Assembly: GCF_945873075.1 (NCBI RefSeq)
Contig: NZ_CAMCBS010000015.1
Coordinates: 1 to 59,234, forward strand
Direction of reading: 5' to 3'
Length of the DNA stretch: 59,234 bases
Source: an uncultured Moraxella sp.
GTDB taxonomy: Bacteria > Pseudomonadota > Gammaproteobacteria > Pseudomonadales > Moraxellaceae
A program made the translations under genes and the position numbers. The first letter of the stretch is position 1. Each line of letters starts with the position of its first letter. The notes beneath the pieces are model-generated. The model saw only the letters and a list, made by a program, of their open reading frames with translations. It was not told where the DNA came from and ran no database searches. This document shows positions 1 to 59,234 of this stretch, one piece after another.

Positions 1-60
1 GTAGGCGTAGGCGTAGGCGTAGGCGTAGGCGTAGGCGTAGGCGTAGGCGTAGGCGTAGGC
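1..60. repeat. Hexanucleotide tandem repeat, 10 copies of GTAGGC
   Basis: Ten perfect copies fill the first 60 bases and continue to the window edge. On the minus strand they encode alternating Pro-Thr in the autotransporter linker. The unit is a multiple of three, so copy-number change alters linker length without shifting frame. Confidence 0.95.
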
Positions 61-2486
61 TCTGGAGTTGGTTCAGGTTTTGGTTCAGGTTTTGGTTCAG
101 GTTTTGGTTCAGGTTTTGGTTCAGGTTTTGGTTCAGGTTTTGGAGTTGGTTCAGGTGTTGGTGCGACGGTCTCTTGAACCATTCTTAGATGAACTTTATT
201 GGCATCAGAATAATCTGCTTCAAAATCAACCAGTGGGTTGTTGTCGCTCACCTGCTTAAACTTACCAGCCAATGTGCCAGCGGTAACAACATCATTCCAT
301 TTTCCGTCACTTAATTTTTCTACAGCTTCAGAAGCTTTTACTTCAAGTGTGCCGCTGCTGATATCGGCAGCGCCTGTTACAGTCAATTTGCCATAATCAG
401 ATAGGCTGTTTAACGCTACTTGTAACACCTCTCCATCTTTCATACTGTAATCGCCCACCAAGCGCAAAGTGCCTTGATCGATCTGAGTGTTTCCACCCCA
501 GGCTTTGGCTGATGATGCCATGCTTAGTGTGCCAGTCCCTGCTTTAGTTAGGCTGCCCACACCCGTGATACGAGCACCTTGAGAATCGTCAAGTAAAAAA
601 TTATTGGCCTGAGTATCGATGGTTAAGCCGCCTTGATCGATTTGGATGGTATCTTCAGCTCTAAAGTTTTGAAATAAAAGTGGGTCTTTACCAGTCGGCT
701 TAATGGTGGCATCATCAAAATAAGCTGAACTTTTGATTGATTGTGGGAATCGGCCGATTTCACCGACAGTAAGCAATACATTATTTGATGCTTTTAACAC
801 ACCTTTTCCTGTGCCGCCAATCACTAGGGCATCTGTGGTCAGTGTGGTATCGTTATCTAACAATAACTGACCATCGGCATTAGAACCCTCTGCGCCTTGA
901 CCGCCGATGTGTACAAGTTTTGTTGCATTAATTCTGCTGTCATTACCTGCCATAGCAAGGCCATTGCCTGCAGCGCCGATCACCAATTCATCCGCAGTTA
1001 ATCGACTATAGTCGAGCACAAGCAAGCCTTTGCTTTTACCAAAATTAGCAATATTTACTTTTGAGCTTTTTAGAGTGCTTTCTGTTGTATGTATTGAACC
1101 TTCGCCATAGGTGCCAATATCCAGTAAATCTGTTGTAATGGTGGATCTGTCACTATATACACTGCCTTTTGCTGTTGGGTCATCACCAATGATGATGCGC
1201 TCATTTGCAGTGACTTGAGCTTTTTTCAGCTCTAGGTGGCCAATACCCACATCACCTATTGCCAACCCTTTATCAGCTGTCAATGAAGCATTATTGACAA
1301 TAATTTCTCCATTGGCACTGCGATTTTTGGTGGCGGTTAAAATATCCTGTTTGCTGTGTACATGCGCACCATTTTCAATGGTAAGTACGGCTTGACCTTC
1401 ATAGCCAATCTGAATCTGTTCATCGGATTGTAATTGCGAACCATTGCCGCTCACTGTAATGGTGTTACCTTTACTACTGGTATCATATCCAGCAACAATA
1501 TCTTTGGCTTGGACTGAAGAAGCATTGCGGATATTGAGATGGCCTATACCTTTTACACCTACGCCTAAATTACCTGAATTTAACTGCGTGTCAAGACTGT
1601 TTACCAAAAGTTTGCCAGCATTATCTACAGTCACGGTGCCTACGCCATTAGTACCATAGCCCAAAGCAGCAAAGCGAGTATTTGCGGTGCCGCCATCAAT
1701 ATTAACTTCAGCTGTACCATGATTGGCTGCGATCAATTCATTGGTGTTGATGGCTGCTCCACTGTTGGTGATATTTAGTACACCATGACTGCCTTGTTGG
1801 GCACCGAGTATGGTACGAAATTGAACATTTAGATCACTGTTTTGCAAAACTGAAACATCGCCTTGGCCTTTATCACCAATAAAGATTTCATACGTGCTAA
1901 GTTTTGATCCATTATTTACATTGATTTGACCAGTGGCAGTGGCTGATTTTGCCACAGTGATATTTGAGCCGATCGCCGCATTTGAACCATTATTGATGTT
2001 TAAGGTTCCTTTACCTTCGCTACCTACATGTAGAATATTAGCGGCATTTAGCGTGGATTGATTGTCTAAATGAATTTTACCAATGCCTGTTTCAAAGATA
2101 CCAACTGAAACACTGTCCTTGGAGTCAATGGTTCCTTGGTTCACATCTACTTTGGCTTGACCGCTATGACCCACACCGATCATATATGCACCGTTGACAT
2201 CTCCGGTCTTAGTCATGCTGAGTGCAGTATTGGGCTCAATTTTAACAATCATGTTATCTGCAGCATTTGGAGCAAAATAAATAGATTGATCAAAGCTTAC
2301 TGGTTGTGTCACAGTTTGGTCGGTGCTATATCCAATAGCCGCCACCGCTTCACCACCCATCGCCATCATAACAGCAACAGACAGTGCTTTAAACGACTTG
2401 CTTTTTCCTTTACTGCGAGCCAATTCACTCACGCATTGCCACACGCCTGTCGCGTGGTTAAAAATTACTCGATAAGTACGGTTCAT
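1..2486 (-). CDS. Autotransporter adhesin, N-terminal part (3' end outside window)
   Basis: Open frame of about 828 codons from ATG at 2486 to the window edge with no stop. Residues 1-30 match an ESPR (extended signal peptide region: MNRTYRVIFN then TGVWQCVSELA), followed by a hydrophobic core and a likely cleavage after AVAA near residue 50. This is the secretion signal of large type V proteins. The passenger is a run of degenerate repeats of the form 'V/L-x-I-G-x-x-G-x-G-x-L-x-I-x-N', as in pertactin-like beta-helix autotransporters. It then enters a Pro-rich linker (PEPK and PT repeats). The beta-barrel expected next is outside the window. AAGGAT lies 5-10 bases before the ATG. Likely a surface adhesin; the ligand cannot be told from sequence. 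A two-partner TpsA is less likely, because the linker layout suits a type Va protein. Confidence 0.85.
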   Translation of the reverse strand, partial: MNRTYRVIFNHATGVWQCVSELARSKGKSKSFKALSVAVMMAMGGEAVAAIGYSTDQTVTQPVSFDQSIYFAPNAADNMIVKIEPNTALSMTKTGDVNGAYMIGVGHSGQAKVDVNQGTIDSKDSVSVGIFETGIGKIHLDNQSTLNAANILHVGSEGKGTLNINNGSNAAIGSNITVAKSATATGQINVNNGSKLSTYEIFIGDKGQGDVSVLQNSDLNVQFRTILGAQQGSHGVLNITNSGAAINTNELIAANHGTAEVNIDGGTANTRFAALGYGTNGVGTVTVDNAGKLLVNSLDTQLNSGNLGVGVKGIGHLNIRNASSVQAKDIVAGYDTSSKGNTITVSGNGSQLQSDEQIQIGYEGQAVLTIENGAHVHSKQDILTATKNRSANGEIIVNNASLTADKGLAIGDVGIGHLELKKAQVTANERIIIGDDPTAKGSVYSDRSTITTDLLDIGTYGEGSIHTTESTLKSSKVNIANFGKSKGLLVLDYSRLTADELVIGAAGNGLAMAGNDSRINATKLVHIGGQGAEGSNADGQLLLDNDTTLTTDALVIGGTGKGVLKASNNVLLTVGEIGRFPQSIKSSAYFDDATIKPTGKDPLLFQNFRAEDTIQIDQGGLTIDTQANNFLLDDSQGARITGVGSLTKAGTGTLSMASSAKAWGGNTQIDQGTLRLVGDYSMKDGEVLQVALNSLSDYGKLTVTGAADISSGTLEVKASEAVEKLSDGKWNDVVTAGTLAGKFKQVSDNNPLVDFEADYSDANKVHLRMVQETVAPTPEPTPKPEPKPEPKPEPKPEPKPEPKPEPTPEPTPTPTPTPTPTPTPTPTP
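70..141. repeat. 12-bp tandem repeat, 6 copies of GGTTCAGGTTTT
   Basis: Six perfect copies of a 12-base unit, encoding Pro-Glu-Pro-Lys on the minus strand inside the autotransporter linker. The unit is a multiple of three, so slippage is in frame. Confidence 0.95.
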
Positions 2487-2836
2487 AAATATCCTTAAAA
2501 TATGGGTGCCGTTGCATGAATTGATGCAAATTGGCAAACTAAATACCAGATATTACACATTGATTTACTTAAGTGTAACAATTTGATTATACCAAAATTT
2601 GCGAGGGGGGGGTAGACCAATTAATACAACAAATCCATACTTTTTGTTATTTTTGGTAAGTTTTATTGAAAAAGCTGTACAAAGGCTGTATTTTAATAAG
2701 AAACTTATACTTTATTGCATTACCTTGTTTTTTTGTGCAATTTTATAGTACTAATTTATAGTGCTAAATTGGTTGCTTGCTTCTATTTGTACTGTAATTG
2801 TCGCAGATGGTTTACCATAATTTCAATGGAGTTGTT
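2487..2836. other. Divergent intergenic region between the autotransporter and lemA
   Basis: No gene is seen. It holds the C8-tract promoter described separately. It also holds a tandem pair of nearly identical 13-mers (TTTATAGTACTAA at 2742-2754 and TTTATAGTGCTAA at 2755-2767), in the stretch where the lemA promoter would lie. The region is AT-rich. Confidence 0.7.
2586..2620 (-). promoter_or_regulatory. Candidate phase-variable autotransporter promoter with a C8 tract
   Basis: On the minus strand, TATAAT (2591-2586) is preceded by TTGGTC (2620-2615). The 23-base spacer between them contains a pure C8 run (2612-2605). A homopolymer in the spacer is the layout used for slipped-strand promoter switching, for example Neisseria opc, and Moraxella uspA1 has a poly-G tract upstream. 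The elements are seen; the switching role is inferred. The spacer is longer than the ideal 17. Confidence 0.55.
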
Positions 2837-3448
2837 ATGAAAAAAAATTTATTAGCATCGCTAATTCTAGCATCATCGCTAAGCCTATCTGGCTGTGGCT
2901 ATAATGCGCTACAATCCCAAGATGAACAAATTAACGCATCTTGGTCAGAAGTGGTGAATCAATATCAGCGCCGAGCGGACTTAGTGCCAAACTTGGTGGC
3001 GACTGTTGAGCGATATGCCAAACACGAACAGCAAGTTTTCACCGAAGTGGCTGAAGCGCGTGCGAAGGTCGGCAGTGTACAGCTGACACCTGAGGCGCTC
3101 AATGATCCACAAGCGATGGCGAATTATCAAGCCGCCCAAAGTCAGATGACTTCTGCCTTGTCTCGCTTGATGATGGTCTCTGAAAATTATCCGGAGCTCA
3201 AAGCAGATGCGGCATTCCAAGACTTGCAAGCTCAGCTAGAAGGCACCGAAAATCGCATCACAGTGGCTCGTAACCGCTATATCGAAAATGTCAAAACCTA
3301 TAATACCACCGTGCGACAATTCCCAACTAACATCACTGCCAAAGTGTTTGGTATGAACACCAAGCCAAATTTTGGTGTCGAAAACGAACAAGCCATTTCA
3401 ACCGCACCAAAGGTTGAATTTGGTGGTGATAATAAAAATAGCAATTGA
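2837..3448 (+). CDS. lemA: LemA family lipoprotein
   Basis: 203 residues from ATG 2837, chosen because the signal sequence starts there and GGAG lies just upstream; an in-frame upstream start would only add 13 residues before the signal. Lipobox LSGC at residues 17-20 predicts an outer-envelope lipoprotein. The body is the typical LemA helical domain (NQYQRRADLVPNLVATVE, then a KAEADFQDLQ-like stretch and 'NRYIENVKTYN', 'FGMNTKPNF'). The family's biochemical role is poorly defined. lemA is commonly paired with TPM-domain genes, as here with the two genes that follow, so a shared envelope role is likely. Confidence 0.93.
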   Translation: MKKNLLASLILASSLSLSGCGYNALQSQDEQINASWSEVVNQYQRRADLVPNLVATVERYAKHEQQVFTEVAEARAKVGSVQLTPEALNDPQAMANYQAAQSQMTSALSRLMMVSENYPELKADAAFQDLQAQLEGTENRITVARNRYIENVKTYNTTVRQFPTNITAKVFGMNTKPNFGVENEQAISTAPKVEFGGDNKNSN

Positions 3449-3532
3449 TATTGTGCTGATACTTGGTGCTGATATATGGCGCTAATTTGGCTTAATTGAT
3501 ATTCATGTATTTATATTAATGTGGCGGTGTTG

Positions 3533-4573
3533 ATGGCTATTTTAAAAAACCCAAAGCAATCATCCAAAGTGGTAGCGGCTATCTTGTCGCTCGCCATGCT
3601 GTGTCTACCTGTTAATACGCTTGCCAGTCAAGCGAATAGCCAATTAGCGACAGCGACACTGTCATCACAAGAAATACAGACGGCAGAGCGTGCCGATGGT
3701 ATCACGCAAGCTGCCCAAAGTAGCACTCCTGCCAATCAGCTGATTTTGGATACGCCTGTCATTGATGAAGTAGGGCTATTAAGCACACAGCAAAATCAAG
3801 CCTTATCAGAGCGACTGCGTCAAATCCATCAGCAGGGCAAAGCGCAAATCGCCATTGTGATTGTGCCTAGCACCGATGGCGAGCCTATCTTTGATTATGC
3901 AATGCAGGTGGCGGATCGTTGGGGCTTGGGCAATAAAGATACGGATAATGGACTGCTGATCGTCGTCGCTGTCAATGACCGCAAGATGCAGATTTTGACA
4001 GGTCATGGACTTGAAGGCATTATCCCTGATGCCATTGCCAAGCGTATCATCCGTGAAGAAATGACCCCTGCCTTTAAAGATGGTCGCTATGCTGATGGCT
4101 TGATGCAAGCAGTTGATGCCATTGATAGTAGGCTACAAGCAGATCCCGAGACGCTTGCTCGAATGAATGATGCCGAGCTGACAGGCGATTCTGGTATAGG
4201 TATCGATACGATTGTATTGCTGATAATTGCTTTTGTTTTTGGAAAAATTTTAGCACAACTTTTGGGTAGGCTACTAGGTTCGGCGGTGGCGGCAATTGGT
4301 TTTGGGGCATTGGCAATCATGTCAGGCACAAATCCTTGGACCGCTTTTTGTTTGGCAGTTTTCATTTGTGCGTATTTGGCAATATTGCAAACCGTGATTG
4401 ATCTTAGAACTGCACTACGTTTAGATCGTATATCTTCACAAAATCACCGTAATGGTGGTCGATCTGGTCGCTCAAGCGGTGGTTTTGGCGGTTCAAGTGG
4501 CGGATTTGGTGGTGGTGGCTATCGTGGTGGCGGTGGCAGTTTTGGCGGTGGCGGTGCAGGGGGATCGTGGTAA
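3533..4573 (+). CDS. TPM-domain (YgcG-like) membrane protein with Gly-rich tail
   Basis: 346 residues from ATG 3533 (GTG 3521 is in frame but adds only four residues). A signal peptide occupies about residues 1-30. A TPM domain follows (about 70-200; 'VIDEVGLLS', 'QIAIVIVPS', 'DNGLLIVVAVNDRKMQI', 'GHGLEGIIPD'). Two hydrophobic segments come next (about 225-300), then a tail of Gly, Ser, Arg and Phe. The fold is known from photosystem II repair (TLP18.3) and bacterial YgcG; the bacterial function is unclear. The TAA stop shares its last base with the ATG of the next gene, so the two are translationally coupled. Confidence 0.9.
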   Translation: MAILKNPKQSSKVVAAILSLAMLCLPVNTLASQANSQLATATLSSQEIQTAERADGITQAAQSSTPANQLILDTPVIDEVGLLSTQQNQALSERLRQIHQQGKAQIAIVIVPSTDGEPIFDYAMQVADRWGLGNKDTDNGLLIVVAVNDRKMQILTGHGLEGIIPDAIAKRIIREEMTPAFKDGRYADGLMQAVDAIDSRLQADPETLARMNDAELTGDSGIGIDTIVLLIIAFVFGKILAQLLGRLLGSAVAAIGFGALAIMSGTNPWTAFCLAVFICAYLAILQTVIDLRTALRLDRISSQNHRNGGRSGRSSGGFGGSSGGFGGGGYRGGGGSFGGGGAGGSW

Positions 4574-5079
4574 TGAGACAGACAAGTATCACAAGGCTAT
4601 TTAGACAGCTGATGTATGTGCCGATGATTCACAGTCGCTGGCTGACTGGCTCAGTCAAGCAGGCGCTTGGCAATGCCATCACGCAAGCTGAGATTGGTCA
4701 TAGTGGCGAGATTTGTGTGATTATCGAAAATCATCTACCGATTGGCAGTGCCTATCATCAGACTTGCCGTGATAGAGCCATTGAGCTATTTGTCGAGCAT
4801 CATGTGTGGGACACCGAGCACAATACAGGTGTGCTGATTTATGTCAATCTGTGCGAGCATGATTTGCAGATTGTGGCGGATCGCGGCATTGATCGGCGGG
4901 TGGCGGATGGCACTTGGCAATCACTGTGTACACAAACCCTTGAGCGATTTAGACAACAGCAAATGGCGCAGGGCATTTGTGAGCTGATTTTGGCAACCGG
5001 CGAGCTATTGCGAACACATCAGCCAAGCGATGATGTGGTGGGTAATGAATTACCCAACCGTGTAAAATACCTAAAATAA
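4573..5079 (+). CDS. Second TPM-domain protein, coupled to the first
   Basis: 168 residues from ATG 4573, which overlaps the preceding stop as TAATG. The sequence keeps the TPM pattern ('GEICVIIENHLP', 'NTGVLIYVNLCEHDLQIVADRGID', 'W..LC..TLERFRQQQMAQGICELI') but has no signal peptide, no membrane segment and no Gly-rich tail. It may therefore act at the inner face of the membrane or as a soluble partner of the first TPM protein. The lemA / TPM / TPM order is common in Acinetobacter and Moraxella. Function is not established. Confidence 0.85.
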   Translation: MRQTSITRLFRQLMYVPMIHSRWLTGSVKQALGNAITQAEIGHSGEICVIIENHLPIGSAYHQTCRDRAIELFVEHHVWDTEHNTGVLIYVNLCEHDLQIVADRGIDRRVADGTWQSLCTQTLERFRQQQMAQGICELILATGELLRTHQPSDDVVGNELPNRVKYLK

Positions 5080-5103
5080 TTTAAAAGAGAATAAAATAAT
5101 ACC

Positions 5104-5484
5104 ATGTCGTACAGTGCAGTGATTTGGCTGATTGGCTTAAGTTTGTTGTTATTGGTGCTATTTTTGGTGGCAAGCCTAAAGCCGATGTTGAATAAGCCAA
5201 AACAGTCATCCATGCCATCAATAGCGTTACCGCCAACAATCCAAAAACTGTACAATATGCTATCGCCAAGCCTAAAAGATTGTACGCTTGAACCAAAAGC
5301 GACTCGCATCATCATTGCCAAATCAGGCGTGAAAAAAGCCATCATCACCATCGATGCACAGGCAGTGATGGCAGAGCGGTGGCTTGATGATGTGCTGATT
5401 GTCAATCTGACACCTGACTTTGTGGCGGCGGATGTCAGTGCAGTATTGACCAAAATCCGTGCGCATATTAATGCGGGTAGCTGA
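5104..5484 (+). CDS. Hypothetical single-pass membrane protein
   Basis: 126 residues. One strong hydrophobic segment at about residues 6-26 is followed by a basic junction (KPMLNKPKQ), which predicts an N-terminal anchor with a cytoplasmic domain of about 95 residues. I do not recognise a family. It lies 24 bases after the second TPM gene and probably belongs to the same operon; codon use looks like that of its neighbours. Confidence 0.65.
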   Translation: MSYSAVIWLIGLSLLLLVLFLVASLKPMLNKPKQSSMPSIALPPTIQKLYNMLSPSLKDCTLEPKATRIIIAKSGVKKAIITIDAQAVMAERWLDDVLIVNLTPDFVAADVSAVLTKIRAHINAGS

Positions 5485-5499
5485 TAGATAAAATAATTC

Positions 5500-5528
5500 T
5501 TGCTTTTGGATAAAAGTTTTAGTAGAAT
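5500..5528 (+). promoter_or_regulatory. rplU-rpmA promoter
   Basis: TTGCTT (5500-5505), a 17-base spacer, then TAGAAT (5523-5528). A 5' leader of about 80 bases would separate the start of transcription from rplU. Confidence 0.65.
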
Positions 5529-5568
5529 GTCGCTTTATTTTGCATCCTTGTCGTGTTCGTTATCAAGT

Positions 5569-5584
5569 GCTATCAAGGGATAGC
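5569..5584 (+). promoter_or_regulatory. Hairpin in the rplU leader
   Basis: GCTATC (5569-5574), an AAGG loop and GATAGC (5579-5584) form a perfect 6-bp stem. GTGC and GCAC flank it and could extend the structure. Ribosomal-protein leaders often carry autoregulatory structures; that use here is only a guess. Confidence 0.35.
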
Positions 5585-5616
5585 CACGGCACACAGGTTT
5601 ATCTGGAGAACTCAAG

Positions 5617-5928
5617 ATGTACGCAGTAATCAAAAGTGGCGGTAAGCAACACCGTGTTAGCGTTGGTGAAACTTTGAAAGTTGAGCTACTAAAAGCTGAA
5701 AAAGGCGAAACGCTAAAAATCGAAGAAGTGCTAATGGTTGTCAATGGCGCTGATATCAAAATCGGTGAACCGCTAGTTGCTGGTGCGAGTGTAGAAGCTG
5801 AAGTGGTTGATCATGGTCGTGGCAAGAAAGTGCGTATCGTTAAGCACCGTCGTCGCAAGCACTACCACAAAGAGCAAGGTCACCGTCAATGGTTCACTGA
5901 GCTAAAAATCAAAGCCATCAACGCTTAA
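5617..5928 (+). CDS. rplU: 50S ribosomal protein L21
   Basis: 103 residues, the normal L21 length. It begins [18 protein letters not shown] and contains the basic 23S-binding stretch [20 protein letters not shown]21 is an early-assembly protein of the large subunit. GGAG sits upstream of the ATG. It forms the usual two-gene operon with rpmA, 63 bases downstream. Confidence 0.98.
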
Positions 5929-5991
5929 TTCACCACATTAGTATTTGATACCTAGAGCGCACTCAACGGTATCCCAACAGGAGATATTCTC

Positions 5992-6249
5992 ATGGCACAT
6001 AAAAAAGCCGCAGGTTCTACTCGTAACGGTCGTGATTCTAACCCAAAAATGCTTGGCGTAAAAGTATTTGGCGGTCAAGATGTCGTTGCTGGTAACATCA
6101 TCGTTCGCCAACGTGGTACTGAGTTCCACGCAGGTGAAGGCGTTGGTATGGGTCGTGACCACACTCTATTCGCTTTGACCGAAGGTGTGGTTAAGTTCGA
6201 AACCAAAGGTCAATTTGGCCGTCGCTATGTTTCTGTATTGGCTAAATAA
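5992..6249 (+). CDS. rpmA: 50S ribosomal protein L27
   Basis: 85 residues, normal for L27. It begins [19 protein letters not shown], whose N-terminal tail reaches toward the peptidyl-transferase centre in the mature ribosome. The tail starts directly with A-H-K-K and lacks the cleavable leader found in Firmicutes. Translated from an AGGAG-like site. A terminator follows. Confidence 0.98.
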
Positions 6250-6275
6250 TTCTTAGCTAATTTGATTCAAAGCCA

Positions 6276-6314
6276 AGACTCATCATGATTTGTCATGATG
6301 AGTCTGTTTTGTTT
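6276..6314 (+). terminator. Rho-independent terminator after rpmA
   Basis: A 13-bp perfect stem (6276-6288 with 6293-6305), a 4-base loop, and a T-rich tail ending the rplU-rpmA transcript. Confidence 0.85.
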
Positions 6315-6381
6315 ATAGGGTTTGATAATTTTTTCAAATCTGATTTATCAATACAATCAATCATCCAAGAATGAGTAGCTC

Positions 6382-7176
6382 ATGATCGATCATGTCTTGA
6401 TGGCGTTTGGCATCACCTTAGCGGCAGGACTTGCAACAGTATTAGGCAGTGCTTTGGTCTTTTTTCAAAAAACCCCAAGCCCGAGAGTGTTGGCATTTGG
6501 CTTAGCATTCGCTGCCGGTGCGATGGTTTTTGTGTCTTTGACTGAGATTTTTGGCAAATCAGTCGATAGCTTTGGCGAAGTTAGTAGTGTAGGCTTTAGT
6601 TGGGCGACGGCGTCGTTTTTGGTAGGATTGCTTGCGATCTTGAGCCTTGATCGATTGATTCCCAATCCGCATGAGACGCTTGATGTCAATGACCCAAAGT
6701 TTTTGGATAAAAACCAAAGCTATCTAAGACGCATTGGACTGATGTCAGCTTTTGCTATCACTGCGCACAACTTCCCTGAAGGCTTGGCGACATTTTTTGC
6801 CACCCTTGAGAGTCCGACATTGGGCGCACCATTGGCATTTGCCATTGCAGTTCATAATATCCCTGAAGGCATCTCAATCGCTGCCCCGATTTATTTTGCG
6901 ACACAAAGTAAGCGCATGACGGTCTTGGCGTGCTTGATATCAGGCTTGGCTGAGCCACTTGGGGCGGTGATGGGGTATTTTGTGCTCAAGCCGTTTTTAT
7001 CACCTGAGATTTTTGGCTGGGTATTTGGTATCATCGCAGGAGCGATGGTGTTTTTGGCGATGGATGAGTTGCTGCCTGCTGCCAAGCGATATTCAGACGG
7101 TCATGAGACGGTGTATGGCTTGGTCGGCGGTATGGGCTTGATTGCGATTAGTTTGGCATTATTTAGTGCCGTCTAG
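6382..7176 (+). CDS. zupT: ZIP-family zinc/divalent metal importer
   Basis: 264 residues with about eight hydrophobic segments. Two hallmark metal-binding motifs are present: HNFPEG at residues 129-134 and HNIPEG at 158-163, whose His and Glu residues line the transport site in the ZIP family. Length and motifs fit ZupT, an inner-membrane broad-specificity zinc/iron/manganese uptake protein. It is a single-gene unit ending at a strong bidirectional terminator. I see no clear Zur box upstream. Confidence 0.93.
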   Translation: MIDHVLMAFGITLAAGLATVLGSALVFFQKTPSPRVLAFGLAFAAGAMVFVSLTEIFGKSVDSFGEVSSVGFSWATASFLVGLLAILSLDRLIPNPHETLDVNDPKFLDKNQSYLRRIGLMSAFAITAHNFPEGLATFFATLESPTLGAPLAFAIAVHNIPEGISIAAPIYFATQSKRMTVLACLISGLAEPLGAVMGYFVLKPFLSPEIFGWVFGIIAGAMVFLAMDELLPAAKRYSDGHETVYGLVGGMGLIAISLALFSAV

Positions 7177-7192
7177 CTAGGTGGGTGTATTT

Positions 7193-7233
7193 CAATAAAA
7201 ATGGCTTGATTGAGTATCAAGCCATTTTTATTG
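7193..7233. terminator. Bidirectional terminator between zupT and the DUF2057 gene
   Basis: A perfect 18-bp inverted repeat (7193-7210 with 7216-7233) around a TGAGT loop, with A/T runs at the base on both sides. It serves two convergent genes. Confidence 0.9.
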
Positions 7234-7243
7234 AAAGCGATGA

Positions 7244-7879
7244 TTATTTTTCTACCCATTGACGGATTTTTTCACGCTCTTCTTCGCTAGAGTTGAGCCA
7301 TAGCTGCATAAAGCCATCAAGGTTATTTTTGGCTTGCGGTGCAGGAGTGCTGACCGGTGCAGGGTTTTGATTATTAATAGCGGCGATGGCTTTTTGGTTA
7401 GATGTCACAGCTGACTCACCACCAAACATACCACCGATAGCACCTGTGATGCCTGAGAAGATACCAGTACGGTTCTCGCTCGTGTTTTCTTGAGCTAGAA
7501 TTTGACCATTTTGGGCGATGGCAAGGCTAGGTGCCTTGGCATACTCTTTGGCAGCAGAGTAAGTATTTGGTTGATTTGGCATGATCAGCTGATAAGTTTG
7601 GTTGTCTGCCAAGTCTGCTGATACGGTAATATTGCCAGATTTTAAGTAGTCATGATTGTTGCTATTAAGATCAAAAAGACGATCATAGCGAGCGGTGATG
7701 ACATGACGACCTGGCTCTAGGGTGAATTGTTGCTGTAGTGGCTGTAGCAGTCCGTGACGAACTTCTTGACCATTGATGGCGGTGACTTTGATATTGTCAT
7801 CGACATTGAGCTGTACTTTGGCAGAAGCAGGCAGTACAATCAAGGCTGCACACAGCATGGCAAGTGTCTTTATTTTCAT
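7244..7879 (-). CDS. DUF2057 (YccT-like) secreted protein
   Basis: 211 residues with a signal peptide ending near PASA (residues 17-20). The N-terminal half matches DUF2057 / UPF0319: 'VQLNVDDNIKVTAINGQEV', 'FTLEPGRHVITARYDRLFD' and 'YQLIMPNQPNTYSAAKEYAKAP'. The C-terminal part, with a Gly-rich turn and a final charged helix (SSEEEREKIRQWVEK), is less conserved. A periplasmic location is predicted. The enterobacterial homologue has been linked to curli regulation, but no curli genes are here, so function stays open. Confidence 0.85.
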   Translation of the reverse strand: MKIKTLAMLCAALIVLPASAKVQLNVDDNIKVTAINGQEVRHGLLQPLQQQFTLEPGRHVITARYDRLFDLNSNNHDYLKSGNITVSADLADNQTYQLIMPNQPNTYSAAKEYAKAPSLAIAQNGQILAQENTSENRTGIFSGITGAIGGMFGGESAVTSNQKAIAAINNQNPAPVSTPAPQAKNNLDGFMQLWLNSSEEEREKIRQWVEK

Positions 7880-7968
7880 GATTAATGTCCTTTACTTAAA
7901 AGTGGATGTTGCATAACATAACATTTTTTTAATGGATTTACTAGTCCAAAAACAAAAAGCCTTAGCAT

Positions 7969-8733
7969 CTAAAGTTCAGTATTTTCGCTAGCGCTGATTT
8001 CTAACAAGAATGATTCTCGTAAAATGATGTTTTTAACTTCAGTGATGGCTTTTTTTGATAATTGACTGCGTGTCTGTAAGCTCAATAAGGGGCGAATGTG
8101 GTCCAATACAGTATTGATGCCACCTGCGTTTCTTGGGCCTTCAGCAAGTAGATAAGCAGTGATTTCATCAGGCAGACGCCAGCTTTTCTTTTTGATGATG
8201 GTATCAATCAAAATCCGACGGTCTTGTTCATCGCTATGATCGGGCAGTGCCAGCATCGGTGCTAGACTAAGCCGAGTTTGTAAGTCATTGAGATTTAGAT
8301 GGATTTCACGAGCAGGGCAGTCTGCCAGATATAGAATTTGTTTACGGTGTTTGTACAGACGATTGATAAGATGAAACAATCCTTCTTGCCATTCATAGCT
8401 TTTTTTGACGGTTTGTAGATCATCGAAGATAATCAAATCAAACATCTCTAAGCCCACTAAGGTATCAGCTTGGGGGTCTTGTTCGATCAGCTCTTCAAGC
8501 TGTAAGCTGATGGCGGATTTATCAGTTTGTCGCTTAAAATAATCATACACAGCCTGAGCTAAGTGCGTCTTGCCAAACCCATGTCCACCTGTGATAAATA
8601 GCTCACGCAACTGCCCGTCCGCCAATCGCTCAATCGCTTCTATAATTGGACGAAAGCCTTCTGAAGCGAAATCTTCGATGCGAGCATCTTGGCGAATTTC
8701 AACATTAAGTGAGTCCTGCACTAGATCGGTCAT
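7969..8733 (-). CDS. hda: DnaA-related regulatory protein Hda
   Basis: 254 residues. Walker A GGHGFGKT (49-56) and Walker B LIIFDD (100-105) define an AAA+ domain of the DnaA type. The DNA-binding domain IV of DnaA is absent; this size and layout mark Hda, which with the beta clamp stimulates ATP hydrolysis by DnaA after initiation. A clamp-binding motif is expected at the N-terminus, but MTDLVQDSL is only loosely similar. The neighbouring perM-like gene and purM are the usual neighbours of hda in many Gammaproteobacteria. Confidence 0.9.
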   Translation of the reverse strand: MTDLVQDSLNVEIRQDARIEDFASEGFRPIIEAIERLADGQLRELFITGGHGFGKTHLAQAVYDYFKRQTDKSAISLQLEELIEQDPQADTLVGLEMFDLIIFDDLQTVKKSYEWQEGLFHLINRLYKHRKQILYLADCPAREIHLNLNDLQTRLSLAPMLALPDHSDEQDRRILIDTIIKKKSWRLPDEITAYLLAEGPRNAGGINTVLDHIRPLLSLQTRSQLSKKAITEVKNIILRESFLLEISASENTEL

Positions 8734-8849
8734 GAAAAAAACTCTTTTTTTATAAATATGATATCAGTTTTTAGCGTTGCTTATGCCACATAGGATAAAA
8801 TGATGTTGCCTATATATAGCATATTTATATAATTTCAAGCAAGTAAAAT

Positions 8850-9953
8850 TTATTCATCAAACAGGCGATACTGTCTGCGACCTTGATGCCAGTCGCTATC
8901 AAGATAGGCTTGATAAGCATGATAAAATAGCACATTAATCACCGCTGAAACAGGTAGCGCAATCAGCATGCCCACAAAGCCTAACATCGCAGCACCAGCA
9001 AGCACCGAGAAAATTACCCATAATGGCGACAGCCCAATCTTATTGCCAAGCAATAGGGGCTGTAGCACATAGCCTTCGAGTACTTGCCCCACCATAAACG
9101 CACCGACAATCAGTCCAAGCTGTAGCCAGTCAAAGCCAAATTGAAACACGCCAGCAATCAGCGCAGCAATGATACCGACGCCAAAGCCAAGATAAGGCAC
9201 AAAGCTTGCGATACCTGCCATAATCCCGATAATCAGACCAAGCTGTAAGCCAATCAGCTCAAGCTGTACTGCATAAATCGTGCCAAGTAGTAGCATAACC
9301 AGTAGCTGACCCTTAGCAAAGCTCATCAAGGCATCGTTACAGTCTTGGGCGATTTGTGTGACTTTGGCAGTGTAGGGCTTGGGAATGGCTGATTGCCAAG
9401 TGGCAAGACGCTTATCCCAACCAAGCAAAAAATAAAACGCAAGCACAGGCACCATCACCACAAGCCCAAAGCTGTTGGCAAAGTTCATCCCTGAGCTTAG
9501 GGCTTTTTTGATAAATCCTTGCGCATCAGCAAATTGATAGTTTTTTTGCAAAAATTCTAAAGCGGCATTGGATAGTACATTGGCATCAAGTGGCAATAAA
9601 TCGGCATTGGTATGCATCGAAATCCAAGGACGCACGACATCATTGTACCAAAGCACCGCAGCGGGCAGTGATTCCCACAGAATCTCAAGCTGTGCCCACA
9701 GTAGCGGTACAAGCCATACAAAAAACGCCACCGCAAGCACGGCACTACTGAGATACACTAGGCTAATCGCCAAAATGCGGGGCATAATACGGCTGACGGC
9801 ACTGACCAATGGATTCAAAAAATACGCCAAAATAAACGCCGCAACAAAAGGCGTGATGACTGATTTCATCAAAAATAGGGCGTACAACAAGATGCCAATG
9901 CCAGCCAAAATCAGTAATCTGCGAAAAAATGGGTCAATGCCAGTGCGATACAT
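8850..9953 (-). CDS. perM: AI-2E family (PerM-like) membrane permease
   Basis: 367 residues with eight or so hydrophobic segments: two pairs near the N-terminus, a central amphipathic stretch, then a cluster at about 205-345. The family signature lies around 'GIMAGIASFVPYLGFGVGIIAAL' and 'GYVLQPLLLGNKIGLSPLWVIFSVLAG'. The AI-2E exporter superfamily includes PerM, TqsA and Na+/H+ antiporter members, so substrate cannot be assigned. It is transcribed away from purM and toward hda. Confidence 0.88.
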   Translation of the reverse strand: MYRTGIDPFFRRLLILAGIGILLYALFLMKSVITPFVAAFILAYFLNPLVSAVSRIMPRILAISLVYLSSAVLAVAFFVWLVPLLWAQLEILWESLPAAVLWYNDVVRPWISMHTNADLLPLDANVLSNAALEFLQKNYQFADAQGFIKKALSSGMNFANSFGLVVMVPVLAFYFLLGWDKRLATWQSAIPKPYTAKVTQIAQDCNDALMSFAKGQLLVMLLLGTIYAVQLELIGLQLGLIIGIMAGIASFVPYLGFGVGIIAALIAGVFQFGFDWLQLGLIVGAFMVGQVLEGYVLQPLLLGNKIGLSPLWVIFSVLAGAAMLGFVGMLIALPVSAVINVLFYHAYQAYLDSDWHQGRRQYRLFDE

Positions 9954-10098
9954 TAATAAAACTTTCCAATCGGTGAATCACTGTGGACTATTCTAAGCGA
10001 TTTTGCGTTTTTTAGATATATAAGGCTCAAGATTTTTTTGACAAAACTTAAAAAAACTCAATAATTTTGACAACAGAATAAAACTTAACCGAAAAATT

Positions 10099-10107
10099 TG
10101 CTATAAT
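10099..10107 (+). promoter_or_regulatory. Extended -10 promoter of purM
   Basis: TGC followed by TATAAT (10102-10107) is an extended -10 element. No good -35 is seen at 17 bases, which suits this promoter class. It lies about 50 bases before the purM start. Confidence 0.5.
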
Positions 10108-10158
10108 AAACGGCAATATTTTTCCGCCAAATGGCATTGCTTTTTTACAAGGGTAGCT

Positions 10159-11202
10159 ATGACACAGCAAACTTCACTCAGTTATAAAGACGCAGGCGTG
10201 GATATTGACGCAGGCGAAGCGTTGGTTTCTCGTATCAAATCAGTGGCAAAAGCCACTTCTCGCCCTGAAGTGATGGGCGGCTTGGGTGGTTTTGGTGCGC
10301 TTTGCCGTATCCCAACAGGGTATAAATCACCGCTATTGGTCTCGGGCACGGACGGCGTGGGCACAAAGCTTAAGCTTGCACTACAGCTCAATCGCCATGA
10401 GACCATCGGTCAAGATTTGGTGGCGATGTGTGTCAATGACCTATTGGTTTGTGGCGCAGAACCGCTATTTTTCCTAGATTATTATGCGACTGGTAAGCTG
10501 GATGTTGATACAGCGGCGACGGTGATTGCAGGGATTGGCGACGGCTGTCAGCTTGCCAACTGTGCGCTCATTGGCGGTGAGACTGCTGAGATGCCGGGAA
10601 TGTATCAAGATGAAGATTATGACTTGGCAGGCTTTTGTGTTGGCGTGGTCGAAGAATCTGAAGTCATCACAGGCGACAATGTCCAACAAGGCGATGTGCT
10701 GATTGCACTAGCATCAAGTGGTGCACACTCAAATGGCTATTCACTGATTCGTAAAGTCATCGAAGTGACCGGCACGGATGTCGCTAGCGAAAAATTGGGC
10801 GAGCGTTCATTGGCTGATGCACTGATGGCACCAACTCGTATCTATGTCAAATCGGTCAATGCGCTACAAAAATCACTGGGCAATGCCAATATCCATGCGA
10901 TGGCACACATCACTGGTGGTGGTCTGACTGAGAACCTACCACGCGTATTGCCTGAGAACTTGGCGGCGCAAATCGATACCAACAGCTGGCAGCTGCCCGA
11001 AGTGTTCCAATGGCTACAAAAAGGCGGCAATATCGAGACGCTTGAGATGTATCGCACCTTTAACTGTGGCGTAGGCTTTATCCTAGCTATCCCTGCAGAT
11101 AAAGCTGAGCAGGCGATGAGTGAGCTTGCTGCCAGTGGCGAAACTGTCTGGAAAATCGGTGAAATCGTCGAGCGTACCGACAAAGCTGTGGTGTATATCT
11201 GA
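10159..11202 (+). CDS. purM: Phosphoribosylformylglycinamidine cyclo-ligase
   Basis: 347 residues, standard PurM length. It makes aminoimidazole ribonucleotide from FGAM and ATP, step five of purine synthesis. Family motifs: '[11 protein letters not shown]' at the start, '[13 protein letters not shown]', '[25 protein letters not shown]', '[11 protein letters not shown]', '[15 protein letters not shown]' and '[13 protein letters not shown]'. Its TGA overlaps the purN ATG by one base (TGATG), so the two enzymes are translationally coupled. Confidence 0.98.
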
Positions 11203-11864
11203 TGAGCAATCGTCGTCTCAAAGTCGCTGTACTGGTCTCAGGTAGCGGCTCAAACCTGCAAGTGATGATTGATGCCATGCAGGCAGACACTTTGCCCATT
11301 GACATCATCGGCGTGATTAGCAATCGTGAAGATGCTTATGCCATCACACGAGCCACGACTGCCAGTATCCCTGTGGCGGTGCTATCACACGCACCAAGTG
11401 GCAAGCGGATGAGTATTGCCACTTTTGAAAAGCGCGCATTGGCTCAGCTTGAAGCGTGGTCGCCTGATTTGGTGGTGCTTGCAGGCTTTATGCGTGTGCT
11501 GTCTGCTGAATTTATCCATGCTGTGCCGTGTGCGATGATTAATCTACATCCGTCGCTACTGACTGCTTATAAGGGGCTCGATACTCATGCACGAGTGATT
11601 CGCTCGGGCGATAAGCACCATGGCTGTAGCGTACATCTGGTGACGCCTGAACTTGATGCAGGGCAGGTATTGACCCAGGCATGGCTGTCAGTCGATGAGC
11701 ATGATACCGCTGAGTCGCTTGGCAAGCGAGTGCAAAAGCTTGAGCATCAGCTTGTGCCACATACGCTAGAGCTGATTGCCAAAGGCGTGCTTGATTTGGA
11801 TGCCGTCAAGGCAGGTCAAATCGATGGCTTTGTATCTTTGCCATATCGACTGTGGCTTGATTAA
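11202..11864 (+). CDS. purN: Phosphoribosylglycinamide formyltransferase
   Basis: 220 residues. Transfers a formyl group from 10-formyl-THF to GAR, step three of purine synthesis. 'VLVSGSGSNLQ' begins the nucleotide-binding fold. Catalytic Asn and His are in MINLHPSLL, and the Asp in 'TPELDAGQ'. The formate for this step can also be recycled by PurU, encoded at 36.6 kb in this window. Stop is followed by a bidirectional terminator shared with fdx. Confidence 0.96.
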   Translation: MSNRRLKVAVLVSGSGSNLQVMIDAMQADTLPIDIIGVISNREDAYAITRATTASIPVAVLSHAPSGKRMSIATFEKRALAQLEAWSPDLVVLAGFMRVLSAEFIHAVPCAMINLHPSLLTAYKGLDTHARVIRSGDKHHGCSVHLVTPELDAGQVLTQAWLSVDEHDTAESLGKRVQKLEHQLVPHTLELIAKGVLDLDAVKAGQIDGFVSLPYRLWLD

Positions 11865-11883
11865 GCTGTGATTTGATAAAATA

Positions 11884-11918
11884 AATAAGGCTATCGATAT
11901 GGATAGCCTTATTTTATT
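11884..11918. terminator. Bidirectional terminator between purN and fdx
   Basis: A 12-bp perfect stem (11884-11895 with 11902-11913) with a 6-base loop. T-rich flank on the plus side and A-rich flank on the other, suiting convergent transcripts. Confidence 0.85.
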
Positions 11919-11939
11919 GGGTTGGTATAAGAAATCGGA

Positions 11940-12278
11940 TTAATGATTTTCTTTGGCGTGGTTTAGCGTGTATTTTGGAATCTCAATCACCAAATCTTCA
12001 TCAGCGACGATACACTGACAAGCTAGGCGAGAATCAGGCTCAAGACCCCATGCACGGTCAAGCAAATCACCTTCGATATCATCCATCTCTTCTAGGCTGT
12101 CAAAGCCTTGACGGACGATGACATGGCAAGTGGTGCAGGCTTTTGACATATCGCAGGCGTGTTCAATCTTGATGCCACGCTCAAGCAGAGCTTCACACAG
12201 ATTTTCACCTGAATGAATCTCAACGGTCGCGCCTTCTGGGCAGATTTCGTGGTGGGGTAGTAGGGTTACAGTGGTCAT
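11940..12278 (-). CDS. fdx: ISC-type [2Fe-2S] ferredoxin
   Basis: 112 residues from ATG 12278, preferred because AGAGA lies upstream and family alignments start at MTTVT; an in-frame start 21 bases earlier is possible. Ligands C42, C48, C51 and C87 fit the adrenodoxin-like C-x5-C-x2-C...C pattern. It supplies electrons for Fe-S cluster assembly on IscU. Last gene of the isc locus, 38 bases after hscA. Confidence 0.96.
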   Translation of the reverse strand: MTTVTLLPHHEICPEGATVEIHSGENLCEALLERGIKIEHACDMSKACTTCHVIVRQGFDSLEEMDDIEGDLLDRAWGLEPDSRLACQCIVADEDLVIEIPKYTLNHAKENH

Positions 12279-12316
12279 AAGTATCTCTTTTGCGTTCAAA
12301 TTTTAATAAATCAATA

Positions 12317-14176
12317 TTACCAATCACTGGTGCGTGTGCCTGCAAGTGCATCTTTGACATTTTTGTCCATGATGACGCTAGCAAAGTGGTCGCTGGCAGG
12401 CTTAAGCTTGGCGACAGCATCATCAAGCACGGCCTTATCATTGCTATCAATGGCATCACGCACCCCATTCATCAGTGCTTGCAAGGCAGCTTGTTCGTCA
12501 TCGCCAAGTAGTGCGCCAAACTCTGCCAATGCTGAAGTCAGTGCAATCAGTTCACGGTCGGCTTCGACTTTGGCTTCGATGAGCATACGGGCTTTTTTAT
12601 CTTCATTGGCGTGCGTAAAGCCTGCCATCAGTAGCTGTTCTTGCTGTGCTTCGGTCAGTCCATAGCTTGGGCTGACTTCGATGTGGCTTTTGACACCGGT
12701 GGTGGTTTCTTCGGCAGAGACGGTCAGCTGGCCATTGGCATCGATGCTAAAGGTCACTTCGATACGAGCCAAACCTGCTTTCATCGGCGGGATGCCATAT
12801 AGCTCAAAGCGTGCCAAACTGCGACAATCTGCGACGGTATCACGCTCGCCTTGGACGACATGGACAATCATGCCTGTCTGACCATCTTGGTGCGTGGTAA
12901 AGGTCTGACGACGAGCGACAGGGATTGGTGTGTTGCGTGGGATGATGACTTCGACCAGTCCGCCCATCGTCTCAAGTCCAAGCGATAGCGGTGTGACATC
13001 AAGTAGCAATAAGCCATCGCCTTTTTTATTAATCAGCTGGTCGGCGGCGATACTTGCGCCAAGTGCGACGACTTCATCAGGGTTGATGCTACACAGTGGC
13101 GCACGATTAAAATGCGCTTCGACAGCACGGATAATCACCGGCATACGAGTTGAGCCACCGACTAGGATGACATCATTGAGCACTGATTTGTCAAGCTTGG
13201 CATCAAGTAGCACCTGCTCACAGGCTTGTAGTGTGCGACGGATGACGGGCTCAATGATTTGGCTAAGTGTCTGATTATCAAGCTGTAGCGACAGTGGTGT
13301 ACCTGCGATGGTGGTATCAACTGTGATACTGTCGGTATCGGTCAGTGCTTGCTTGTAGTTTTTGGCAAGCTTGGCAAGGCGAGATTTTTCGCTATTATCA
13401 ATCTGTGCTGGGTCAAGATTCGCCTGCTTAATCAGCCAATTGGCAAGTAGGCGGTCAATATCATCACCGCCTAAGGCTGAATTGCCCCCTGTGGCAAGCA
13501 CTTCAAACACGCCATCACTGAGTCGTAGGATAGACACATCAAAAGTACCACCGCCCAAGTCATAAACCAAATAAGTCCCGTGATTGGTCGCTTTGTCCAA
13601 ACCATAAGCAATGGCAGCAGCGGTCGGTTCATTGAGCAAGCGAAGTACGGTCAAGCCCGCTGCGGTGGCGGCATCTTTGGTGGCGGTACGCTGTGCATCA
13701 TCAAAATACGCAGGCACGGTAATCACCGCCCCTTGGATGCTGTCATCAGGTAGGGCTGCGGCGGCGTGACGATATAGGCGATTTAGGATGTGCGCCGATG
13801 TCTCGACAGGGGATTTTTCACCTTGTGCAGTGACAAAGGCAGGCATGGTGGCATCATCGCCAGAGAGTGTATAAGGATGTGAGAATTTGATATCACTGCG
13901 AGCTCGCCCCATAAAACGCTTGGCTGAGATGATGGTATTGGCAGTATCATCGGCAAAAGCCAGCGCCTGCTTGCCAGTCAGTGGCGTATCGCTTTGCTCG
14001 CCATAATAGACGACAGATGGCAGTAATGGCGTGTCATCAAACGGCAAAACCTGCGCCTTGCCCGAGCGAACCACGCCTACCAATGAATGTGTCGTGCCAA
14101 GGTCAATACCGAGTGCAAAACGATGTTGGTGGGGATTTTTGCTTTGATTGGGTTCGCTGATTTGTAATAATGACAT
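12317..14176 (-). CDS. hscA: Fe-S assembly chaperone HscA (Hsp70 type)
   Basis: 619 residues. Hsp70 ATPase motifs: 'GIDLGTTHSLVG', 'VPAYFDDAQR', 'LNEPTAAAIAYG', 'YDLGGGTFDVS' and 'VGGSTRMP'. The substrate-binding domain follows from about residue 390 (LLLDVTPLSLGLETMGG). HscA recognises the LPPVK motif of IscU, present here at IscU residues 99-103, and drives cluster transfer with HscB. It has its own candidate promoter upstream and a terminator hairpin between it and hscB, so it may be transcribed separately with fdx. Confidence 0.97.
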   Translation of the reverse strand: MSLLQISEPNQSKNPHQHRFALGIDLGTTHSLVGVVRSGKAQVLPFDDTPLLPSVVYYGEQSDTPLTGKQALAFADDTANTIISAKRFMGRARSDIKFSHPYTLSGDDATMPAFVTAQGEKSPVETSAHILNRLYRHAAAALPDDSIQGAVITVPAYFDDAQRTATKDAATAAGLTVLRLLNEPTAAAIAYGLDKATNHGTYLVYDLGGGTFDVSILRLSDGVFEVLATGGNSALGGDDIDRLLANWLIKQANLDPAQIDNSEKSRLAKLAKNYKQALTDTDSITVDTTIAGTPLSLQLDNQTLSQIIEPVIRRTLQACEQVLLDAKLDKSVLNDVILVGGSTRMPVIIRAVEAHFNRAPLCSINPDEVVALGASIAADQLINKKGDGLLLLDVTPLSLGLETMGGLVEVIIPRNTPIPVARRQTFTTHQDGQTGMIVHVVQGERDTVADCRSLARFELYGIPPMKAGLARIEVTFSIDANGQLTVSAEETTTGVKSHIEVSPSYGLTEAQQEQLLMAGFTHANEDKKARMLIEAKVEADRELIALTSALAEFGALLGDDEQAALQALMNGVRDAIDSNDKAVLDDAVAKLKPASDHFASVIMDKNVKDALAGTRTSDW

Positions 14177-14239
14177 GGCAAATTCTTTAAAATAAATAAA
14201 ATAAAAGGTGGCTAGTGAAAAGCAAGTTTTCAGTGGCTA

Positions 14240-14268
14240 ATTATACTAAATTTTGATGCGTTATCCAA
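14240..14268 (-). promoter_or_regulatory. Candidate hscA-fdx promoter
   Basis: Minus strand TTGGAT (14268-14263), a 17-base spacer, TATAAT (14245-14240). It lies downstream of the hscB-hscA hairpin and about 65 bases before the hscA start. Confidence 0.6.
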
Positions 14269-14281
14269 AGCGCTTCATCAC

Positions 14282-14314
14282 AAAAACACGCCAAAGGGCA
14301 TCAATTTGGCGTGT
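14282..14314 (-). terminator. Terminator-like hairpin between hscB and hscA
   Basis: A 10-bp perfect stem (14286-14295 with 14305-14314), a 9-base loop and a TTTTT run after the stem on the minus strand. It would end or attenuate the iscRSUA-hscB transcript. Confidence 0.65.
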
Positions 14315-14346
14315 GATTTTCCTAAAATTTCCCTAAAATCAAGCGA

Positions 14347-14871
14347 TTAGACATACAAATCGTCATCATCGTTATTTTGGTGCAGGCTTTCGCTGAGCTT
14401 GGCAATGATGTCATCGTGCAGTTTGCCGACGAATTGTAATTTTTGGGCAAGGTCACGAGCAGCCGTCCAGTTTTGGGCTTGATAAGCATCATCAAAGCCA
14501 TCTGCCAACGCTTGGCTAGTCTGGGCAACTTCATTTGCCATCTTATCAAGACTTGCTTTGTCATCGGTATCATCAAGCGCAATGCGAATTTCCATCATCT
14601 CGCCCAAAAAATCCCAATCGCTGATGGATTTGTCCAAATCGATATCTTCACCATTTAAGCTAAGTAAATACGCAGCACGGCTATCATCACGCTTTAGGGT
14701 GTCATAAGCATGATTAATCAATGATGCGTTTTGGGTGATGGCGATGCTGTCACCGTCTTGGCGGTCAGGGTGATGAGTTTTTTGTAGCTCAAGCAAGCGA
14801 GCCTTGAGCAGTGTTTCATCAATCCGAAAGCTGATAGGCAAGTCAAACAGCGCAAAAAAATGGTTATTCAT
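14347..14871 (-). CDS. hscB: Fe-S assembly co-chaperone HscB
   Basis: 174 residues. N-terminal J-domain with HPD at 34-36, which stimulates HscA ATPase; the C-terminal helical domain (about 90-170) binds IscU. Normal length for HscB. It lies eight bases after iscA. Downstream is a 170-base spacer with a terminator hairpin and a promoter before hscA. Confidence 0.95.
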   Translation of the reverse strand: MNNHFFALFDLPISFRIDETLLKARLLELQKTHHPDRQDGDSIAITQNASLINHAYDTLKRDDSRAAYLLSLNGEDIDLDKSISDWDFLGEMMEIRIALDDTDDKASLDKMANEVAQTSQALADGFDDAYQAQNWTAARDLAQKLQFVGKLHDDIIAKLSESLHQNNDDDDLYV

Positions 14872-14879
14872 AGCGTGCC

Positions 14880-15200
14880 TTAGACAGTGAATGACTCACC
14901 ACAGCCGCATTCACCTTTTTGGTTGGGATTGGTGAATTTAAAGCCAGAGTTTAGCCCTTCGGTGACATAATCCATCTCAAGACCGTTGAGATATACCAAG
15001 CTTTTTGGGTCAACAAAGACATTCACACCACCGCTTGAGAATTTCTCATCGGTATCATTTGGTTCATCGACGAACTCAAGCACATAAGCCAATCCCGAAC
15101 AGCCAGCCGTACGCACGCCGACACGGATGCCTTCGCCGCTACCACGGTTTTCTAAGAAGTCTTTGACATGCTGTGCAGCACGAGCGGTTAGGGTAATCAT
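14880..15200 (-). CDS. iscA: A-type Fe-S carrier IscA
   Basis: 106 residues from ATG 15200 (MITLTARAA); an in-frame start five codons earlier lacks family support. The three conserved cysteines are C34 (RTAGCSG), C98 and C100 (GECGCGESF). It carries or delivers Fe-S clusters. Position between iscU and hscB is the classical order. Confidence 0.96.
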
Positions 15201-15305
15201 GACAATTTCCTTCACTAAATTGGCGATGACTGCCGATGTATATCGGCAGGATGTCTAAGTGTTGAACAGGATAATCAAGCGAGCGTTAAGCAAGTATTTG
15301 GTAAA

Positions 15306-15689
15306 TTATGCTTGTGCTTTGGCTTGATAATCTTCAATCGCAGCTTTGATGGCATCTTCGGCAAGTACCGAGCAGTGTACTTTAACTGGTGGCAAAGCAA
15401 GCTCTTCGGCGATGTCTTTGTTTTTAATCGCGGCGGCTTGGTCTAAGGTTTTGCCTTTTAGCCATTCGGTGACTAGCGAGCTTGATGCAATCGCTGAGCC
15501 ACAGCCATAAGTCTTGAATTTGGCATCTTCGATGATACCGTCATCGCTGACTTGGATTTGTAGGCGCATCACATCACCACAGGCTGGTGCACCGACCATG
15601 CCAGTGCCGACATTTTTGGCGTTTTTGTCTAGGTTGCCCACATTGCGTGGATTTTCATAATGGTCAATGACTTTATCTGAATATGCCAT
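15306..15689 (-). CDS. iscU: Fe-S cluster scaffold IscU
   Basis: 127 residues from ATG 15689 (MAYSDKVIDHYENPRNVG); the longer frame upstream has no family similarity. Scaffold residues C37, D39, C63, H105 and C106 are all present, as is LPPVK (99-103), the HscA recognition motif. It builds clusters with sulfur from IscS. Unusually, 363 bases separate it from iscS, including a structured repeat element. Confidence 0.97.
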   Translation of the reverse strand: MAYSDKVIDHYENPRNVGNLDKNAKNVGTGMVGAPACGDVMRLQIQVSDDGIIEDAKFKTYGCGSAIASSSLVTEWLKGKTLDQAAAIKNKDIAEELALPPVKVHCSVLAEDAIKAAIEDYQAKAQA

Positions 15690-15800
15690 AACTGTATCTC
15701 TTATAAGTTTGGTGAATTGGCAAATCGTGCGATGGCTGGGTTTGCCAAATTTTCTACTAAATTTGAATCTGTGTTGTAATTGGCTATTTATCAAGTTTTG

Positions 15801-16043
15801 GTTCTATAAATAGCCATTGTCGAAGTGGTTATCGCCTAGTGCTAGGCAGGCAACCGCTGTGTCAAATCGCTTATTTATAGGCGGCTGGTGCTAGGCGGGT
15901 GAGCGATGGTGTACTTATGTACATCGAGCATCAGTTCTATAAATAGCCATTGTTGAAGTGGTTATTGCCTAGTGCTAGGCAGGCGAACGATGGTGTACAT
16001 CTAGTACATCAAGTGAGCCTAACGACGCAGTAGGGCATAACCA
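15801..16043. repeat. Structured repeat element in the iscS-iscU spacer
   Basis: A 51-base unit occurs twice (15801-15851 and 15934-15984; 49 of 51 bases equal). A second shared block follows each copy (15887-15930 against 15969-16012). Each unit contains the palindrome GCCTAG-TG-CTAGGC. The unit's GTGGTTAT is answered by ATAACCAC near 16040, and CTATAAATA (15804) by TATTTATAG (15872). No ORF or transposase. It would fold into several hairpins in the isc transcript. Confidence 0.8.
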
Positions 16044-16052
16044 CACAGACAA

Positions 16053-17276
16053 TCAGTGTTCTTGCCATTCAACGGTTGACAAATCAATCCCTTCTTTGAA
16101 CATATCCCACAGTGGCGACAGTTCACGCAGTTTCTCAACCGCTTCATGGATTTGGGCAAGGACACGGTCAATATCTGCTTCGGTGGTATAGCGACCGATA
16201 CTAAAGCGAATCGATGAATGTGCTAGCTCATCAGGGCGACCGATGGCACGCAGGACATACGATGGCTCAAGGGTGGCTGATGTACACGCCGAACCTGATG
16301 ATACTGCCAAATCTTTTAGGCTCATCATTAGACTCTCACCTTCGACGAAGTTAAAGCTGACATTGAGCACATTTGGGATGCCATGCTCAAGGCTACCGTT
16401 GAGATAGACTTCTTCGATGTCTTGTAGTCCGTTCCATAGCTTATCACGCAGGGCTTTGATGTGTGCATGGTCTTCATCAAAACGCTGTACCGATAGGGCA
16501 AACGCTTCGCCCATACCGACGATTTGGTGTGTCGCTAGTGTGCCTGAACGCATACCACGCTCATGACCGCCGCCGTGCTGCTCTGCTTTGATGCGTACGC
16601 GTGGCTTGCGACCGACATACAGTGCGCCGATACCTTTTGGGCCATAGATTTTGTGCGCTGAGAAGCTCATCAAATCAACTTTTAGCTCGCCTAGGTTGAT
16701 TTTGATTTTGCCAACGGCTTGGGCAGCATCGACATGGAATAATACGCCTTTGGCACGAGTGATTTCACCAATAGCAGCGATGTCTGTAACCGTGCCAAGC
16801 TCGTTATTGACCGCCATTAGGCTGACCAAAATGGTATCATCACGCAGTGCGGCTTCGACTTGGGCAGGGGTAATCAGACCTGTACCTTGTTCTGGCTCAA
16901 GATAAGTAATCTCAAAGCCTTCTTGCTCTAGCTGACGGCAGGTATCTAGCACAGCTTTGTGTTCGATTTTGCTCGTGATGATGTGCTTGCCTTTTGTGTG
17001 ATAAAAATGTGCCACACCTTTGATAGCAAGGTTATCTGACTCGGTTGCGCCGCTGGTAAAGACGATTTCGCGTGGGTCAGCGCCGACGGTTTGGGCGATT
17101 TGGTCACGAGCGTGCTCAACCGCTTCTTCTGCTTGCCAGCCAAAGCCATGCGAGCGAGAAGCAGGGTTACCAAAGATACCGTCAAAAGTTAGGTATTGTA
17201 CCATCTTGTCAGCCACTTCTTTGGCAACTGGTGTGGTGGCAGCGTAGTCAAGATAAATAAGTGATGTCTGGCTCAT
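16053..17276 (-). CDS. iscS: Cysteine desulfurase IscS
   Basis: 407 residues. PLP-dependent enzyme that takes sulfur from cysteine for Fe-S clusters, tRNA thiolation and other uses. PLP lysine K209 in [12 protein letters not shown]; catalytic C331 on the mobile loop [19 protein letters not shown]; 'EHKAVLD' His near 106. Its ATG overlaps the iscR stop as ATGA, so iscR and iscS are translationally coupled. Confidence 0.98.
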
Positions 17277-17776
17277 GCTAGATTTCCGATTAAATTGATT
17301 GTTGTGATTTGTGAGTCTTTTTTTGCCCCGCAGACCCGACTTTCTTGGCGGTCAGCGATGGCTTGTGTGTTTTTGGTTTCTAATAACTGCGCTAGGGTGA
17401 CATTCTTTAGGTATGATTCGATGTGTGCGGACAAATTATGCCATAAATCATGCGTCAAGCACATCGAACCATCATGGCAATCGCCTTTGCCACCGCACTG
17501 AGTGGCGTTGATGCTCTCATCAACAGCGGTGATGATGCTCATGATGTCAATTTCACTAAGTGGCTTGGCAAGATGATAACCGCCAGATGCGCCCCGTGTG
17601 CTATTGACCAGCCCTTTTTTGCGTAGCTTTGAAAATAGCTGTTCGAGATAGGATATGGAGATGGATTGGCGTTTTGCAATGTCGGACAAAGACACAGCAC
17701 CTTGATGGCGGTTCTCTTGGACAGCCAAATCAAGCAAGGCAGTAACGGCATACCGTCCACGAGTGGTTAAACGCAT
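17273..17776 (-). CDS. iscR: Fe-S-sensing regulator IscR
   Basis: 167 residues, Rrf2 family. Winged-helix at the N-terminus ([18 protein letters not shown]). Cluster ligands C94, C100, C106 and H109 match the C-x5-C-x5-C-x2-H set of canonical IscR. With a [2Fe-2S] cluster it represses the isc operon. A promoter with IscR-box-like sequence lies upstream, so autoregulation is expected. The ATGA overlap links it to iscS. Confidence 0.96.
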
Positions 17777-17869
17777 TGTCTAATCTTCCAAAAAAATTGC
17801 CGAGTTTGAATCGCTCAAACCTAGGTAAACTTACAATTGCCAATGTCTTGGCTTGTTATGATGTGGCTT

Positions 17870-17898
17870 ATTATAATAATTCCGAGTAAATAGGTCAA
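17870..17898 (-). promoter_or_regulatory. iscR promoter overlapping an IscR-type site
   Basis: Minus strand TTGACC (17898-17893), a 17-base spacer and TATAAT (17875-17870). The spacer contains ATTTACTCGG, so the block CTTGACC..ATTTACTCGGAAT resembles the type 1 IscR operator of E. coli iscR. Promoter elements are seen; IscR binding is inferred. Confidence 0.75.
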
Positions 17899-18006
17899 GA
17901 TTATTTGCACAAAAAATCCATCAACAAAACTGATTGATGGATTTGATTCGGCTTATCTTGGCTTGGGTGCTTGATAAAGCATCATGCCACGCTTGCTTGA
18001 TAGGTA

Positions 18007-18687
18007 TCAGATAAAAAAGTGCGACACGATGGCGACAAGTGCAATGACGGACGCCACAATCAGACCGGCAACGGTGGCTTTTTGTTTGTTTTGCGATTCG
18101 GCAAGCTGCGTCTTTAGCCGAGCGATGTCTTTGGCTTGCTCATCGATACGCTGATTTTGTTCGTTAATTTTGGCACGAAGCTCTGAGAGCTTTTCGGCTT
18201 TTTGTTCGGGTGTGGGCTTATTTTCGGGATTGCCACGCAGTTTGTTGATGAGATTTTGGATAGCGCCACCGACGCCGACACGCACCAAGAATGCTTTGAC
18301 ATCAGCGACATCTTGGGTCTCGCCACGGATTTGTAGTGCATCGATGGTGGATTCTCTGTGATTCATCAAGGCATTGATAAGCTGAAAGCTATAAGCATTG
18401 ATGATGACATCAGGCGCTTGCTTATTGGCAGGCAATGTGTCATCAAGCAGTACGCCACGATAACCAAAAGTGGCATAAATCTTGGTATGCGGTAGGTAGG
18501 TGCGGATACATACCACCTTGCCCGATTCGGCAAGTGGATAGGCAAGCTGGCGTAATTTTGGGTCAAATCTGAGCATCAGCGTGATGGCAGATTCAATAAA
18601 TACCAATAATACATTTAAGATACCACGAGAGATGACACCGTTTGGCTCGCTTGATGAAACGGCGTCGGGTGAGTTCTGTGTCGTCAT
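18007..18687 (-). CDS. Hypothetical tail-anchored coiled-coil protein
   Basis: 226 residues. Residues about 20-140 form a globular part, with a possible hydrophobic stretch at 22-40 and a pattern faintly like SCP2/UbiJ domains ('DVIINAYSFQLINAL...ALQIRGETQDV'). Residues about 155-200 are a charged coiled coil (KAEKLSELRAKINEQNQRI). Residues 204-225 are a single hydrophobic tail. That layout predicts a membrane-anchored protein facing the cytoplasm. It is a single gene between iscR and hupB. I cannot name a function; the UbiJ-like idea is weak. Confidence 0.6.
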   Translation of the reverse strand: MTTQNSPDAVSSSEPNGVISRGILNVLLVFIESAITLMLRFDPKLRQLAYPLAESGKVVCIRTYLPHTKIYATFGYRGVLLDDTLPANKQAPDVIINAYSFQLINALMNHRESTIDALQIRGETQDVADVKAFLVRVGVGGAIQNLINKLRGNPENKPTPEQKAEKLSELRAKINEQNQRIDEQAKDIARLKTQLAESQNKQKATVAGLIVASVIALVAIVSHFFI

Positions 18688-19088
18688 AATAATCCTAGTC
18701 GTTGGGCGGTGCGATTTGTTTTTGTATCACTTGTTTTGTATAAAAAAGTCATCAATCACCGCCAAAAAATCACATTAGTTGCCATGATACTGTAATTTTG
18801 AAGAAAATTCAGCGATTTTTTATGTTTTTTCGTTAAAAATGATAATTTTACTTGCTTATTGGTGCTAAGCTTGCTATAAATTGCAGTAATTGTTTAGTCG
18901 ATTGCAACAAAAGTGTAATATTTTTACGCAAAAGTATCTTTATGAGCTCTAAATTTCACTTTTTTGCAAAAATCTTGCAAAAAAGTGATTTTTTTACTTG
19001 TAAAAGCTTAGCTATCGCCTTACAATGCACATATTATGGCTGTTGCCACCGTTTTATATCGATTTTTGTAATACCGTGAGGAAATCTT
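18688..19088. other. Divergent intergenic region upstream of hupB
   Basis: AT-rich stretch of about 400 bases with no gene seen. Near 18960-18990 it has several TTGCAAAA-like runs and oligo-A/T tracts. The hupB promoter described separately lies at its right end. Confidence 0.6.
18998..19026 (+). promoter_or_regulatory. hupB promoter
   Basis: TTGTAA (18998-19003), a 17-base spacer, TACAAT (19021-19026), about 60 bases before the hupB ATG. Close to the sigma-70 consensus. Confidence 0.65.
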
Positions 19089-19361
19089 ATGAATAAGTCA
19101 GAACTAGTAAACAGCATTGCCGAAAGCGCTGGTCTAACTAAAGAGCAAGCAGCTAAAGCTGTGCAAGCATTCACTGAGAGCGTACAAGGCGCACTACAAC
19201 GCGGGGATGATGTTGTGTTGGTTGGTTTCGGTACTTTTAGCGTCAAAGAGCGTGCAGCTCGCACTGGCCGCAACCCAAAAACTGGCGAAACACTAGAAAT
19301 CGCTGCAAGCAAAGTACCAAGCTTCAAAGCTGGTAAAGGTCTAAAAGATGCTGTAAACTAA
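19089..19361 (+). CDS. hupB: Histone-like DNA-binding protein HU
   Basis: 90 residues, typical HU. '[21 protein letters not shown]' starts the helical dimer part; '[22 protein letters not shown]' is the DNA-contacting beta-arm with its intercalating proline; the end is '[14 protein letters not shown]'. Bends and compacts DNA as a dimer. GAGGAA precedes the ATG. ppiD follows, the usual synteny. Confidence 0.97.
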
Positions 19362-19378
19362 TCACAGCTGACTTGGCA

Positions 19379-19410
19379 AACCGCTCAATCGTGTGATTGG
19401 GCGGTTTTTT
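19379..19410 (+). terminator. Terminator after hupB
   Basis: A 12-bp stem (19379-19390 with 19395-19406, one G-U pair), GTGT loop and a T6 tail. Confidence 0.88.
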
Positions 19411-19533
19411 ACTTGTCTGATACAATTTGTTGTGCCTAGATACAAAAAGTGCTTTGAGAAAATGGACAAATTAGCGTATTATAGTAAGGTTTTTAGTCTT
19501 AATTTGATACGATTGATAAAGTAGCGATTTTCT

Positions 19534-21393
19534 ATGGATAAAATGCGTAATTTTTTACAAAGTTGGCCGGGTAAGCTGATTTTGGTAGGTACATTGATTC
19601 CGATGGCATTTTTGGGCGTGCAGGGTACATTCGGCGGCCCTGAGATTCAGCCGAACCAGCTGATTAAAGTGGGTGATCAAGTGGTGGATGTGACCACTTA
19701 TCAAGCTGAAGTCAATGCGCTGCGTAATGAGTTGATGAAGCAAATTGACGCAAGCCTAATCAATGAAGATGCGCTCGCCAAGCAAGTCTTGGACAATATG
19801 GTGAATCGTGCATTATTGGAAAATCAATCGATTGCACTTGGCATGACGGTGTCTGATGAGACCATCACTCGACTCTTGCAACAAGATCCGACTTTCCAAG
19901 ATGCTAATGGTCAGTTTTCTAATGATTTGTTTGCGCAGTTTTTGCAGCAGCGTGGCATGACCAAAGATGTGCTGTTTCAAACTTTTCGCTTACAGCTGAG
20001 TCTAAGACAGCTTAATGCTAGCATTTTGGGTACAGCGATTTATCCAAATAGCCAAGTTTCTCGTCTGCTGGATCTGCAGCGTGAGAGCCGTGAAGTGTGG
20101 GTGCATCGCCTAAATTGGCAGGATTATGTCGATCAAGTTGAGATCACTAAAGCGCAAATCGAAGAATATTATAATGCCAATAAGGATAAGCTGATCAGCC
20201 CTGCGACGGTGGATTTGGCTTATATTGAGCTTGACCCACAGACCCTAAAAATCGATACGCCAAGCGAAGATGAGATTCGTGCGCAGTATTCTAGCTACCT
20301 CAAAGAAAAAGGCCTAAGTGATGGCAGACAGCTTGCGCAGATTTTGCTGACAGGTGCTGATGCCGAAAAACAAGCTGCCGACATCAAAAAACAGCTGGAT
20401 ACTGGCGCATCTTTTGAGTCACTCGCCAAGCAATACTCACAAGATCCAAGCGGTGCAACAGGCGGGAATATCGGTAGCTTCAACCCATCGGTATTTGGTC
20501 AAGATGCAGCGAAAGTTGAGCAAGCATTAAGTGGCTTGGGTGTAGGTCAAGTCAGTCAGCCTGTCAAGACGGGCTTTGGTGTGCAGATTTTTAAGGTGAC
20601 ACAAGTAAGCTCTGATGCGCCAAGTATCGACAGCTTGCGTGATGAGCTGATTGACAAGGCAGCCACCTATAAGCGTCATGCGGCATTTGCTGATTTGTCC
20701 GCGAAGATTAATACGATGGCGACAGATGGCGTGGGCGTGGCGGATATTGCCAAAGAGCTTGGTCTGACAGCACATACGATCAGTGCCTATCCGCAGACGG
20801 ATAATAAGACAGCGCTATCACAGCCTGCGGTAATTGCGGCGGCGTTTGATGAATTTACCATCCAAGATCAAGGCGTGAGTGCCAACATCGCTGTCGGCGA
20901 CAAAAATATTTGGGTGCAGCCAAGCAATTATCAAGCCTCTCGAGCGCTAAATCTACAAGAAGCGAGTGAGCAAATCAAGCAAACTTTAGCCAAACAAAAA
21001 GCCACTGAGCTTGCGCTGGCTGATGCTCAAAAGCGTGCCGAGCAAGCCAAGACAGATGGCGCTAAGGGTCTGATGACTGCAAGTGCAAATCTAGGCAAGG
21101 TGACTCGACTGACGCCGACGCTCAATCCACAAGAATCTGCAAGCTTATTCTTGCATCGTGCAGCTACAGGCAATGATGTATGGGCAGTGCAGACCACAGA
21201 TGGTGCTAGTATCATCGTCGGTGCGCCGGTTGAGTCTGTAGCCGAATCACAGCTCAGTGATGCAGATCGTCGCAAGACGGCACAGCTACTGCGTGAGAAT
21301 GTCGGTGAAGATCAGCTAAAAGACTACCTTCAGTATCTCAAAGATACCAATGAAATCATCATCAACGAAGACGCCCTAAAAGCACAGCGTTGA
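19534..21393 (+). CDS. ppiD: Periplasmic folding chaperone / peptidyl-prolyl isomerase PpiD
   Basis: 619 residues. One N-terminal membrane anchor (about 13-32: KLILVGTLIPMAFLGVQG), then a SurA_N-like helical chaperone domain (about 40-200). A parvulin domain follows at about 262-355 ('GRQLAQILL', 'FESLAKQYSQDPSGATGGNIGSF', 'VKTGFGVQIFKVTQV'), and then a C-terminal helical domain. It sits on the periplasmic face near the Sec translocon and helps newly exported proteins fold. A second ATG four codons in is an equally good start. A terminator follows. Confidence 0.92.
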   Translation: MDKMRNFLQSWPGKLILVGTLIPMAFLGVQGTFGGPEIQPNQLIKVGDQVVDVTTYQAEVNALRNELMKQIDASLINEDALAKQVLDNMVNRALLENQSIALGMTVSDETITRLLQQDPTFQDANGQFSNDLFAQFLQQRGMTKDVLFQTFRLQLSLRQLNASILGTAIYPNSQVSRLLDLQRESREVWVHRLNWQDYVDQVEITKAQIEEYYNANKDKLISPATVDLAYIELDPQTLKIDTPSEDEIRAQYSSYLKEKGLSDGRQLAQILLTGADAEKQAADIKKQLDTGASFESLAKQYSQDPSGATGGNIGSFNPSVFGQDAAKVEQALSGLGVGQVSQPVKTGFGVQIFKVTQVSSDAPSIDSLRDELIDKAATYKRHAAFADLSAKINTMATDGVGVADIAKELGLTAHTISAYPQTDNKTALSQPAVIAAAFDEFTIQDQGVSANIAVGDKNIWVQPSNYQASRALNLQEASEQIKQTLAKQKATELALADAQKRAEQAKTDGAKGLMTASANLGKVTRLTPTLNPQESASLFLHRAATGNDVWAVQTTDGASIIVGAPVESVAESQLSDADRRKTAQLLRENVGEDQLKDYLQYLKDTNEIIINEDALKAQR

Positions 21394-21404
21394 TTCAAGC
21401 CATA

Positions 21405-21444
21405 AAAAATCACCCCAAAGTCTGCTCTTTGGGGTGATTTTTTT
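21405..21444. terminator. Bidirectional terminator between ppiD and phhB
   Basis: A 16-bp stem (21405-21420 with 21427-21442), TCTGCT loop, T-run on the plus side and A-run on the other, for convergent genes. Confidence 0.9.
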
Positions 21445-21454
21445 GATGGGCAAA

Positions 21455-21799
21455 TTAGCTATTAACCAGCTCATCCGTCCGAGCTGCCAAAATAAAGTCA
21501 TTCTTGTGCAGTCCGCCGGCTTCATGCGACCACCAAGACACGGTCGCCTTGCCCCATTCTAATAAGATGGCAGGGTGGTGACCTGCCGATTCGGCGATGT
21601 CACTGACTTGATTGGTGAACGCAAGTGCCTGCTTGTAATTTTTAAACTTAAACACTTTGGTTAGGCGTTTGATGCCATCGATTTCAACCATCTGCCAAGT
21701 GGGGATTTGCTCAAGTAGCACAGGCAGCTGGTCATCGCATAACAGTGGCGCATCTAGGTGACAGACTTCACAGGCTTGGTCTTTGAGTGGGGTGGTCAT
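21455..21799 (-). CDS. phhB: Pterin-4a-carbinolamine dehydratase
   Basis: 114 residues from ATG 21799, chosen because AAGGAG lies right before it; the in-frame ATG 21 bases upstream has no such site. The core motif is 'ESAGHHPAILLEWGKATVSWWSHEAGGLHKNDFILA' split over the dimer interface, with the catalytic His pair and the later His. It regenerates the pterin cofactor used by phenylalanine hydroxylase, whose gene ends 25 bases upstream. Confidence 0.95.
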   Translation of the reverse strand: MTTPLKDQACEVCHLDAPLLCDDQLPVLLEQIPTWQMVEIDGIKRLTKVFKFKNYKQALAFTNQVSDIAESAGHHPAILLEWGKATVSWWSHEAGGLHKNDFILAARTDELVNS

Positions 21800-21824
21800 G
21801 ATTATCTCCTTATTTATCAATCAG

Positions 21825-22607
21825 TTAGTTGGTTAATAGGCTTGGGTGTATCTCATACAGTCCATCGCTTTGTGCTTGGCTGATGGCAGTCAGTAGGGTG
21901 TTTTCATCGAGCCCAAACAGCGCATCGGGCGAGTCGATGACATAATAAATCGGCTGAATCTTGTCAATGCGATAGGGTGTACGCAAAATATCATTGAGAT
22001 TAAACGGGCGATATTCAGGCTTGCCCGACAGTGCGTATTCGGTCTCAGCTGGCGAGCTTAGGATGCCACCGCCATAAATACGCAATCCATCAGCGGTATC
22101 AATCAGCCCAAATTCCATCGTGAACCAATACAGCCGTGCCAAAAAAACCCGTGTCGCCTTGTCTGATTTTAGCCCAAGCTTGCCATAGGTGTGGGTAAAT
22201 TTGGCAAAGGCAGGGTGGGTCAATAGCGGACAATGCCCGACAATTTCATGAAAAATATCAGGCTCTTGGATATAATCAAAGTCATCACGAGTGCGGATAA
22301 AGGTCGCAACGGGGAATTTTTGGTTAGCCAATAAGTCAAAGAATTTGGAAAACGAAATCAGCGCAGGCACAGCAGCGGTAGCAAAGCCAGTCGTCTGCTG
22401 TAGCACACGGTCAATATCGGCAAGCTGTGGAATGTGTGTGCTTGACAGTGCAAGCTTATCAAGTCCATCAAGATAATCTTGGCAAGCCTTGCCGACGATA
22501 CTAGACTGCTGACGGACAAATAGGTCATGCCAAATGGCGTGCTCATCATCGTGATAAGCAATAAATCCTGACGCATCTGGCGTGTGTGCTTGGTAAGCGG
22601 TACTCAT
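21825..22607 (-). CDS. phhA: Phenylalanine 4-hydroxylase
   Basis: 260 residues from ATG 22607 (AGGGA upstream); an earlier in-frame ATG adds 16 unlike residues. The iron ligands are H120 and H125 (FHEIVGHCPLL) and E165 (YWFTMEFGLID). Length fits the bacterial monofunctional enzyme without the regulatory domain. It converts phenylalanine to tyrosine using O2 and a tetrahydropterin. It forms an operon with phhB; no PhhR-type regulator gene lies nearby. Confidence 0.96.
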   Translation of the reverse strand: MSTAYQAHTPDASGFIAYHDDEHAIWHDLFVRQQSSIVGKACQDYLDGLDKLALSSTHIPQLADIDRVLQQTTGFATAAVPALISFSKFFDLLANQKFPVATFIRTRDDFDYIQEPDIFHEIVGHCPLLTHPAFAKFTHTYGKLGLKSDKATRVFLARLYWFTMEFGLIDTADGLRIYGGGILSSPAETEYALSGKPEYRPFNLNDILRTPYRIDKIQPIYYVIDSPDALFGLDENTLLTAISQAQSDGLYEIHPSLLTN

Positions 22608-22765
22608 ATCAAATCCCTGATTGTGATGATTATGCCACAATGGTAGAAAAATCAACGAGTTTCGTCAAATGAAAAATCGTTCGCCTTATGGGTTAATTAT
22701 TAACTTTTTGTTATTATAATTATTATTTATATAAAATTTGGTTTAATTTATCGGGTTATCCAATG

Positions 22766-22800
22766 TAAAAAAATAAGCACAACCCTAAGGCTGTGCTTAT
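22766..22800 (-). terminator. Terminator after purH
   Basis: A 12-bp stem (22773-22784 with 22789-22800; one G-U pair in the minus-strand RNA), CTAA/TTAG loop and a T-run at 22772-22766 on the minus strand. Confidence 0.85.
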
Positions 22801-22816
22801 CATAAAGATCATCCAA

Positions 22817-24418
22817 TCAATGACGGAAATGACGCATACCAGTAAATACCATCGCAATACCATGCTCATTGGCAGCAGCGATGACTTCGTCATCACGCAT
22901 TGAGCCACCTGGCTGGATGATGCACTTGATGCCAGCGGCAGCGGCATTGTCGATACCGTCACGGAATGGGAAGAACGCATCCGATGCCATCACAGCACCT
23001 TCGACCACCAGACCTGCGTGTTCAGCCTTGATGGCGGCGATACGTGCAGAGTTGACTCGGCTCATCTGGCCTGCGCCCACACCGATAGTTTGGCGGTTTT
23101 TGGCATAGACGATGGCGTTTGATTTGACGTATTTGGCGACTTTCCAAGCAAAGATCAAATCATCAAGCTCAGCTTCTGTTGGCGCTTTGTCGGTGACTAC
23201 TTTTAGGTCGTCTTTGGTAATCATGCCAAGGTCTTGGTCTTGGACAAGCAGACCGCCATTGACACGCTTGAAGTCAAACTGGCTAGCACGCTCATCAATC
23301 GCAGGTAGCTCACCGCAGACGAGCACACGGACATTTTTCTTAGCGCCGGTGACTTCTAGCACGCCATCAGCCACGCTTGGGGCGATGATGACTTCAACGA
23401 ATTGACGCTCGACGATGGCTTTGGCAGTCTCAACATCTAGCTCACGGTTGAATGCGATGATACCGCCAAAGGCTGATTCGGGGTCGGTGGCATAAGCCAA
23501 ATTATACGCATCTAAGATGCCATCTAATGAGACAGCGACACCGCATGGGTTGGCGTGCTTGACGATGACACAAGCAGGCTTGGCAAATGATTTGACGCAC
23601 TCAAGTGCAGCATCAGTATCGGCGATGTTGTTATATGATAGCTCTTTGCCTTGTAGCTGTTTGGCAGTTGAGACAGATGCTTCACGGGCATTGCTCTCAA
23701 CATAAAACGCCGCTGATTGGTGCGGGTTTTCGCCATAACGCAAATCTTGGGCTTTGATGAATTGGCTGTTGAATGTGCGTGGGAATTGGGTGTTTGCTGT
23801 GGCATCATCACTAGGCTGTGCATCGCTGTCAGTAGGTAGGCGAGCGCCAAGCCAGCTTGCAATCATGCCATCATAAGCCGCAGTGTGTTCAAAGGCTTTG
23901 ACCGCCAAATCAAAACGAGTGGCAAAGCTTAGGCTACCTGCTGTGCCAAGCTCGGCAAGCACACGCTCATAGTCAGCTGGGTTTGTGATGATGCCGACAT
24001 GGGCATGGTTTTTGGCAGCAGAGCGTACCATTGCAGGGCCGCCGATGTCGATGTTTTCGATGGCATCGCCCATAGTCACATCAGGCTTGGCGACGGTGGC
24101 AGCAAATGGATATAGGTTCACCGCTACGATGTCAATGCGGTCAATACCGTGCTCTGCCATGATAGCATCATCCACACCACGACGACCTAGGATACCGCCG
24201 TGAATTTTTGGGTGCAAGGTCTTGACACGGCCGTCCATCATTTCGCTAAAGCCAGTGTGTGCCGATACTTCGATGGCATCGATACCGCTGTCGGTCAATA
24301 GCTTAAAAGTACCACCAGTTGACAAAATGCCAAATCCTGCATCCACAAGACCTTTGGCAAACTCAACGATGCCTGCTTTGTCAGAAACAGACAATAAAGC
24401 AAAACGCTTTGAACTCAT
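22817..24418 (-). CDS. purH: Bifunctional AICAR transformylase / IMP cyclohydrolase
   Basis: 533 residues. The N-terminal MGS-like domain (about 1-200: '[18 protein letters not shown]', 'STGGTFKLL', '[16 protein letters not shown]') performs IMP cyclohydrolase; the C-terminal domain ('[14 protein letters not shown]', 'KHANPCGVA', 'DSAFFPFRD'-like stretch) performs AICAR formyl transfer. These are the last two steps of IMP synthesis. Monocistronic by its own promoter region and terminator, downstream of fis. Confidence 0.97.
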
Positions 24419-24589
24419 AACTTACCCCAAAAAATTGTGATTACACTGCAATTGATAGCCAAAGCATCAATTTACAATCCAAAAACAAAATGATACCATT
24501 GATTACAAATTTTATAAAGCTAATTTGGGCATTTATCCAAAAATTTTCTCAATATATCAGCCACCATATCAGCCATTAGACGTACAAAA

Positions 24590-24617
24590 CAAAAAACCCA
24601 AAGCAAACAGCTTTGGG
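24590..24617 (-). terminator. Terminator after fis
   Basis: An 8-bp perfect stem (CCCAAAGC 24597-24604 with GCTTTGGG 24610-24617), 5-base loop, and T6 on the minus strand. It separates fis from purH. Confidence 0.85.
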
Positions 24618-24647
24618 CGATATGACTAAGCGAGATATGATAAGCGA

Positions 24648-24902
24648 TTAAAGCAGACCGTGTGCTTTGAGCTTGGTGCGTAGCGTACCACGATTGAGCC
24701 CAAGTAGCTGCGCGGTCTTTGACTGATTGCCACGAGCGTATTTGAGCGTCGCAGTCAATAAAGGTCGCTCAAGTTCGGCAAGAAAAATTTCATAAAGATT
24801 GTCGGCATCTTCACCGTCTAGGCTGTCAAAATACTGCTGTACTGCCTGCTCAACATGAACATGAAGTGGCGTCTTTTCTGTATAATTTTTTGCTGTCATC
24901 AT
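24648..24902 (-). CDS. fis: Fis family nucleoid-associated regulator
   Basis: 84 residues from ATG 24902 (or 83 from the next codon, also ATG). A longer frame exists upstream but has no Fis similarity. The C-terminal helix-turn-helix spans about 60-80 (SKTAQLLGLNRGTLRTKLKAHGLL), the most conserved part of Fis. The N-terminal half lacks the long beta-hairpin tail of the enterobacterial protein. It bends DNA and modulates many promoters. It lies between prmA and purH, as in many Gammaproteobacteria. Confidence 0.9.
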   Translation of the reverse strand: MMTAKNYTEKTPLHVHVEQAVQQYFDSLDGEDADNLYEIFLAELERPLLTATLKYARGNQSKTAQLLGLNRGTLRTKLKAHGLL

Positions 24903-25046
24903 CTTATTCGCCCAAAAGTTGCTCAATTCATTTGATCTAATTAGTGTGCAAATAGTAGCAAAACACGCCATAACTGCCTATGATTGTTGTGTTATAGCGT
25001 GTAGCAAGTTTGTAAAAAATTTGAGCAATCTGTATAAGCGGTGGGG

Positions 25047-25970
25047 TTATTTTTTGCGACCGCTTAGACGATTCCAATGACCATCTTCAGCATTATCATA
25101 GGCATACGGCGCATCGATGTCAAAGTATGGCGTGTAAGCATCGATGACATCTTGGGTTTGGTTTTGGATAAGACCTGCTAGCACGATACTGCCATCGTCT
25201 TTGAGTAGCTCGCTAAAGGTTGGGGCAAAGTGAATCAATGGTTTGGCAAGAATATTGGCGGTGATGGTGTCGCACAGCTCAGGATTGTCTTTGCGATAGG
25301 CGACAAAGTCTTCGGGCAAAAAGGCAATCAGCTTATCTGCCACGCCATTTAGGGCGGCATTTTGGTTGGTGGCAAGTACTGCCTGTGGGTCGATGTCCAC
25401 CGCAAGTACTTGTCGTGCACCCAGTAGTAGTGCCGCCACACCTAAGATGCCCGAGCCACAGCCATAATCGATGACAAGCTTATCAGTCAAATCCTGCTCA
25501 GATAGCCAATCTAAGCACAGGCGGGTGGTGGCGTGATAGCCTGTACCAAAGGCAAGACCGGGGTCTAGGATAAGATTGGTCGCATCAGGCTCAGGCGCAT
25601 CTAGCCATTCAGGGACAATCCACAGATTGCCTGCGCACTTGATAGGCTTATAATAGGTCATCCACTCTCGTGTCCAGTCCTTATCGTCTAGGCGGGTGAG
25701 CCAAAAACGAGTGGCATCCACTTCGGTGGCAATCTCGCTAGCAAGACTTTCAAAATCCGTACCGGCAAAGCTATCATCGCTATTGGTATCAAAAATCGCC
25801 GTAATGACCACATCGCTCCACAGTGGCTCTTCGCCCGGTAGTGGCTCAAACAGTGGCTCATCGCCTGCATCTTCGAGCAAGATAGAGACGGCGCCGACTT
25901 CATAAAATAAAGCTTCGGCAAGCTCAACGGCGGATTTTGGGCATTGTAGATGAAGTTGTTGCCAAGACAT
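25047..25970 (-). CDS. prmA: Ribosomal protein L11 methyltransferase
   Basis: 307 residues. The N-terminal substrate-recognition domain (about 1-110) is followed by a class I SAM-methyltransferase fold with 'DYGCGSGILGVAALLLGA' as motif I. 'DPGLAFGTGYHATTRLCLDWL' is the PrmA signature before it. It trimethylates L11. The gene is alone on its strand upstream of fis; 144 bases separate them. Confidence 0.95.
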   Translation of the reverse strand: MSWQQLHLQCPKSAVELAEALFYEVGAVSILLEDAGDEPLFEPLPGEEPLWSDVVITAIFDTNSDDSFAGTDFESLASEIATEVDATRFWLTRLDDKDWTREWMTYYKPIKCAGNLWIVPEWLDAPEPDATNLILDPGLAFGTGYHATTRLCLDWLSEQDLTDKLVIDYGCGSGILGVAALLLGARQVLAVDIDPQAVLATNQNAALNGVADKLIAFLPEDFVAYRKDNPELCDTITANILAKPLIHFAPTFSELLKDDGSIVLAGLIQNQTQDVIDAYTPYFDIDAPYAYDNAEDGHWNRLSGRKK

Positions 25971-26124
25971 ATCAGATCCTAAAAATAAATGACTGCGCTT
26001 ATTATAACAAATATCTGATGGTAAATAGCAAAAAGTTAATCAACGATACAGAAATTGACATCAAAACACACTGATATCGCATCATGGTGAACCATCAATG
26101 ACCAAAAGCGTGACCAATCGGTGC

Positions 26125-26154
26125 TTGAGCGATGCATGATAGACTCGTTATAAT
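26125..26154 (+). promoter_or_regulatory. Promoter of the N-acetyltransferase gene
   Basis: TTGAGC (26125-26130), an 18-base spacer, TATAAT (26149-26154), about 85 bases before the start codon. Confidence 0.55.
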
Positions 26155-26241
26155 AAGCCAAAGCCATCGGCATGTGGCCATCATGGCTGATGAGCGGTGA
26201 CTGATTAAGATAACTATCAAAACACCATCACGGAGATTAAG

Positions 26242-27120
26242 ATGCAAAATAAGATGACAGATATGATGCTAAGTACAGAAAAAATTAATCATTATTTACA
26301 GACGCTTGGATGTGAGTCATCGGCTGTGAAGTCCGATCAGGCCTTAGCGACGCTGTCACGCTTACAGCTGCTGCATCTGAGCCATTATCCGTTTCAGAGC
26401 TTATCGACCGTACTGCATGAAATAGTGGACATCGACCCAGATGCCATTTATCAAAAACTTGTCATCGAGCGTCGTGGTGGCTATTGTTATGAGCATAATG
26501 AGCTACTTCGTCAAGCCCTTGTGGCACTTGACTTTGATGCAGTGACATTAACAGGCTATATCGTGCATGAGAATAATCCTGCCACCCCAAAAGCACGCAC
26601 GCATACTTTATTAAAAGTGATGGTGGATGGGGTGTCTTATCTTGCGGATGTGGGCTTTGGTGGGCAAGTGCCAACAGCGCCTTTAAAGCTGGAGCTTGAC
26701 ATCATACAGACGACACCGCATGGCGAATATCGGCTCAGCGCATTTGGGGAGAAGTGGGTGCTGTCGGTACAGATCAAGGGTCAATGGCAGATGCTGTATG
26801 CGTTTGATTTGGTGCCTGCTGATCGGCCACTGCTTGAGATGGGCAATTGGTTCGTCTCGACGCATCCGTCATCGCCATTTCGCACACGGCTGATGGCATC
26901 ACGCATCGAGCCACAGGGTGTGCGACATAGCCTACTGAATACTCGCTATCGTCGCCATGAGATCGGACGGGCAAGCCTAAGCCAAGAGATCAGTTCGGTG
27001 GATGATTTGTTTGAATTATTAACCCAAACCTTTGGGATTAATACCGATCATATCTATGATAAAAAGCCAGTGCTACAGCAGTTTTTGGATCAGTATATTA
27101 AAAGCAGGGCATCCAATTAA
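26242..27120 (+). CDS. nat: Arylamine N-acetyltransferase
   Basis: 292 residues. The Cys-His-Asp triad is C82 (RRGGYCYEHNELL), H121 (ARTHTLL) and D136 (LADVGFGG), all in family-typical surroundings. It transfers acetyl from acetyl-CoA to arylamines, hydrazines or aminobenzoates; the native substrate is unknown. GGAG lies before the ATG. Neighbours give no pathway hint: prmA diverges and mrcB converges. Confidence 0.93.
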   Translation: MQNKMTDMMLSTEKINHYLQTLGCESSAVKSDQALATLSRLQLLHLSHYPFQSLSTVLHEIVDIDPDAIYQKLVIERRGGYCYEHNELLRQALVALDFDAVTLTGYIVHENNPATPKARTHTLLKVMVDGVSYLADVGFGGQVPTAPLKLELDIIQTTPHGEYRLSAFGEKWVLSVQIKGQWQMLYAFDLVPADRPLLEMGNWFVSTHPSSPFRTRLMASRIEPQGVRHSLLNTRYRRHEIGRASLSQEISSVDDLFELLTQTFGINTDHIYDKKPVLQQFLDQYIKSRASN

Positions 27121-27156
27121 TTAGCACAGTCAAGCGTATGCCCAAGAAAGCCATCA

Positions 27157-29580
27157 TTAATAGCCTTCTTGGGTGCTTGGCGTAGGCATCGTTTGCTCAA
27201 CATATTCATCAACGATATAGTTATCCTGCGGTGGAATTTCGGGCTCGGGCGTGTATAATGGCTCGCCTTCGATATAGTAGCCGCCCATATCCACAAGATT
27301 GTCGCCGAGCGACTGAATTTGTGCTTGGAGCTGTTGTTGATACACCATATCGGCGGCGCATGAGCTCATCTGTGATGGGCGATACGCATCAATGACCGGT
27401 AGCCATAGTGCACCTGCGCACCCTTGAGCGGATAGTGTGCCACTGTAGCCATCCATCCATTGCCAAGTCACCCCTGATGGAACAGGTAGATTGACAGGGC
27501 TTAGGGTGAGCCTACGCATATAATCCGTCCAAATCGGCAATGCACCTGTACCGCCTGATAAGCCAATTGGCTTGTTATCATCACGACCGACCCACACCAC
27601 ACTGACATAGTTGCCACTGTAGCCGGCAAACCACGCATCACGATGGTCATTGGTTGTGCCTGTTTTACCGGCAAGTCCCAAATCTTTATTGATGTCATTG
27701 GCAGCCTTTGCAGTGCCTGAGCGGATGACTTCTTGTAAGCCACGATTTAGTAGATACACTGCCTGTGGTGGCGCACGGAACTGCTGTTGTCGTTGACTGC
27801 GTTGTAGCACACGACCTTTTTCGTCAATCACGGTGCGGATGGTGTGAATCGGCGTATAAGCACCACCATTGGCAAAAATCTGATACATCCCAAGCATCTG
27901 CATCGGTGTTAAATCAATCGCCCCAAGCATCACCGATGGATAAGGTGGGATTTCGGTGGTGATGGATAGATTCGCCATCTGTGCCTTAAATGCAGGCATC
28001 CCAAATTCTAGACCGACATTCACCGCTGCTTGGTTGTATGAATTTGCCAAAGCGTTCAGCAGTGGTGTGCTACCATGTGATGCGCCACCGTAGTTTTTGG
28101 GTGTCCAGTTGCTGCCATTGACTTTATAAGTGACTTGGCTGTCATTGACAGGTGTGGTCAGATTGTAGCGACCTGATTGTAAGGCGGTGAGATAAATCAC
28201 GGGCTTAAGTAGCGAACCAACTTGGCGTTTGGCGTCGATGGCTCGGTTAAAGCCGGTAAATTCACTACCTGAGCCAACCAGCGCCACAAGCTCGCCTGTG
28301 GCAGGGTGTGCACTGACGAGAGCACCTTGTAAGTCTTTGGCGGCACTGCCTTTTTTGCGTAGGCTAGCTAGCTGTGATGCCATCGCCGAATCAGCAGCTT
28401 GCTGAGCGATTGGGTCGAGTGTTGAGATGATTTTTAGCCCTTTATTTTGTAAATCTTCTTTACGATAATAGGCTTGTAGCTCTCGCTGTACAGCATCCAA
28501 GAAATCAGGAAATCTGGATTTGGCGATAGCAGGGGTCTTGACCACGCCAAGCGGTTTTTTGATGGCTTTTTGGTAAGTGGCGTTGTCAATTTTGCCGGTA
28601 ACGAGCATATTATTCAGTACGGTGTTGCGTCGCTCAAGCGCTCGTTCGGGGTTTTTGCGTGGGTTATAATGACTTGGGCCACGAGCCAAGCCAACCAATA
28701 GGGCGTATTGGTCAAGGCTAAGTTCATTGAGTGGCTTGTCAAAATAAAACTGCGATGCAATCCCAAAGCCATTCACCGAGCGATTGCCATTTTGCCCAAG
28801 ATTGATTTCGTTTAGATAAGCTAACAAAATTTCTTGCTTACCATAGCGAGCTTCGAGCAGTAGCGCCATGATGGCTTCATTGACCTTACGCTTGAGCGTG
28901 CGTTCAGAATTTAGGTAGAAATTCTTGACAAGCTGTTGAGTAATCGTTGAACCACCTTGCATCGGCTGACCTGTGGTATTGGCGACGATGGCACGGCTGA
29001 TACCACGCAAGGATACACCGTGATGCTCATAAAAACTGCGGTCTTCGGTGGCAATCAGTGCATCAATGAGTTGTTTTGGCATTTGTTCTTTGGTGATGAG
29101 CTGACGGTCTTCGTTGCTCTCAGGATAGATGCCACCGATATTCACCGGCTCAAGGCGCACAATCCCCGTACGGCTTGGCACGGTGCTTTTGAGTCCGCTG
29201 ATTTGATTGTCTTTAAAGGTGATTTCAATCAGCTGTTTGGCGTCGGTGTCGTTATCGCCATAGCTAAAGCCCCGTGTGTAGATGGTGTAGGTGTTGCCCG
29301 ATTTTTGGTAACTGCCTGTTTTGGTGGGTTTGGCTTGGCTGTATCGCAAGAGCTTGAGCCAAGATTCAAGCTCGGCAGGGGATAGGCTTGCGCCTTGATA
29401 CAGCATGAGCGGACGAGAGTAGAGCGTCGCAGGGATGTCCCAACGACGACTTTCAAACTTTGAGACGACGGTCGCATTTAGGTACATGGCGTACAACGCC
29501 ACAGCGACTATCGCCATCAGTATCAATAGCACCAACAATAACCCAATAAAGCCCGACTGCGTACGGCGAGTTTTTGGCAT
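27157..29580 (-). CDS. mrcB: Penicillin-binding protein 1B (transglycosylase/transpeptidase)
   Basis: 807 residues from ATG 29580 (GGTGGA upstream); eight more residues are possible. One N-terminal membrane segment (about 11-34), a UB2H-like region (about 55-150), then the GT51 glycosyltransferase with catalytic E179 (ATEDRSFYEHHG). The transpeptidase has S456-LLK, S514-Y-N and K639-TG. The C-terminal tail is Pro/Glu-rich. It polymerises and crosslinks peptidoglycan and is a beta-lactam target. UB2H docking to the LpoB activator is known for the family, but no lpoB is here. Confidence 0.94.
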   Translation of the reverse strand: MPKTRRTQSGFIGLLLVLLILMAIVAVALYAMYLNATVVSKFESRRWDIPATLYSRPLMLYQGASLSPAELESWLKLLRYSQAKPTKTGSYQKSGNTYTIYTRGFSYGDNDTDAKQLIEITFKDNQISGLKSTVPSRTGIVRLEPVNIGGIYPESNEDRQLITKEQMPKQLIDALIATEDRSFYEHHGVSLRGISRAIVANTTGQPMQGGSTITQQLVKNFYLNSERTLKRKVNEAIMALLLEARYGKQEILLAYLNEINLGQNGNRSVNGFGIASQFYFDKPLNELSLDQYALLVGLARGPSHYNPRKNPERALERRNTVLNNMLVTGKIDNATYQKAIKKPLGVVKTPAIAKSRFPDFLDAVQRELQAYYRKEDLQNKGLKIISTLDPIAQQAADSAMASQLASLRKKGSAAKDLQGALVSAHPATGELVALVGSGSEFTGFNRAIDAKRQVGSLLKPVIYLTALQSGRYNLTTPVNDSQVTYKVNGSNWTPKNYGGASHGSTPLLNALANSYNQAAVNVGLEFGMPAFKAQMANLSITTEIPPYPSVMLGAIDLTPMQMLGMYQIFANGGAYTPIHTIRTVIDEKGRVLQRSQRQQQFRAPPQAVYLLNRGLQEVIRSGTAKAANDINKDLGLAGKTGTTNDHRDAWFAGYSGNYVSVVWVGRDDNKPIGLSGGTGALPIWTDYMRRLTLSPVNLPVPSGVTWQWMDGYSGTLSAQGCAGALWLPVIDAYRPSQMSSCAADMVYQQQLQAQIQSLGDNLVDMGGYYIEGEPLYTPEPEIPPQDNYIVDEYVEQTMPTPSTQEGY

Positions 29581-29755
29581 TATACAATCCACCCACAAAA
29601 TCAAAAATCATACTATCGCCCAAATTCGTTCAATTTTCAAGCAAAATCAGCGTAGAAAATTGGCTAAGATTTGCTTGATTGTAGGATTTTTGTTGGATGT
29701 GTTAAGGGTTTTTGATGTCTGCGGTGATAATTATTTAATAAAATTAATCAATTTT

Positions 29756-30208
29756 TCAGAAATGATTGGCACACATGGCGACATCATAATCCGTCTTTGG
29801 TAGCTTGTTTTGGTGATATAGCCAGTTGGCGACTTCATGCCAAGCATACAAAGCCGAACCTGATTGCACGCCATAAACAGGCTTAGGAAAATTGCCATCG
29901 CCACGGGTTGCTTTGGCGTAGTGGCTGAGTGCCATACGAGACAATCCCAAGCGTTTCGCCATCTCTGCCAATGAAGATACACCTTTTTCTTGTAGGATTA
30001 AATCATGAAATCCTGCGGTATGTAGATTGTCAAACGCTGAAGCGATGGCGTCTTTTGCACTATTTGCCATGCGGTCAAACTCAAGATAAACGGTATCATC
30101 CAAGGTGCAGATTAGTGCATCATCACACCCTGATTGATAAAGTAGATCTTCAAGATTATCATCAAAAATGGCATCTCGAACAACGATGGTAAAATGGTAA
30201 GTATTCAT
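29756..30208 (-). CDS. Candidate HTH antitoxin partner of HicA-like protein
   Basis: 150 residues from ATG 30208, one base after the upstream gene's stop and with GGGAG before it. The N-terminal half (about 1-75: 'YHFTIVVRDAIFDDNLEDLLYQSGCDDALICTLDDTVYLEFDR') is a small alpha/beta domain. The C-terminal half carries a helix-turn-helix ('SSLAEMAKRLGLSRMALSHYAK', about 78-99) and a Trp-containing end (HEVANWLYHQNKL). It is not a canonical HicB. Position, spacing and the palindrome over the promoter suggest an autoregulating antitoxin. Function is inferred. Confidence 0.7.
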   Translation of the reverse strand: MNTYHFTIVVRDAIFDDNLEDLLYQSGCDDALICTLDDTVYLEFDRMANSAKDAIASAFDNLHTAGFHDLILQEKGVSSLAEMAKRLGLSRMALSHYAKATRGDGNFPKPVYGVQSGSALYAWHEVANWLYHQNKLPKTDYDVAMCANHF

Positions 30209-30209
30209 A

Positions 30210-30431
30210 TTATTCTCCCTGACATTCATCTACTTTGCGGATGATTTGTTTGGCATGATTTTGTGGGTTTTTGGGTGTGCTCCAAACGCTCATTTGGTGT
30301 GTGCTGTGCCCAAAATTGCATCGCAATCGACAATAGGCGTGCGATGATTTGCCACTTGCCACGATATGCCAACCATTGGCAATGGCATAAGCGATCGCAT
30401 CACTAATTTCTTTGTTGGGATGGTGTTTCAT
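30210..30431 (-). CDS. Candidate HicA-like toxin
   Basis: 73 residues from ATG 30431 (MKHHPNKEISDAIAYA). Earlier in-frame starts lie on or before the promoter elements and are unlikely. The 'NKEI..AI.YAI.NGWHIVASGKSSHAYCRLRC' stretch, then 'SVWSTPKNPQNHAKQIIRKVDEC', looks like a small RNA-binding HicA-type fold with a conserved His and basic residues. It is first in a two-gene operon with the HTH gene, toxin first, as in hicAB. Toxicity is not shown by sequence. Confidence 0.65.
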   Translation of the reverse strand: MKHHPNKEISDAIAYAIANGWHIVASGKSSHAYCRLRCNFGHSTHQMSVWSTPKNPQNHAKQIIRKVDECQGE

Positions 30432-30459
30432 TGGTATTTGATTAATAGGCTGATAAGTT

Positions 30460-30491
30460 ATTATAGCTAAGGTGTTTATATTTGTAAACAC
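30460..30491 (-). promoter_or_regulatory. Promoter and palindromic operator of the toxin-antitoxin candidate
   Basis: Minus strand TTTACA (30488-30483), a 17-base spacer and TATAAT (30465-30460). A perfect inverted repeat, GTGTTTA-N6-TAAACAC (30472-30491), covers the -35 element. This is the expected site for repression by the operon's own HTH protein. Confidence 0.75.
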
Positions 30492-30560
30492 TTTTGATGG
30501 CTTTGCCATTGAGTTCATGTAGGTCATTTTATGCTATAATACCTTATTTCCCACCATTTG

Positions 30561-33167
30561 ATGACCATCATGACCGCAAAGAGCTCGACTGATTATCACA
30601 CCGATACCGACACCCTAGAACAAAGCTTGATTTTGCCCCCTGATGGCAGCTGCTTTCACTGTGGTGAAGTGTTGCCAAAAGAGCCGTTTTTTACCGTGAT
30701 TTTTGATAAGCCGCGAGCGATGTGCTGTCTGGGCTGTCAGCTGGCGAGCCAAAGCATCGTCGAAGCCAATCTTAGTCAATATTATCTTGACCGCCGTGAA
30801 ATCAGCCCAACAGCCAGCCTGCCTGATGCCATCAATTTTAGCGCCTATGACCATGCCGATATCAAAGGACAATTCGTCTATGCCGAAAATGGCGGTAGCA
30901 CCGCTGAATTATCGGTCGCTAATCTCAAATGCTCGGCGTGTACTTGGCTGATTGAGACGCGTCTGCGGTCGATGGCAGGCGTGAAATCTTGTCAAGTCAA
31001 TCTCACCCAACAGCGGATGCGGGTCAATTGGGATGATGATGTTTTGCCGATTAGCGAGATTCTAAAGGCGGTACATTCGGTGGGCTATGATGCCAAGCCA
31101 TATCGCCAAGATACGCACGAAGCGATGCTCAAGCGTCAAAACAAAAAAATGCTCATCCGTCTAGGTATCGCTGCGCTTGGGGCGATGCAGGCGATGATGT
31201 TTTCTATCGGGATGTATTTTGGTGAATACAGCGGGATGTTGATTGAGCATCGGGATTTTTTGCGGTATGTGTCGCTATTTGTGAGTATTCCGGTGTTTTT
31301 TTATTCGGCGTTGCCGTTTTTTAGCTCGGCGTTTTATGCGATTCGGGCACGCCAAGTCAATATGGATGTGCCGGTATCGATTGCGCTGATTACCACCTTT
31401 GCCGCAAGTTTATATGCGACCATCATCGGTGGCGGTGAGACTTATTTTGATTCGGTGGCGATGTTTATTTTCTTTTTGCTTGCTGGGCGATTTATCGAAC
31501 AAAATGCTCGCCTAAAAGCATCAAACATGGCATCGGATTTGGTGGTGATTGAGCCGACTTTGGTCAAGCGATTGGACGAAAACAGTTCGCTCATCACCCA
31601 AGTACAAGCAGGGACTTTGGATGCGTCCATCATTGATACATGGTGGCAGGATGTCGGACGGCATTTATCCAAATCGGCACTCGATGGCACGGACAAAATC
31701 CTAGCCCAAAGTGTCAAAGTCGGTGATATCATCGCCATCGATGCGGGCAGCCAGATTGTCGCTGATGGAATTTTGTTGTCCGAGACGGCGACGGTGTCAC
31801 AGAGTCTATTGACCGGCGAGAGTGATTTGATTGTCAAAACTCGTGGCGATGTGATGGTGGGCGGCGCTCAAAATGACTCTCAGCCTTTTGTGATGCTCGT
31901 CACTGCGGATGTGGATAATAGCCAAATTGCGCTCATCGACCGCTTGATGAACCGTGCCATGAGCGAAAAACCAAAAATCGCCCAAGATGCCGACCGTATG
32001 GCTCGCTGGTTCGTGGCTCGGGTACTGGTGCTGTCACTACTGGTGTTCGCTGTTTGGTGGTTTATTGATAAGCATGAAGCGCTGTGGGCGACGGTGGCGG
32101 TACTGGTGGCGACTTGTCCGTGTGCACTCTCTTTGGCGACACCGATTGCGCTGACAGTGGCGACCAATCGCTTGGCAAGCTTTGGCTTTTTGACCACACG
32201 GGGGCATACGGTGCAGACACTCTCGACGGTGACAAAAGTGGCATTTGATAAGACGGGGACGCTGACGACAGGACAAGCGAATTTGCTTGCAGTGATTGGC
32301 GGTGATGATAAGTCAGAACTCCTTGCTAAGGCAGCGGCGCTTGAGATTGGCAGTCGTCATCCGGTGGCAAAGGCGCTGTTGACAGCGGCGCATGGCTTGC
32401 ACCTGCCTAAGGTCGTGGATGTCGTGCATCATACCGCAGGCGGTATCGAAGGGGTGATTGATGGCGTGCGTTATCGCATTGGTCATCTACGCTTTGTCGC
32501 TGATGCTGCCATAGATGGCGATAGTCCGTCACTGGGTCAATTTGCCGAAAACTTAAGCGACTATCAAGCCAATATGTCAGTGCTGATGTCAAGATGGCAG
32601 GATGATGCTTGGCAAATTGTCGCTCGCTTTTATTTTAATGACTCACTGCGAGCTGATGCCAAAGCGATGATTGATGGGCTAAAAGCTCGTGGTATCACAC
32701 CGCTGATGCTCACAGGCGACCCCAATCCCAATGCACTACAAGTCGCTGCTGATTTGGGTATCACAGAAGCCTATTATGGACTAAGTCCTGAAGATAAAGT
32801 CAATCATATCAAACGCTTGCAGGCAAATGGCGAGACGGTGCTGATGGTCGGCGATGGTATCAATGATGCGCCCGTGCTCGCTGCTGCCAATGTCTCTACA
32901 TCCATCGCAGGCGCTGCCGACCTTGCCCAAGTCTCAAGCGATAGTGTGCTACTTGGTGGTAAGCTCATCGCCATTGACCGTGCCATTGGACTGTCTGTTA
33001 AGAGCCAAGCCATCATCCGCCAAAACCTACGCTGGGCATTGATTTATAATACATCGGTACTGTTGCCTGCTGCCTTTGGCTATGTACCGCCTTGGCTGGC
33101 TGCTATTGGCATGAGCTTATCAAGCTTAGCTGTGGTGGCGAACGCCATGCGTATCAAGCGTGGTTGA
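30561..33167 (+). CDS. ccoI: Copper-exporting P-type ATPase for cytochrome oxidase assembly
   Basis: 868 residues from ATG 30561; TTG 30558 and ATG 30570 are alternatives with no clear ribosome site. An N-terminal zinc-ribbon-like region (C31, C34, C55, C56, C59) precedes an HMA domain with CSAC at 124-127. Membrane segments follow, with TCPCALS near 518, DKTGT near 562, SRHP in the nucleotide domain and GDGIND near 763. The extra N-terminal domain marks the CcoI/FixI group, which supplies copper to cbb3 oxidase. No ccoNOP genes are in view. Confidence 0.9.
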   Translation: MTIMTAKSSTDYHTDTDTLEQSLILPPDGSCFHCGEVLPKEPFFTVIFDKPRAMCCLGCQLASQSIVEANLSQYYLDRREISPTASLPDAINFSAYDHADIKGQFVYAENGGSTAELSVANLKCSACTWLIETRLRSMAGVKSCQVNLTQQRMRVNWDDDVLPISEILKAVHSVGYDAKPYRQDTHEAMLKRQNKKMLIRLGIAALGAMQAMMFSIGMYFGEYSGMLIEHRDFLRYVSLFVSIPVFFYSALPFFSSAFYAIRARQVNMDVPVSIALITTFAASLYATIIGGGETYFDSVAMFIFFLLAGRFIEQNARLKASNMASDLVVIEPTLVKRLDENSSLITQVQAGTLDASIIDTWWQDVGRHLSKSALDGTDKILAQSVKVGDIIAIDAGSQIVADGILLSETATVSQSLLTGESDLIVKTRGDVMVGGAQNDSQPFVMLVTADVDNSQIALIDRLMNRAMSEKPKIAQDADRMARWFVARVLVLSLLVFAVWWFIDKHEALWATVAVLVATCPCALSLATPIALTVATNRLASFGFLTTRGHTVQTLSTVTKVAFDKTGTLTTGQANLLAVIGGDDKSELLAKAAALEIGSRHPVAKALLTAAHGLHLPKVVDVVHHTAGGIEGVIDGVRYRIGHLRFVADAAIDGDSPSLGQFAENLSDYQANMSVLMSRWQDDAWQIVARFYFNDSLRADAKAMIDGLKARGITPLMLTGDPNPNALQVAADLGITEAYYGLSPEDKVNHIKRLQANGETVLMVGDGINDAPVLAAANVSTSIAGAADLAQVSSDSVLLGGKLIAIDRAIGLSVKSQAIIRQNLRWALIYNTSVLLPAAFGYVPPWLAAIGMSLSSLAVVANAMRIKRG

Positions 33168-33177
33168 TTGTTGATGC

Positions 33178-33206
33178 TTTACTAAGCGATTGGCTTTGTG
33201 TATAAT
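33178..33206 (+). promoter_or_regulatory. tRNA promoter
   Basis: TATAAT (33201-33206) with a 17-base spacer from TTTACT (33178-33183), 16 bases before the tRNA. Confidence 0.55.
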
Positions 33207-33222
33207 GTCGCATACTTTATTT

Positions 33223-33299
33223 GGGCCTATAGCTCAGTCGGTTAGAGCAGAGGACTCATAATCCTTTGGTCGCAGGTTCGAGCCCTGCTGGGCCTACCA
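33223..33299 (+). tRNA. tRNA with CAU anticodon (Met or Ile2)
   Basis: 77 bases including encoded CCA. Acceptor GGGCCTA pairs with TGGGCCT; D-arm AGCTCAGTCGGTTAGAGC; anticodon loop CTCATAA; T-loop GGTTCGAGC. It is not initiator-like. C4-G69 and C5-G68 pairs and A73 resemble tRNA-Ile2 (lysidine-modified, reads AUA) more than E. coli elongator Met, but sequence alone does not settle it. Confidence 0.95.
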
Positions 33300-33317
33300 A
33301 ATTTATGTAATAACATC

Positions 33318-33350
33318 AAAGACTTGCAGTTTGACTGTGAGTCTTTTTTT
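33318..33350 (+). terminator. Terminator after the tRNA gene
   Basis: A 12-bp stem (33318-33329 with 33335-33346, two G-U pairs) and a T-run. Confidence 0.8.
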
Positions 33351-33578
33351 GTTTTAGGCATCATTTATCATCATTGATTTTGCCGATAATAACCAATTAA
33401 TAACCATCAAAAGCACCCATTCAACCACAAGTGGCAAGATTATTAGCCAAAACCGTCACAATTTTGAAATAATTCACACAAAATCACTTGTTCACCCATT
33501 AACTGTATGCTAAACTCAGCGTTAAATGGCAATTTTGCCAAAGCTTTTTACTTTATTTCCCTTGACAAGGAGTCCGCC

Positions 33579-34580
33579 ATGAAATTTTTAAAAACTACCC
33601 TTTGGGCAAGCATCACCGCCTTGGCATTGACCGCCTGTGGTGGCGATAAGCCAGCTGACAATGCAGCCGCCGCTGCACCTGCTACCGAAACTAAGACTTT
33701 GGCAATCACTGCCATCGTCGAGCATCCTGCACTCGATGCAGCTCGCACCGGTGCGATTGAACAGCTTGCCGCCGAAGGCTTTAAAGAAGGTGAGAACCTA
33801 AAAGTCACTTTCCAATCCGCTCAAGGCAACATGGCTACAGCAGGTCAGATTGCTAAGCAGTTTGTGGCAGATAAGCCAGATGCGATTTTTGCTATCGCAA
33901 CACCATCAGCACAAGCGGTAGCGGCGGCGACCACTGAGATTCCTGTGGTGTTCTCAGCGGTGACTGACCCAGTTGAAGCTAAGCTTGTCGCAAGCCTTGA
34001 AAAATCAGGCAACAATGTCACCGGTGCATCAGATGTGCTACCGTATGAGCCACAGATTGAGCTGATTCGTGAGCTGATTCCAAATGTCAAAAATGTCGGC
34101 TATGTCTATAGCCCAGGTGAAGTAAACTCAACTGTCGTGCTAAAAAATCTAAAAGAAAAACTAGCACCACTTGGCATTAATGTCATCGAATCACCTGCCC
34201 AAAAATCAAGCGACATCAGCCAAGCGGCGAGTGCTTTGGTGGGTAAAGTCGATGTGATTTATACATCAACTGACAACAATGTCATCAATGCGTACGAAGC
34301 ACTCTACCAAGTGGCAAAACAAGCCAAAATCCCACTAATCTCAGCAGATACCAGTACGGTTGAGCGTGGTGCGGTGGCAGCGCTGGGCGTGAATTATACT
34401 GATCTTGGTAAAGAATCTGGTAAGATTATCGCAAAAGTACTAAAAGGTGAAAAACCAGATACTATCCCTGTGTATATTTCACAAAATCTTGACCTATATG
34501 TCAGCAAAAAACACGCCGAAGAGCAAGGTGTAACCTTACCACAAGCTGTCTTGGATCGTGCTGCCAAAGTGGTTGAGTAA
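33579..34580 (+). CDS. ABC transporter substrate-binding lipoprotein (TrpX-like)
   Basis: 333 residues from ATG 33579, with AAGGAG upstream; the longer frame adds no signal. Lipobox LTACGG at about residues 17-22, then an Ala-rich linker. The two-lobed binding domain has 'AITAIVEHPALDAARTGAIEQLAAEGFKEG', 'PDAIFAIATPSAQA', 'PVVFSAVTDPVEAKLV' and 'GVNYTDLGKESGKI', as in the ABC_sub_bind / TrpX family. Aromatic amino acids or related compounds are candidate ligands. Followed by a two-hairpin region before the permease gene. Confidence 0.88.
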   Translation: MKFLKTTLWASITALALTACGGDKPADNAAAAAPATETKTLAITAIVEHPALDAARTGAIEQLAAEGFKEGENLKVTFQSAQGNMATAGQIAKQFVADKPDAIFAIATPSAQAVAAATTEIPVVFSAVTDPVEAKLVASLEKSGNNVTGASDVLPYEPQIELIRELIPNVKNVGYVYSPGEVNSTVVLKNLKEKLAPLGINVIESPAQKSSDISQAASALVGKVDVIYTSTDNNVINAYEALYQVAKQAKIPLISADTSTVERGAVAALGVNYTDLGKESGKIIAKVLKGEKPDTIPVYISQNLDLYVSKKHAEEQGVTLPQAVLDRAAKVVE

Positions 34581-34596
34581 TCTACTGCTATACTAT

Positions 34597-34683
34597 ATCG
34601 CCCAATGACTATGATATGAATGTGAATTGGGCGATTTGCTCAAACCCAAGTGCAACGATTGGCTTGGGTTGTTTTGCGTTTTA
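34597..34683 (+). terminator. Two hairpins between the binding protein and permease genes
   Basis: Hairpin one: ATCGCCCAAT (34597-34606) with ATTGGGCGAT (34626-34635). Hairpin two: AACCCAAG (34643-34650) with CTTGGGTT (34663-34670), followed by a T-rich stretch. Probably a partial terminator that gives more binding protein than permease; a TATAAT just before the permease (34730-34735) may restart transcription. Confidence 0.6.
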
Positions 34684-34767
34684 ATAACGATTTATTAATT
34701 TTGTTTCTATCATGACAAGGATTTTGTTATAATAGGCGTTTTGTATTTTTAGTGGCGAGTATTGCCT

Positions 34768-35661
34768 ATGACTTTGATTGCGTTGTTCGGAGCACTAGAA
34801 AGTGGTCTGATTTATGCCCTGATGGCACTGGGTGTGCTGATTTCGTTTCGTATTTTGGATTTTCCAGATTTGACTGCTGATGGTAGCTTTCCTTTGGGTG
34901 GCGCAGTGGCAGGCGTGGCGATTGTTGCAGGTCTAAATCCGTGGCTGGCGTGTGCTTTTGGCATGATGGCAGGGATGATGGCAGGGATGATGACTGCTTG
35001 GCTGCATGTCAAATTGGGTATTTTGCACCTATTGGCAGGTATCTTGATGATGACTGCGCTATACTCAGTGAACCTGCGTATCATGGATGCACCAAACTTA
35101 CCATTGCTTGGGCAGCCGACCGTATTTACGCCGTTTGTGGATGGCGGTAATGGTTTTTGGGTGCGTGTGGCAGTGGTTGCAGGCGTGGTGGTGTTGGTCA
35201 AGCTTGCCCTAGATTGGTTCTTTAGCACCGAGACAGGTCTTGCGATGCGTGCCACAGGCTCAAACCTACGCATGGCACAAGCTCAAGGCATTAATACGCC
35301 GTGGGTGATTATCCTAGGTATGGCAATCTCCAATGGCTTGATTGCTTTGTCGGGTGCTTTATTTGTACAAACTCAAGGCTTTGCTGATGTGTCGATGGGT
35401 ATCGGTACGATTGTTATTGGTTTGGCTGCGGTGATTATTGGGGAAGCGGTCATTTCTGCCAAGCGTATTTTTTGGATGACTCTGGCGGTGGTGATTGGTG
35501 CGATTTTGTATCGTCTATTTGTCCAAATTGCACTATCAAGCGATTTGCTGCGTGGTATTGGCTTCAAATCACAAGATTTGAACTTAGTCACATCGCTACT
35601 GGTGGTGATTGTACTGATGCTACCAAAAATCAAGTCCAAGCTACTTGCTAAAAAAGCCTAG
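34768..35661 (+). CDS. ABC transporter permease (TrpY-like)
   Basis: 297 residues from ATG 34768; TTG 34762 adds two codons. Eight to nine hydrophobic segments. The 'GLIYALMALGVLISFRILDFPDLTADGSFPLGGA' start and 'ATGSNLRMAQAQGI' EAA-like loop are typical of permeases paired with ABC_sub_bind lipoproteins. A double MMAGMMAGMMT stretch sits in membrane helix three. Nine bases before the ATPase gene. Confidence 0.88.
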   Translation: MTLIALFGALESGLIYALMALGVLISFRILDFPDLTADGSFPLGGAVAGVAIVAGLNPWLACAFGMMAGMMAGMMTAWLHVKLGILHLLAGILMMTALYSVNLRIMDAPNLPLLGQPTVFTPFVDGGNGFWVRVAVVAGVVVLVKLALDWFFSTETGLAMRATGSNLRMAQAQGINTPWVIILGMAISNGLIALSGALFVQTQGFADVSMGIGTIVIGLAAVIIGEAVISAKRIFWMTLAVVIGAILYRLFVQIALSSDLLRGIGFKSQDLNLVTSLLVVIVLMLPKIKSKLLAKKA

Positions 35662-35670
35662 GGGATAGAT

Positions 35671-36465
35671 ATGTTACAAGCAACTGATTTACGCCTGACA
35701 TTTAATGCGGGCACCCCGATTGAAAATCCTGCCCTACGTGGGCTGTCTCTCTCGATTGCTGATGGTGAGTTTGTCACGGTGATTGGTACAAACGGCGCAG
35801 GCAAATCAACTTTTTTGAACGCCATCAGTGGGGCGGTGCGTGTCGATAGTGGCTCGATTTTGATTAATGGTCAAGATGTCACTCGCCAAGATACGCATAA
35901 GCGTGCCAAGCAAGTCGCGCGTGTATTCCAAGACCCGATGGCAGGTACTTGTGAAGCTTTGACCATCGAAGAGAATATGGCACTGGCGTATAAGCGTGGT
36001 GGCAGTCGTGGGCTAGGCGGTGCACTCAATGCCAAAAACCGTGAGCTATTTCGTGAAAAGCTCTCCATTCTAAAGCTCGGTCTAGAAAATCGTCTAACCG
36101 ATCGCATGGGCTTGCTCTCGGGCGGTCAGCGTCAAGCGGTGAGCCTGCTGATGGCAAGCTTACAACCATCCAAGATTTTACTACTGGATGAGCATACCGC
36201 CGCACTCGACCCAAAGACCGCTGCCTTTGTGCTTGAGCTGACTGATAAAATCGTCGGCGATGGTAAGCTTACCACCATGATGGTCACGCACTCAATGCAA
36301 CAAGCGTTGACACACGGCACGCGCACAGTGATGCTACATCAAGGTCAAGTAGTGCTTGATGTCTCTGGCGATGAGCGTCGTGGTATGACAGTGCAGGATT
36401 TGTTGAATATGTTTGAAAAAACTCGTGGCGAAAAGGTCGAAGACGACAGTCTGATTCTTGGATAA
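35671..36465 (+). CDS. ABC transporter ATP-binding protein (TrpZ-like)
   Basis: 264 residues. Walker A GTNGAGKS (39-46), Q-loop 'VFQDPMAGT', signature LLSGGQRQAVSL near 147-158 and Walker B ILLLDEHTAALDP near 170-182, then the H-loop MVTHSM. It powers the importer with the two genes upstream. A terminator follows. Confidence 0.93.
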   Translation: MLQATDLRLTFNAGTPIENPALRGLSLSIADGEFVTVIGTNGAGKSTFLNAISGAVRVDSGSILINGQDVTRQDTHKRAKQVARVFQDPMAGTCEALTIEENMALAYKRGGSRGLGGALNAKNRELFREKLSILKLGLENRLTDRMGLLSGGQRQAVSLLMASLQPSKILLLDEHTAALDPKTAAFVLELTDKIVGDGKLTTMMVTHSMQQALTHGTRTVMLHQGQVVLDVSGDERRGMTVQDLLNMFEKTRGEKVEDDSLILG

Positions 36466-36497
36466 TTTGCCAAATAAGCATATCTTGGGAAGTAATG

Positions 36498-36532
36498 AAA
36501 AGGACATTGGCTATCAGATGTCCTTTTATTTT
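36498..36532 (+). terminator. Terminator after the ABC operon
   Basis: A 10-bp perfect stem (AAAAGGACAT 36498-36507 with ATGTCCTTTT 36518-36527), 10-base loop and T-rich tail. Confidence 0.8.
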
Positions 36533-36554
36533 ATAAAATATAAAGAGTAAGATT

Positions 36555-37430
36555 ATGAGTAATTGTGAAGGTTGTGAAAGCGAAGTGGCTCGCCTATTAG
36601 TCACTTGTGAAGACCAATCAGGCATCGTGCAAGCGGTATCGGGATTTTTGTACCATCAAGGGGCGAACATCATTTCGCTTGACCAGCATACCACCGAAGC
36701 TTATGGCGGTAAGTATTTTATGCGAGTTGAGTTTCATTTGGATGGGCTCGCTATCAAAAAAGACGCCCTAATGCAGACCTTTGCTACCAATGTTGCCGCC
36801 AAATATCACATGACATGGCAGCTAAATTGCAATAAAGATCTGAAAAAAGTTGGCATTTTGGTATCTAAAGAAGATCATGCCTTGCTTGAGCTACTATGGC
36901 GATACAGTCGTGGTGCATTGCCCTGCCAAATCACTCAAGTGGTGTCCAATCATGATGATTTGCGTGCGTCGGTGGAGTCGTTTGGCATTGAGTTTGTGCA
37001 TATTCCTGTGGATAAAGATAATAAGCAAGCGGCGTATGATCAGATTCATGAAGTGATGAAAGATAATGATCTGTTGGTGCTCGCTCGCTATATGCAGATT
37101 TTGAGTCCGTCATTTGTCGATCAGTGGCAGGGTCGTATTATCAATATCCATCATTCGTTTTTGCCGGCGTTTGTTGGGGCGAACCCTTATAAGCAGGCGT
37201 TTGACAAGGGTGTCAAGCTGATCGGTGCGACGGCGCATTATGTGACGAGCGAGCTTGATCAAGGCCCAATCATTGAGCAGGGTGTGGAGCGAGTCAGTCA
37301 TGGCTTTAGCGTGAGCGATTTGCGAGAATTGGGGCGTGATATCGAGCGTGATGTGCTTGCCCGTGCGGTCAAATGGCATCTTGAAGACCGTATTATCATC
37401 GATGGTGCTAAGACGGTGGTGTTTGATTAA
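36555..37430 (+). CDS. purU: Formyltetrahydrofolate deformylase
   Basis: 291 residues. An N-terminal ACT domain (about 12-90: 'ARLLVTCEDQSGIVQAVSGFLYHQGANI') precedes a formyl-transferase fold related to PurN ('NIHHSFLPAF', 'GATAHYVTSELDQGPIIEQ'). It hydrolyses 10-formyl-THF to THF and formate, balancing one-carbon pools with the purine enzymes PurN and PurH in this window. The ACT domain suggests methionine/glycine control, known for the family. Confidence 0.95.
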   Translation: MSNCEGCESEVARLLVTCEDQSGIVQAVSGFLYHQGANIISLDQHTTEAYGGKYFMRVEFHLDGLAIKKDALMQTFATNVAAKYHMTWQLNCNKDLKKVGILVSKEDHALLELLWRYSRGALPCQITQVVSNHDDLRASVESFGIEFVHIPVDKDNKQAAYDQIHEVMKDNDLLVLARYMQILSPSFVDQWQGRIINIHHSFLPAFVGANPYKQAFDKGVKLIGATAHYVTSELDQGPIIEQGVERVSHGFSVSDLRELGRDIERDVLARAVKWHLEDRIIIDGAKTVVFD

Positions 37431-37450
37431 GCTAGAATTAGCATAAAAAC

Positions 37451-37474
37451 CGCTCAATGATGGGCGATTTTTTT
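37451..37474 (+). terminator. Probable terminator after purU
   Basis: Short stem CGCTCA / TGGGCG (37451-37456 with 37461-37466), ATGA loop and a T7 run. Confidence 0.6.
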
Positions 37475-37591
37475 ATTATCAACACAAATCAAACCCAAAT
37501 CATGACTTGTCAGTCGCTTTCCAAATATTGCATGATTGTTGCCTTTGGCTTATTTTATAGACATCTTTATTTGTCAAAAAAGGAATAATAT

Positions 37592-39424
37592 ATGCAATAC
37601 ACAGCACCCCTTCGTGATATGAAATTTGTCATGCATGAGCTACTTGATAGCCAAGCACATTATGCACGCCTGCCTGCGTATGCCGAGCTTGATACAGATA
37701 CGGTCAATAGCTATCTAGAAGCGGCGGCTGATTATGCGCAGTCAGTGATTGCACCACTTAATCGCACAGGCGACATCGAAGGTTGTACTTTTGATAATGG
37801 CAATGTCTATACGCCATCGGGATTTAAAGAGGCTTATGAGACTTATTGCGAGCTTGGATTTCCTGCGATTGCCGCCGAGCCTGAATACGGCGGTATGGGC
37901 TTGCCGACATCATTATCAAGTGCGGTGAGCGAGATGATGGGTACGGCAAACTGGTCTTTTGCCATGTATCCAGGTTTGTCGCATGGGGCGATTGCCACCA
38001 TTGAGCATCATGGCACGGATGAACAAAAAGCCACTTATCTTGAGAAACTCAACACAGGCATCTGGTCGGGGACGATGTGCTTGACCGAAGCGCACGCAGG
38101 CTCAGATTTGGGTATTATCAAAACCCGTGCCGTGCCAAACGATGATGGTAGCTATGCCATTACTGGGCAAAAAATCTTTATCTCAGCCGGTGAGCATGAT
38201 TTGACCGAAAACATCATCCATATCGTCCTAGCTCGCCTGCCTGATGCGCCTGCGGGCACGAAGGGGATTTCGCTATTTATCGTGCCGAAGTTTTTGGTGA
38301 ATGCTGATGGCTCAATCGGCGCTCGCAATGGCGTGGTGTGTGGCTCTATAGAGCACAAGATGGGTATCAAGGCATCCGCCACCTGCGTGATGAACTTTGA
38401 TGGGGCGACGGGCTATCTGATTGGCCCAAAAAATCGTGGCCTAAACTGTATGTTCACCTTTATGAATGTCGCTCGTATCGGCACGGCAATTCAGGGCTTG
38501 AGTGCGGCGGAATTTGCATTTCAAGGCTCACTTGCCTATGCCAAAGACCGCACCGCCATGCGTTCAATCTCAGGCATTAAGGACAAAGACAAGCCTGCTG
38601 ACCGCATCATCCACCACCCTGCCGTGCGTAATATGGTGCTAACAAGCAAAGCCTTTGCCGAAGGTGGTCGTGCGCTCGTGTACTATCTATCACAATATGC
38701 TGATATCGTCGCCAAAGGTGGTGATGCTGATGGTGTGGATGTCAAATTTGCCGATGATATGCTGTCGCTCTTGACGCCAATTGCTAAGGCGTTCTTGACC
38801 GAAACAGGCTACGAGTCAGCCAATCACGGCGTACAAGTCTATGGCGGACATGGCTTTATCAGCGAATGGAGCATGGAGCAAAATGTCCGTGATACCCGCA
38901 TTGCTTGCTTGTACGAAGGCACGACAGAGATTCAATCTCTGGATTTGCTTGGTCGTAAGGTGCTGGGCTCACAAGGGCGTATGCTTGCCAACTTTACCAA
39001 GATTATCCATAAATTCTGCAAAGAACATGAAGAAAACGACGAGCTGGGTCAATTTATCCGACCACTTGCCAAGCTCAATAAACAATGGGGTGATATCACC
39101 GCTCGCATCGGACTACAAGGCACGCAAAACCCTGATGCCATCGGTGCAGCGGCGGTGGATTATCTGTACTTCTCAGGCTATGTGACGCTGGCTTATCTAT
39201 GGGCACGCATGGCTGTCGTTGCTAAGTCAAAATTAAGCGACTTTGATGCCGACCTTGATAGTGATAAATCACTGCACGGCGATTATGGATTTTATGATGC
39301 CAAAGTTAAGACTGCGCAGTTTTATTTCACCAAACTATTGCCACGCACGGCGGTTCATGTCGCACGCATTAATAGTGGCGAAGAGTGCTTGATGGCGATG
39401 GATATTGAGCAGTTTGCTTATTAA
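37592..39424 (+). CDS. Acyl-CoA dehydrogenase, copy 1
   Basis: 610 residues, the long class with an extra C-terminal domain. Features: 'PEYGGMGLPTSLSSAVSEMMG', 'MCLTEAHAGSDLGIIKTRAV' (FAD/substrate segment), 'IEHKMGIKASATCVMNFDGATGYLIG' and 'CLYEGTTEIQSLDLLGRK', whose Glu near 443 is the expected catalytic base. It oxidises an acyl-CoA to the enoyl-CoA with FAD; chain length is unknown. The paralogue starts 73 bases after it, and the same motifs recur there. Confidence 0.92.
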   Translation: MQYTAPLRDMKFVMHELLDSQAHYARLPAYAELDTDTVNSYLEAAADYAQSVIAPLNRTGDIEGCTFDNGNVYTPSGFKEAYETYCELGFPAIAAEPEYGGMGLPTSLSSAVSEMMGTANWSFAMYPGLSHGAIATIEHHGTDEQKATYLEKLNTGIWSGTMCLTEAHAGSDLGIIKTRAVPNDDGSYAITGQKIFISAGEHDLTENIIHIVLARLPDAPAGTKGISLFIVPKFLVNADGSIGARNGVVCGSIEHKMGIKASATCVMNFDGATGYLIGPKNRGLNCMFTFMNVARIGTAIQGLSAAEFAFQGSLAYAKDRTAMRSISGIKDKDKPADRIIHHPAVRNMVLTSKAFAEGGRALVYYLSQYADIVAKGGDADGVDVKFADDMLSLLTPIAKAFLTETGYESANHGVQVYGGHGFISEWSMEQNVRDTRIACLYEGTTEIQSLDLLGRKVLGSQGRMLANFTKIIHKFCKEHEENDELGQFIRPLAKLNKQWGDITARIGLQGTQNPDAIGAAAVDYLYFSGYVTLAYLWARMAVVAKSKLSDFDADLDSDKSLHGDYGFYDAKVKTAQFYFTKLLPRTAVHVARINSGEECLMAMDIEQFAY

Positions 39425-39497
39425 TCACTCATCTAAAAAAGTACAAACAGCTGATTGTCGCCATACAATCAGCTTGGGTTAAAAATAAGGAAATTTT

Positions 39498-41273
39498 ATG
39501 ACACTGACTTATACTGCACCGCTTGATGAGATGCGTTTTACGCTCAAAGAAGTGTTTGATGCGCCAAGTTTTTGGCAGACTCATGACAAGCTTAGCCATG
39601 TCGATGAAGACACGGTGGATATGATTTTGGATGAGATGGCAAAGTTTGCCACCGAAGTGCTATTACCGCTCAATCAATCAGGTGATGATGAAGGGGCGAA
39701 GTATCTGGGTGATGGCAAAGTTGCTACGCCAACGGGCTATAAAGATGCCTTTAGCCAATATGCTGAAGCGGGCTGGATTGGGCTTGGCGGTGACCCAAAC
39801 TATGGCGGTCAAGGTATGCCAAAGATGGTCACGATGCTGACCGAAGAGATGATGTTCGCCACCAACCAAGCATTTGCCCTGTATCCAAATCTCACCGTAG
39901 GCGCAAGCATCTGTCTGCTTGCAGCAGCGAGCGAAGCGCAAAAAGCGATGTATCTTGAGAAGCTATACGCAGGGCAGTGGGCGGGTACGATGTGCTTGAC
40001 CGAAGCACACGCAGGTACAGATTTGGGCATTATCAAAACCCGTGCTGTGCCAAATGGCGACGGTAGCTATGCCATCACGGGCACCAAGATTTTTATCACT
40101 GGTGGTGAGCATGATTTGGCGGAGAATATTATTCACTTGGTGCTTGCCAAGACACCAGATGCGCCTGCTGGCTCAAAGGGTATTTCGCTGTTTATCGTAC
40201 CAAAATTCATGGTCAATGATGATGGCAGTCTAGGCGAGCGTAACAATGTCAAGGCAGGCTCTATTGAGCATAAGATGGGTATTAAGGCATCCGCCACTTG
40301 CGTGATGAACTTTGATGGGGCGACAGGTTATCTTGTGGGTGCTGAAAATACAGGGCTTGCAGCGATGTTTGTGATGATGAACTATGAGCGTGTCACGATG
40401 GGGCTACAAGGCTTGGGCGCAAGTGTGCTGGCTTATCAAAACGCCGCTGCCTATGCCCAAGACCGCTTGCAAGGTCGAGCTGATACAGGTGTTGTCAATG
40501 CCGATAAGCCTGCTGATGCCATCATTCATTTTGCTGATGTGCGCCGTATGCTATTGAATGCCAAGACCAACAGCGTCGCCGCTCGCACCTTTGCGATGTA
40601 TGTCGCCAAAAATCTCGATATCGCCAAATTCAGCGATGATGCCGATGCAGTACAGGCAGCCCAAGCGAAGGTTGCGCTACTGACACCGATTGCCAAAGCA
40701 TTTGTCACTGACAAATCATTTGATGCGACCATCGACTGTCAGCAGGTCTTTGGTGGGCATGGCTATATCAAAGAATGGGGTATGGAGCAAATCGTCCGTG
40801 ATACGCGTATCTCGCAGATTTATGAAGGGACGAACGGTATTCAGTCGCTGGATTTGCTTGGTCGCAAGGTCATCAAAGATGGCGGCAAGGCGATGTTTGC
40901 GTTCTTGGATGAGATTGCAGCTGCTTGCCAAGCAAGCACAGCAAATCATGCCATCGTTACAGCGACAGCGGAGTCTGTAAGCACAGTGCGAGCCTTGACC
41001 GAGTCACTGATTGAGACTGCCAAATCCGACCCGCACGCCATCAATGCTTCTGCGGTGGATTATCTGCACGCTGTTGGCTATTTGTGCTATGCTTATATGT
41101 ATCTGTTGATTGTCAATGCAGCTGATGGCAAGGCAGGCGAGTTTTATGAATCACGCCACAAGCTTGCTGATTATTTTGTGGCACGCAGTTTGCCTGATTT
41201 ACAGACTCATGCTCAGATGGCACAGGCAGGCTCTGCGACATTGATGGCATTTGACCAAGCGTTTTTTGCCTAA
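39498..41273 (+). CDS. Acyl-CoA dehydrogenase, copy 2
   Basis: 591 residues, clearly a paralogue of the preceding gene along its whole length (both have 'GTMCLTEAHAG', 'LGIIKTRAVPN', 'HKMGIKASATCVMNFDGATGYL', 'YEGT..IQSLDLLGRKV'). Catalytic Glu in IYEGTNGIQ. The first lacks the AAA-rich middle found here ('DADAVQAAQAKVALL'), so substrate range may differ. No beta-oxidation partners adjoin. Tandem pairs of this kind are common in Moraxellaceae. A terminator follows. Confidence 0.92.
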   Translation: MTLTYTAPLDEMRFTLKEVFDAPSFWQTHDKLSHVDEDTVDMILDEMAKFATEVLLPLNQSGDDEGAKYLGDGKVATPTGYKDAFSQYAEAGWIGLGGDPNYGGQGMPKMVTMLTEEMMFATNQAFALYPNLTVGASICLLAAASEAQKAMYLEKLYAGQWAGTMCLTEAHAGTDLGIIKTRAVPNGDGSYAITGTKIFITGGEHDLAENIIHLVLAKTPDAPAGSKGISLFIVPKFMVNDDGSLGERNNVKAGSIEHKMGIKASATCVMNFDGATGYLVGAENTGLAAMFVMMNYERVTMGLQGLGASVLAYQNAAAYAQDRLQGRADTGVVNADKPADAIIHFADVRRMLLNAKTNSVAARTFAMYVAKNLDIAKFSDDADAVQAAQAKVALLTPIAKAFVTDKSFDATIDCQQVFGGHGYIKEWGMEQIVRDTRISQIYEGTNGIQSLDLLGRKVIKDGGKAMFAFLDEIAAACQASTANHAIVTATAESVSTVRALTESLIETAKSDPHAINASAVDYLHAVGYLCYAYMYLLIVNAADGKAGEFYESRHKLADYFVARSLPDLQTHAQMAQAGSATLMAFDQAFFA

Positions 41274-41302
41274 AGATGTATTGACACTATTTGTCATTAT
41301 CC

Positions 41303-41334
41303 AAAGCAAATCACTCCGTGTGGTTTGCTTTTTT
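41303..41334 (+). terminator. Terminator after the acyl-CoA dehydrogenase pair
   Basis: A 12-bp stem (41303-41314 with 41320-41331, one G-U pair), TCCGT loop and T-run. Confidence 0.85.
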
Positions 41335-41616
41335 ATCAACTGTATCAATTTTCATCAATGCAATTATTTAACCGATATTATCAATTTACATAATAAAAAT
41401 TCAAAAAATACAAGATTTTGATACAAATTTTGTCCAATAAATTCACTTTTGGAATTTGGCAAAATGGGTGAAGTGTGTTACAGTGTGGCAAGTTTTATCA
41501 GAAAAATGCGTGATTTTATTGGCAAAACTTAGCAATAACGCCTGCAATGATGGGTGTCAATCGTCCCAAGATTGCACCGCATTTTTCAAAGCCATCAGTT
41601 GAGTACGGAGCCCTTT
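41335..41616. other. Intergenic region before the Gcr-type gene
   Basis: No gene seen. AT-rich; a TTGATA near 41419 is a possible -35 with no clear -10. In-frame GTG 41554 would give a longer product, but no ribosome site is near it. Confidence 0.5.
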
Positions 41617-43884
41617 GTGACTTTATCAACCAGCCAAGATTTACAACATATCCTGCAACATATCGCCATGCTACGGGAATTGCCTGAGCCTGAGTCGCTC
41701 AAGCGATTGATTGATGCATTGCGTGTGGATAGTGATGATGTGGATGGGGCGAACGCCAAGATTGATGAGCTCATTGAGTTATTGCAAGCCAATCCCGAAT
41801 ACGGTCAGGCGCTGGCGGCATTTATCCTAAGACTAATTACCAAATATCGCCAAATTCCTTTATATACCGATGCAGGGATTGCGTCGGATGAGACTTTTTT
41901 TGGTAGTGTGACCAAGCTGATTGGGCATCGCTTTTTGCCATTATTGCCCAACGAAGAGCTGGTGGTCGAGCTTGCCAATTATCTATTTGACCAAAAAAAT
42001 GACTACAAATGGATTGCCAATATCGATGCGGACAAATGGGATACGCTCGTTGATTTGGTGCAAGTTAGTGCTGATGATTTAAGCTTGGTTGCGCAGATTA
42101 AGAATAATATTCTAAATGCGATTGTTATCCTATCTTATCGTGTCAGTGGCATGGGTCTGCACGCAGAGTTAATGGAGTTTTATCCAGAGCTACTCAATCA
42201 CTCGGCTGCCTTTGTTGCCCAAAACCAAGAAGCCATCTTGTTCGTCAATCAGTACCGCCAAGCACATAAGCTGGATGAGATGACCGATGAGATGCCCGAA
42301 GTGGACATTGACCCTGCACCATTATTGGTGATGGTGGAACAGTGCCAAGACATCGTGACTAGCGTGCGTAAGCGGGTGTATAAGACGGGCATTTCGATTC
42401 GCATGACGAACCTGCTTGTACGTCTGGAGCAAAGTTTGCATCGGATGCAGGTGCTGGTGGATTTGGTGACGGACAAAGATGCCAACCGTGACAAATCCAT
42501 CGTGGAGCTGGCATCATCTGTGGTGCGTACTGCCAATACTCGCTATCGCTTTGGCTCATTGATTGAGAGTAATACCAAGCTATTATCACGCAAAGTCACT
42601 GAGAATGCCAGCCGTGTCGGTGAGAACTACATCAGTACCGACCCAAGCGGCTACAAAAAAATGTACCGCAAAGCTGCCATCGGTGGCTTATTTATCGGCT
42701 TTATGGCGACGCTCAAGATTTTGGGCTCATATCTTGTGCTTGCGCCGATTGGCAAGGCGTTTATTAATAGCATGATTTATGGCTTGGGCTTTGTGTTCAT
42801 TCATATCGCCAAAGGTACGGTGGCGACCAAACAGCCTGCGATGACAGCGGCGGCGATTGCATCGACGATTTCAGAATCATCGGGCAAAAAAACCCAACAA
42901 ATGACCAAGCTTGCCGAGCTGATTGTGGATATTTTGCGGACGCAGTTTGTGGCGATTTTGGGGAATATTTCGGTGGCGATGCCGGTGGCGTTTTTGATTG
43001 CCGTCAGTTGGAAATACTTAAATGGCGCGCCGATGATTGATGGTAAGATGGCAGCACATCTACTGCATGACCTAGACCCAATCCGCTCGCTATCATTGCC
43101 ACACGCTGCCATTGCTGGGGTGTTCTTGTTCGTGTCGGGGCTGATTTCGGGCTATTATGACAATTTGGCTGCTTATAATAAAATCGGTGAGCGTATCCGT
43201 CGCCATCCATTGCTCAAAAAATTCTTATCCCCTGATTGGCAAAATAAGCTAGGCACATTTGTAGAAGCGAACCTTGGCGCTATCATGGGTAACTTTATCT
43301 TTGGTTGCTTTCTTGGCAGCACGGCGACGGTCGGTTATATGCTTGGCTTGCCGCTGGATATCCGCCACATTGCCTTTGCATCAGCGAACTTTATTCATGG
43401 TATTTTCCATCTATCGCCACAGGATTTGACTTGGCAGGTGATTAGCTTATCATTTGTGGGTGTGCTACTGATTGGTATGGTCAACTTGATGGTGAGTTTT
43501 TCTTTGGCATTGATGGTGGCACTGCGTTCAAAAGGGGTGAAATTCTTTGAATGGAAACGCCTAAACAGCCTAGTGTTTGACCATTTCAAAAGCCGTCCTT
43601 TGGACTTTGTATGGCCACGCAAAGAAGCGGTCAAATATGCACAGATTAACAGTGATGGCGAGATGATTCATGATGAAGTCAAAGACAAAGAAACTCGCTT
43701 TTTCTCTGATGCCATCGTCCGTCGTCTGGGCTTTAAGCCAAAAGATGCTAAGGAAATCTCGCAAGACATCAGCGAAGCGACTTTTGAGCCGGTGAGTGAT
43801 GAATATTTGGCACAGGCAGATAATGGCGAAGAGCAACATTCATCCCTGCCAAAGCCTGATAATAAGCCAAAACTGCCTAAATAA
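41617..43884 (+). CDS. Gcr-type 'site-specific recombinase' family membrane protein
   Basis: About 755 residues from GTG 41617, chosen for GGAG seven bases upstream; GTG 41554 (21 more codons) is possible, and a TGA blocks anything earlier. The N-terminal half is helical and soluble (Glu/Asp-rich). The C-terminal half has several membrane segments ('FIGFMATLKILGSYLVLAPIGKAFINSM', 'LIGMVNLMVSFSLALMVAL'). The family is annotated as a site-specific recombinase after a gonococcal protein, but the membrane segments argue against a DNA enzyme. True function unknown. Confidence 0.85.
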   Translation: MTLSTSQDLQHILQHIAMLRELPEPESLKRLIDALRVDSDDVDGANAKIDELIELLQANPEYGQALAAFILRLITKYRQIPLYTDAGIASDETFFGSVTKLIGHRFLPLLPNEELVVELANYLFDQKNDYKWIANIDADKWDTLVDLVQVSADDLSLVAQIKNNILNAIVILSYRVSGMGLHAELMEFYPELLNHSAAFVAQNQEAILFVNQYRQAHKLDEMTDEMPEVDIDPAPLLVMVEQCQDIVTSVRKRVYKTGISIRMTNLLVRLEQSLHRMQVLVDLVTDKDANRDKSIVELASSVVRTANTRYRFGSLIESNTKLLSRKVTENASRVGENYISTDPSGYKKMYRKAAIGGLFIGFMATLKILGSYLVLAPIGKAFINSMIYGLGFVFIHIAKGTVATKQPAMTAAAIASTISESSGKKTQQMTKLAELIVDILRTQFVAILGNISVAMPVAFLIAVSWKYLNGAPMIDGKMAAHLLHDLDPIRSLSLPHAAIAGVFLFVSGLISGYYDNLAAYNKIGERIRRHPLLKKFLSPDWQNKLGTFVEANLGAIMGNFIFGCFLGSTATVGYMLGLPLDIRHIAFASANFIHGIFHLSPQDLTWQVISLSFVGVLLIGMVNLMVSFSLALMVALRSKGVKFFEWKRLNSLVFDHFKSRPLDFVWPRKEAVKYAQINSDGEMIHDEVKDKETRFFSDAIVRRLGFKPKDAKEISQDISEATFEPVSDEYLAQADNGEEQHSSLPKPDNKPKLPK

Positions 43885-43970
43885 CTAGTCTAAATAATCC
43901 GCCCAAATGATTTGCCAAATGAATAAAAATTTTGGCAAATTAGCATTGGGGTGATTGACTGTTGATGTGG

Positions 43971-44001
43971 CAGGGTGGATAATAATTCACCCTGTTTTTT
44001 T
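43971..44001 (+). terminator. Terminator after the Gcr-type gene
   Basis: CAGGGTG (43971-43977) pairs with CACCCTG (43988-43994), extended by two bases with a G-U pair, then T7. Confidence 0.8.
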
Positions 44002-44073
44002 GTACCAAATCATGCTGATAGCGATACTTAATATCCGCCCTTTGTGTATTGTCATCAATTAAGGAATGATTGA

Positions 44074-45636
44074 ATGGGCTTGCCGTTTGCAAAGCTATTT
44101 TTAACAAAATCCCTAAGTAGCGTGCTTGGGGTGTCCGTGCTGTCTATGCTGTTATCAGGCTGTATGACCAATGAAGAAAAACAAAACATTCAGCACCTAC
44201 AAGACACAACAGCGATGGTGTGGCAAAAATGCAAAACCGATTATCCTGATTGGTTCGCTGATAAGCCTGATAATAAGCTGTACTGCACTACCTTATCCGT
44301 ACCGCTAAACCAATACGCACCGTCCGCTGAGCGTGTGTCATTGGCACTAAGTGTGCTGCCTGCCACCCAAAAAGCCATTGGCAATCTCATCATCATCGCA
44401 GGCGGGCCGGGTGAACATAGCCTTGATATGTCGCTTGAATGGCTAGATGCCAACGCGCCACAACTTCAACAACTACGCAAGCAATACAACATTATCGGCT
44501 ATGCACCGCGTGGCGTTGCACCATCGACACCTGCCATCAGCTGTGGCGATACGCCAATTGATGAATTGCCAAGCGACACCGAGCCAAAAGATGTGATGGA
44601 TTTGTGCGAAAAACATACAGGCAAAGCCGTGCTTGCACACATCAGTAGTCGTGATGCGGTGCTTGACCTTGAGCGGATACGAGTGGCATTAGGTGGCAAT
44701 CAGCTCAATGCCATTGCCTATTCGTATGGGACAAAGGTGCTGATTGCTTATGCTGAACAATTCCCCACTCATCTGCGTGCGGGTGTGCTTGATGGCGTGG
44801 TGGATGTGACGCAGACATCAGCGCAGTGGCGAGCCAAGCAAGAGCTTGGGATGCAAGATGCCTTTGAGCGATTTGTGGCAGACTGCTTAATGCATTATGA
44901 TTGTGTGTTTGAAAGCTTGACACCGGACAAAGACAGCATCAATTATCAGACAGGGGCAATGCTTGAGCCTGTACCAAGTTTTGCTGAGCAATTTCACCAA
45001 ATACTCAAGCATATCGACAACAAAAAACTCACCGACCGCTACGAGCAAGTCATCACCGCCGATTCGGTGCTGTCTGTGTTTAGCGAACTGTTGTATTATC
45101 AAGAAACTTGGAAAGATGCAAGGTGGATGCTAGATGGACTTAGTCAAGGCAAAACCGCATTTTATAATGAATTTGCCAAGCCAAAACAGCAAGCTTTTGA
45201 AGAAAATGCACGCCTAGTGGCAATCAACTGCGCCGATTCTGCGACACCTTGGCATGAACGCAACAAGTCAGCCCAAAGCGACGAGCGGGCGCAAATCGAT
45301 GCCTTGACGAGCTTTGATGATTATCCGTCAAATTCACAATCGCATTTTGCTGATTTGTGCTTTTATTGGCCTTATGATGGCACAGATAGCTATGCGATGC
45401 CAAATAAAGGCGCAGGCACACCACAGCTATTATTCGTGGCACAGACCCGTGACCCAGCCACCCCTTATGACAATGCTGTCAAGATGGCGCAAGTCTTTGG
45501 CGCACCGCTCATCACTCGCAATGCCAATGGACATACACTTGCACTACAAGGGCTAAGCCAATGCGTGGATAGTGCAGTTGCAGAGTATTTGAGCGAGCCA
45601 AACAAGCCGATGGCGTCGCAAACTTGTCAGGACTAA
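44074..45636 (+). CDS. Alpha/beta-hydrolase lipoprotein, tripeptidyl aminopeptidase-like
   Basis: 520 residues. Lipobox LLSGC with C30. 'IIIAGGPGEHS' is the oxyanion-side turn; the nucleophile elbow is A-Y-S-Y-G with Ser about 215, where the first Gly of GxSxG is replaced by Ala. Asp near 460 (TRDPATPYDNA) and His near 486 (NGHTLALQG) complete the triad, the last two in a TAP-like C-terminal domain. Cys-rich for this window. An exported peptidase or esterase is likely; substrate unknown. AAGGAA precedes the ATG. It lies upstream of the mcr gene but with a separate 338-base gap. Confidence 0.85.
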   Translation: MGLPFAKLFLTKSLSSVLGVSVLSMLLSGCMTNEEKQNIQHLQDTTAMVWQKCKTDYPDWFADKPDNKLYCTTLSVPLNQYAPSAERVSLALSVLPATQKAIGNLIIIAGGPGEHSLDMSLEWLDANAPQLQQLRKQYNIIGYAPRGVAPSTPAISCGDTPIDELPSDTEPKDVMDLCEKHTGKAVLAHISSRDAVLDLERIRVALGGNQLNAIAYSYGTKVLIAYAEQFPTHLRAGVLDGVVDVTQTSAQWRAKQELGMQDAFERFVADCLMHYDCVFESLTPDKDSINYQTGAMLEPVPSFAEQFHQILKHIDNKKLTDRYEQVITADSVLSVFSELLYYQETWKDARWMLDGLSQGKTAFYNEFAKPKQQAFEENARLVAINCADSATPWHERNKSAQSDERAQIDALTSFDDYPSNSQSHFADLCFYWPYDGTDSYAMPNKGAGTPQLLFVAQTRDPATPYDNAVKMAQVFGAPLITRNANGHTLALQGLSQCVDSAVAEYLSEPNKPMASQTCQD

Positions 45637-45974
45637 TCAAGTTACCGATGTTGATAGGTTGGGATTGATTGATGGTATCAATGCATAAAGCATGGCTTGG
45701 ATACAGTGTTTGCATTGCTAGCCATCATCGTGTATCGTGCAGATAATGTTAATAACAAAAATATACACGCAAATGAAAATTGCTAATAAATAAGAGTATT
45801 AATCAATTAATAAATAAGTGCTATGCTTGATTTTTATTAGGTTTATCAGACTTGTTACGCCAAGATTGCAAATTTGTACTATTTTATTTATCTGCACAAT
45901 ATATCTAGATTCTCCAACGACATTGAAGTATAATCGCCAACTTGTATTGTATATGGCATTTGTGGGTAATCTTT
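45637..45974. other. AT-rich region upstream of the mcr gene
   Basis: No gene or insertion sequence seen. A TATAAT at 45929-45934 with a weak TAGATT at 45906-45911 is the likely promoter, 41 bases before the mcr start. GGGTAA (45964-45969) may serve for ribosome binding. There are no inverted terminal repeats or target duplications. Confidence 0.6.
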
Positions 45975-47591
45975 ATGACATCACATCACTCTTGGTATCG
46001 CTACTCCATCAATCCTTTTGTACTGATGGGTTTGGTGGCGTTATTTTTGGCGGCAACAGCGAACCTGACATTTTTTGAAAAAGCGATGGCGGTCTATCCT
46101 GTATCGGATAACTTAGGCTTTATCATCTCAATGGCGGTTGCACTGATGGGTGCTATGCTATTGATTGTCGTTCTGTTTTCCTATCGTTATGTGCTCAAGC
46201 CTGTGCTGATTTTATTACTTATCATGGGTGCGGTGACGAGCTATTTTACCGATACTTATGGCACGGTCTATGATACCACCATGCTCCAAAATGCCATGCA
46301 AACCGACCAAGCCGAGTCTAAGGACTTGATGAATTTGGCGTTTTTTGTGCGGATTATCGGGCTTGGTGTGTTGCCAAGTGTGTTGGTCGCAGTTGCCAAA
46401 GTCAATTATCCAACATGGGGCAAAAGCCTGATTCAGCGTGCGATGACGTGGGGTGTCAGCCTTGTGCTGTTGCTTGTGCCGATTGGGTTATTTAGCAGTC
46501 AGTACGCGAGTTTCTTTCGGGTGCATAAGCCAGTGCGTTTTTATATTAACCCGATTACGCCGATTTATTCGGTGGGCAAGCTTGCCAGTATCGAGTACAA
46601 AAAAGCCACTGCGCCAAAAGACACCATCTATCATGCCAAAGATGCCGTGCAGACCACCAAGCCGAGCGAGCGTAAGCCACGCCTAGTGGTGTTCGTCGTC
46701 GGTGAGACGGCTCGTGCTGACCATGTGCAGTTCAATGGCTATGACCGTGAGACTTTCCCACAGCTTGCCAAGGTTGATAGCTTGGCGAATTTTAGCCAAG
46801 TGACATCGTGTGGCACATCGACGGCGTATTCTGTGCCGTGTATGTTCAGCTATTTGGGTCAAGATGACTATGATGTCGATACCGCCAAATACCAAGAAAA
46901 TGTGCTAGATACGCTTGACCGCTTGGGCGTGGGTATCTTGTGGCGTGATAATAATTCAGACTCAAAAGGCGTGATGGATAAGCTACCTGCCACGCAGTAT
47001 TTTGATTATAAATCAGCGACTAACAACACCATCTGTAACACCAACCCTTATAATGAATGTCGTGATGTCGGTATGCTTGTTGGGCTAGATGACTATGTCA
47101 GCGCCAATAATGGCAAAGATATGCTCATCATGCTACACCAAATGGGCAATCATGGGCCGGCGTACTTTAAGCGTTATGATGAGCAATTTGCCAAATTCAC
47201 CCCTGTGTGCGAAGGCAACGAGCTTGCCAAATGCGAACATCAATCGCTCATCAATGCCTATGATAATGCACTGCTTGCCACCGATGATTTTATCGCCAAA
47301 AGTATCGATTGGCTAAAAACACATGAAGCAAACTACGATGTCGCCATGCTCTATGTCAGCGACCACGGCGAGAGCTTGGGCGAAAATGGTGTCTATTTGC
47401 ATGGTATGCCAAATGCCTTTGCACCAAAAGAACAGCGTGCCGTACCTGCGTTTTTTTGGTCAAATAATACAACATTTAAGCCAACTGCCAGCGATACTGC
47501 ATTGACCCATGATGCGATTACGCCAACACTGCTTAAGCTGTTTGATGTCACAGCGGGCAAGGTCAAAGACCGCACGGCATTTATCCAGTAA
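45975..47591 (+). CDS. mcr: MCR-type lipid A phosphoethanolamine transferase
   Basis: 538 residues from ATG 45975 (MTSHHSWYRYSINPF), the length I recall for MCR-2; an in-frame start 11 codons earlier is not supported. Five N-terminal membrane segments (about 14-180) are followed by a periplasmic alkaline-phosphatase-like domain. Zinc and catalytic residues E244, T283, H393, D463, H464 and H476 are all present and take the numbers used for MCR-2. It adds phosphoethanolamine to lipid A and is the basis of colistin resistance for this family. By recall it matches MCR-2/MCR-6 more closely than MCR-1; I did not compute identity. Codon use looks like the neighbours. Confidence 0.95.
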   Translation: MTSHHSWYRYSINPFVLMGLVALFLAATANLTFFEKAMAVYPVSDNLGFIISMAVALMGAMLLIVVLFSYRYVLKPVLILLLIMGAVTSYFTDTYGTVYDTTMLQNAMQTDQAESKDLMNLAFFVRIIGLGVLPSVLVAVAKVNYPTWGKSLIQRAMTWGVSLVLLLVPIGLFSSQYASFFRVHKPVRFYINPITPIYSVGKLASIEYKKATAPKDTIYHAKDAVQTTKPSERKPRLVVFVVGETARADHVQFNGYDRETFPQLAKVDSLANFSQVTSCGTSTAYSVPCMFSYLGQDDYDVDTAKYQENVLDTLDRLGVGILWRDNNSDSKGVMDKLPATQYFDYKSATNNTICNTNPYNECRDVGMLVGLDDYVSANNGKDMLIMLHQMGNHGPAYFKRYDEQFAKFTPVCEGNELAKCEHQSLINAYDNALLATDDFIAKSIDWLKTHEANYDVAMLYVSDHGESLGENGVYLHGMPNAFAPKEQRAVPAFFWSNNTTFKPTASDTALTHDAITPTLLKLFDVTAGKVKDRTAFIQ

Positions 47592-47617
47592 GTTATCATC
47601 ATAACCCAATCTCAAGC

Positions 47618-47644
47618 CATCACACTACGGTATCGTGTGATGGT
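47618..47644. other. Hairpin just after the mcr gene
   Basis: CCATCACAC (47618-47626) pairs perfectly with GTGTGATGG (47636-47644). There is no T-run, so it is a weak terminator at best, or an RNA-stabilising hairpin. Confidence 0.45.
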
Positions 47645-47694
47645 AAAAGGCGGATTTGCAAGATATTTTGCAATGTTTTTTAGGAATGTATCAG

Positions 47695-47784
47695 ATGACC
47701 AATCAGCGTCGATGGATTGAATGTGCGATGGCGCTTATGCTTGCAGGCGTGGCGATGATGTGGCGTAGGCGATTTGTGCGATGA
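47695..47784 (+). CDS. Short ORF downstream of mcr, possible remnant
   Basis: 29 codons (MTNQRRWIECAMALMLAGVAM and a basic end) with TAGGA upstream. It has one hydrophobic stretch and a basic C-terminus. Mobile mcr genes are known to be followed by a PAP2-type membrane phosphatase ORF; this may be a decayed form of it, but the match is not evident. It could also be a chance frame. Confidence 0.3.
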   Translation: MTNQRRWIECAMALMLAGVAMMWRRRFVR

Positions 47785-47861
47785 TGGCGATGGTGTTTTT
47801 TAAGAAAAGTTGAATTAACTGGGCTTGACTAGCTTATTTGGTTGGCGGATTTTTGCTATGC

Positions 47862-48164
47862 TTAGATTTTTGTTTTTTGCATGACAAAGAGCATCTGACT
47901 TGCCAAAGTCGCCGTCGCAGTCACGAATAAGCCAATCCTCACCAAGATATAGCCTACGGTAAATAGCTTGCCAAGTGTGGTCTGTGGCGAAAAATCACCA
48001 TAACCCACCGTCGCCACAGTAATCACCGAAAAATAAAACGCATCCACCCAAGACCATTTTTCAATAAAATGATAAAACACAGTCGCAAGCCCAATTTGTG
48101 AAAAGCTTAGGCTCATCAAGATTTTGACCTTTGTGTCGGCAAACGCAAGGCGAATGGCATACAT
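47862..48164 (-). CDS. Two-TM potassium-channel-like protein
   Basis: 100 residues from ATG 48164. Two membrane helices flank a pore loop with the selectivity signature TVGYGD (52-57). This is the Ion_trans_2 (KcsA-like) unit, without a regulatory RCK domain. Likely a tetrameric potassium channel. It lies 38 bases downstream of azlD on the same strand, so it may be cotranscribed. Confidence 0.85.
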   Translation of the reverse strand: MYAIRLAFADTKVKILMSLSFSQIGLATVFYHFIEKWSWVDAFYFSVITVATVGYGDFSPQTTLGKLFTVGYILVRIGLFVTATATLASQMLFVMQKTKI

Positions 48165-48202
48165 CAAATCCCGTATAGGATTGAGCGTATCATCATTTTG
48201 TT

Positions 48203-48562
48203 TCAGTAGAATAACTTATCAATCAGGCTGCCAATCAAAAATCCTGCCATGCCGATAATCACGCTCATGCCGGTATTGATTTTCTTGGCGGTGGCAAGTA
48301 CGGTGGCAATAATACCGCAAATGGTGGCTATCATTGGGCTGTGCTCGGTCGGCGCCTCAAAAAACGGCAACATCAAGACCATCGTCATTGCAACGATAAT
48401 CGCACCACCTAAAGGGGCGAGTGGTGAATTTTCGGCGGTAAAAAATCGAATGATGGGCGAATTATCAGGTAACAAAAACGGCAACGCACGAGACAAAGCG
48501 GTCAAAATCGCCATCGCCACCACCGCAATCACCAATGTCGAAAAATTAGCTTGGCTAAACAT
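48203..48562 (-). CDS. azlD: Branched-chain amino acid exporter, small subunit AzlD
   Basis: 119 residues with three to four membrane segments. The start 'LTALSRALPFLLPDNSPIIRFF' and 'APLGGAIIVAMTMVLML' are typical of AzlD. It works with AzlC (nine bases upstream) as the two-subunit LIV-E exporter. Substrate is inferred from the family. Confidence 0.88.
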   Translation of the reverse strand: MFSQANFSTLVIAVVAMAILTALSRALPFLLPDNSPIIRFFTAENSPLAPLGGAIIVAMTMVLMLPFFEAPTEHSPMIATICGIIATVLATAKKINTGMSVIIGMAGFLIGSLIDKLFY

Positions 48563-48571
48563 GGCTACCCC

Positions 48572-49264
48572 TTATCGTCTGATGCGATTGATGACTAATT
48601 GCACAAGCACACCCATAAAGCCTGCCACCAATAGGGCGATTTCGCCATGTCCATAGCGTGTGCAGATGATGGCAATCACGGCTGCGACGATAAGGGCAAT
48701 CCGAAAGCGTGGCTCACTGATAAAAGCGTGCGTCGAGAGCGACACAAACAACGCCACAAACGCAAAATTCATCACCGCACTCATCGTCGGATAATCAGCA
48801 AGCGCCTGACCGCCGACAATCCCCACTATCGTGCCGCCCCACCATGACACCCATGAGACGACAGCCAACCCAATCAGCCATGGCTTTTGATTGTCAATGT
48901 CTTTGAGTTTTGCCATTGCGGTGGCGAACACTTCATCGGTGATGAGTGGCGCGACCCAAATCATGCCATCACTGGATTTAAGATGGCGTTTCATCAGTGG
49001 CGCATACAGTAGATGCCGTGAGTCGAGCAGGGCGCACAGACCGACGACCGCCGTGACACTTGCGCCACTCATGATGGATGCAAATAGTAGGAACTGACTT
49101 GCCCCCGCATAAATAAACAGGCTCATCGCCACAATCACCCAAGTGGGAAATCCTGCCGCTGTCGTCGCCATACCAAAAGCAATCGCCACAGGGATATAGC
49201 CCAGTGCGATAGGTAGGGCGGCTTGACAGCCTTGAAGTAGGGCTTGGTGATTAGACTGGCTCAT
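48572..49264 (-). CDS. azlC: Branched-chain amino acid exporter, large subunit AzlC
   Basis: 230 residues with six to seven membrane segments. 'ALPIALGYIPVAIAFGMATTAAGFPTWVIVAMSLFIYAGASQF' and 'DSRHLLYAPLM' are AzlC signatures. Forms the exporter with AzlD. The gene faces away from mesX; between them lies the region with the mesX leader. Confidence 0.9.
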   Translation of the reverse strand: MSQSNHQALLQGCQAALPIALGYIPVAIAFGMATTAAGFPTWVIVAMSLFIYAGASQFLLFASIMSGASVTAVVGLCALLDSRHLLYAPLMKRHLKSSDGMIWVAPLITDEVFATAMAKLKDIDNQKPWLIGLAVVSWVSWWGGTIVGIVGGQALADYPTMSAVMNFAFVALFVSLSTHAFISEPRFRIALIVAAVIAIICTRYGHGEIALLVAGFMGVLVQLVINRIRR

Positions 49265-49439
49265 GATGTGCTAATGATGATAAAAATCACCATTATAACG
49301 AAGTTTGATAAATTGGCAAGCGTTAGTTATCGTAGCTATAACTCATTGAAATTATTAATGTTTTATCATAAGATGAATTTAATTCATGATTTTTCAAAAA
49401 TATATCATTTTTATTCATGTTAGCTTTGTGGTTTAATAG

Positions 49440-49493
49440 CACCTGTCGAAATTTTAACCATTTTTTTTGAATAGATTGACCAGATAACAGGTG
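49440..49493 (+). promoter_or_regulatory. Candidate RBS-masking structure before mesX
   Basis: CACCTGT (49440-49446) is complementary to ACAGGTG (49487-49493), which includes the AGGTG ribosome site six bases before the mesX ATG. Pairing would hide the site. An oligo-T run lies in the loop. Possibly a regulated leader; no known riboswitch core was recognised. Confidence 0.4.
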
Positions 49494-49498
49494 TCCAC

Positions 49499-50500
49499 AT
49501 GACCACACAATTTCAATGCCAAGTCAAAACCATTGCATTTGATGAGAATTACACCCCTGCCGAGAGTACTCGTTTGACGACGAATTTTGCTAATTTGGCT
49601 CGTGGTGACAACCGCCAAGAAAATCTACAAAACTGTATCCGCATGATTAATAAGCGTTTTAATGATTTGGCAAATTGGGATAACCCGACTGCCGACCGCT
49701 ATTCGGTGGAACTTGAGATTATCTCAACCGATTTGGATGTGACGGGCGCAGGCGAGTTTTTCCCAGCGATTGAAATGCTAAAAACCTATGTCATCGACCA
49801 CAAAACCGGTCAAAAAATCGATGGCATCATCGGTAACAGCTTCTCATCATATGTGCGTGATTATGATTTTAGCGTGCTGCTGCGTGACTACAACCAAGAC
49901 AAGCCGACATTCAGCGTGCCTGATAATTATGGTGATTTGCATGGTGAATTGTTTAAATTTTTGTTAAACTCTGATGAGTTTCGCAGCGTTTCCCAAAAAG
50001 CACCAGTGATTTGCTTGTCTGTCGCCACGACTCGCACTTATCATCGCACCACCAATGTGCATCCGATTTTGGGCGTGGAATATCAGCAAGATGCCTATTC
50101 ATTGACCGATGAGTATTTTGCCAAGATGGGTCTGTCGGTGCGTTATTTTATGCCGCCAAAATCAGTTGCGCCATTTGCGTTTTATTTTGCAGGGGATTTG
50201 CTAAATGACTTTAGCAATCTTGAACTCATCAGCACGATTGCGACGATGGAAGCTTTCCAAAAAATCTACCGCCCAGAGATTTATAATGCCAATTCGGTGG
50301 CGGGTGAAATCTATCAACCAAGCTTGACTTATGATGACTATTCTTTAACCAAAGTTGACTATGACCGTGTCGAGCGTACCGAGCTTGCCATCAAGCAAGG
50401 CAAATATACAGAAGTCAATTTTATCAAGCCTTATCAAACTATCTTGGATGCTTGGCTACACAACCAAAGCCAAAGCAAAAACCAAAATCAAGCCGCTTGA
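49499..50500 (+). CDS. mesX: MesX (DUF1852), partner of methionine synthase MesD
   Basis: 333 residues, DUF1852 family ('NLARGDNRQENLQNCIRMINKRFNDLANWDN', 'GDLHGELFKFLLNSDEF', 'VATTRTYHRTTNVHPILGVEYQ'). Genetic work in Acinetobacter showed it is needed together with MesD, the next gene, for folate-independent methionine synthesis. Its own reaction is not settled. A Gln/Asn-rich tail ends the protein. Stop lies 53 bases before mesD. Confidence 0.92.
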   Translation: MTTQFQCQVKTIAFDENYTPAESTRLTTNFANLARGDNRQENLQNCIRMINKRFNDLANWDNPTADRYSVELEIISTDLDVTGAGEFFPAIEMLKTYVIDHKTGQKIDGIIGNSFSSYVRDYDFSVLLRDYNQDKPTFSVPDNYGDLHGELFKFLLNSDEFRSVSQKAPVICLSVATTRTYHRTTNVHPILGVEYQQDAYSLTDEYFAKMGLSVRYFMPPKSVAPFAFYFAGDLLNDFSNLELISTIATMEAFQKIYRPEIYNANSVAGEIYQPSLTYDDYSLTKVDYDRVERTELAIKQGKYTEVNFIKPYQTILDAWLHNQSQSKNQNQAA

Positions 50501-50553
50501 TGGCAAAACGATAGCGATTTAATCATTCATTAAAAATTAACAAAGGCAATATC

Positions 50554-51582
50554 ATGAGCAAATTATTATTACCAACTTCAACCGCAGGCAGCCTGCCAAA
50601 ACCTGTGTGGCTTGCCGAACCTGAAAAACTATGGTCGCCGTGGAAACTGTCGGGCGATGCACTGATCGAAGCTAAGCAAGATGCGCTATTGGTCTCGCTC
50701 CAAGAGCAACTCAGTGCAGGCATTGACATCGTCAGCGATGGCGAGCAGACACGCCAGCACTTTGTGACGACATTTATCGAGCATTTAGACGGTGTGGATT
50801 TTAATCAGCGTGAAACCGTGCGTATCCGTAACCGCTATGATGCGAGCGTGCCAACGGTCGTCGGTGCGGTATCTCGTCCAAAGTCGGTGTTCATCGATGA
50901 TGCCAAATTTTTGCGTGCGCATACCGACAAGCCAATCAAATGGGCACTACCAGGGCCGATGACGATGATTGATACGCTGTATGATGCGCACTACAAGAGC
51001 CGTGAGAAATTGGCTTGGGAATTTGCAAAAATTCTTAACGAAGAAGCCAAAGAACTAGAAGCTGCCGGCGTGGATATCATTCAGTTTGATGAGCCTGCCT
51101 TTAATGTGTTTTTTGATGAAGTCAATGATTGGGGTGTGGCGACCCTTGAGCGCGCCATCGAAGGGCTCAAATGCGAAACGGCGGTGCATATTTGCTATGG
51201 CTATGGCATTGAAGCGAATAACAACTGGAAAAAGACACTCGGCAATGAGTGGCGTCAATACGAAGAAAGCTTCCCAAAACTACAAGCATCAAACATTGAC
51301 ATCATCTCGCTAGAGTGTCAAAATTCTCATGTGCCGATGGATTTGATTGAGCTGATTCGTGGCAAAAAAGTGATGGTGGGCGCTATCGATGTGGCGACCA
51401 ATGCCATTGAGACGCCTGATGCGGTGGCGGATACCTTGCGTAAGGCATTGCAGTTCGTTGATGCGGACAAGCTTTATCCTTGCACCAACTGTGGCATGGC
51501 GCCATTGTCTCGCGCTGTGGCTCGTGGCAAGCTTGAAGCGCTCGCAGCAGGTGCGGCGATTGTGCGTGCTGAGCTGTCTTAA
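50554..51582 (+). CDS. mesD: Folate-independent methionine synthase MesD
   Basis: 342 residues, a single MetE-like C-terminal TIM barrel. Zinc ligands are predicted at H212 and C214 (VHICYGYG), E254 (SLECQNS) and C310 (YPCTNCGMAPLSR). It transfers a methyl group to homocysteine without the N-terminal folate domain of MetE; the methyl donor of this group is unknown and activity needs MesX and oxygen. The neighbouring flavin reductase may supply electrons. Confidence 0.92.
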   Translation: MSKLLLPTSTAGSLPKPVWLAEPEKLWSPWKLSGDALIEAKQDALLVSLQEQLSAGIDIVSDGEQTRQHFVTTFIEHLDGVDFNQRETVRIRNRYDASVPTVVGAVSRPKSVFIDDAKFLRAHTDKPIKWALPGPMTMIDTLYDAHYKSREKLAWEFAKILNEEAKELEAAGVDIIQFDEPAFNVFFDEVNDWGVATLERAIEGLKCETAVHICYGYGIEANNNWKKTLGNEWRQYEESFPKLQASNIDIISLECQNSHVPMDLIELIRGKKVMVGAIDVATNAIETPDAVADTLRKALQFVDADKLYPCTNCGMAPLSRAVARGKLEALAAGAAIVRAELS

Positions 51583-51678
51583 TCAGCCTTAGTCGGTATT
51601 GCTGAATAATGAATCATTGCAAAAGTTGGGATAATTCCTGACTTTTGCTTGACTATTTTATAATGATAAGTGAAAAAA

Positions 51679-52164
51679 ATGGTAACTAATACAGAATTTA
51701 AAAACGCCATGTCCAAGCTTGTGAGTGCGGTGCATATCGTCACGACCGATGGCGTATCGGGGCAACATGGCTTTACCGCATCGGCGGTGTGTAGTGTGAC
51801 GGATGCGCCACCGACCTTGCTTGTGTGTATGAATGGCAATGCTCGCTCGTATGAGCATTTTGTGGAAAATCAAGTCTTGTGTGTCAATACATTGGCGGCA
51901 GAGCAGGATAATTTATCCAATGTCTTTGCATCGCCGATGACATCAGAAGAACGCTTTGCACAGACCGAGTGGACGACGCTGACCACAGGTGCGCCTGTCT
52001 TGACATCGTCACTGGTGAGCTTTGATTGTCGGATTGATAAGATTGAAACGGTGGGTACGCACAGTATTTTTATCTGCCAAATCATCGCCATCAAGGATAA
52101 TCATGATACCGAAGCGGGCTTGGCGTATTTTGGGCGGGTGTATCATCGGGTAGCAAGCCAGTAA
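51679..52164 (+). CDS. Flavin reductase (HpaC/RutF-like)
   Basis: 161 residues from ATG 51679; GTG 51670 adds three. The flavin_reduct fold is evident ('KLVSAVHIVTTDGVSGQHGFTASAVCSVTDAPPTLLVC', 'FCVNTLAAEQ'-like strand, 'FGRVYHRV' end). It reduces FMN or FAD with NAD(P)H. It follows mesX-mesD by 96 bases, and a flavin reductase next to mesD suggests that it feeds electrons to that oxygen-dependent system; this is inference. Confidence 0.85.
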   Translation: MVTNTEFKNAMSKLVSAVHIVTTDGVSGQHGFTASAVCSVTDAPPTLLVCMNGNARSYEHFVENQVLCVNTLAAEQDNLSNVFASPMTSEERFAQTEWTTLTTGAPVLTSSLVSFDCRIDKIETVGTHSIFICQIIAIKDNHDTEAGLAYFGRVYHRVASQ

Positions 52165-52165
52165 T

Positions 52166-52195
52166 CAAAAAAATCCCCAGTACAAGACTGGGGAT
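52166..52195 (-). terminator. Terminator after argS
   Basis: A 9-bp perfect stem (52173-52181 with 52187-52195), 5-base loop and T7 on the minus strand (52172-52166). Confidence 0.85.
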
Positions 52196-52217
52196 AGTCA
52201 TATTAACAAATCTGCAT

Positions 52218-53945
52218 TTACATCTTCTCAACGGTCTTAATGCCAAGCAAATCAAGACCTTGCTTAAGTGTCTTGGCGGTGAGATTGGCAAGCAATAGAC
52301 GACTGGTCTTGGTCGGCTCATCTGCCGACAGGATTGGACAGGCTTCATAAAAGCCTGAGAACGCCCCTGCCAATTCAAACAGATATTGGCAAAGTAGATG
52401 TGGCAGACCGTCTTTGGCGACGGTGAGTAGCACTTCTTCAAACTGCAATAGTTTCACCGCCAAAGCACGCTCTTTGTCATCGCTGATGCTGATTTGACCT
52501 GTCAGCGTATCACCATCGACACCTGCTTTGGCAAAAATCGAGCGAATACGGGTGTAGGCATATTGCATATACGGAGCGGTATTGCCTTCGAACGACAGCA
52601 TATTATCCCAATCAAAGACATAATCGGTGTTGCGATTTTTTGACAAATCGGCATATTTGACCGCACCGATGGCGACCGCATCGATGACTGCTTGTTTTTC
52701 GGCATCGGTCAAATCGGGGTTTTTGTCATTGATGAGTACAGTGGCACGCTCGATGGCTTCGTCCAATAGGTCGTTGAGCTTGACCGTACCGCCTGTACGA
52801 GTCTTGAATGGCTTACCATCTTTGCCCAGCATCATCCCAAAGGTGAAATGCTCAAGGCTAAATGTCTCGGGCACAAAGCCTGCCTTGCGGGTAATCGTCC
52901 AAGCCTGTGCCATGTGCTGAGCTTGGCGAGCATCGGTAAATACCAACGCACGGTCGCCGTGCAGGGTCTCATAGCGGTATTTGGCAGCGGCGATATCGGT
53001 GGTGGTGTATAGGTAGCCGCCGTCCTTTTTTTGGATAATGACGCCCATCGGCTCGCCTTCTTTGTTTTTAAATTCATCCAAAAATACCACGACTGCGCCA
53101 TCATCTTCGACCGCAAGCCCTTTGTCTTTGAGTGCTTGTACCACGACAGGTAGCATTGGGTTATATAGACTCTCGCCCATGACATCATCAGGGGTCAAGG
53201 TGACATTCATGCGCTCATAAGTGGCTTGGCACTGCGTCATGGTGATATCGACAAGCTTGCGCCACATCTCAAGGCAATACTCATCACCGCTTTGGAGTTT
53301 GACGACATAATTGCGAGATTTCTCGGCAAAAGCTTCATCATTATCATAATTTAATTTAGCTTGACGATAAAACTCTTCGATGTCGGATAAATCCATATCG
53401 GTGGCGTTTTCGTTTTGCATCTTTTCAAGATAGGCAATCAGCATACCAAACTGCGTACCCCAGTCGCCGACATGGTTGGCACGGATGACGGTATTACCTA
53501 GAAACTCAAGCGTACGCACGACACTATCACCGATGATGGTGGAACGCAGATGCCCAACATGCATTTCTTTGGCGACATTCGGGGATGAATAATCGACCAC
53601 CACACGCTGAGCTTGGTCGGCATTCACGCCCAATTTAGCATCGCTATTGGCAGTGCTGACACTATTTTCTAGCCATTGATTATTTAAGAAAATATTGATA
53701 AAACCTGCGCCAGCGATTTCAACTTTACTGGCGATATCGCTGATATCAAGCACATCGATAACATTTTGGGCAAATTCACGGGGATTTTTGCCCAGTTTTT
53801 TGGCAGCGCCCATGATGCCATTGGCTTGATAATCGCCAAATTGTGGCTTGCCTGACTGACGCACGAGCGCTTGGACATCACTGTCTGCACCTGCATTTAT
53901 CATGGCTTGTTTGATTTTGTCATTTAAAAGCTGTTGAATATTCAT
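52218..53945 (-). CDS. argS: Arginyl-tRNA synthetase
   Basis: 575 residues, normal length. The N-terminal additional domain (1-110) precedes the class I core. The ATP-binding HIGH motif appears as HVGH (129-132, in [10 protein letters not shown]). The DALR anticodon-binding domain forms the C-terminus, ending KTVEKM. It charges tRNA-Arg. A terminator follows. The upstream 157-base gap separates it from nth. Confidence 0.96.
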
Positions 53946-54102
53946 AATTGACCGTTATATTCAAATTGATTGTTAATTGTATAAAAATCGCCGACTAAAA
54001 ACGGCTTATCATAGCAAATTTTTACAAAAAAATCTTGGGTTTTGGCAAGATTGCTGGCGTTATTACTGGCGTTTTGATGCGCTGCTAGGCAAGTGAATAA
54101 AG

Positions 54103-54849
54103 TTAGCTGCCTTGTTCTGCCCATTTTTCTTTATCTTTAAACATACATTCATCAAAAACCACGCAAGCACCACATTTGGGACTGCGAGCCATGCAGGTGT
54201 AGCGACCATGTAGGATAAGATAGTGGTGCGCATCGACGAGAAATTCGCTAGGAATGCGTTTCATCAGTGCTTTTTCGACCGCTAGGACAGTTTTGCCTGT
54301 AGCAAGTCCTGTGCGGTTGCCCACACGAAAAATATGCGTATCAACTGCCATCACAGGCTCGCCAAAAGCGGTGTTGAGCACGACATTGGCGGTCTTGCGA
54401 CCTACGCCTGCTAGGGCTTCAAGCTCGGCTCGAGTGCGTGGTACTTGTCTGCCGTGCTTATCCAGCAAATCTTGGCAGGTTTTTATCACATTGGCGGCTT
54501 TTGAATTATATAGCCCGATTGAGTTAATATAAGATTTTAGCCCATCTAATCCCAAATCCAGTATCGCTTGTGGGGTGTTTGCCACCTTAAATAGCTTATC
54601 GGTGGCGATATTCACGCTCTTATCCGTCGCTTGGGCTGAGAGCATGACAGCGATGAGTAGCTCAAAGTCACTGCTATAATTGAGCTCGGTGACTGGCTCT
54701 TTGATGTGCTCGCTGAGTTTTTGGAAAAATGATAAACGCTTGGCATCATTCATCGGGCGAGATGCGGGCGTGTCGGCGGTCTTGGCGGTGGCAAGCTTGG
54801 CTGTCTTGCCATCTTTGACGGCGCTGATGGCTTTGGATTTGGTGGTCAT
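54103..54849 (-). CDS. nth: Endonuclease III (DNA glycosylase/AP lyase)
   Basis: 248 residues; about 35 extra Lys/Ala/Thr-rich residues precede the usual start. Helix-hairpin-helix 'LAGVGRKTANVVL' includes catalytic K152; D170 is the second catalytic residue. The [4Fe-4S] ligands are C219, C226, C229 and C235. It removes oxidised pyrimidines. Starts 48 bases after the Lon-like gene, probably cotranscribed. Confidence 0.95.
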   Translation of the reverse strand: MTTKSKAISAVKDGKTAKLATAKTADTPASRPMNDAKRLSFFQKLSEHIKEPVTELNYSSDFELLIAVMLSAQATDKSVNIATDKLFKVANTPQAILDLGLDGLKSYINSIGLYNSKAANVIKTCQDLLDKHGRQVPRTRAELEALAGVGRKTANVVLNTAFGEPVMAVDTHIFRVGNRTGLATGKTVLAVEKALMKRIPSEFLVDAHHYLILHGRYTCMARSPKCGACVVFDECMFKDKEKWAEQGS

Positions 54850-54896
54850 ACGATTGCCTAAGTCATAAGTTGAACGATAGCTGATACGCTGATTGA

Positions 54897-57284
54897 TTAT
54901 TTTTTCTTAACTTTATTGCCTTTGCTGTCTTTGTCGTCTTCGTCATCTTCCCAGCTTTCTAGGCGTTTGGCGATTTTGCCAAAGAGTGTGGTTTTTTTGT
55001 ATTCGCCGTTGCGGTTCTTGTCATCGACTGCCATGCCGGTGAGTAGGGCGAGTGCTTGACGGATGTTGTCAATGGCATAGATGCCAAATTGCCCATCAGC
55101 GACTGCTTGTACGATATCATCTCTGAGCATCAGCTGGTCGATGTTGGTGCGGGGCAAGATGACGCCTTGTGTGCCGTCAAGTCCCTTGTCAAGACACGCA
55201 TCAAAAAACCCTGCAATTTTGGCATTGACACCGCCGACCGCCTGCGCTTCGCCCAGCTGATTCATCGAGCCTGTGATGGCAAGATTTTGGTGAATTGGCA
55301 CATTGCCGAGTGCAGACAGTAGGGCACAGGCTTCTGCCAAAGTTGCGCTATCGCCATCGATGTGTGCATAGCTTTGTTCAAATGCTAGGGATGCACTGAA
55401 GTTCAATTCGTGAAATTCGCTAAACAATGAACGCAAAAAACTGGACATAATCAGCATCCCTTTGGCGTGCAGACTGCCACCAAGCTCGACATCTCGCTCG
55501 ATGTCTAGGATGTCGCCATGACCAAAATTCGGCTGAATCAGTGCGGTGAGTCTAGCAGGCAGCCCAAACTCGCTATCGGCATAGCTGATGACGGTGAGTG
55601 CATTGATTTGACCTATGGCTTGCCCTTTGGTGGTGATGATTTGCTGACCGTTTTGAATTTCTTGCCAGTACAGCTCTTGTAGATAGCTTGTGCGTTCGTG
55701 AATGTCGGCTAGGGCAGTTTTGACATGATGCTGACTGACCGTCTTATCGCCTGCTTGCTTGGCGATGCGAGCGGACTCGATGAGCAATCCTGATAGGCGG
55801 TCGGCGTGCAAATCAAGCTTGTTTTTGTCATCGGCAAGCTCGGATAATTTATCAATAATCACGGCAAAGGCAGTATTGTCAAACACAGGCAACTCATAGC
55901 CTTTAATCATATCTGCCATCTTATAGACCATGCCAAGTTCGCTGTCGTGCGTGCGTTTGATATCATCATGAAAATCAGCTCGGATTTTGAATACAGAATT
56001 AAATTCAGGTTCAAATTCAAGAAGTTCATAATACAAATCCGCTTCGCCAAGCAAAATCACTTTTACATCTAGCCCAACGCTATCAGGCTCAAGCGACAGA
56101 CTGCCTGTCAAAGTCAGCATCTGCTCAAGGCTTGAGATTTTGATTTGTTTGGACTGCAAGGCACGCTTTAGCCCTTGCCATGCATAAGGATGCTCAAGCA
56201 GGCTTTGGGCTTCGAGTAGCAGATACCCGCCATTGGCTTTGTGCAGTGCGCCTGCTCGAATCATGCTGACATCGGTGAGCACCGAGCCAAGTTCGGTGGT
56301 GTATTCGATATGCCCAAGTAAGTTTAAATGCGTAGGCAAATCTTCAAAAATAATCGGTGCGCCGCTACCTGCCTTGTGGCTGACCAGCACATTGACCGCA
56401 TAACGGCTTGGCACATCGCTAAGCACCGCCGCTACAAAGTCTTCGTCGTCTTCGTTGATGATGCGAGCGACATTTTTGACCATGTCATCTTGCATGGCGT
56501 GCAGATGGCGGATGGCTTTGGGGTAATCCTTAAACGCCGTCAGCACAGGGCGAAACATCGGCTCAAGCACCTTGAGCGCTGTGCTTTGGTGTAGCTTATC
56601 AAGCTCATCATGCGTGCTGTCTTCTAGATCTTCTAGCTCAAGCTGTGCATTGGCAAGCTGTTTTTGTAGCTTGGCAAGCGCATCGGTATCAATGGGTTTT
56701 TGGTCATCGATGGCGACAAACTGCGTGCGACCATCGGCAGATGATTTTAAGATAAGATTAAAATTCACTGCATTGGCATTGATGGTGGCGAAGTGGTCAT
56801 TTTGGGCGGTGGTGATGACGGCTTTGATGGCATCAATGTGGCTTTGGTGGGTATCGCCAAGCAGTTTGGCAGCCAGTTTTTTCTTGGCAAGTTGCCAAAG
56901 CTTGTGCGTTTTTTGTTGGAAACTTTTGGCAAGCCCTGCCGGAAAATCAATAGCAATCGGACGGCGAGAATCTTCAAAATTATGCACATAAACCCAGTCA
57001 TTTGGCGTAGGCATGGTGCTCGCTCGCTCGGCAAGTAGGCGAGTGATAAGCGTGCGTTTGCCTAGACCATTTTCACCGACGGCGAACACATGATAGCCAT
57101 TGGCACGGATATCAAGCGCGGTATTGATGGCTTTGATGGCGCGAGATTGCCCAAAGCTGATATCAGGTTTTGGCAGGCGAGCACGGCTATTTTTGGGTAG
57201 GCTATCGGGGTCGGTATAGCGTTTTAGCTCGCTGACATCGAGTTTGTGTTTGCTTAGTAAATCTTGATAATCTTCGGGTTTCAT
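54897..57284 (-). CDS. Lon-family (LonH/YcbZ-like) ATP-dependent protease
   Basis: 795 residues. Walker A-like GENGLGKR at 70-77 in an N-terminal domain with a large insert; C-terminal Lon protease domain with Ser near 644 (DGDSATLAE) and Lys near 687 (GGVNAKIAGFF), the Lon dyad spaced 43 apart. It ends in a charged tail (DDEDDKDSKGNKVKKK). This is the 'Lon protease family protein' group rather than LonA. Targets unknown. It diverges from rsmG and precedes nth. Confidence 0.88.
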   Translation of the reverse strand: MKPEDYQDLLSKHKLDVSELKRYTDPDSLPKNSRARLPKPDISFGQSRAIKAINTALDIRANGYHVFAVGENGLGKRTLITRLLAERASTMPTPNDWVYVHNFEDSRRPIAIDFPAGLAKSFQQKTHKLWQLAKKKLAAKLLGDTHQSHIDAIKAVITTAQNDHFATINANAVNFNLILKSSADGRTQFVAIDDQKPIDTDALAKLQKQLANAQLELEDLEDSTHDELDKLHQSTALKVLEPMFRPVLTAFKDYPKAIRHLHAMQDDMVKNVARIINEDDEDFVAAVLSDVPSRYAVNVLVSHKAGSGAPIIFEDLPTHLNLLGHIEYTTELGSVLTDVSMIRAGALHKANGGYLLLEAQSLLEHPYAWQGLKRALQSKQIKISSLEQMLTLTGSLSLEPDSVGLDVKVILLGEADLYYELLEFEPEFNSVFKIRADFHDDIKRTHDSELGMVYKMADMIKGYELPVFDNTAFAVIIDKLSELADDKNKLDLHADRLSGLLIESARIAKQAGDKTVSQHHVKTALADIHERTSYLQELYWQEIQNGQQIITTKGQAIGQINALTVISYADSEFGLPARLTALIQPNFGHGDILDIERDVELGGSLHAKGMLIMSSFLRSLFSEFHELNFSASLAFEQSYAHIDGDSATLAEACALLSALGNVPIHQNLAITGSMNQLGEAQAVGGVNAKIAGFFDACLDKGLDGTQGVILPRTNIDQLMLRDDIVQAVADGQFGIYAIDNIRQALALLTGMAVDDKNRNGEYKKTTLFGKIAKRLESWEDDEDDKDSKGNKVKKK

Positions 57285-57466
57285 AGTAGTGGCAAATCAG
57301 GCAATGGCTATCGCTTTAATGAGTGATGTTGAATTTGGTGGCGGTTTTGGGCGTTGATGACCGCAAGTTTTCAAAAAAATCTCAATGAGAATACTTAAAA
57401 AAGGGTATTTTAGCAGATTAAAGCATGATAAAATAGTTATCTTTGTTTTAGCCAAGAATTAAGCCG

Positions 57467-58153
57467 ATGACCGCTGTCGTTTTACCAAAATTTTCAAAAA
57501 TCAGCCACAAAGCAGATGGCTTTGCCGAGCAGATTCGCCAAGCTGCCGATACGCTTGCCATCACAGTGAGTGATGCGCAGATTGTGCAGATTTTGCGCTA
57601 TTTGGATGGATTGCTACTTTGGGGCAAGGCGTACAATTTGACCGCCATCACCGACCCTGATGAAGCGCTGATTAAGCATATTTTTGACTGCATGGCGATT
57701 GTGCCAGATGTGCCATTTGCTGACCGCCGTGATATTCGAGTGCTGGATATTGGCACGGGCGCAGGTCTGCCGTCGGTGATTTTGGCGATTTTGCGTCCTG
57801 ATTGGCAGGTGGATGCGCTCGATAGTAATTCCAAGAAAATCCGCTTTATCCGTCAGATAGCGAGCGAAATTGGACTGACTAACATCACACCGATAGCCAG
57901 TCGCATTGAGCATCATCATGCCAATGAGCCAAAGGCGTATGATGTAATTACTTCTCGAGCGTTCGCATCGTTGGTGGATTTTGTCAATTTGGCGACGCCA
58001 TGCCTTGCTGATACAGGCGTGCTATATGCCATGAAAGGCAAAGTGCCAACCGTTGATGAGCAAGCAGGCTTAGAAAATTGGCAAATTGACATCAAAAAAA
58101 TTCAAGTGCCAAAGCTGTTTGATGACCGCTGTGTGGTTTATCTGAAAAAATAA
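57467..58153 (+). CDS. rsmG: 16S rRNA G527 methyltransferase
   Basis: 228 residues. SAM-binding 'VLDIGTGAGLPSVILAI' and 'DALDSNSKKIRFIRQIASEIGL' are RsmG-specific, along with 'YNLTAITDPDEALIKHIFDC'. It makes m7G527, a site whose loss gives low-level streptomycin resistance. The rsmG-parA-parB order is typical near the origin. Confidence 0.95.
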   Translation: MTAVVLPKFSKISHKADGFAEQIRQAADTLAITVSDAQIVQILRYLDGLLLWGKAYNLTAITDPDEALIKHIFDCMAIVPDVPFADRRDIRVLDIGTGAGLPSVILAILRPDWQVDALDSNSKKIRFIRQIASEIGLTNITPIASRIEHHHANEPKAYDVITSRAFASLVDFVNLATPCLADTGVLYAMKGKVPTVDEQAGLENWQIDIKKIQVPKLFDDRCVVYLKK

Positions 58154-58214
58154 ATTTTTTGAAAAATAAATTATTTGACAAAGTATTTATAGATTATTTT
58201 ATAAAGGTTGTATC

Positions 58215-58991
58215 ATGGAAATCATCGCAATCGCCAACCAAAAAGGCGGCGTGGGCAAAACCACAACGACAGTCAATCTGGCAGCAGCACTGAATTTGAT
58301 TGCCAAGAAAAAAGTACTCTTGATTGACCTAGATTCTCAAGGCAATGCGACCACAAGCGTGGGACTTGATAAAAATTCGCTACAATATACGATGGCGGAT
58401 GTGCTACTTGATGGCGTTGCGTTGTCTGATGCGATTACGCCATCACCGATTGGGCTAGATGCTATTGGTGCAAACCGTGATTTGGCGGGGATTGATGTGT
58501 CATTGGCAGGGGTGTCTGATGCGCCGTTTTTGCTAAAGCAAGCGATTGAAGATGCCAAAAAAGCTGGCAAGCTTGACTATGACTACATCATCATGGACTG
58601 TGCACCAAGCCTTAGCATGATTACGGTCAATGCCTTTGCAGCGACTGATGGCGTCATCATCCCGATGCAGTGTGAATACTATGCGCTCGAAGGGGTGGCG
58701 GATTTGATTGCGACCATTGATAAGCTAAAAACCATCAATGATAAGCTGCATATCCGTGGCGTGGTGCGTACTTTGTTTGACCATCGTAATACATTGGCGC
58801 AGGATGTATCCGATGAATTGGTGCGTCATTTTGGCGAGCTTGTGTATCAAACGAGCATCCCACGCAATGTGCGATTGGCCGAAGCGCCAAGCTTTGGGCA
58901 GTCGATTTTTGGTTACGAAAAATCATCCAAAGGGGCGATTGCTTATCATAAGCTCATGGATGAAGTACTGGCACAGACTAAGGCTCGCTAA
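58215..58991 (+). CDS. parA: Chromosome partitioning ATPase ParA
   Basis: 258 residues. Deviant Walker A KGGVGKTTTT (10-19), Walker B-like 'DYIIMDCAPSLSM', and 'PRNVRLAEAPSFGQSI', which mark chromosomal ParA/Soj. AAGG precedes the ATG; TTGACA (58175-58180) may be a promoter element. It binds DNA in the ATP form and moves ParB-parS complexes. Nine bases separate it from parB. Confidence 0.96.
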   Translation: MEIIAIANQKGGVGKTTTTVNLAAALNLIAKKKVLLIDLDSQGNATTSVGLDKNSLQYTMADVLLDGVALSDAITPSPIGLDAIGANRDLAGIDVSLAGVSDAPFLLKQAIEDAKKAGKLDYDYIIMDCAPSLSMITVNAFAATDGVIIPMQCEYYALEGVADLIATIDKLKTINDKLHIRGVVRTLFDHRNTLAQDVSDELVRHFGELVYQTSIPRNVRLAEAPSFGQSIFGYEKSSKGAIAYHKLMDEVLAQTKAR

Positions 58992-59000
58992 GGGAATACC

Positions 59001-59234
59001 ATGAGCAAAAAACGCGGACTGGGGTCAAATCGTGGGCTGGATGCCTTACTTGCCAATATCCAAACGGCTCGTCAGCTTGATGGTGTGGTCAATGAAGCGC
59101 ATCAGGTGACGCTTGCTGACAAAAAAGTGAGCGAAAAAGGACTTGACACGCTGATACCCAAAATGCAAACTGAACCAGTTGAACCAGTTGAACCAGTTGA
59201 ACCAGTTGAACCAGTTGAACCAGTTGAACCAGTT
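59001..59234 (+). CDS. parB: Chromosome partitioning protein ParB, 5' part
   Basis: 78 codons to the window edge. 'MSKKRGLGSNRGLDALLANIQ' is the ParA-stimulating N-terminal region common to chromosomal ParB. It is followed by a linker and a run of Glu-Pro-Val repeats before the CTP-binding ParB domain, which is beyond the edge. No parS site (TGTTTCACGTGAAACA-like) was noticed in this window. Confidence 0.9.
   Translation, partial: MSKKRGLGSNRGLDALLANIQTARQLDGVVNEAHQVTLADKKVSEKGLDTLIPKMQTEPVEPVEPVEPVEPVEPVEPV
59172..59234 (+). repeat. 9-bp tandem repeat in parB, seven copies
   Basis: Seven perfect copies of GAACCAGTT run to the window edge, encoding Glu-Pro-Val. The unit keeps the frame. Its true copy number is unknown because the window ends inside it. 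Confidence 0.95.

What the first reader, a model, noticed from the sequence alone, without database searches (positions are those of the whole stretch)
45975..47591. Chromosomal mcr gene of the MCR-2/MCR-6 lineage without insertion sequences
The protein has the MCR length (538) and all MCR zinc/catalytic residues at MCR-2 numbering (E244, T283, H393, D463, H464, H476). It sits between a housekeeping hydrolase and a potassium-channel gene with no transposase, inverted repeat or target duplication nearby, and its base and codon use look like the neighbours. Moraxella is the proposed source of mobile mcr-1/mcr-2. This window may show the ancestral chromosomal setting, which helps tell which DNA moved with the gene.
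Basis: partly seen in the sequence, partly recalled or inferred. Interest (0 to 1): 0.93.

Follow-up and report, generated by a model that had tools for sequence, protein, structure and literature searches.

The report
Chromosomal home locus of mcr-2
This chromosome, likely that of Moraxella pluranimalium, carries mcr-2 at the same place where a related Moraxella carries mcr-1, so the two colistin-resistance genes known from plasmids are likely two inherited versions of one resident gene that insertion sequences are inferred to have carried off to E. coli and Klebsiella.

Summary
The gene is real and is MCR-2, not MCR-6: 538 aa, 8 differences from plasmid MCR-2.1, above NCBI's MCR-2 cut-off and below those for MCR-6 and MCR-1. 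A resident mcr-2 in Moraxella pluranimalium is already published (mcr-2.2; the window is probably that genome, inferred). Four results I did not find in the papers searched. So this genome is a cousin of the donor, not the donor. (3) ISEc69, which flanks mcr-2.1, has 13 full-length copies (97% identical) in G071, so it looks like a Moraxella insertion sequence. (4) mcr-2.1 and mcr-2.3 differ in unit ends, in flanking elements and by dS 0.17, which points to two captures. Colistin resistance of this strain and the captures themselves are inferred.

The parts
45975..47591 (+). mcr-2 (MCR-2 family phosphoethanolamine--lipid A transferase, 538 aa)
   Evidence: NCBIfam NF012159 1284.9 bits against cut-off 1200; 98.5% aa to MCR-2.1, 98.1% to MCR-2.3
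45803..45974 (+). upstream DNA that is also in the mobile units: from 45803 in the mcr-2.3 unit, from 45883 in the mcr-2.1 unit
   Evidence: 95.5-96.3% nt identity over the matching pieces, ends mapped
45883..45890 (+). uninterrupted TTTATTTA, the 8 bases next to the upstream ISEc69 copy in the mcr-2.1 unit (inferred insertion target)
   Evidence: ISEc69 duplicates 8-bp AT-rich targets (PMC7835479 passages)
47592..47764 (+). downstream DNA shared with the mcr-2.1 unit; shared with the mcr-2.3 unit to 47664-47669
47695..47815 (+). pap2 relic: first 23 codons, then a jump to the last codons of pap2; the middle of the gene is deleted
   Evidence: 5' part aligned with the mcr-2.1 pap2 fragment, 3' part (47756-47815) with the end of G071 pap2; 1 of 1000 shuffles reached the score of the 3' part
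41554..43884 (+). ssr, PF10136 'site-specific recombinase' protein, ancestral left neighbour (inferred)
   Evidence: orthologue next to the mcr-1-like gene in G071
44074..45636 (+). alpha/beta-hydrolase (TAP-like) between ssr and mcr, inferred lineage-specific insertion
   Evidence: absent from the G071 locus; nearest in genus 41%; nearest protein found 94%, source without a name, next 43%
47862..48167 (-). small ion-channel gene (PF07885) between the pap2 relic and azlD
   Evidence: nearest match in another genus genome 36%
48203..48562 (-). azlD, ancestral right neighbour (inferred)
   Evidence: 82% aa in G071
48572..49264 (-). azlC, ancestral right neighbour (inferred)
   Evidence: 90% aa in G071

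Best explanation
The window holds a chromosomal mcr-2 gene at the same locus (ssr - mcr - azlD - azlC) where a related Moraxella carries mcr-1, and it was likely inherited there since before the two species split rather than brought in recently. The protein is predicted to be an inner-membrane enzyme with a periplasmic zinc domain that takes phosphoethanolamine from phosphatidylethanolamine through Thr283 and puts it on lipid A, which would lower the negative charge that colistin binds (function inferred from MCR-1/MCR-2, not tested for this strain). The old unit was likely mcr followed by pap2; in this lineage a hydrolase gene was likely inserted upstream, most of pap2 was deleted, and an ion-channel gene came to lie downstream. 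Close relatives that still had pap2 likely supplied mcr-2.1: ISEc69, an insertion sequence that is multicopy in a related Moraxella, is inferred to have bracketed it there, and a different element brackets mcr-2.3.
For: Family: MCR-2 cut-off met, MCR-6 and MCR-1 not; clade of window + MCR-2.1 + MCR-2.3 with support 100/99. Orthologous locus: 12 neighbour genes in the same order around mcr in G071. Divergence: mcr pS 0.572 against 0.400-0.623 (mean 0.555) in those 12. Kept by selection: dN/dS 0.03-0.12 over the pairs compared. Old mcr-pap2 pair: pap2 directly after the gene, same direction, in G071 and in the 4 g7 genomes examined, which were picked for carrying the closest homologues. pap2 relic here and 79 codons of pap2 in the mcr-2.1 unit. 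ISEc69: 13 full-length copies, 96.8-97.3% nt, 12 of 13 with exact 8-bp duplications, in G071; 93% relic of 88 bp in this genome. Two captures: different ends and flanking elements, dS 0.169 between mcr-2.1 and mcr-2.3.
Against: pS near 0.57 (dS about 1) is close to saturation, so an exchange between equally distant Moraxella lineages would look the same. Only 2 of 22 genus genomes carry the gene at this level; G036 and G097 have only 36-39% matches and 18 have none. The ssr/azlDC junction was not seen in the others, so at a deeper level the locus could be an acquisition. One genome per species was seen. The DNA between the hydrolase and mcr does not align significantly with the G071 intergenic DNA. 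No intact ISEc69 transposase was found in this genome (a strict end pattern also found none), and no chromosome with ISEc69 next to mcr-2 was seen. 2 of the 13 G071 copies have a stop in the transposase. No phenotype was measured.
Confidence: 0.84

Rival explanations
1. This strain, or its immediate lineage, is the direct donor of the plasmid gene mcr-2.1 (the strict progenitor reading).
For: 95.5% nt identity across the gene and into both flanks, no IS found; M. pluranimalium is the published origin of MCR-2 (PMC7782503 table passage; PMC9780603 passages).
Against: The mcr-2.1 unit holds pap2 codons 24-79 that are deleted here; window to mcr-2.1 dS 0.187, as large as mcr-2.1 to mcr-2.3 (0.169); no intact ISEc69 transposase found in this genome.
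Confidence: 0.08
2. mcr-2 came back: a mobile mcr-2 unit entered this chromosome from a plasmid and lost its insertion sequences.
For: A protein identical to MCR-1.1 is encoded on the chromosome of Actinobacillus sp. GY-402, so chromosomal acquisition of mcr can happen (inferred, context not examined).
Against: Same position as the mcr-1-like gene in G071; divergence like that of the neighbours; a relic of the 3' end of pap2, which neither of the two mobile mcr-2 units read here contains; no ISEc69 match, transposase match or inverted repeat at the unit ends.
Confidence: 0.03
3. At a deeper level mcr-pap2 is itself an old acquisition: it entered the common ancestor of this species and G071 at the ssr/azlDC rearrangement junction and was inherited afterwards.
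For: 20 of 22 genus genomes lack a close homologue; the pap2 family was found in 1 of 22; ssr is followed by other genes in G067 and G086; the azlDC regions read in G086, G036, G097 and G109 hold no ssr or mcr.
Against: Multiple losses would give the same pattern; the tree does not firmly place the MCR-1/2/6 clade inside another genus. This rival is compatible with inheritance since the split.
Confidence: 0.45
4. It is an ordinary chromosomal EptA with no special link to mobile mcr.
For: It is chromosomal and without IS; MCR and EptA are one enzyme superfamily.
Against: MCR-2 model 1284.9 bits against EptA models 433.4 (cut-off 660) and 278.5 (cut-off 561); 98.5% identity to plasmid MCR-2.1.
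Confidence: 0.01

Closest known systems
mcr-2.2, chromosomal in Moraxella pluranimalium 248-01T / CCUG 54913 (Poirel 2017, not opened; seen as cited in PMC9780603, PMC7782503 and PMC9462459)
   Different: In the passages I saw, nothing on the internal pap2 deletion, on orthology with the mcr-1 locus, or on derived neighbours. The label mcr-2.2 was also used for the allele now called mcr-6.1 (PMC9462459 passages).
   Same: Same locus: ssr upstream, azlD-azlC downstream; no ISEc69 copy among the 13 lies within the stretch read.
   Different: Intact pap2 follows mcr; no hydrolase and no channel gene; protein 83.1% identical; 13 ISEc69 copies elsewhere in the chromosome.
ISEc69-mcr-2.1-ISEc69 composite transposon (Tn7052) on IncX4 plasmids
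   Same: 95.5% nt identical from 45883 to 47764.
   Different: Flanked by ISEc69; holds 79 codons of pap2, cut by ISEc69; TAAATAAA duplication outside.
mcr-2.3 unit of K. pneumoniae plasmid p90CM2-MCR-253k
   Same: 95.6-96.3% nt identical over 45803-45910 and 45902-47664.
   Different: Flanked by two 1110-bp direct repeats with a different, transposase-like ORF; ISSpu2 inserted upstream; ends before pap2.
mcr-6.1 of Moraxella sp. MSG47-C17 (P0002; the allele name is linked by strain name and by 87.9% identity to MCR-2.1)
   Same: Moraxella relative, same clade.
   Different: 88.3% identical; the window fails the MCR-6 cut-off.

Membership tests
MCR-2 (NCBIfam NF012159) | Score above the curated family cut-off | tested here: met
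   1284.9 against 1200 bits
MCR-2 (NCBIfam NF012159) | Zinc and catalytic residues of MCR (E244, T283, K331, H393, D463, H464, E466, H476) | tested here: met
   the eight active sites in MCR-1 numbering from PMC10228737 passages, shifted by two
MCR-2 (NCBIfam NF012159) | Enzyme adds phosphoethanolamine to lipid A and raises colistin MIC | not testable with these tools
   needs the bench; MCR-2 and MCR-1 have solved structures (5mx9, 6sut, 9nww)
MCR-2 (NCBIfam NF012159) | Carried on a mobile unit (a property of the plasmid alleles; the published chromosomal allele mcr-2.2 shows that the allele name does not need it) | tested here: not met
   no IS match or inverted repeat found at the locus
MCR-6 (NCBIfam NF033670) | Score above the curated family cut-off | tested here: not met
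   1156.3 against 1235 bits
MCR-1 (NCBIfam NF000465) | Score above the curated family cut-off | tested here: not met
   1053.2 against 1100 bits
EptA equivalogs (NF008619, NF007160) | Score above the curated cut-off | tested here: not met
   433.4 against 660 and 278.5 against 561 bits
Recent-origin locus of a mobile resistance gene (features as tabulated in PMC7782503 and worded in PMC10039890, passages) | At least 95% identity to the mobile gene, shared flanks, mobilising IS absent at the locus | tested here: met
   95.8% gene, 95.5% with flanks, no IS found
Recent-origin locus of a mobile resistance gene (features as tabulated in PMC7782503 and worded in PMC10039890, passages) | Gene widespread in the species | not testable with these tools
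   one genome per species held
mcr-pap2 unit | Intact pap2 directly downstream of mcr | tested here: not met
   only a relic at 47695-47815; no match to G071 pap2 in the genome at E<=0.001
ISEc69 (copies in G071) | Full-length 714-bp element with 8-bp target duplication | tested here: met
   13 copies, 96.8-97.3% over 714 bp; 12 of 13 with exact 8-bp duplications; 2 of 13 with one stop in the transposase

The most novel reading that the evidence does not exclude
mcr-1 and mcr-2 are species-level versions of one and the same Moraxella chromosomal locus, which has been launched onto plasmids at least three times by different insertion sequences (ISApl1 for mcr-1, the Moraxella-native ISEc69 for mcr-2.1, an undescribed element for mcr-2.3), so the first step of mcr-2 mobilisation took place inside Moraxella with Moraxella's own insertion sequence.
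Probability: 0.62. Interest if true: 0.72.

Novelty: already known. Interest (0 to 1): 0.5.

Why it matters
Where and how colistin-resistance genes first became mobile is an open question. [quoted passage not shown] bovoculi (PMC5424208 passages). If ISEc69 is at home in Moraxella, the gene and the element that took it away can come from one genus, and the test is simple: screen Moraxella isolates for ISEc69 next to mcr-2. A shared locus for mcr-1 and mcr-2 also says which DNA is native (ssr, pap2, azlDC) and which came later.

Tried and rejected
Rejected readings: MCR-6 and ordinary EptA (family cut-offs); direct donor (pap2 deletion and dS); return of a mobile gene.

Led nowhere or weak: the single genome-contig scan returned one locus only, Actinobacillus sp. 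GY-402 with a protein identical to MCR-1.1; records near the window's genome may be left out there. The first tree (77 rows) had three rows translated from the wrong strand and an unfinished search; it was dropped and rebuilt with 34 rows, 20 of them from the 63 proteins P0004-P0066 used, chosen by hand to spread over the list. The upstream intergenic DNA of G071 gave only short matches (best E 0.03) to either side of the hydrolase, so the insertion point of the hydrolase is unresolved. The 3' half of the pap2 relic is short and rests on one alignment (1 of 1000 shuffles as good) plus its position. The class-wide ISEc69 DNA control (369 genomes, 14 with any match including this one, none full-length) is a thin draw that scored few candidates per genome; G071 is not among its matches, so it was evidently not in the draw. 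Two of the 17 genus ssr regions end soon after ssr at a contig end (G106, G100), so their next gene is unseen. Only two mobile mcr-2 alleles (2.1, 2.3) were compared; 2.4-2.8 were not. The hydrolase protein search gave no named close relative.

Literature limits: nine paper searches (listings). Passages were opened in 14 papers and the outline with abstract in one more (PMC7559476). Of 11 held papers that name ISEc69 I saw passages in 8, not in PMC10890735, PMC11117986 and PMC8461470. The AbuOun and Stosic papers are not held; the Poirel 2017 and Partridge papers were not looked up. Most subscription journals are missing from the library, so 'not found in print' is limited to this.

Full report
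What is there. Window 45975-47591 (+) encodes a 538-aa protein with Pfam EptA_B_N and Sulfatase domains. It scores 1284.9 bits on NCBI's MCR-2 model (cut-off 1200) and misses the cut-offs of MCR-6 (1156.3 of 1235), MCR-1 (1053.2 of 1100) and two EptA models. Identities: MCR-2.1 98.5% (8 differences), MCR-2.3 98.1% (10), the MCR-6.1-type protein P0002 88.3%, G071 83.1%, MCR-1.1 81.6%. The catalytic residues checked are all present. It is the only such match in its genome (1 match; 2,087,468 bases, 60 contigs, 93.6% complete). Solved structures exist for MCR-2 and MCR-1, so I predicted no fold.

What is already in print. PMC9780603 (passages) says that mcr-2.2 lies on the chromosome of M. pluranimalium 248-01T / CCUG 54913 and was proposed as progenitor of mcr-2.1. 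PMC7782503 (table passage) lists MCR-2, M. pluranimalium, 96%, IS1595 absent. PMC9462459 (passages) gives 99% aa to MCR-2 and 82% to MCR-1 for that allele; it also shows that the label mcr-2.2 was used for what is now mcr-6.1. PMC10285318 (passages) already notes that some pap2 genes near mcr-2 show truncation, without saying which in the passages seen. The core of the finding is therefore not new.

The locus is shared with mcr-1. In G071 the same gene order surrounds an MCR-1-like gene (97.4% to MCR-1.1): purU, acdA, acdB, ssr, mcr, pap2, azlD, azlC, a gene labelled D1852, metE, a flavin gene, argS, nth, lonB (apart from ssr, mcr, pap2, azlD and azlC these names are my own labels and come from no call). 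G071 has one contig of 2,336,058 bases, exactly the chromosome length given for Moraxella sp. FZFQ2102, carrier of mcr-1.35 with polymyxin B MIC 8 (PMC10228737 table passage). That paper already reports ssr upstream and pap2 downstream of mcr-1 in Moraxella. In the nine searches and the passages named in Tried and rejected I found no statement that mcr-2 sits at the same place. For 12 syntenic neighbours the proportion of synonymous differences is 0.400-0.623 (mean 0.555), for mcr 0.572; dS is about 1, so the test is blunt. In the 22 genus genomes, mcr at this level occurs in 2 (G036 and G097 have 36-39% matches, 18 none), the pap2 family in 1, ssr in 19. Of the regions read (19 round ssr, 17 of them from this genus, two cut soon after ssr; 5 round azlC, G071's among them), only this genome and G071 join ssr to azlDC. 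In G067 and G086 ssr is followed by another block of similar genes. So the position is older than the split of the two species; whether it is older than that is open.

The hydrolase (44074-45636) and the channel gene (47862-48167) are missing from the G071 locus. The hydrolase's best genus match is 41%; its nearest protein is 94% identical from a source without a name, the next 43%. The channel's best match in another genus genome is 36%. Between mcr and the channel gene lies a pap2 relic: MTNQRRWIECAMALMLAGVAMMW, 20 of 23 residues as in the mcr-2.1 unit's pap2 fragment, then DNA (47756-47815) that aligns with about the last 68 bases of G071 pap2. One of 1000 shuffles reached the score of the second half (42; highest shuffle 48). 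No match to G071 pap2 was found in the genome at E<=0.001. In the 4 g7 genomes examined, chosen because they hold the closest homologues, pap2 follows the mcr-like gene in the same direction; in the 4 g9 genomes examined it is divergent and adjacent in 3 and about 8 kb away in 1. In print mcr-6.1 is said both to lack a partner gene (PMC10285318 passages) and to have pap2 downstream (PMC9462459 passages). With mcr-1 in E. coli, co-expressed pap2 gave the highest resistance but was not needed (PMC7559476 abstract and section titles), so its loss here is of interest and its effect unknown.

Which DNA moved. The mcr-2.1 unit matches 45883-47764 at 95.5% (1884 columns, 2 gaps) and then goes on into pap2 up to codon 79, where ISEc69 cuts it. 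Its first 8 bases, TTTATTTA, stand uninterrupted in the window at 45883-45890; the outer duplication on the plasmid is TAAATAAA. The mcr-2.3 unit matches 45803-45910 and 45902-47664, with ISSpu2 between the pieces, and is bracketed by 1110-bp direct repeats 99.8% identical, seen in 1 of 72,556 plasmid records. mcr-2.1 and mcr-2.3 differ by dS 0.169, much as either differs from the window (0.187, 0.136). Different ends, different elements and this divergence point to two captures from two donors, neither being this genome. Alleles 2.4 to 2.8 were not compared.

ISEc69 at home in Moraxella. Outside Moraxella I saw ISEc69 in 5 of 72,556 plasmid records, all E. coli, and in 5 of 5,426 E. coli genomes. 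In G071 13 copies cover all 714 bases at 96.8-97.3%, and 12 of 13 have an exact 8-bp duplication; 2 of the 13 have one stop in the transposase, and the copy compared differs by 4 residues. A degraded copy at 92.5% lies in G025, and an 88-bp relic at 93% in the window's own genome at G000:C21:28695-28782. A class-wide draw of 369 genomes gave no full-length copy. PMC5424208 knew a 75% match in M. bovoculi (passages), and PMC10039890 concluded that most origin species lack the mobilising IS, while warning of few genomes for some (abstract and passages). PMC10228737 does not use the terms 'insertion sequence', 'ISEc69' or 'IS1595'. That ISEc69 captured mcr-2 inside Moraxella remains inference: no chromosome with ISEc69 next to mcr-2 was seen.

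How it works. From established knowledge of the family (MCR/EptA), the enzyme is predicted to move phosphoethanolamine from phosphatidylethanolamine to lipid A by a Thr283 intermediate at a zinc site. dN/dS of 0.03-0.12 between window, plasmid alleles and G071 suggests that the protein is kept under selection. Activity in this strain was not tested.

Verdict. Observation confirmed; interpretation right in kind, wrong on the neighbours and on direct descent. The gene is known; the shared locus, the internal pap2 deletion, the home of ISEc69 and the two captures are the parts that I did not find in print within the searches named above.

Noticed in passing
L005 8001-9623 (NZ_CP062137.1, Actinobacillus sp. 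GY-402 chromosome): A chromosomal gene whose protein is identical to MCR-1.1; context not examined.
   Followed up: no
L083 9161-9187 (minus strand): The 27-base 'IRR2' that PMC5424208 proposed as an ISApl1 relic after mcr-1 is present letter for letter in the G071 chromosome as the end of pap2 (9162-9896, minus) plus one base.
   Followed up: yes
L208 6008-6721 (NZ_CP122916.1, E. coli ETEC1706 IncHI2 plasmid): ISEc69 without mcr-2 nearby: within 6 kb on either side no part of the mcr-2 unit was found; the record has a second copy outside that stretch, and the ETEC4090 chromosome has two.
   Followed up: partly
L002 4891-6000 and 9018-10127: 1110-bp directly repeated element round mcr-2.3 with a 312-aa ORF without Pfam match, annotated 'hypothetical protein'; 54-57% full-length relatives occur in g9 genomes, in several copies in some.
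   Followed up: partly
window 52218-53945: argS (my label) of this genus differs in kind from that of g7 and g9: 69-92% identity in 17 other genus genomes, but only 32-39% partial matches in G097, G109 and the 8 g7/g9 genomes, and none in G052 and G100.
   Followed up: no
window 47862-48167: A 101-aa ion-channel protein with a TVGYGD filter and no close relative among the other 21 genus genomes.
   Followed up: no
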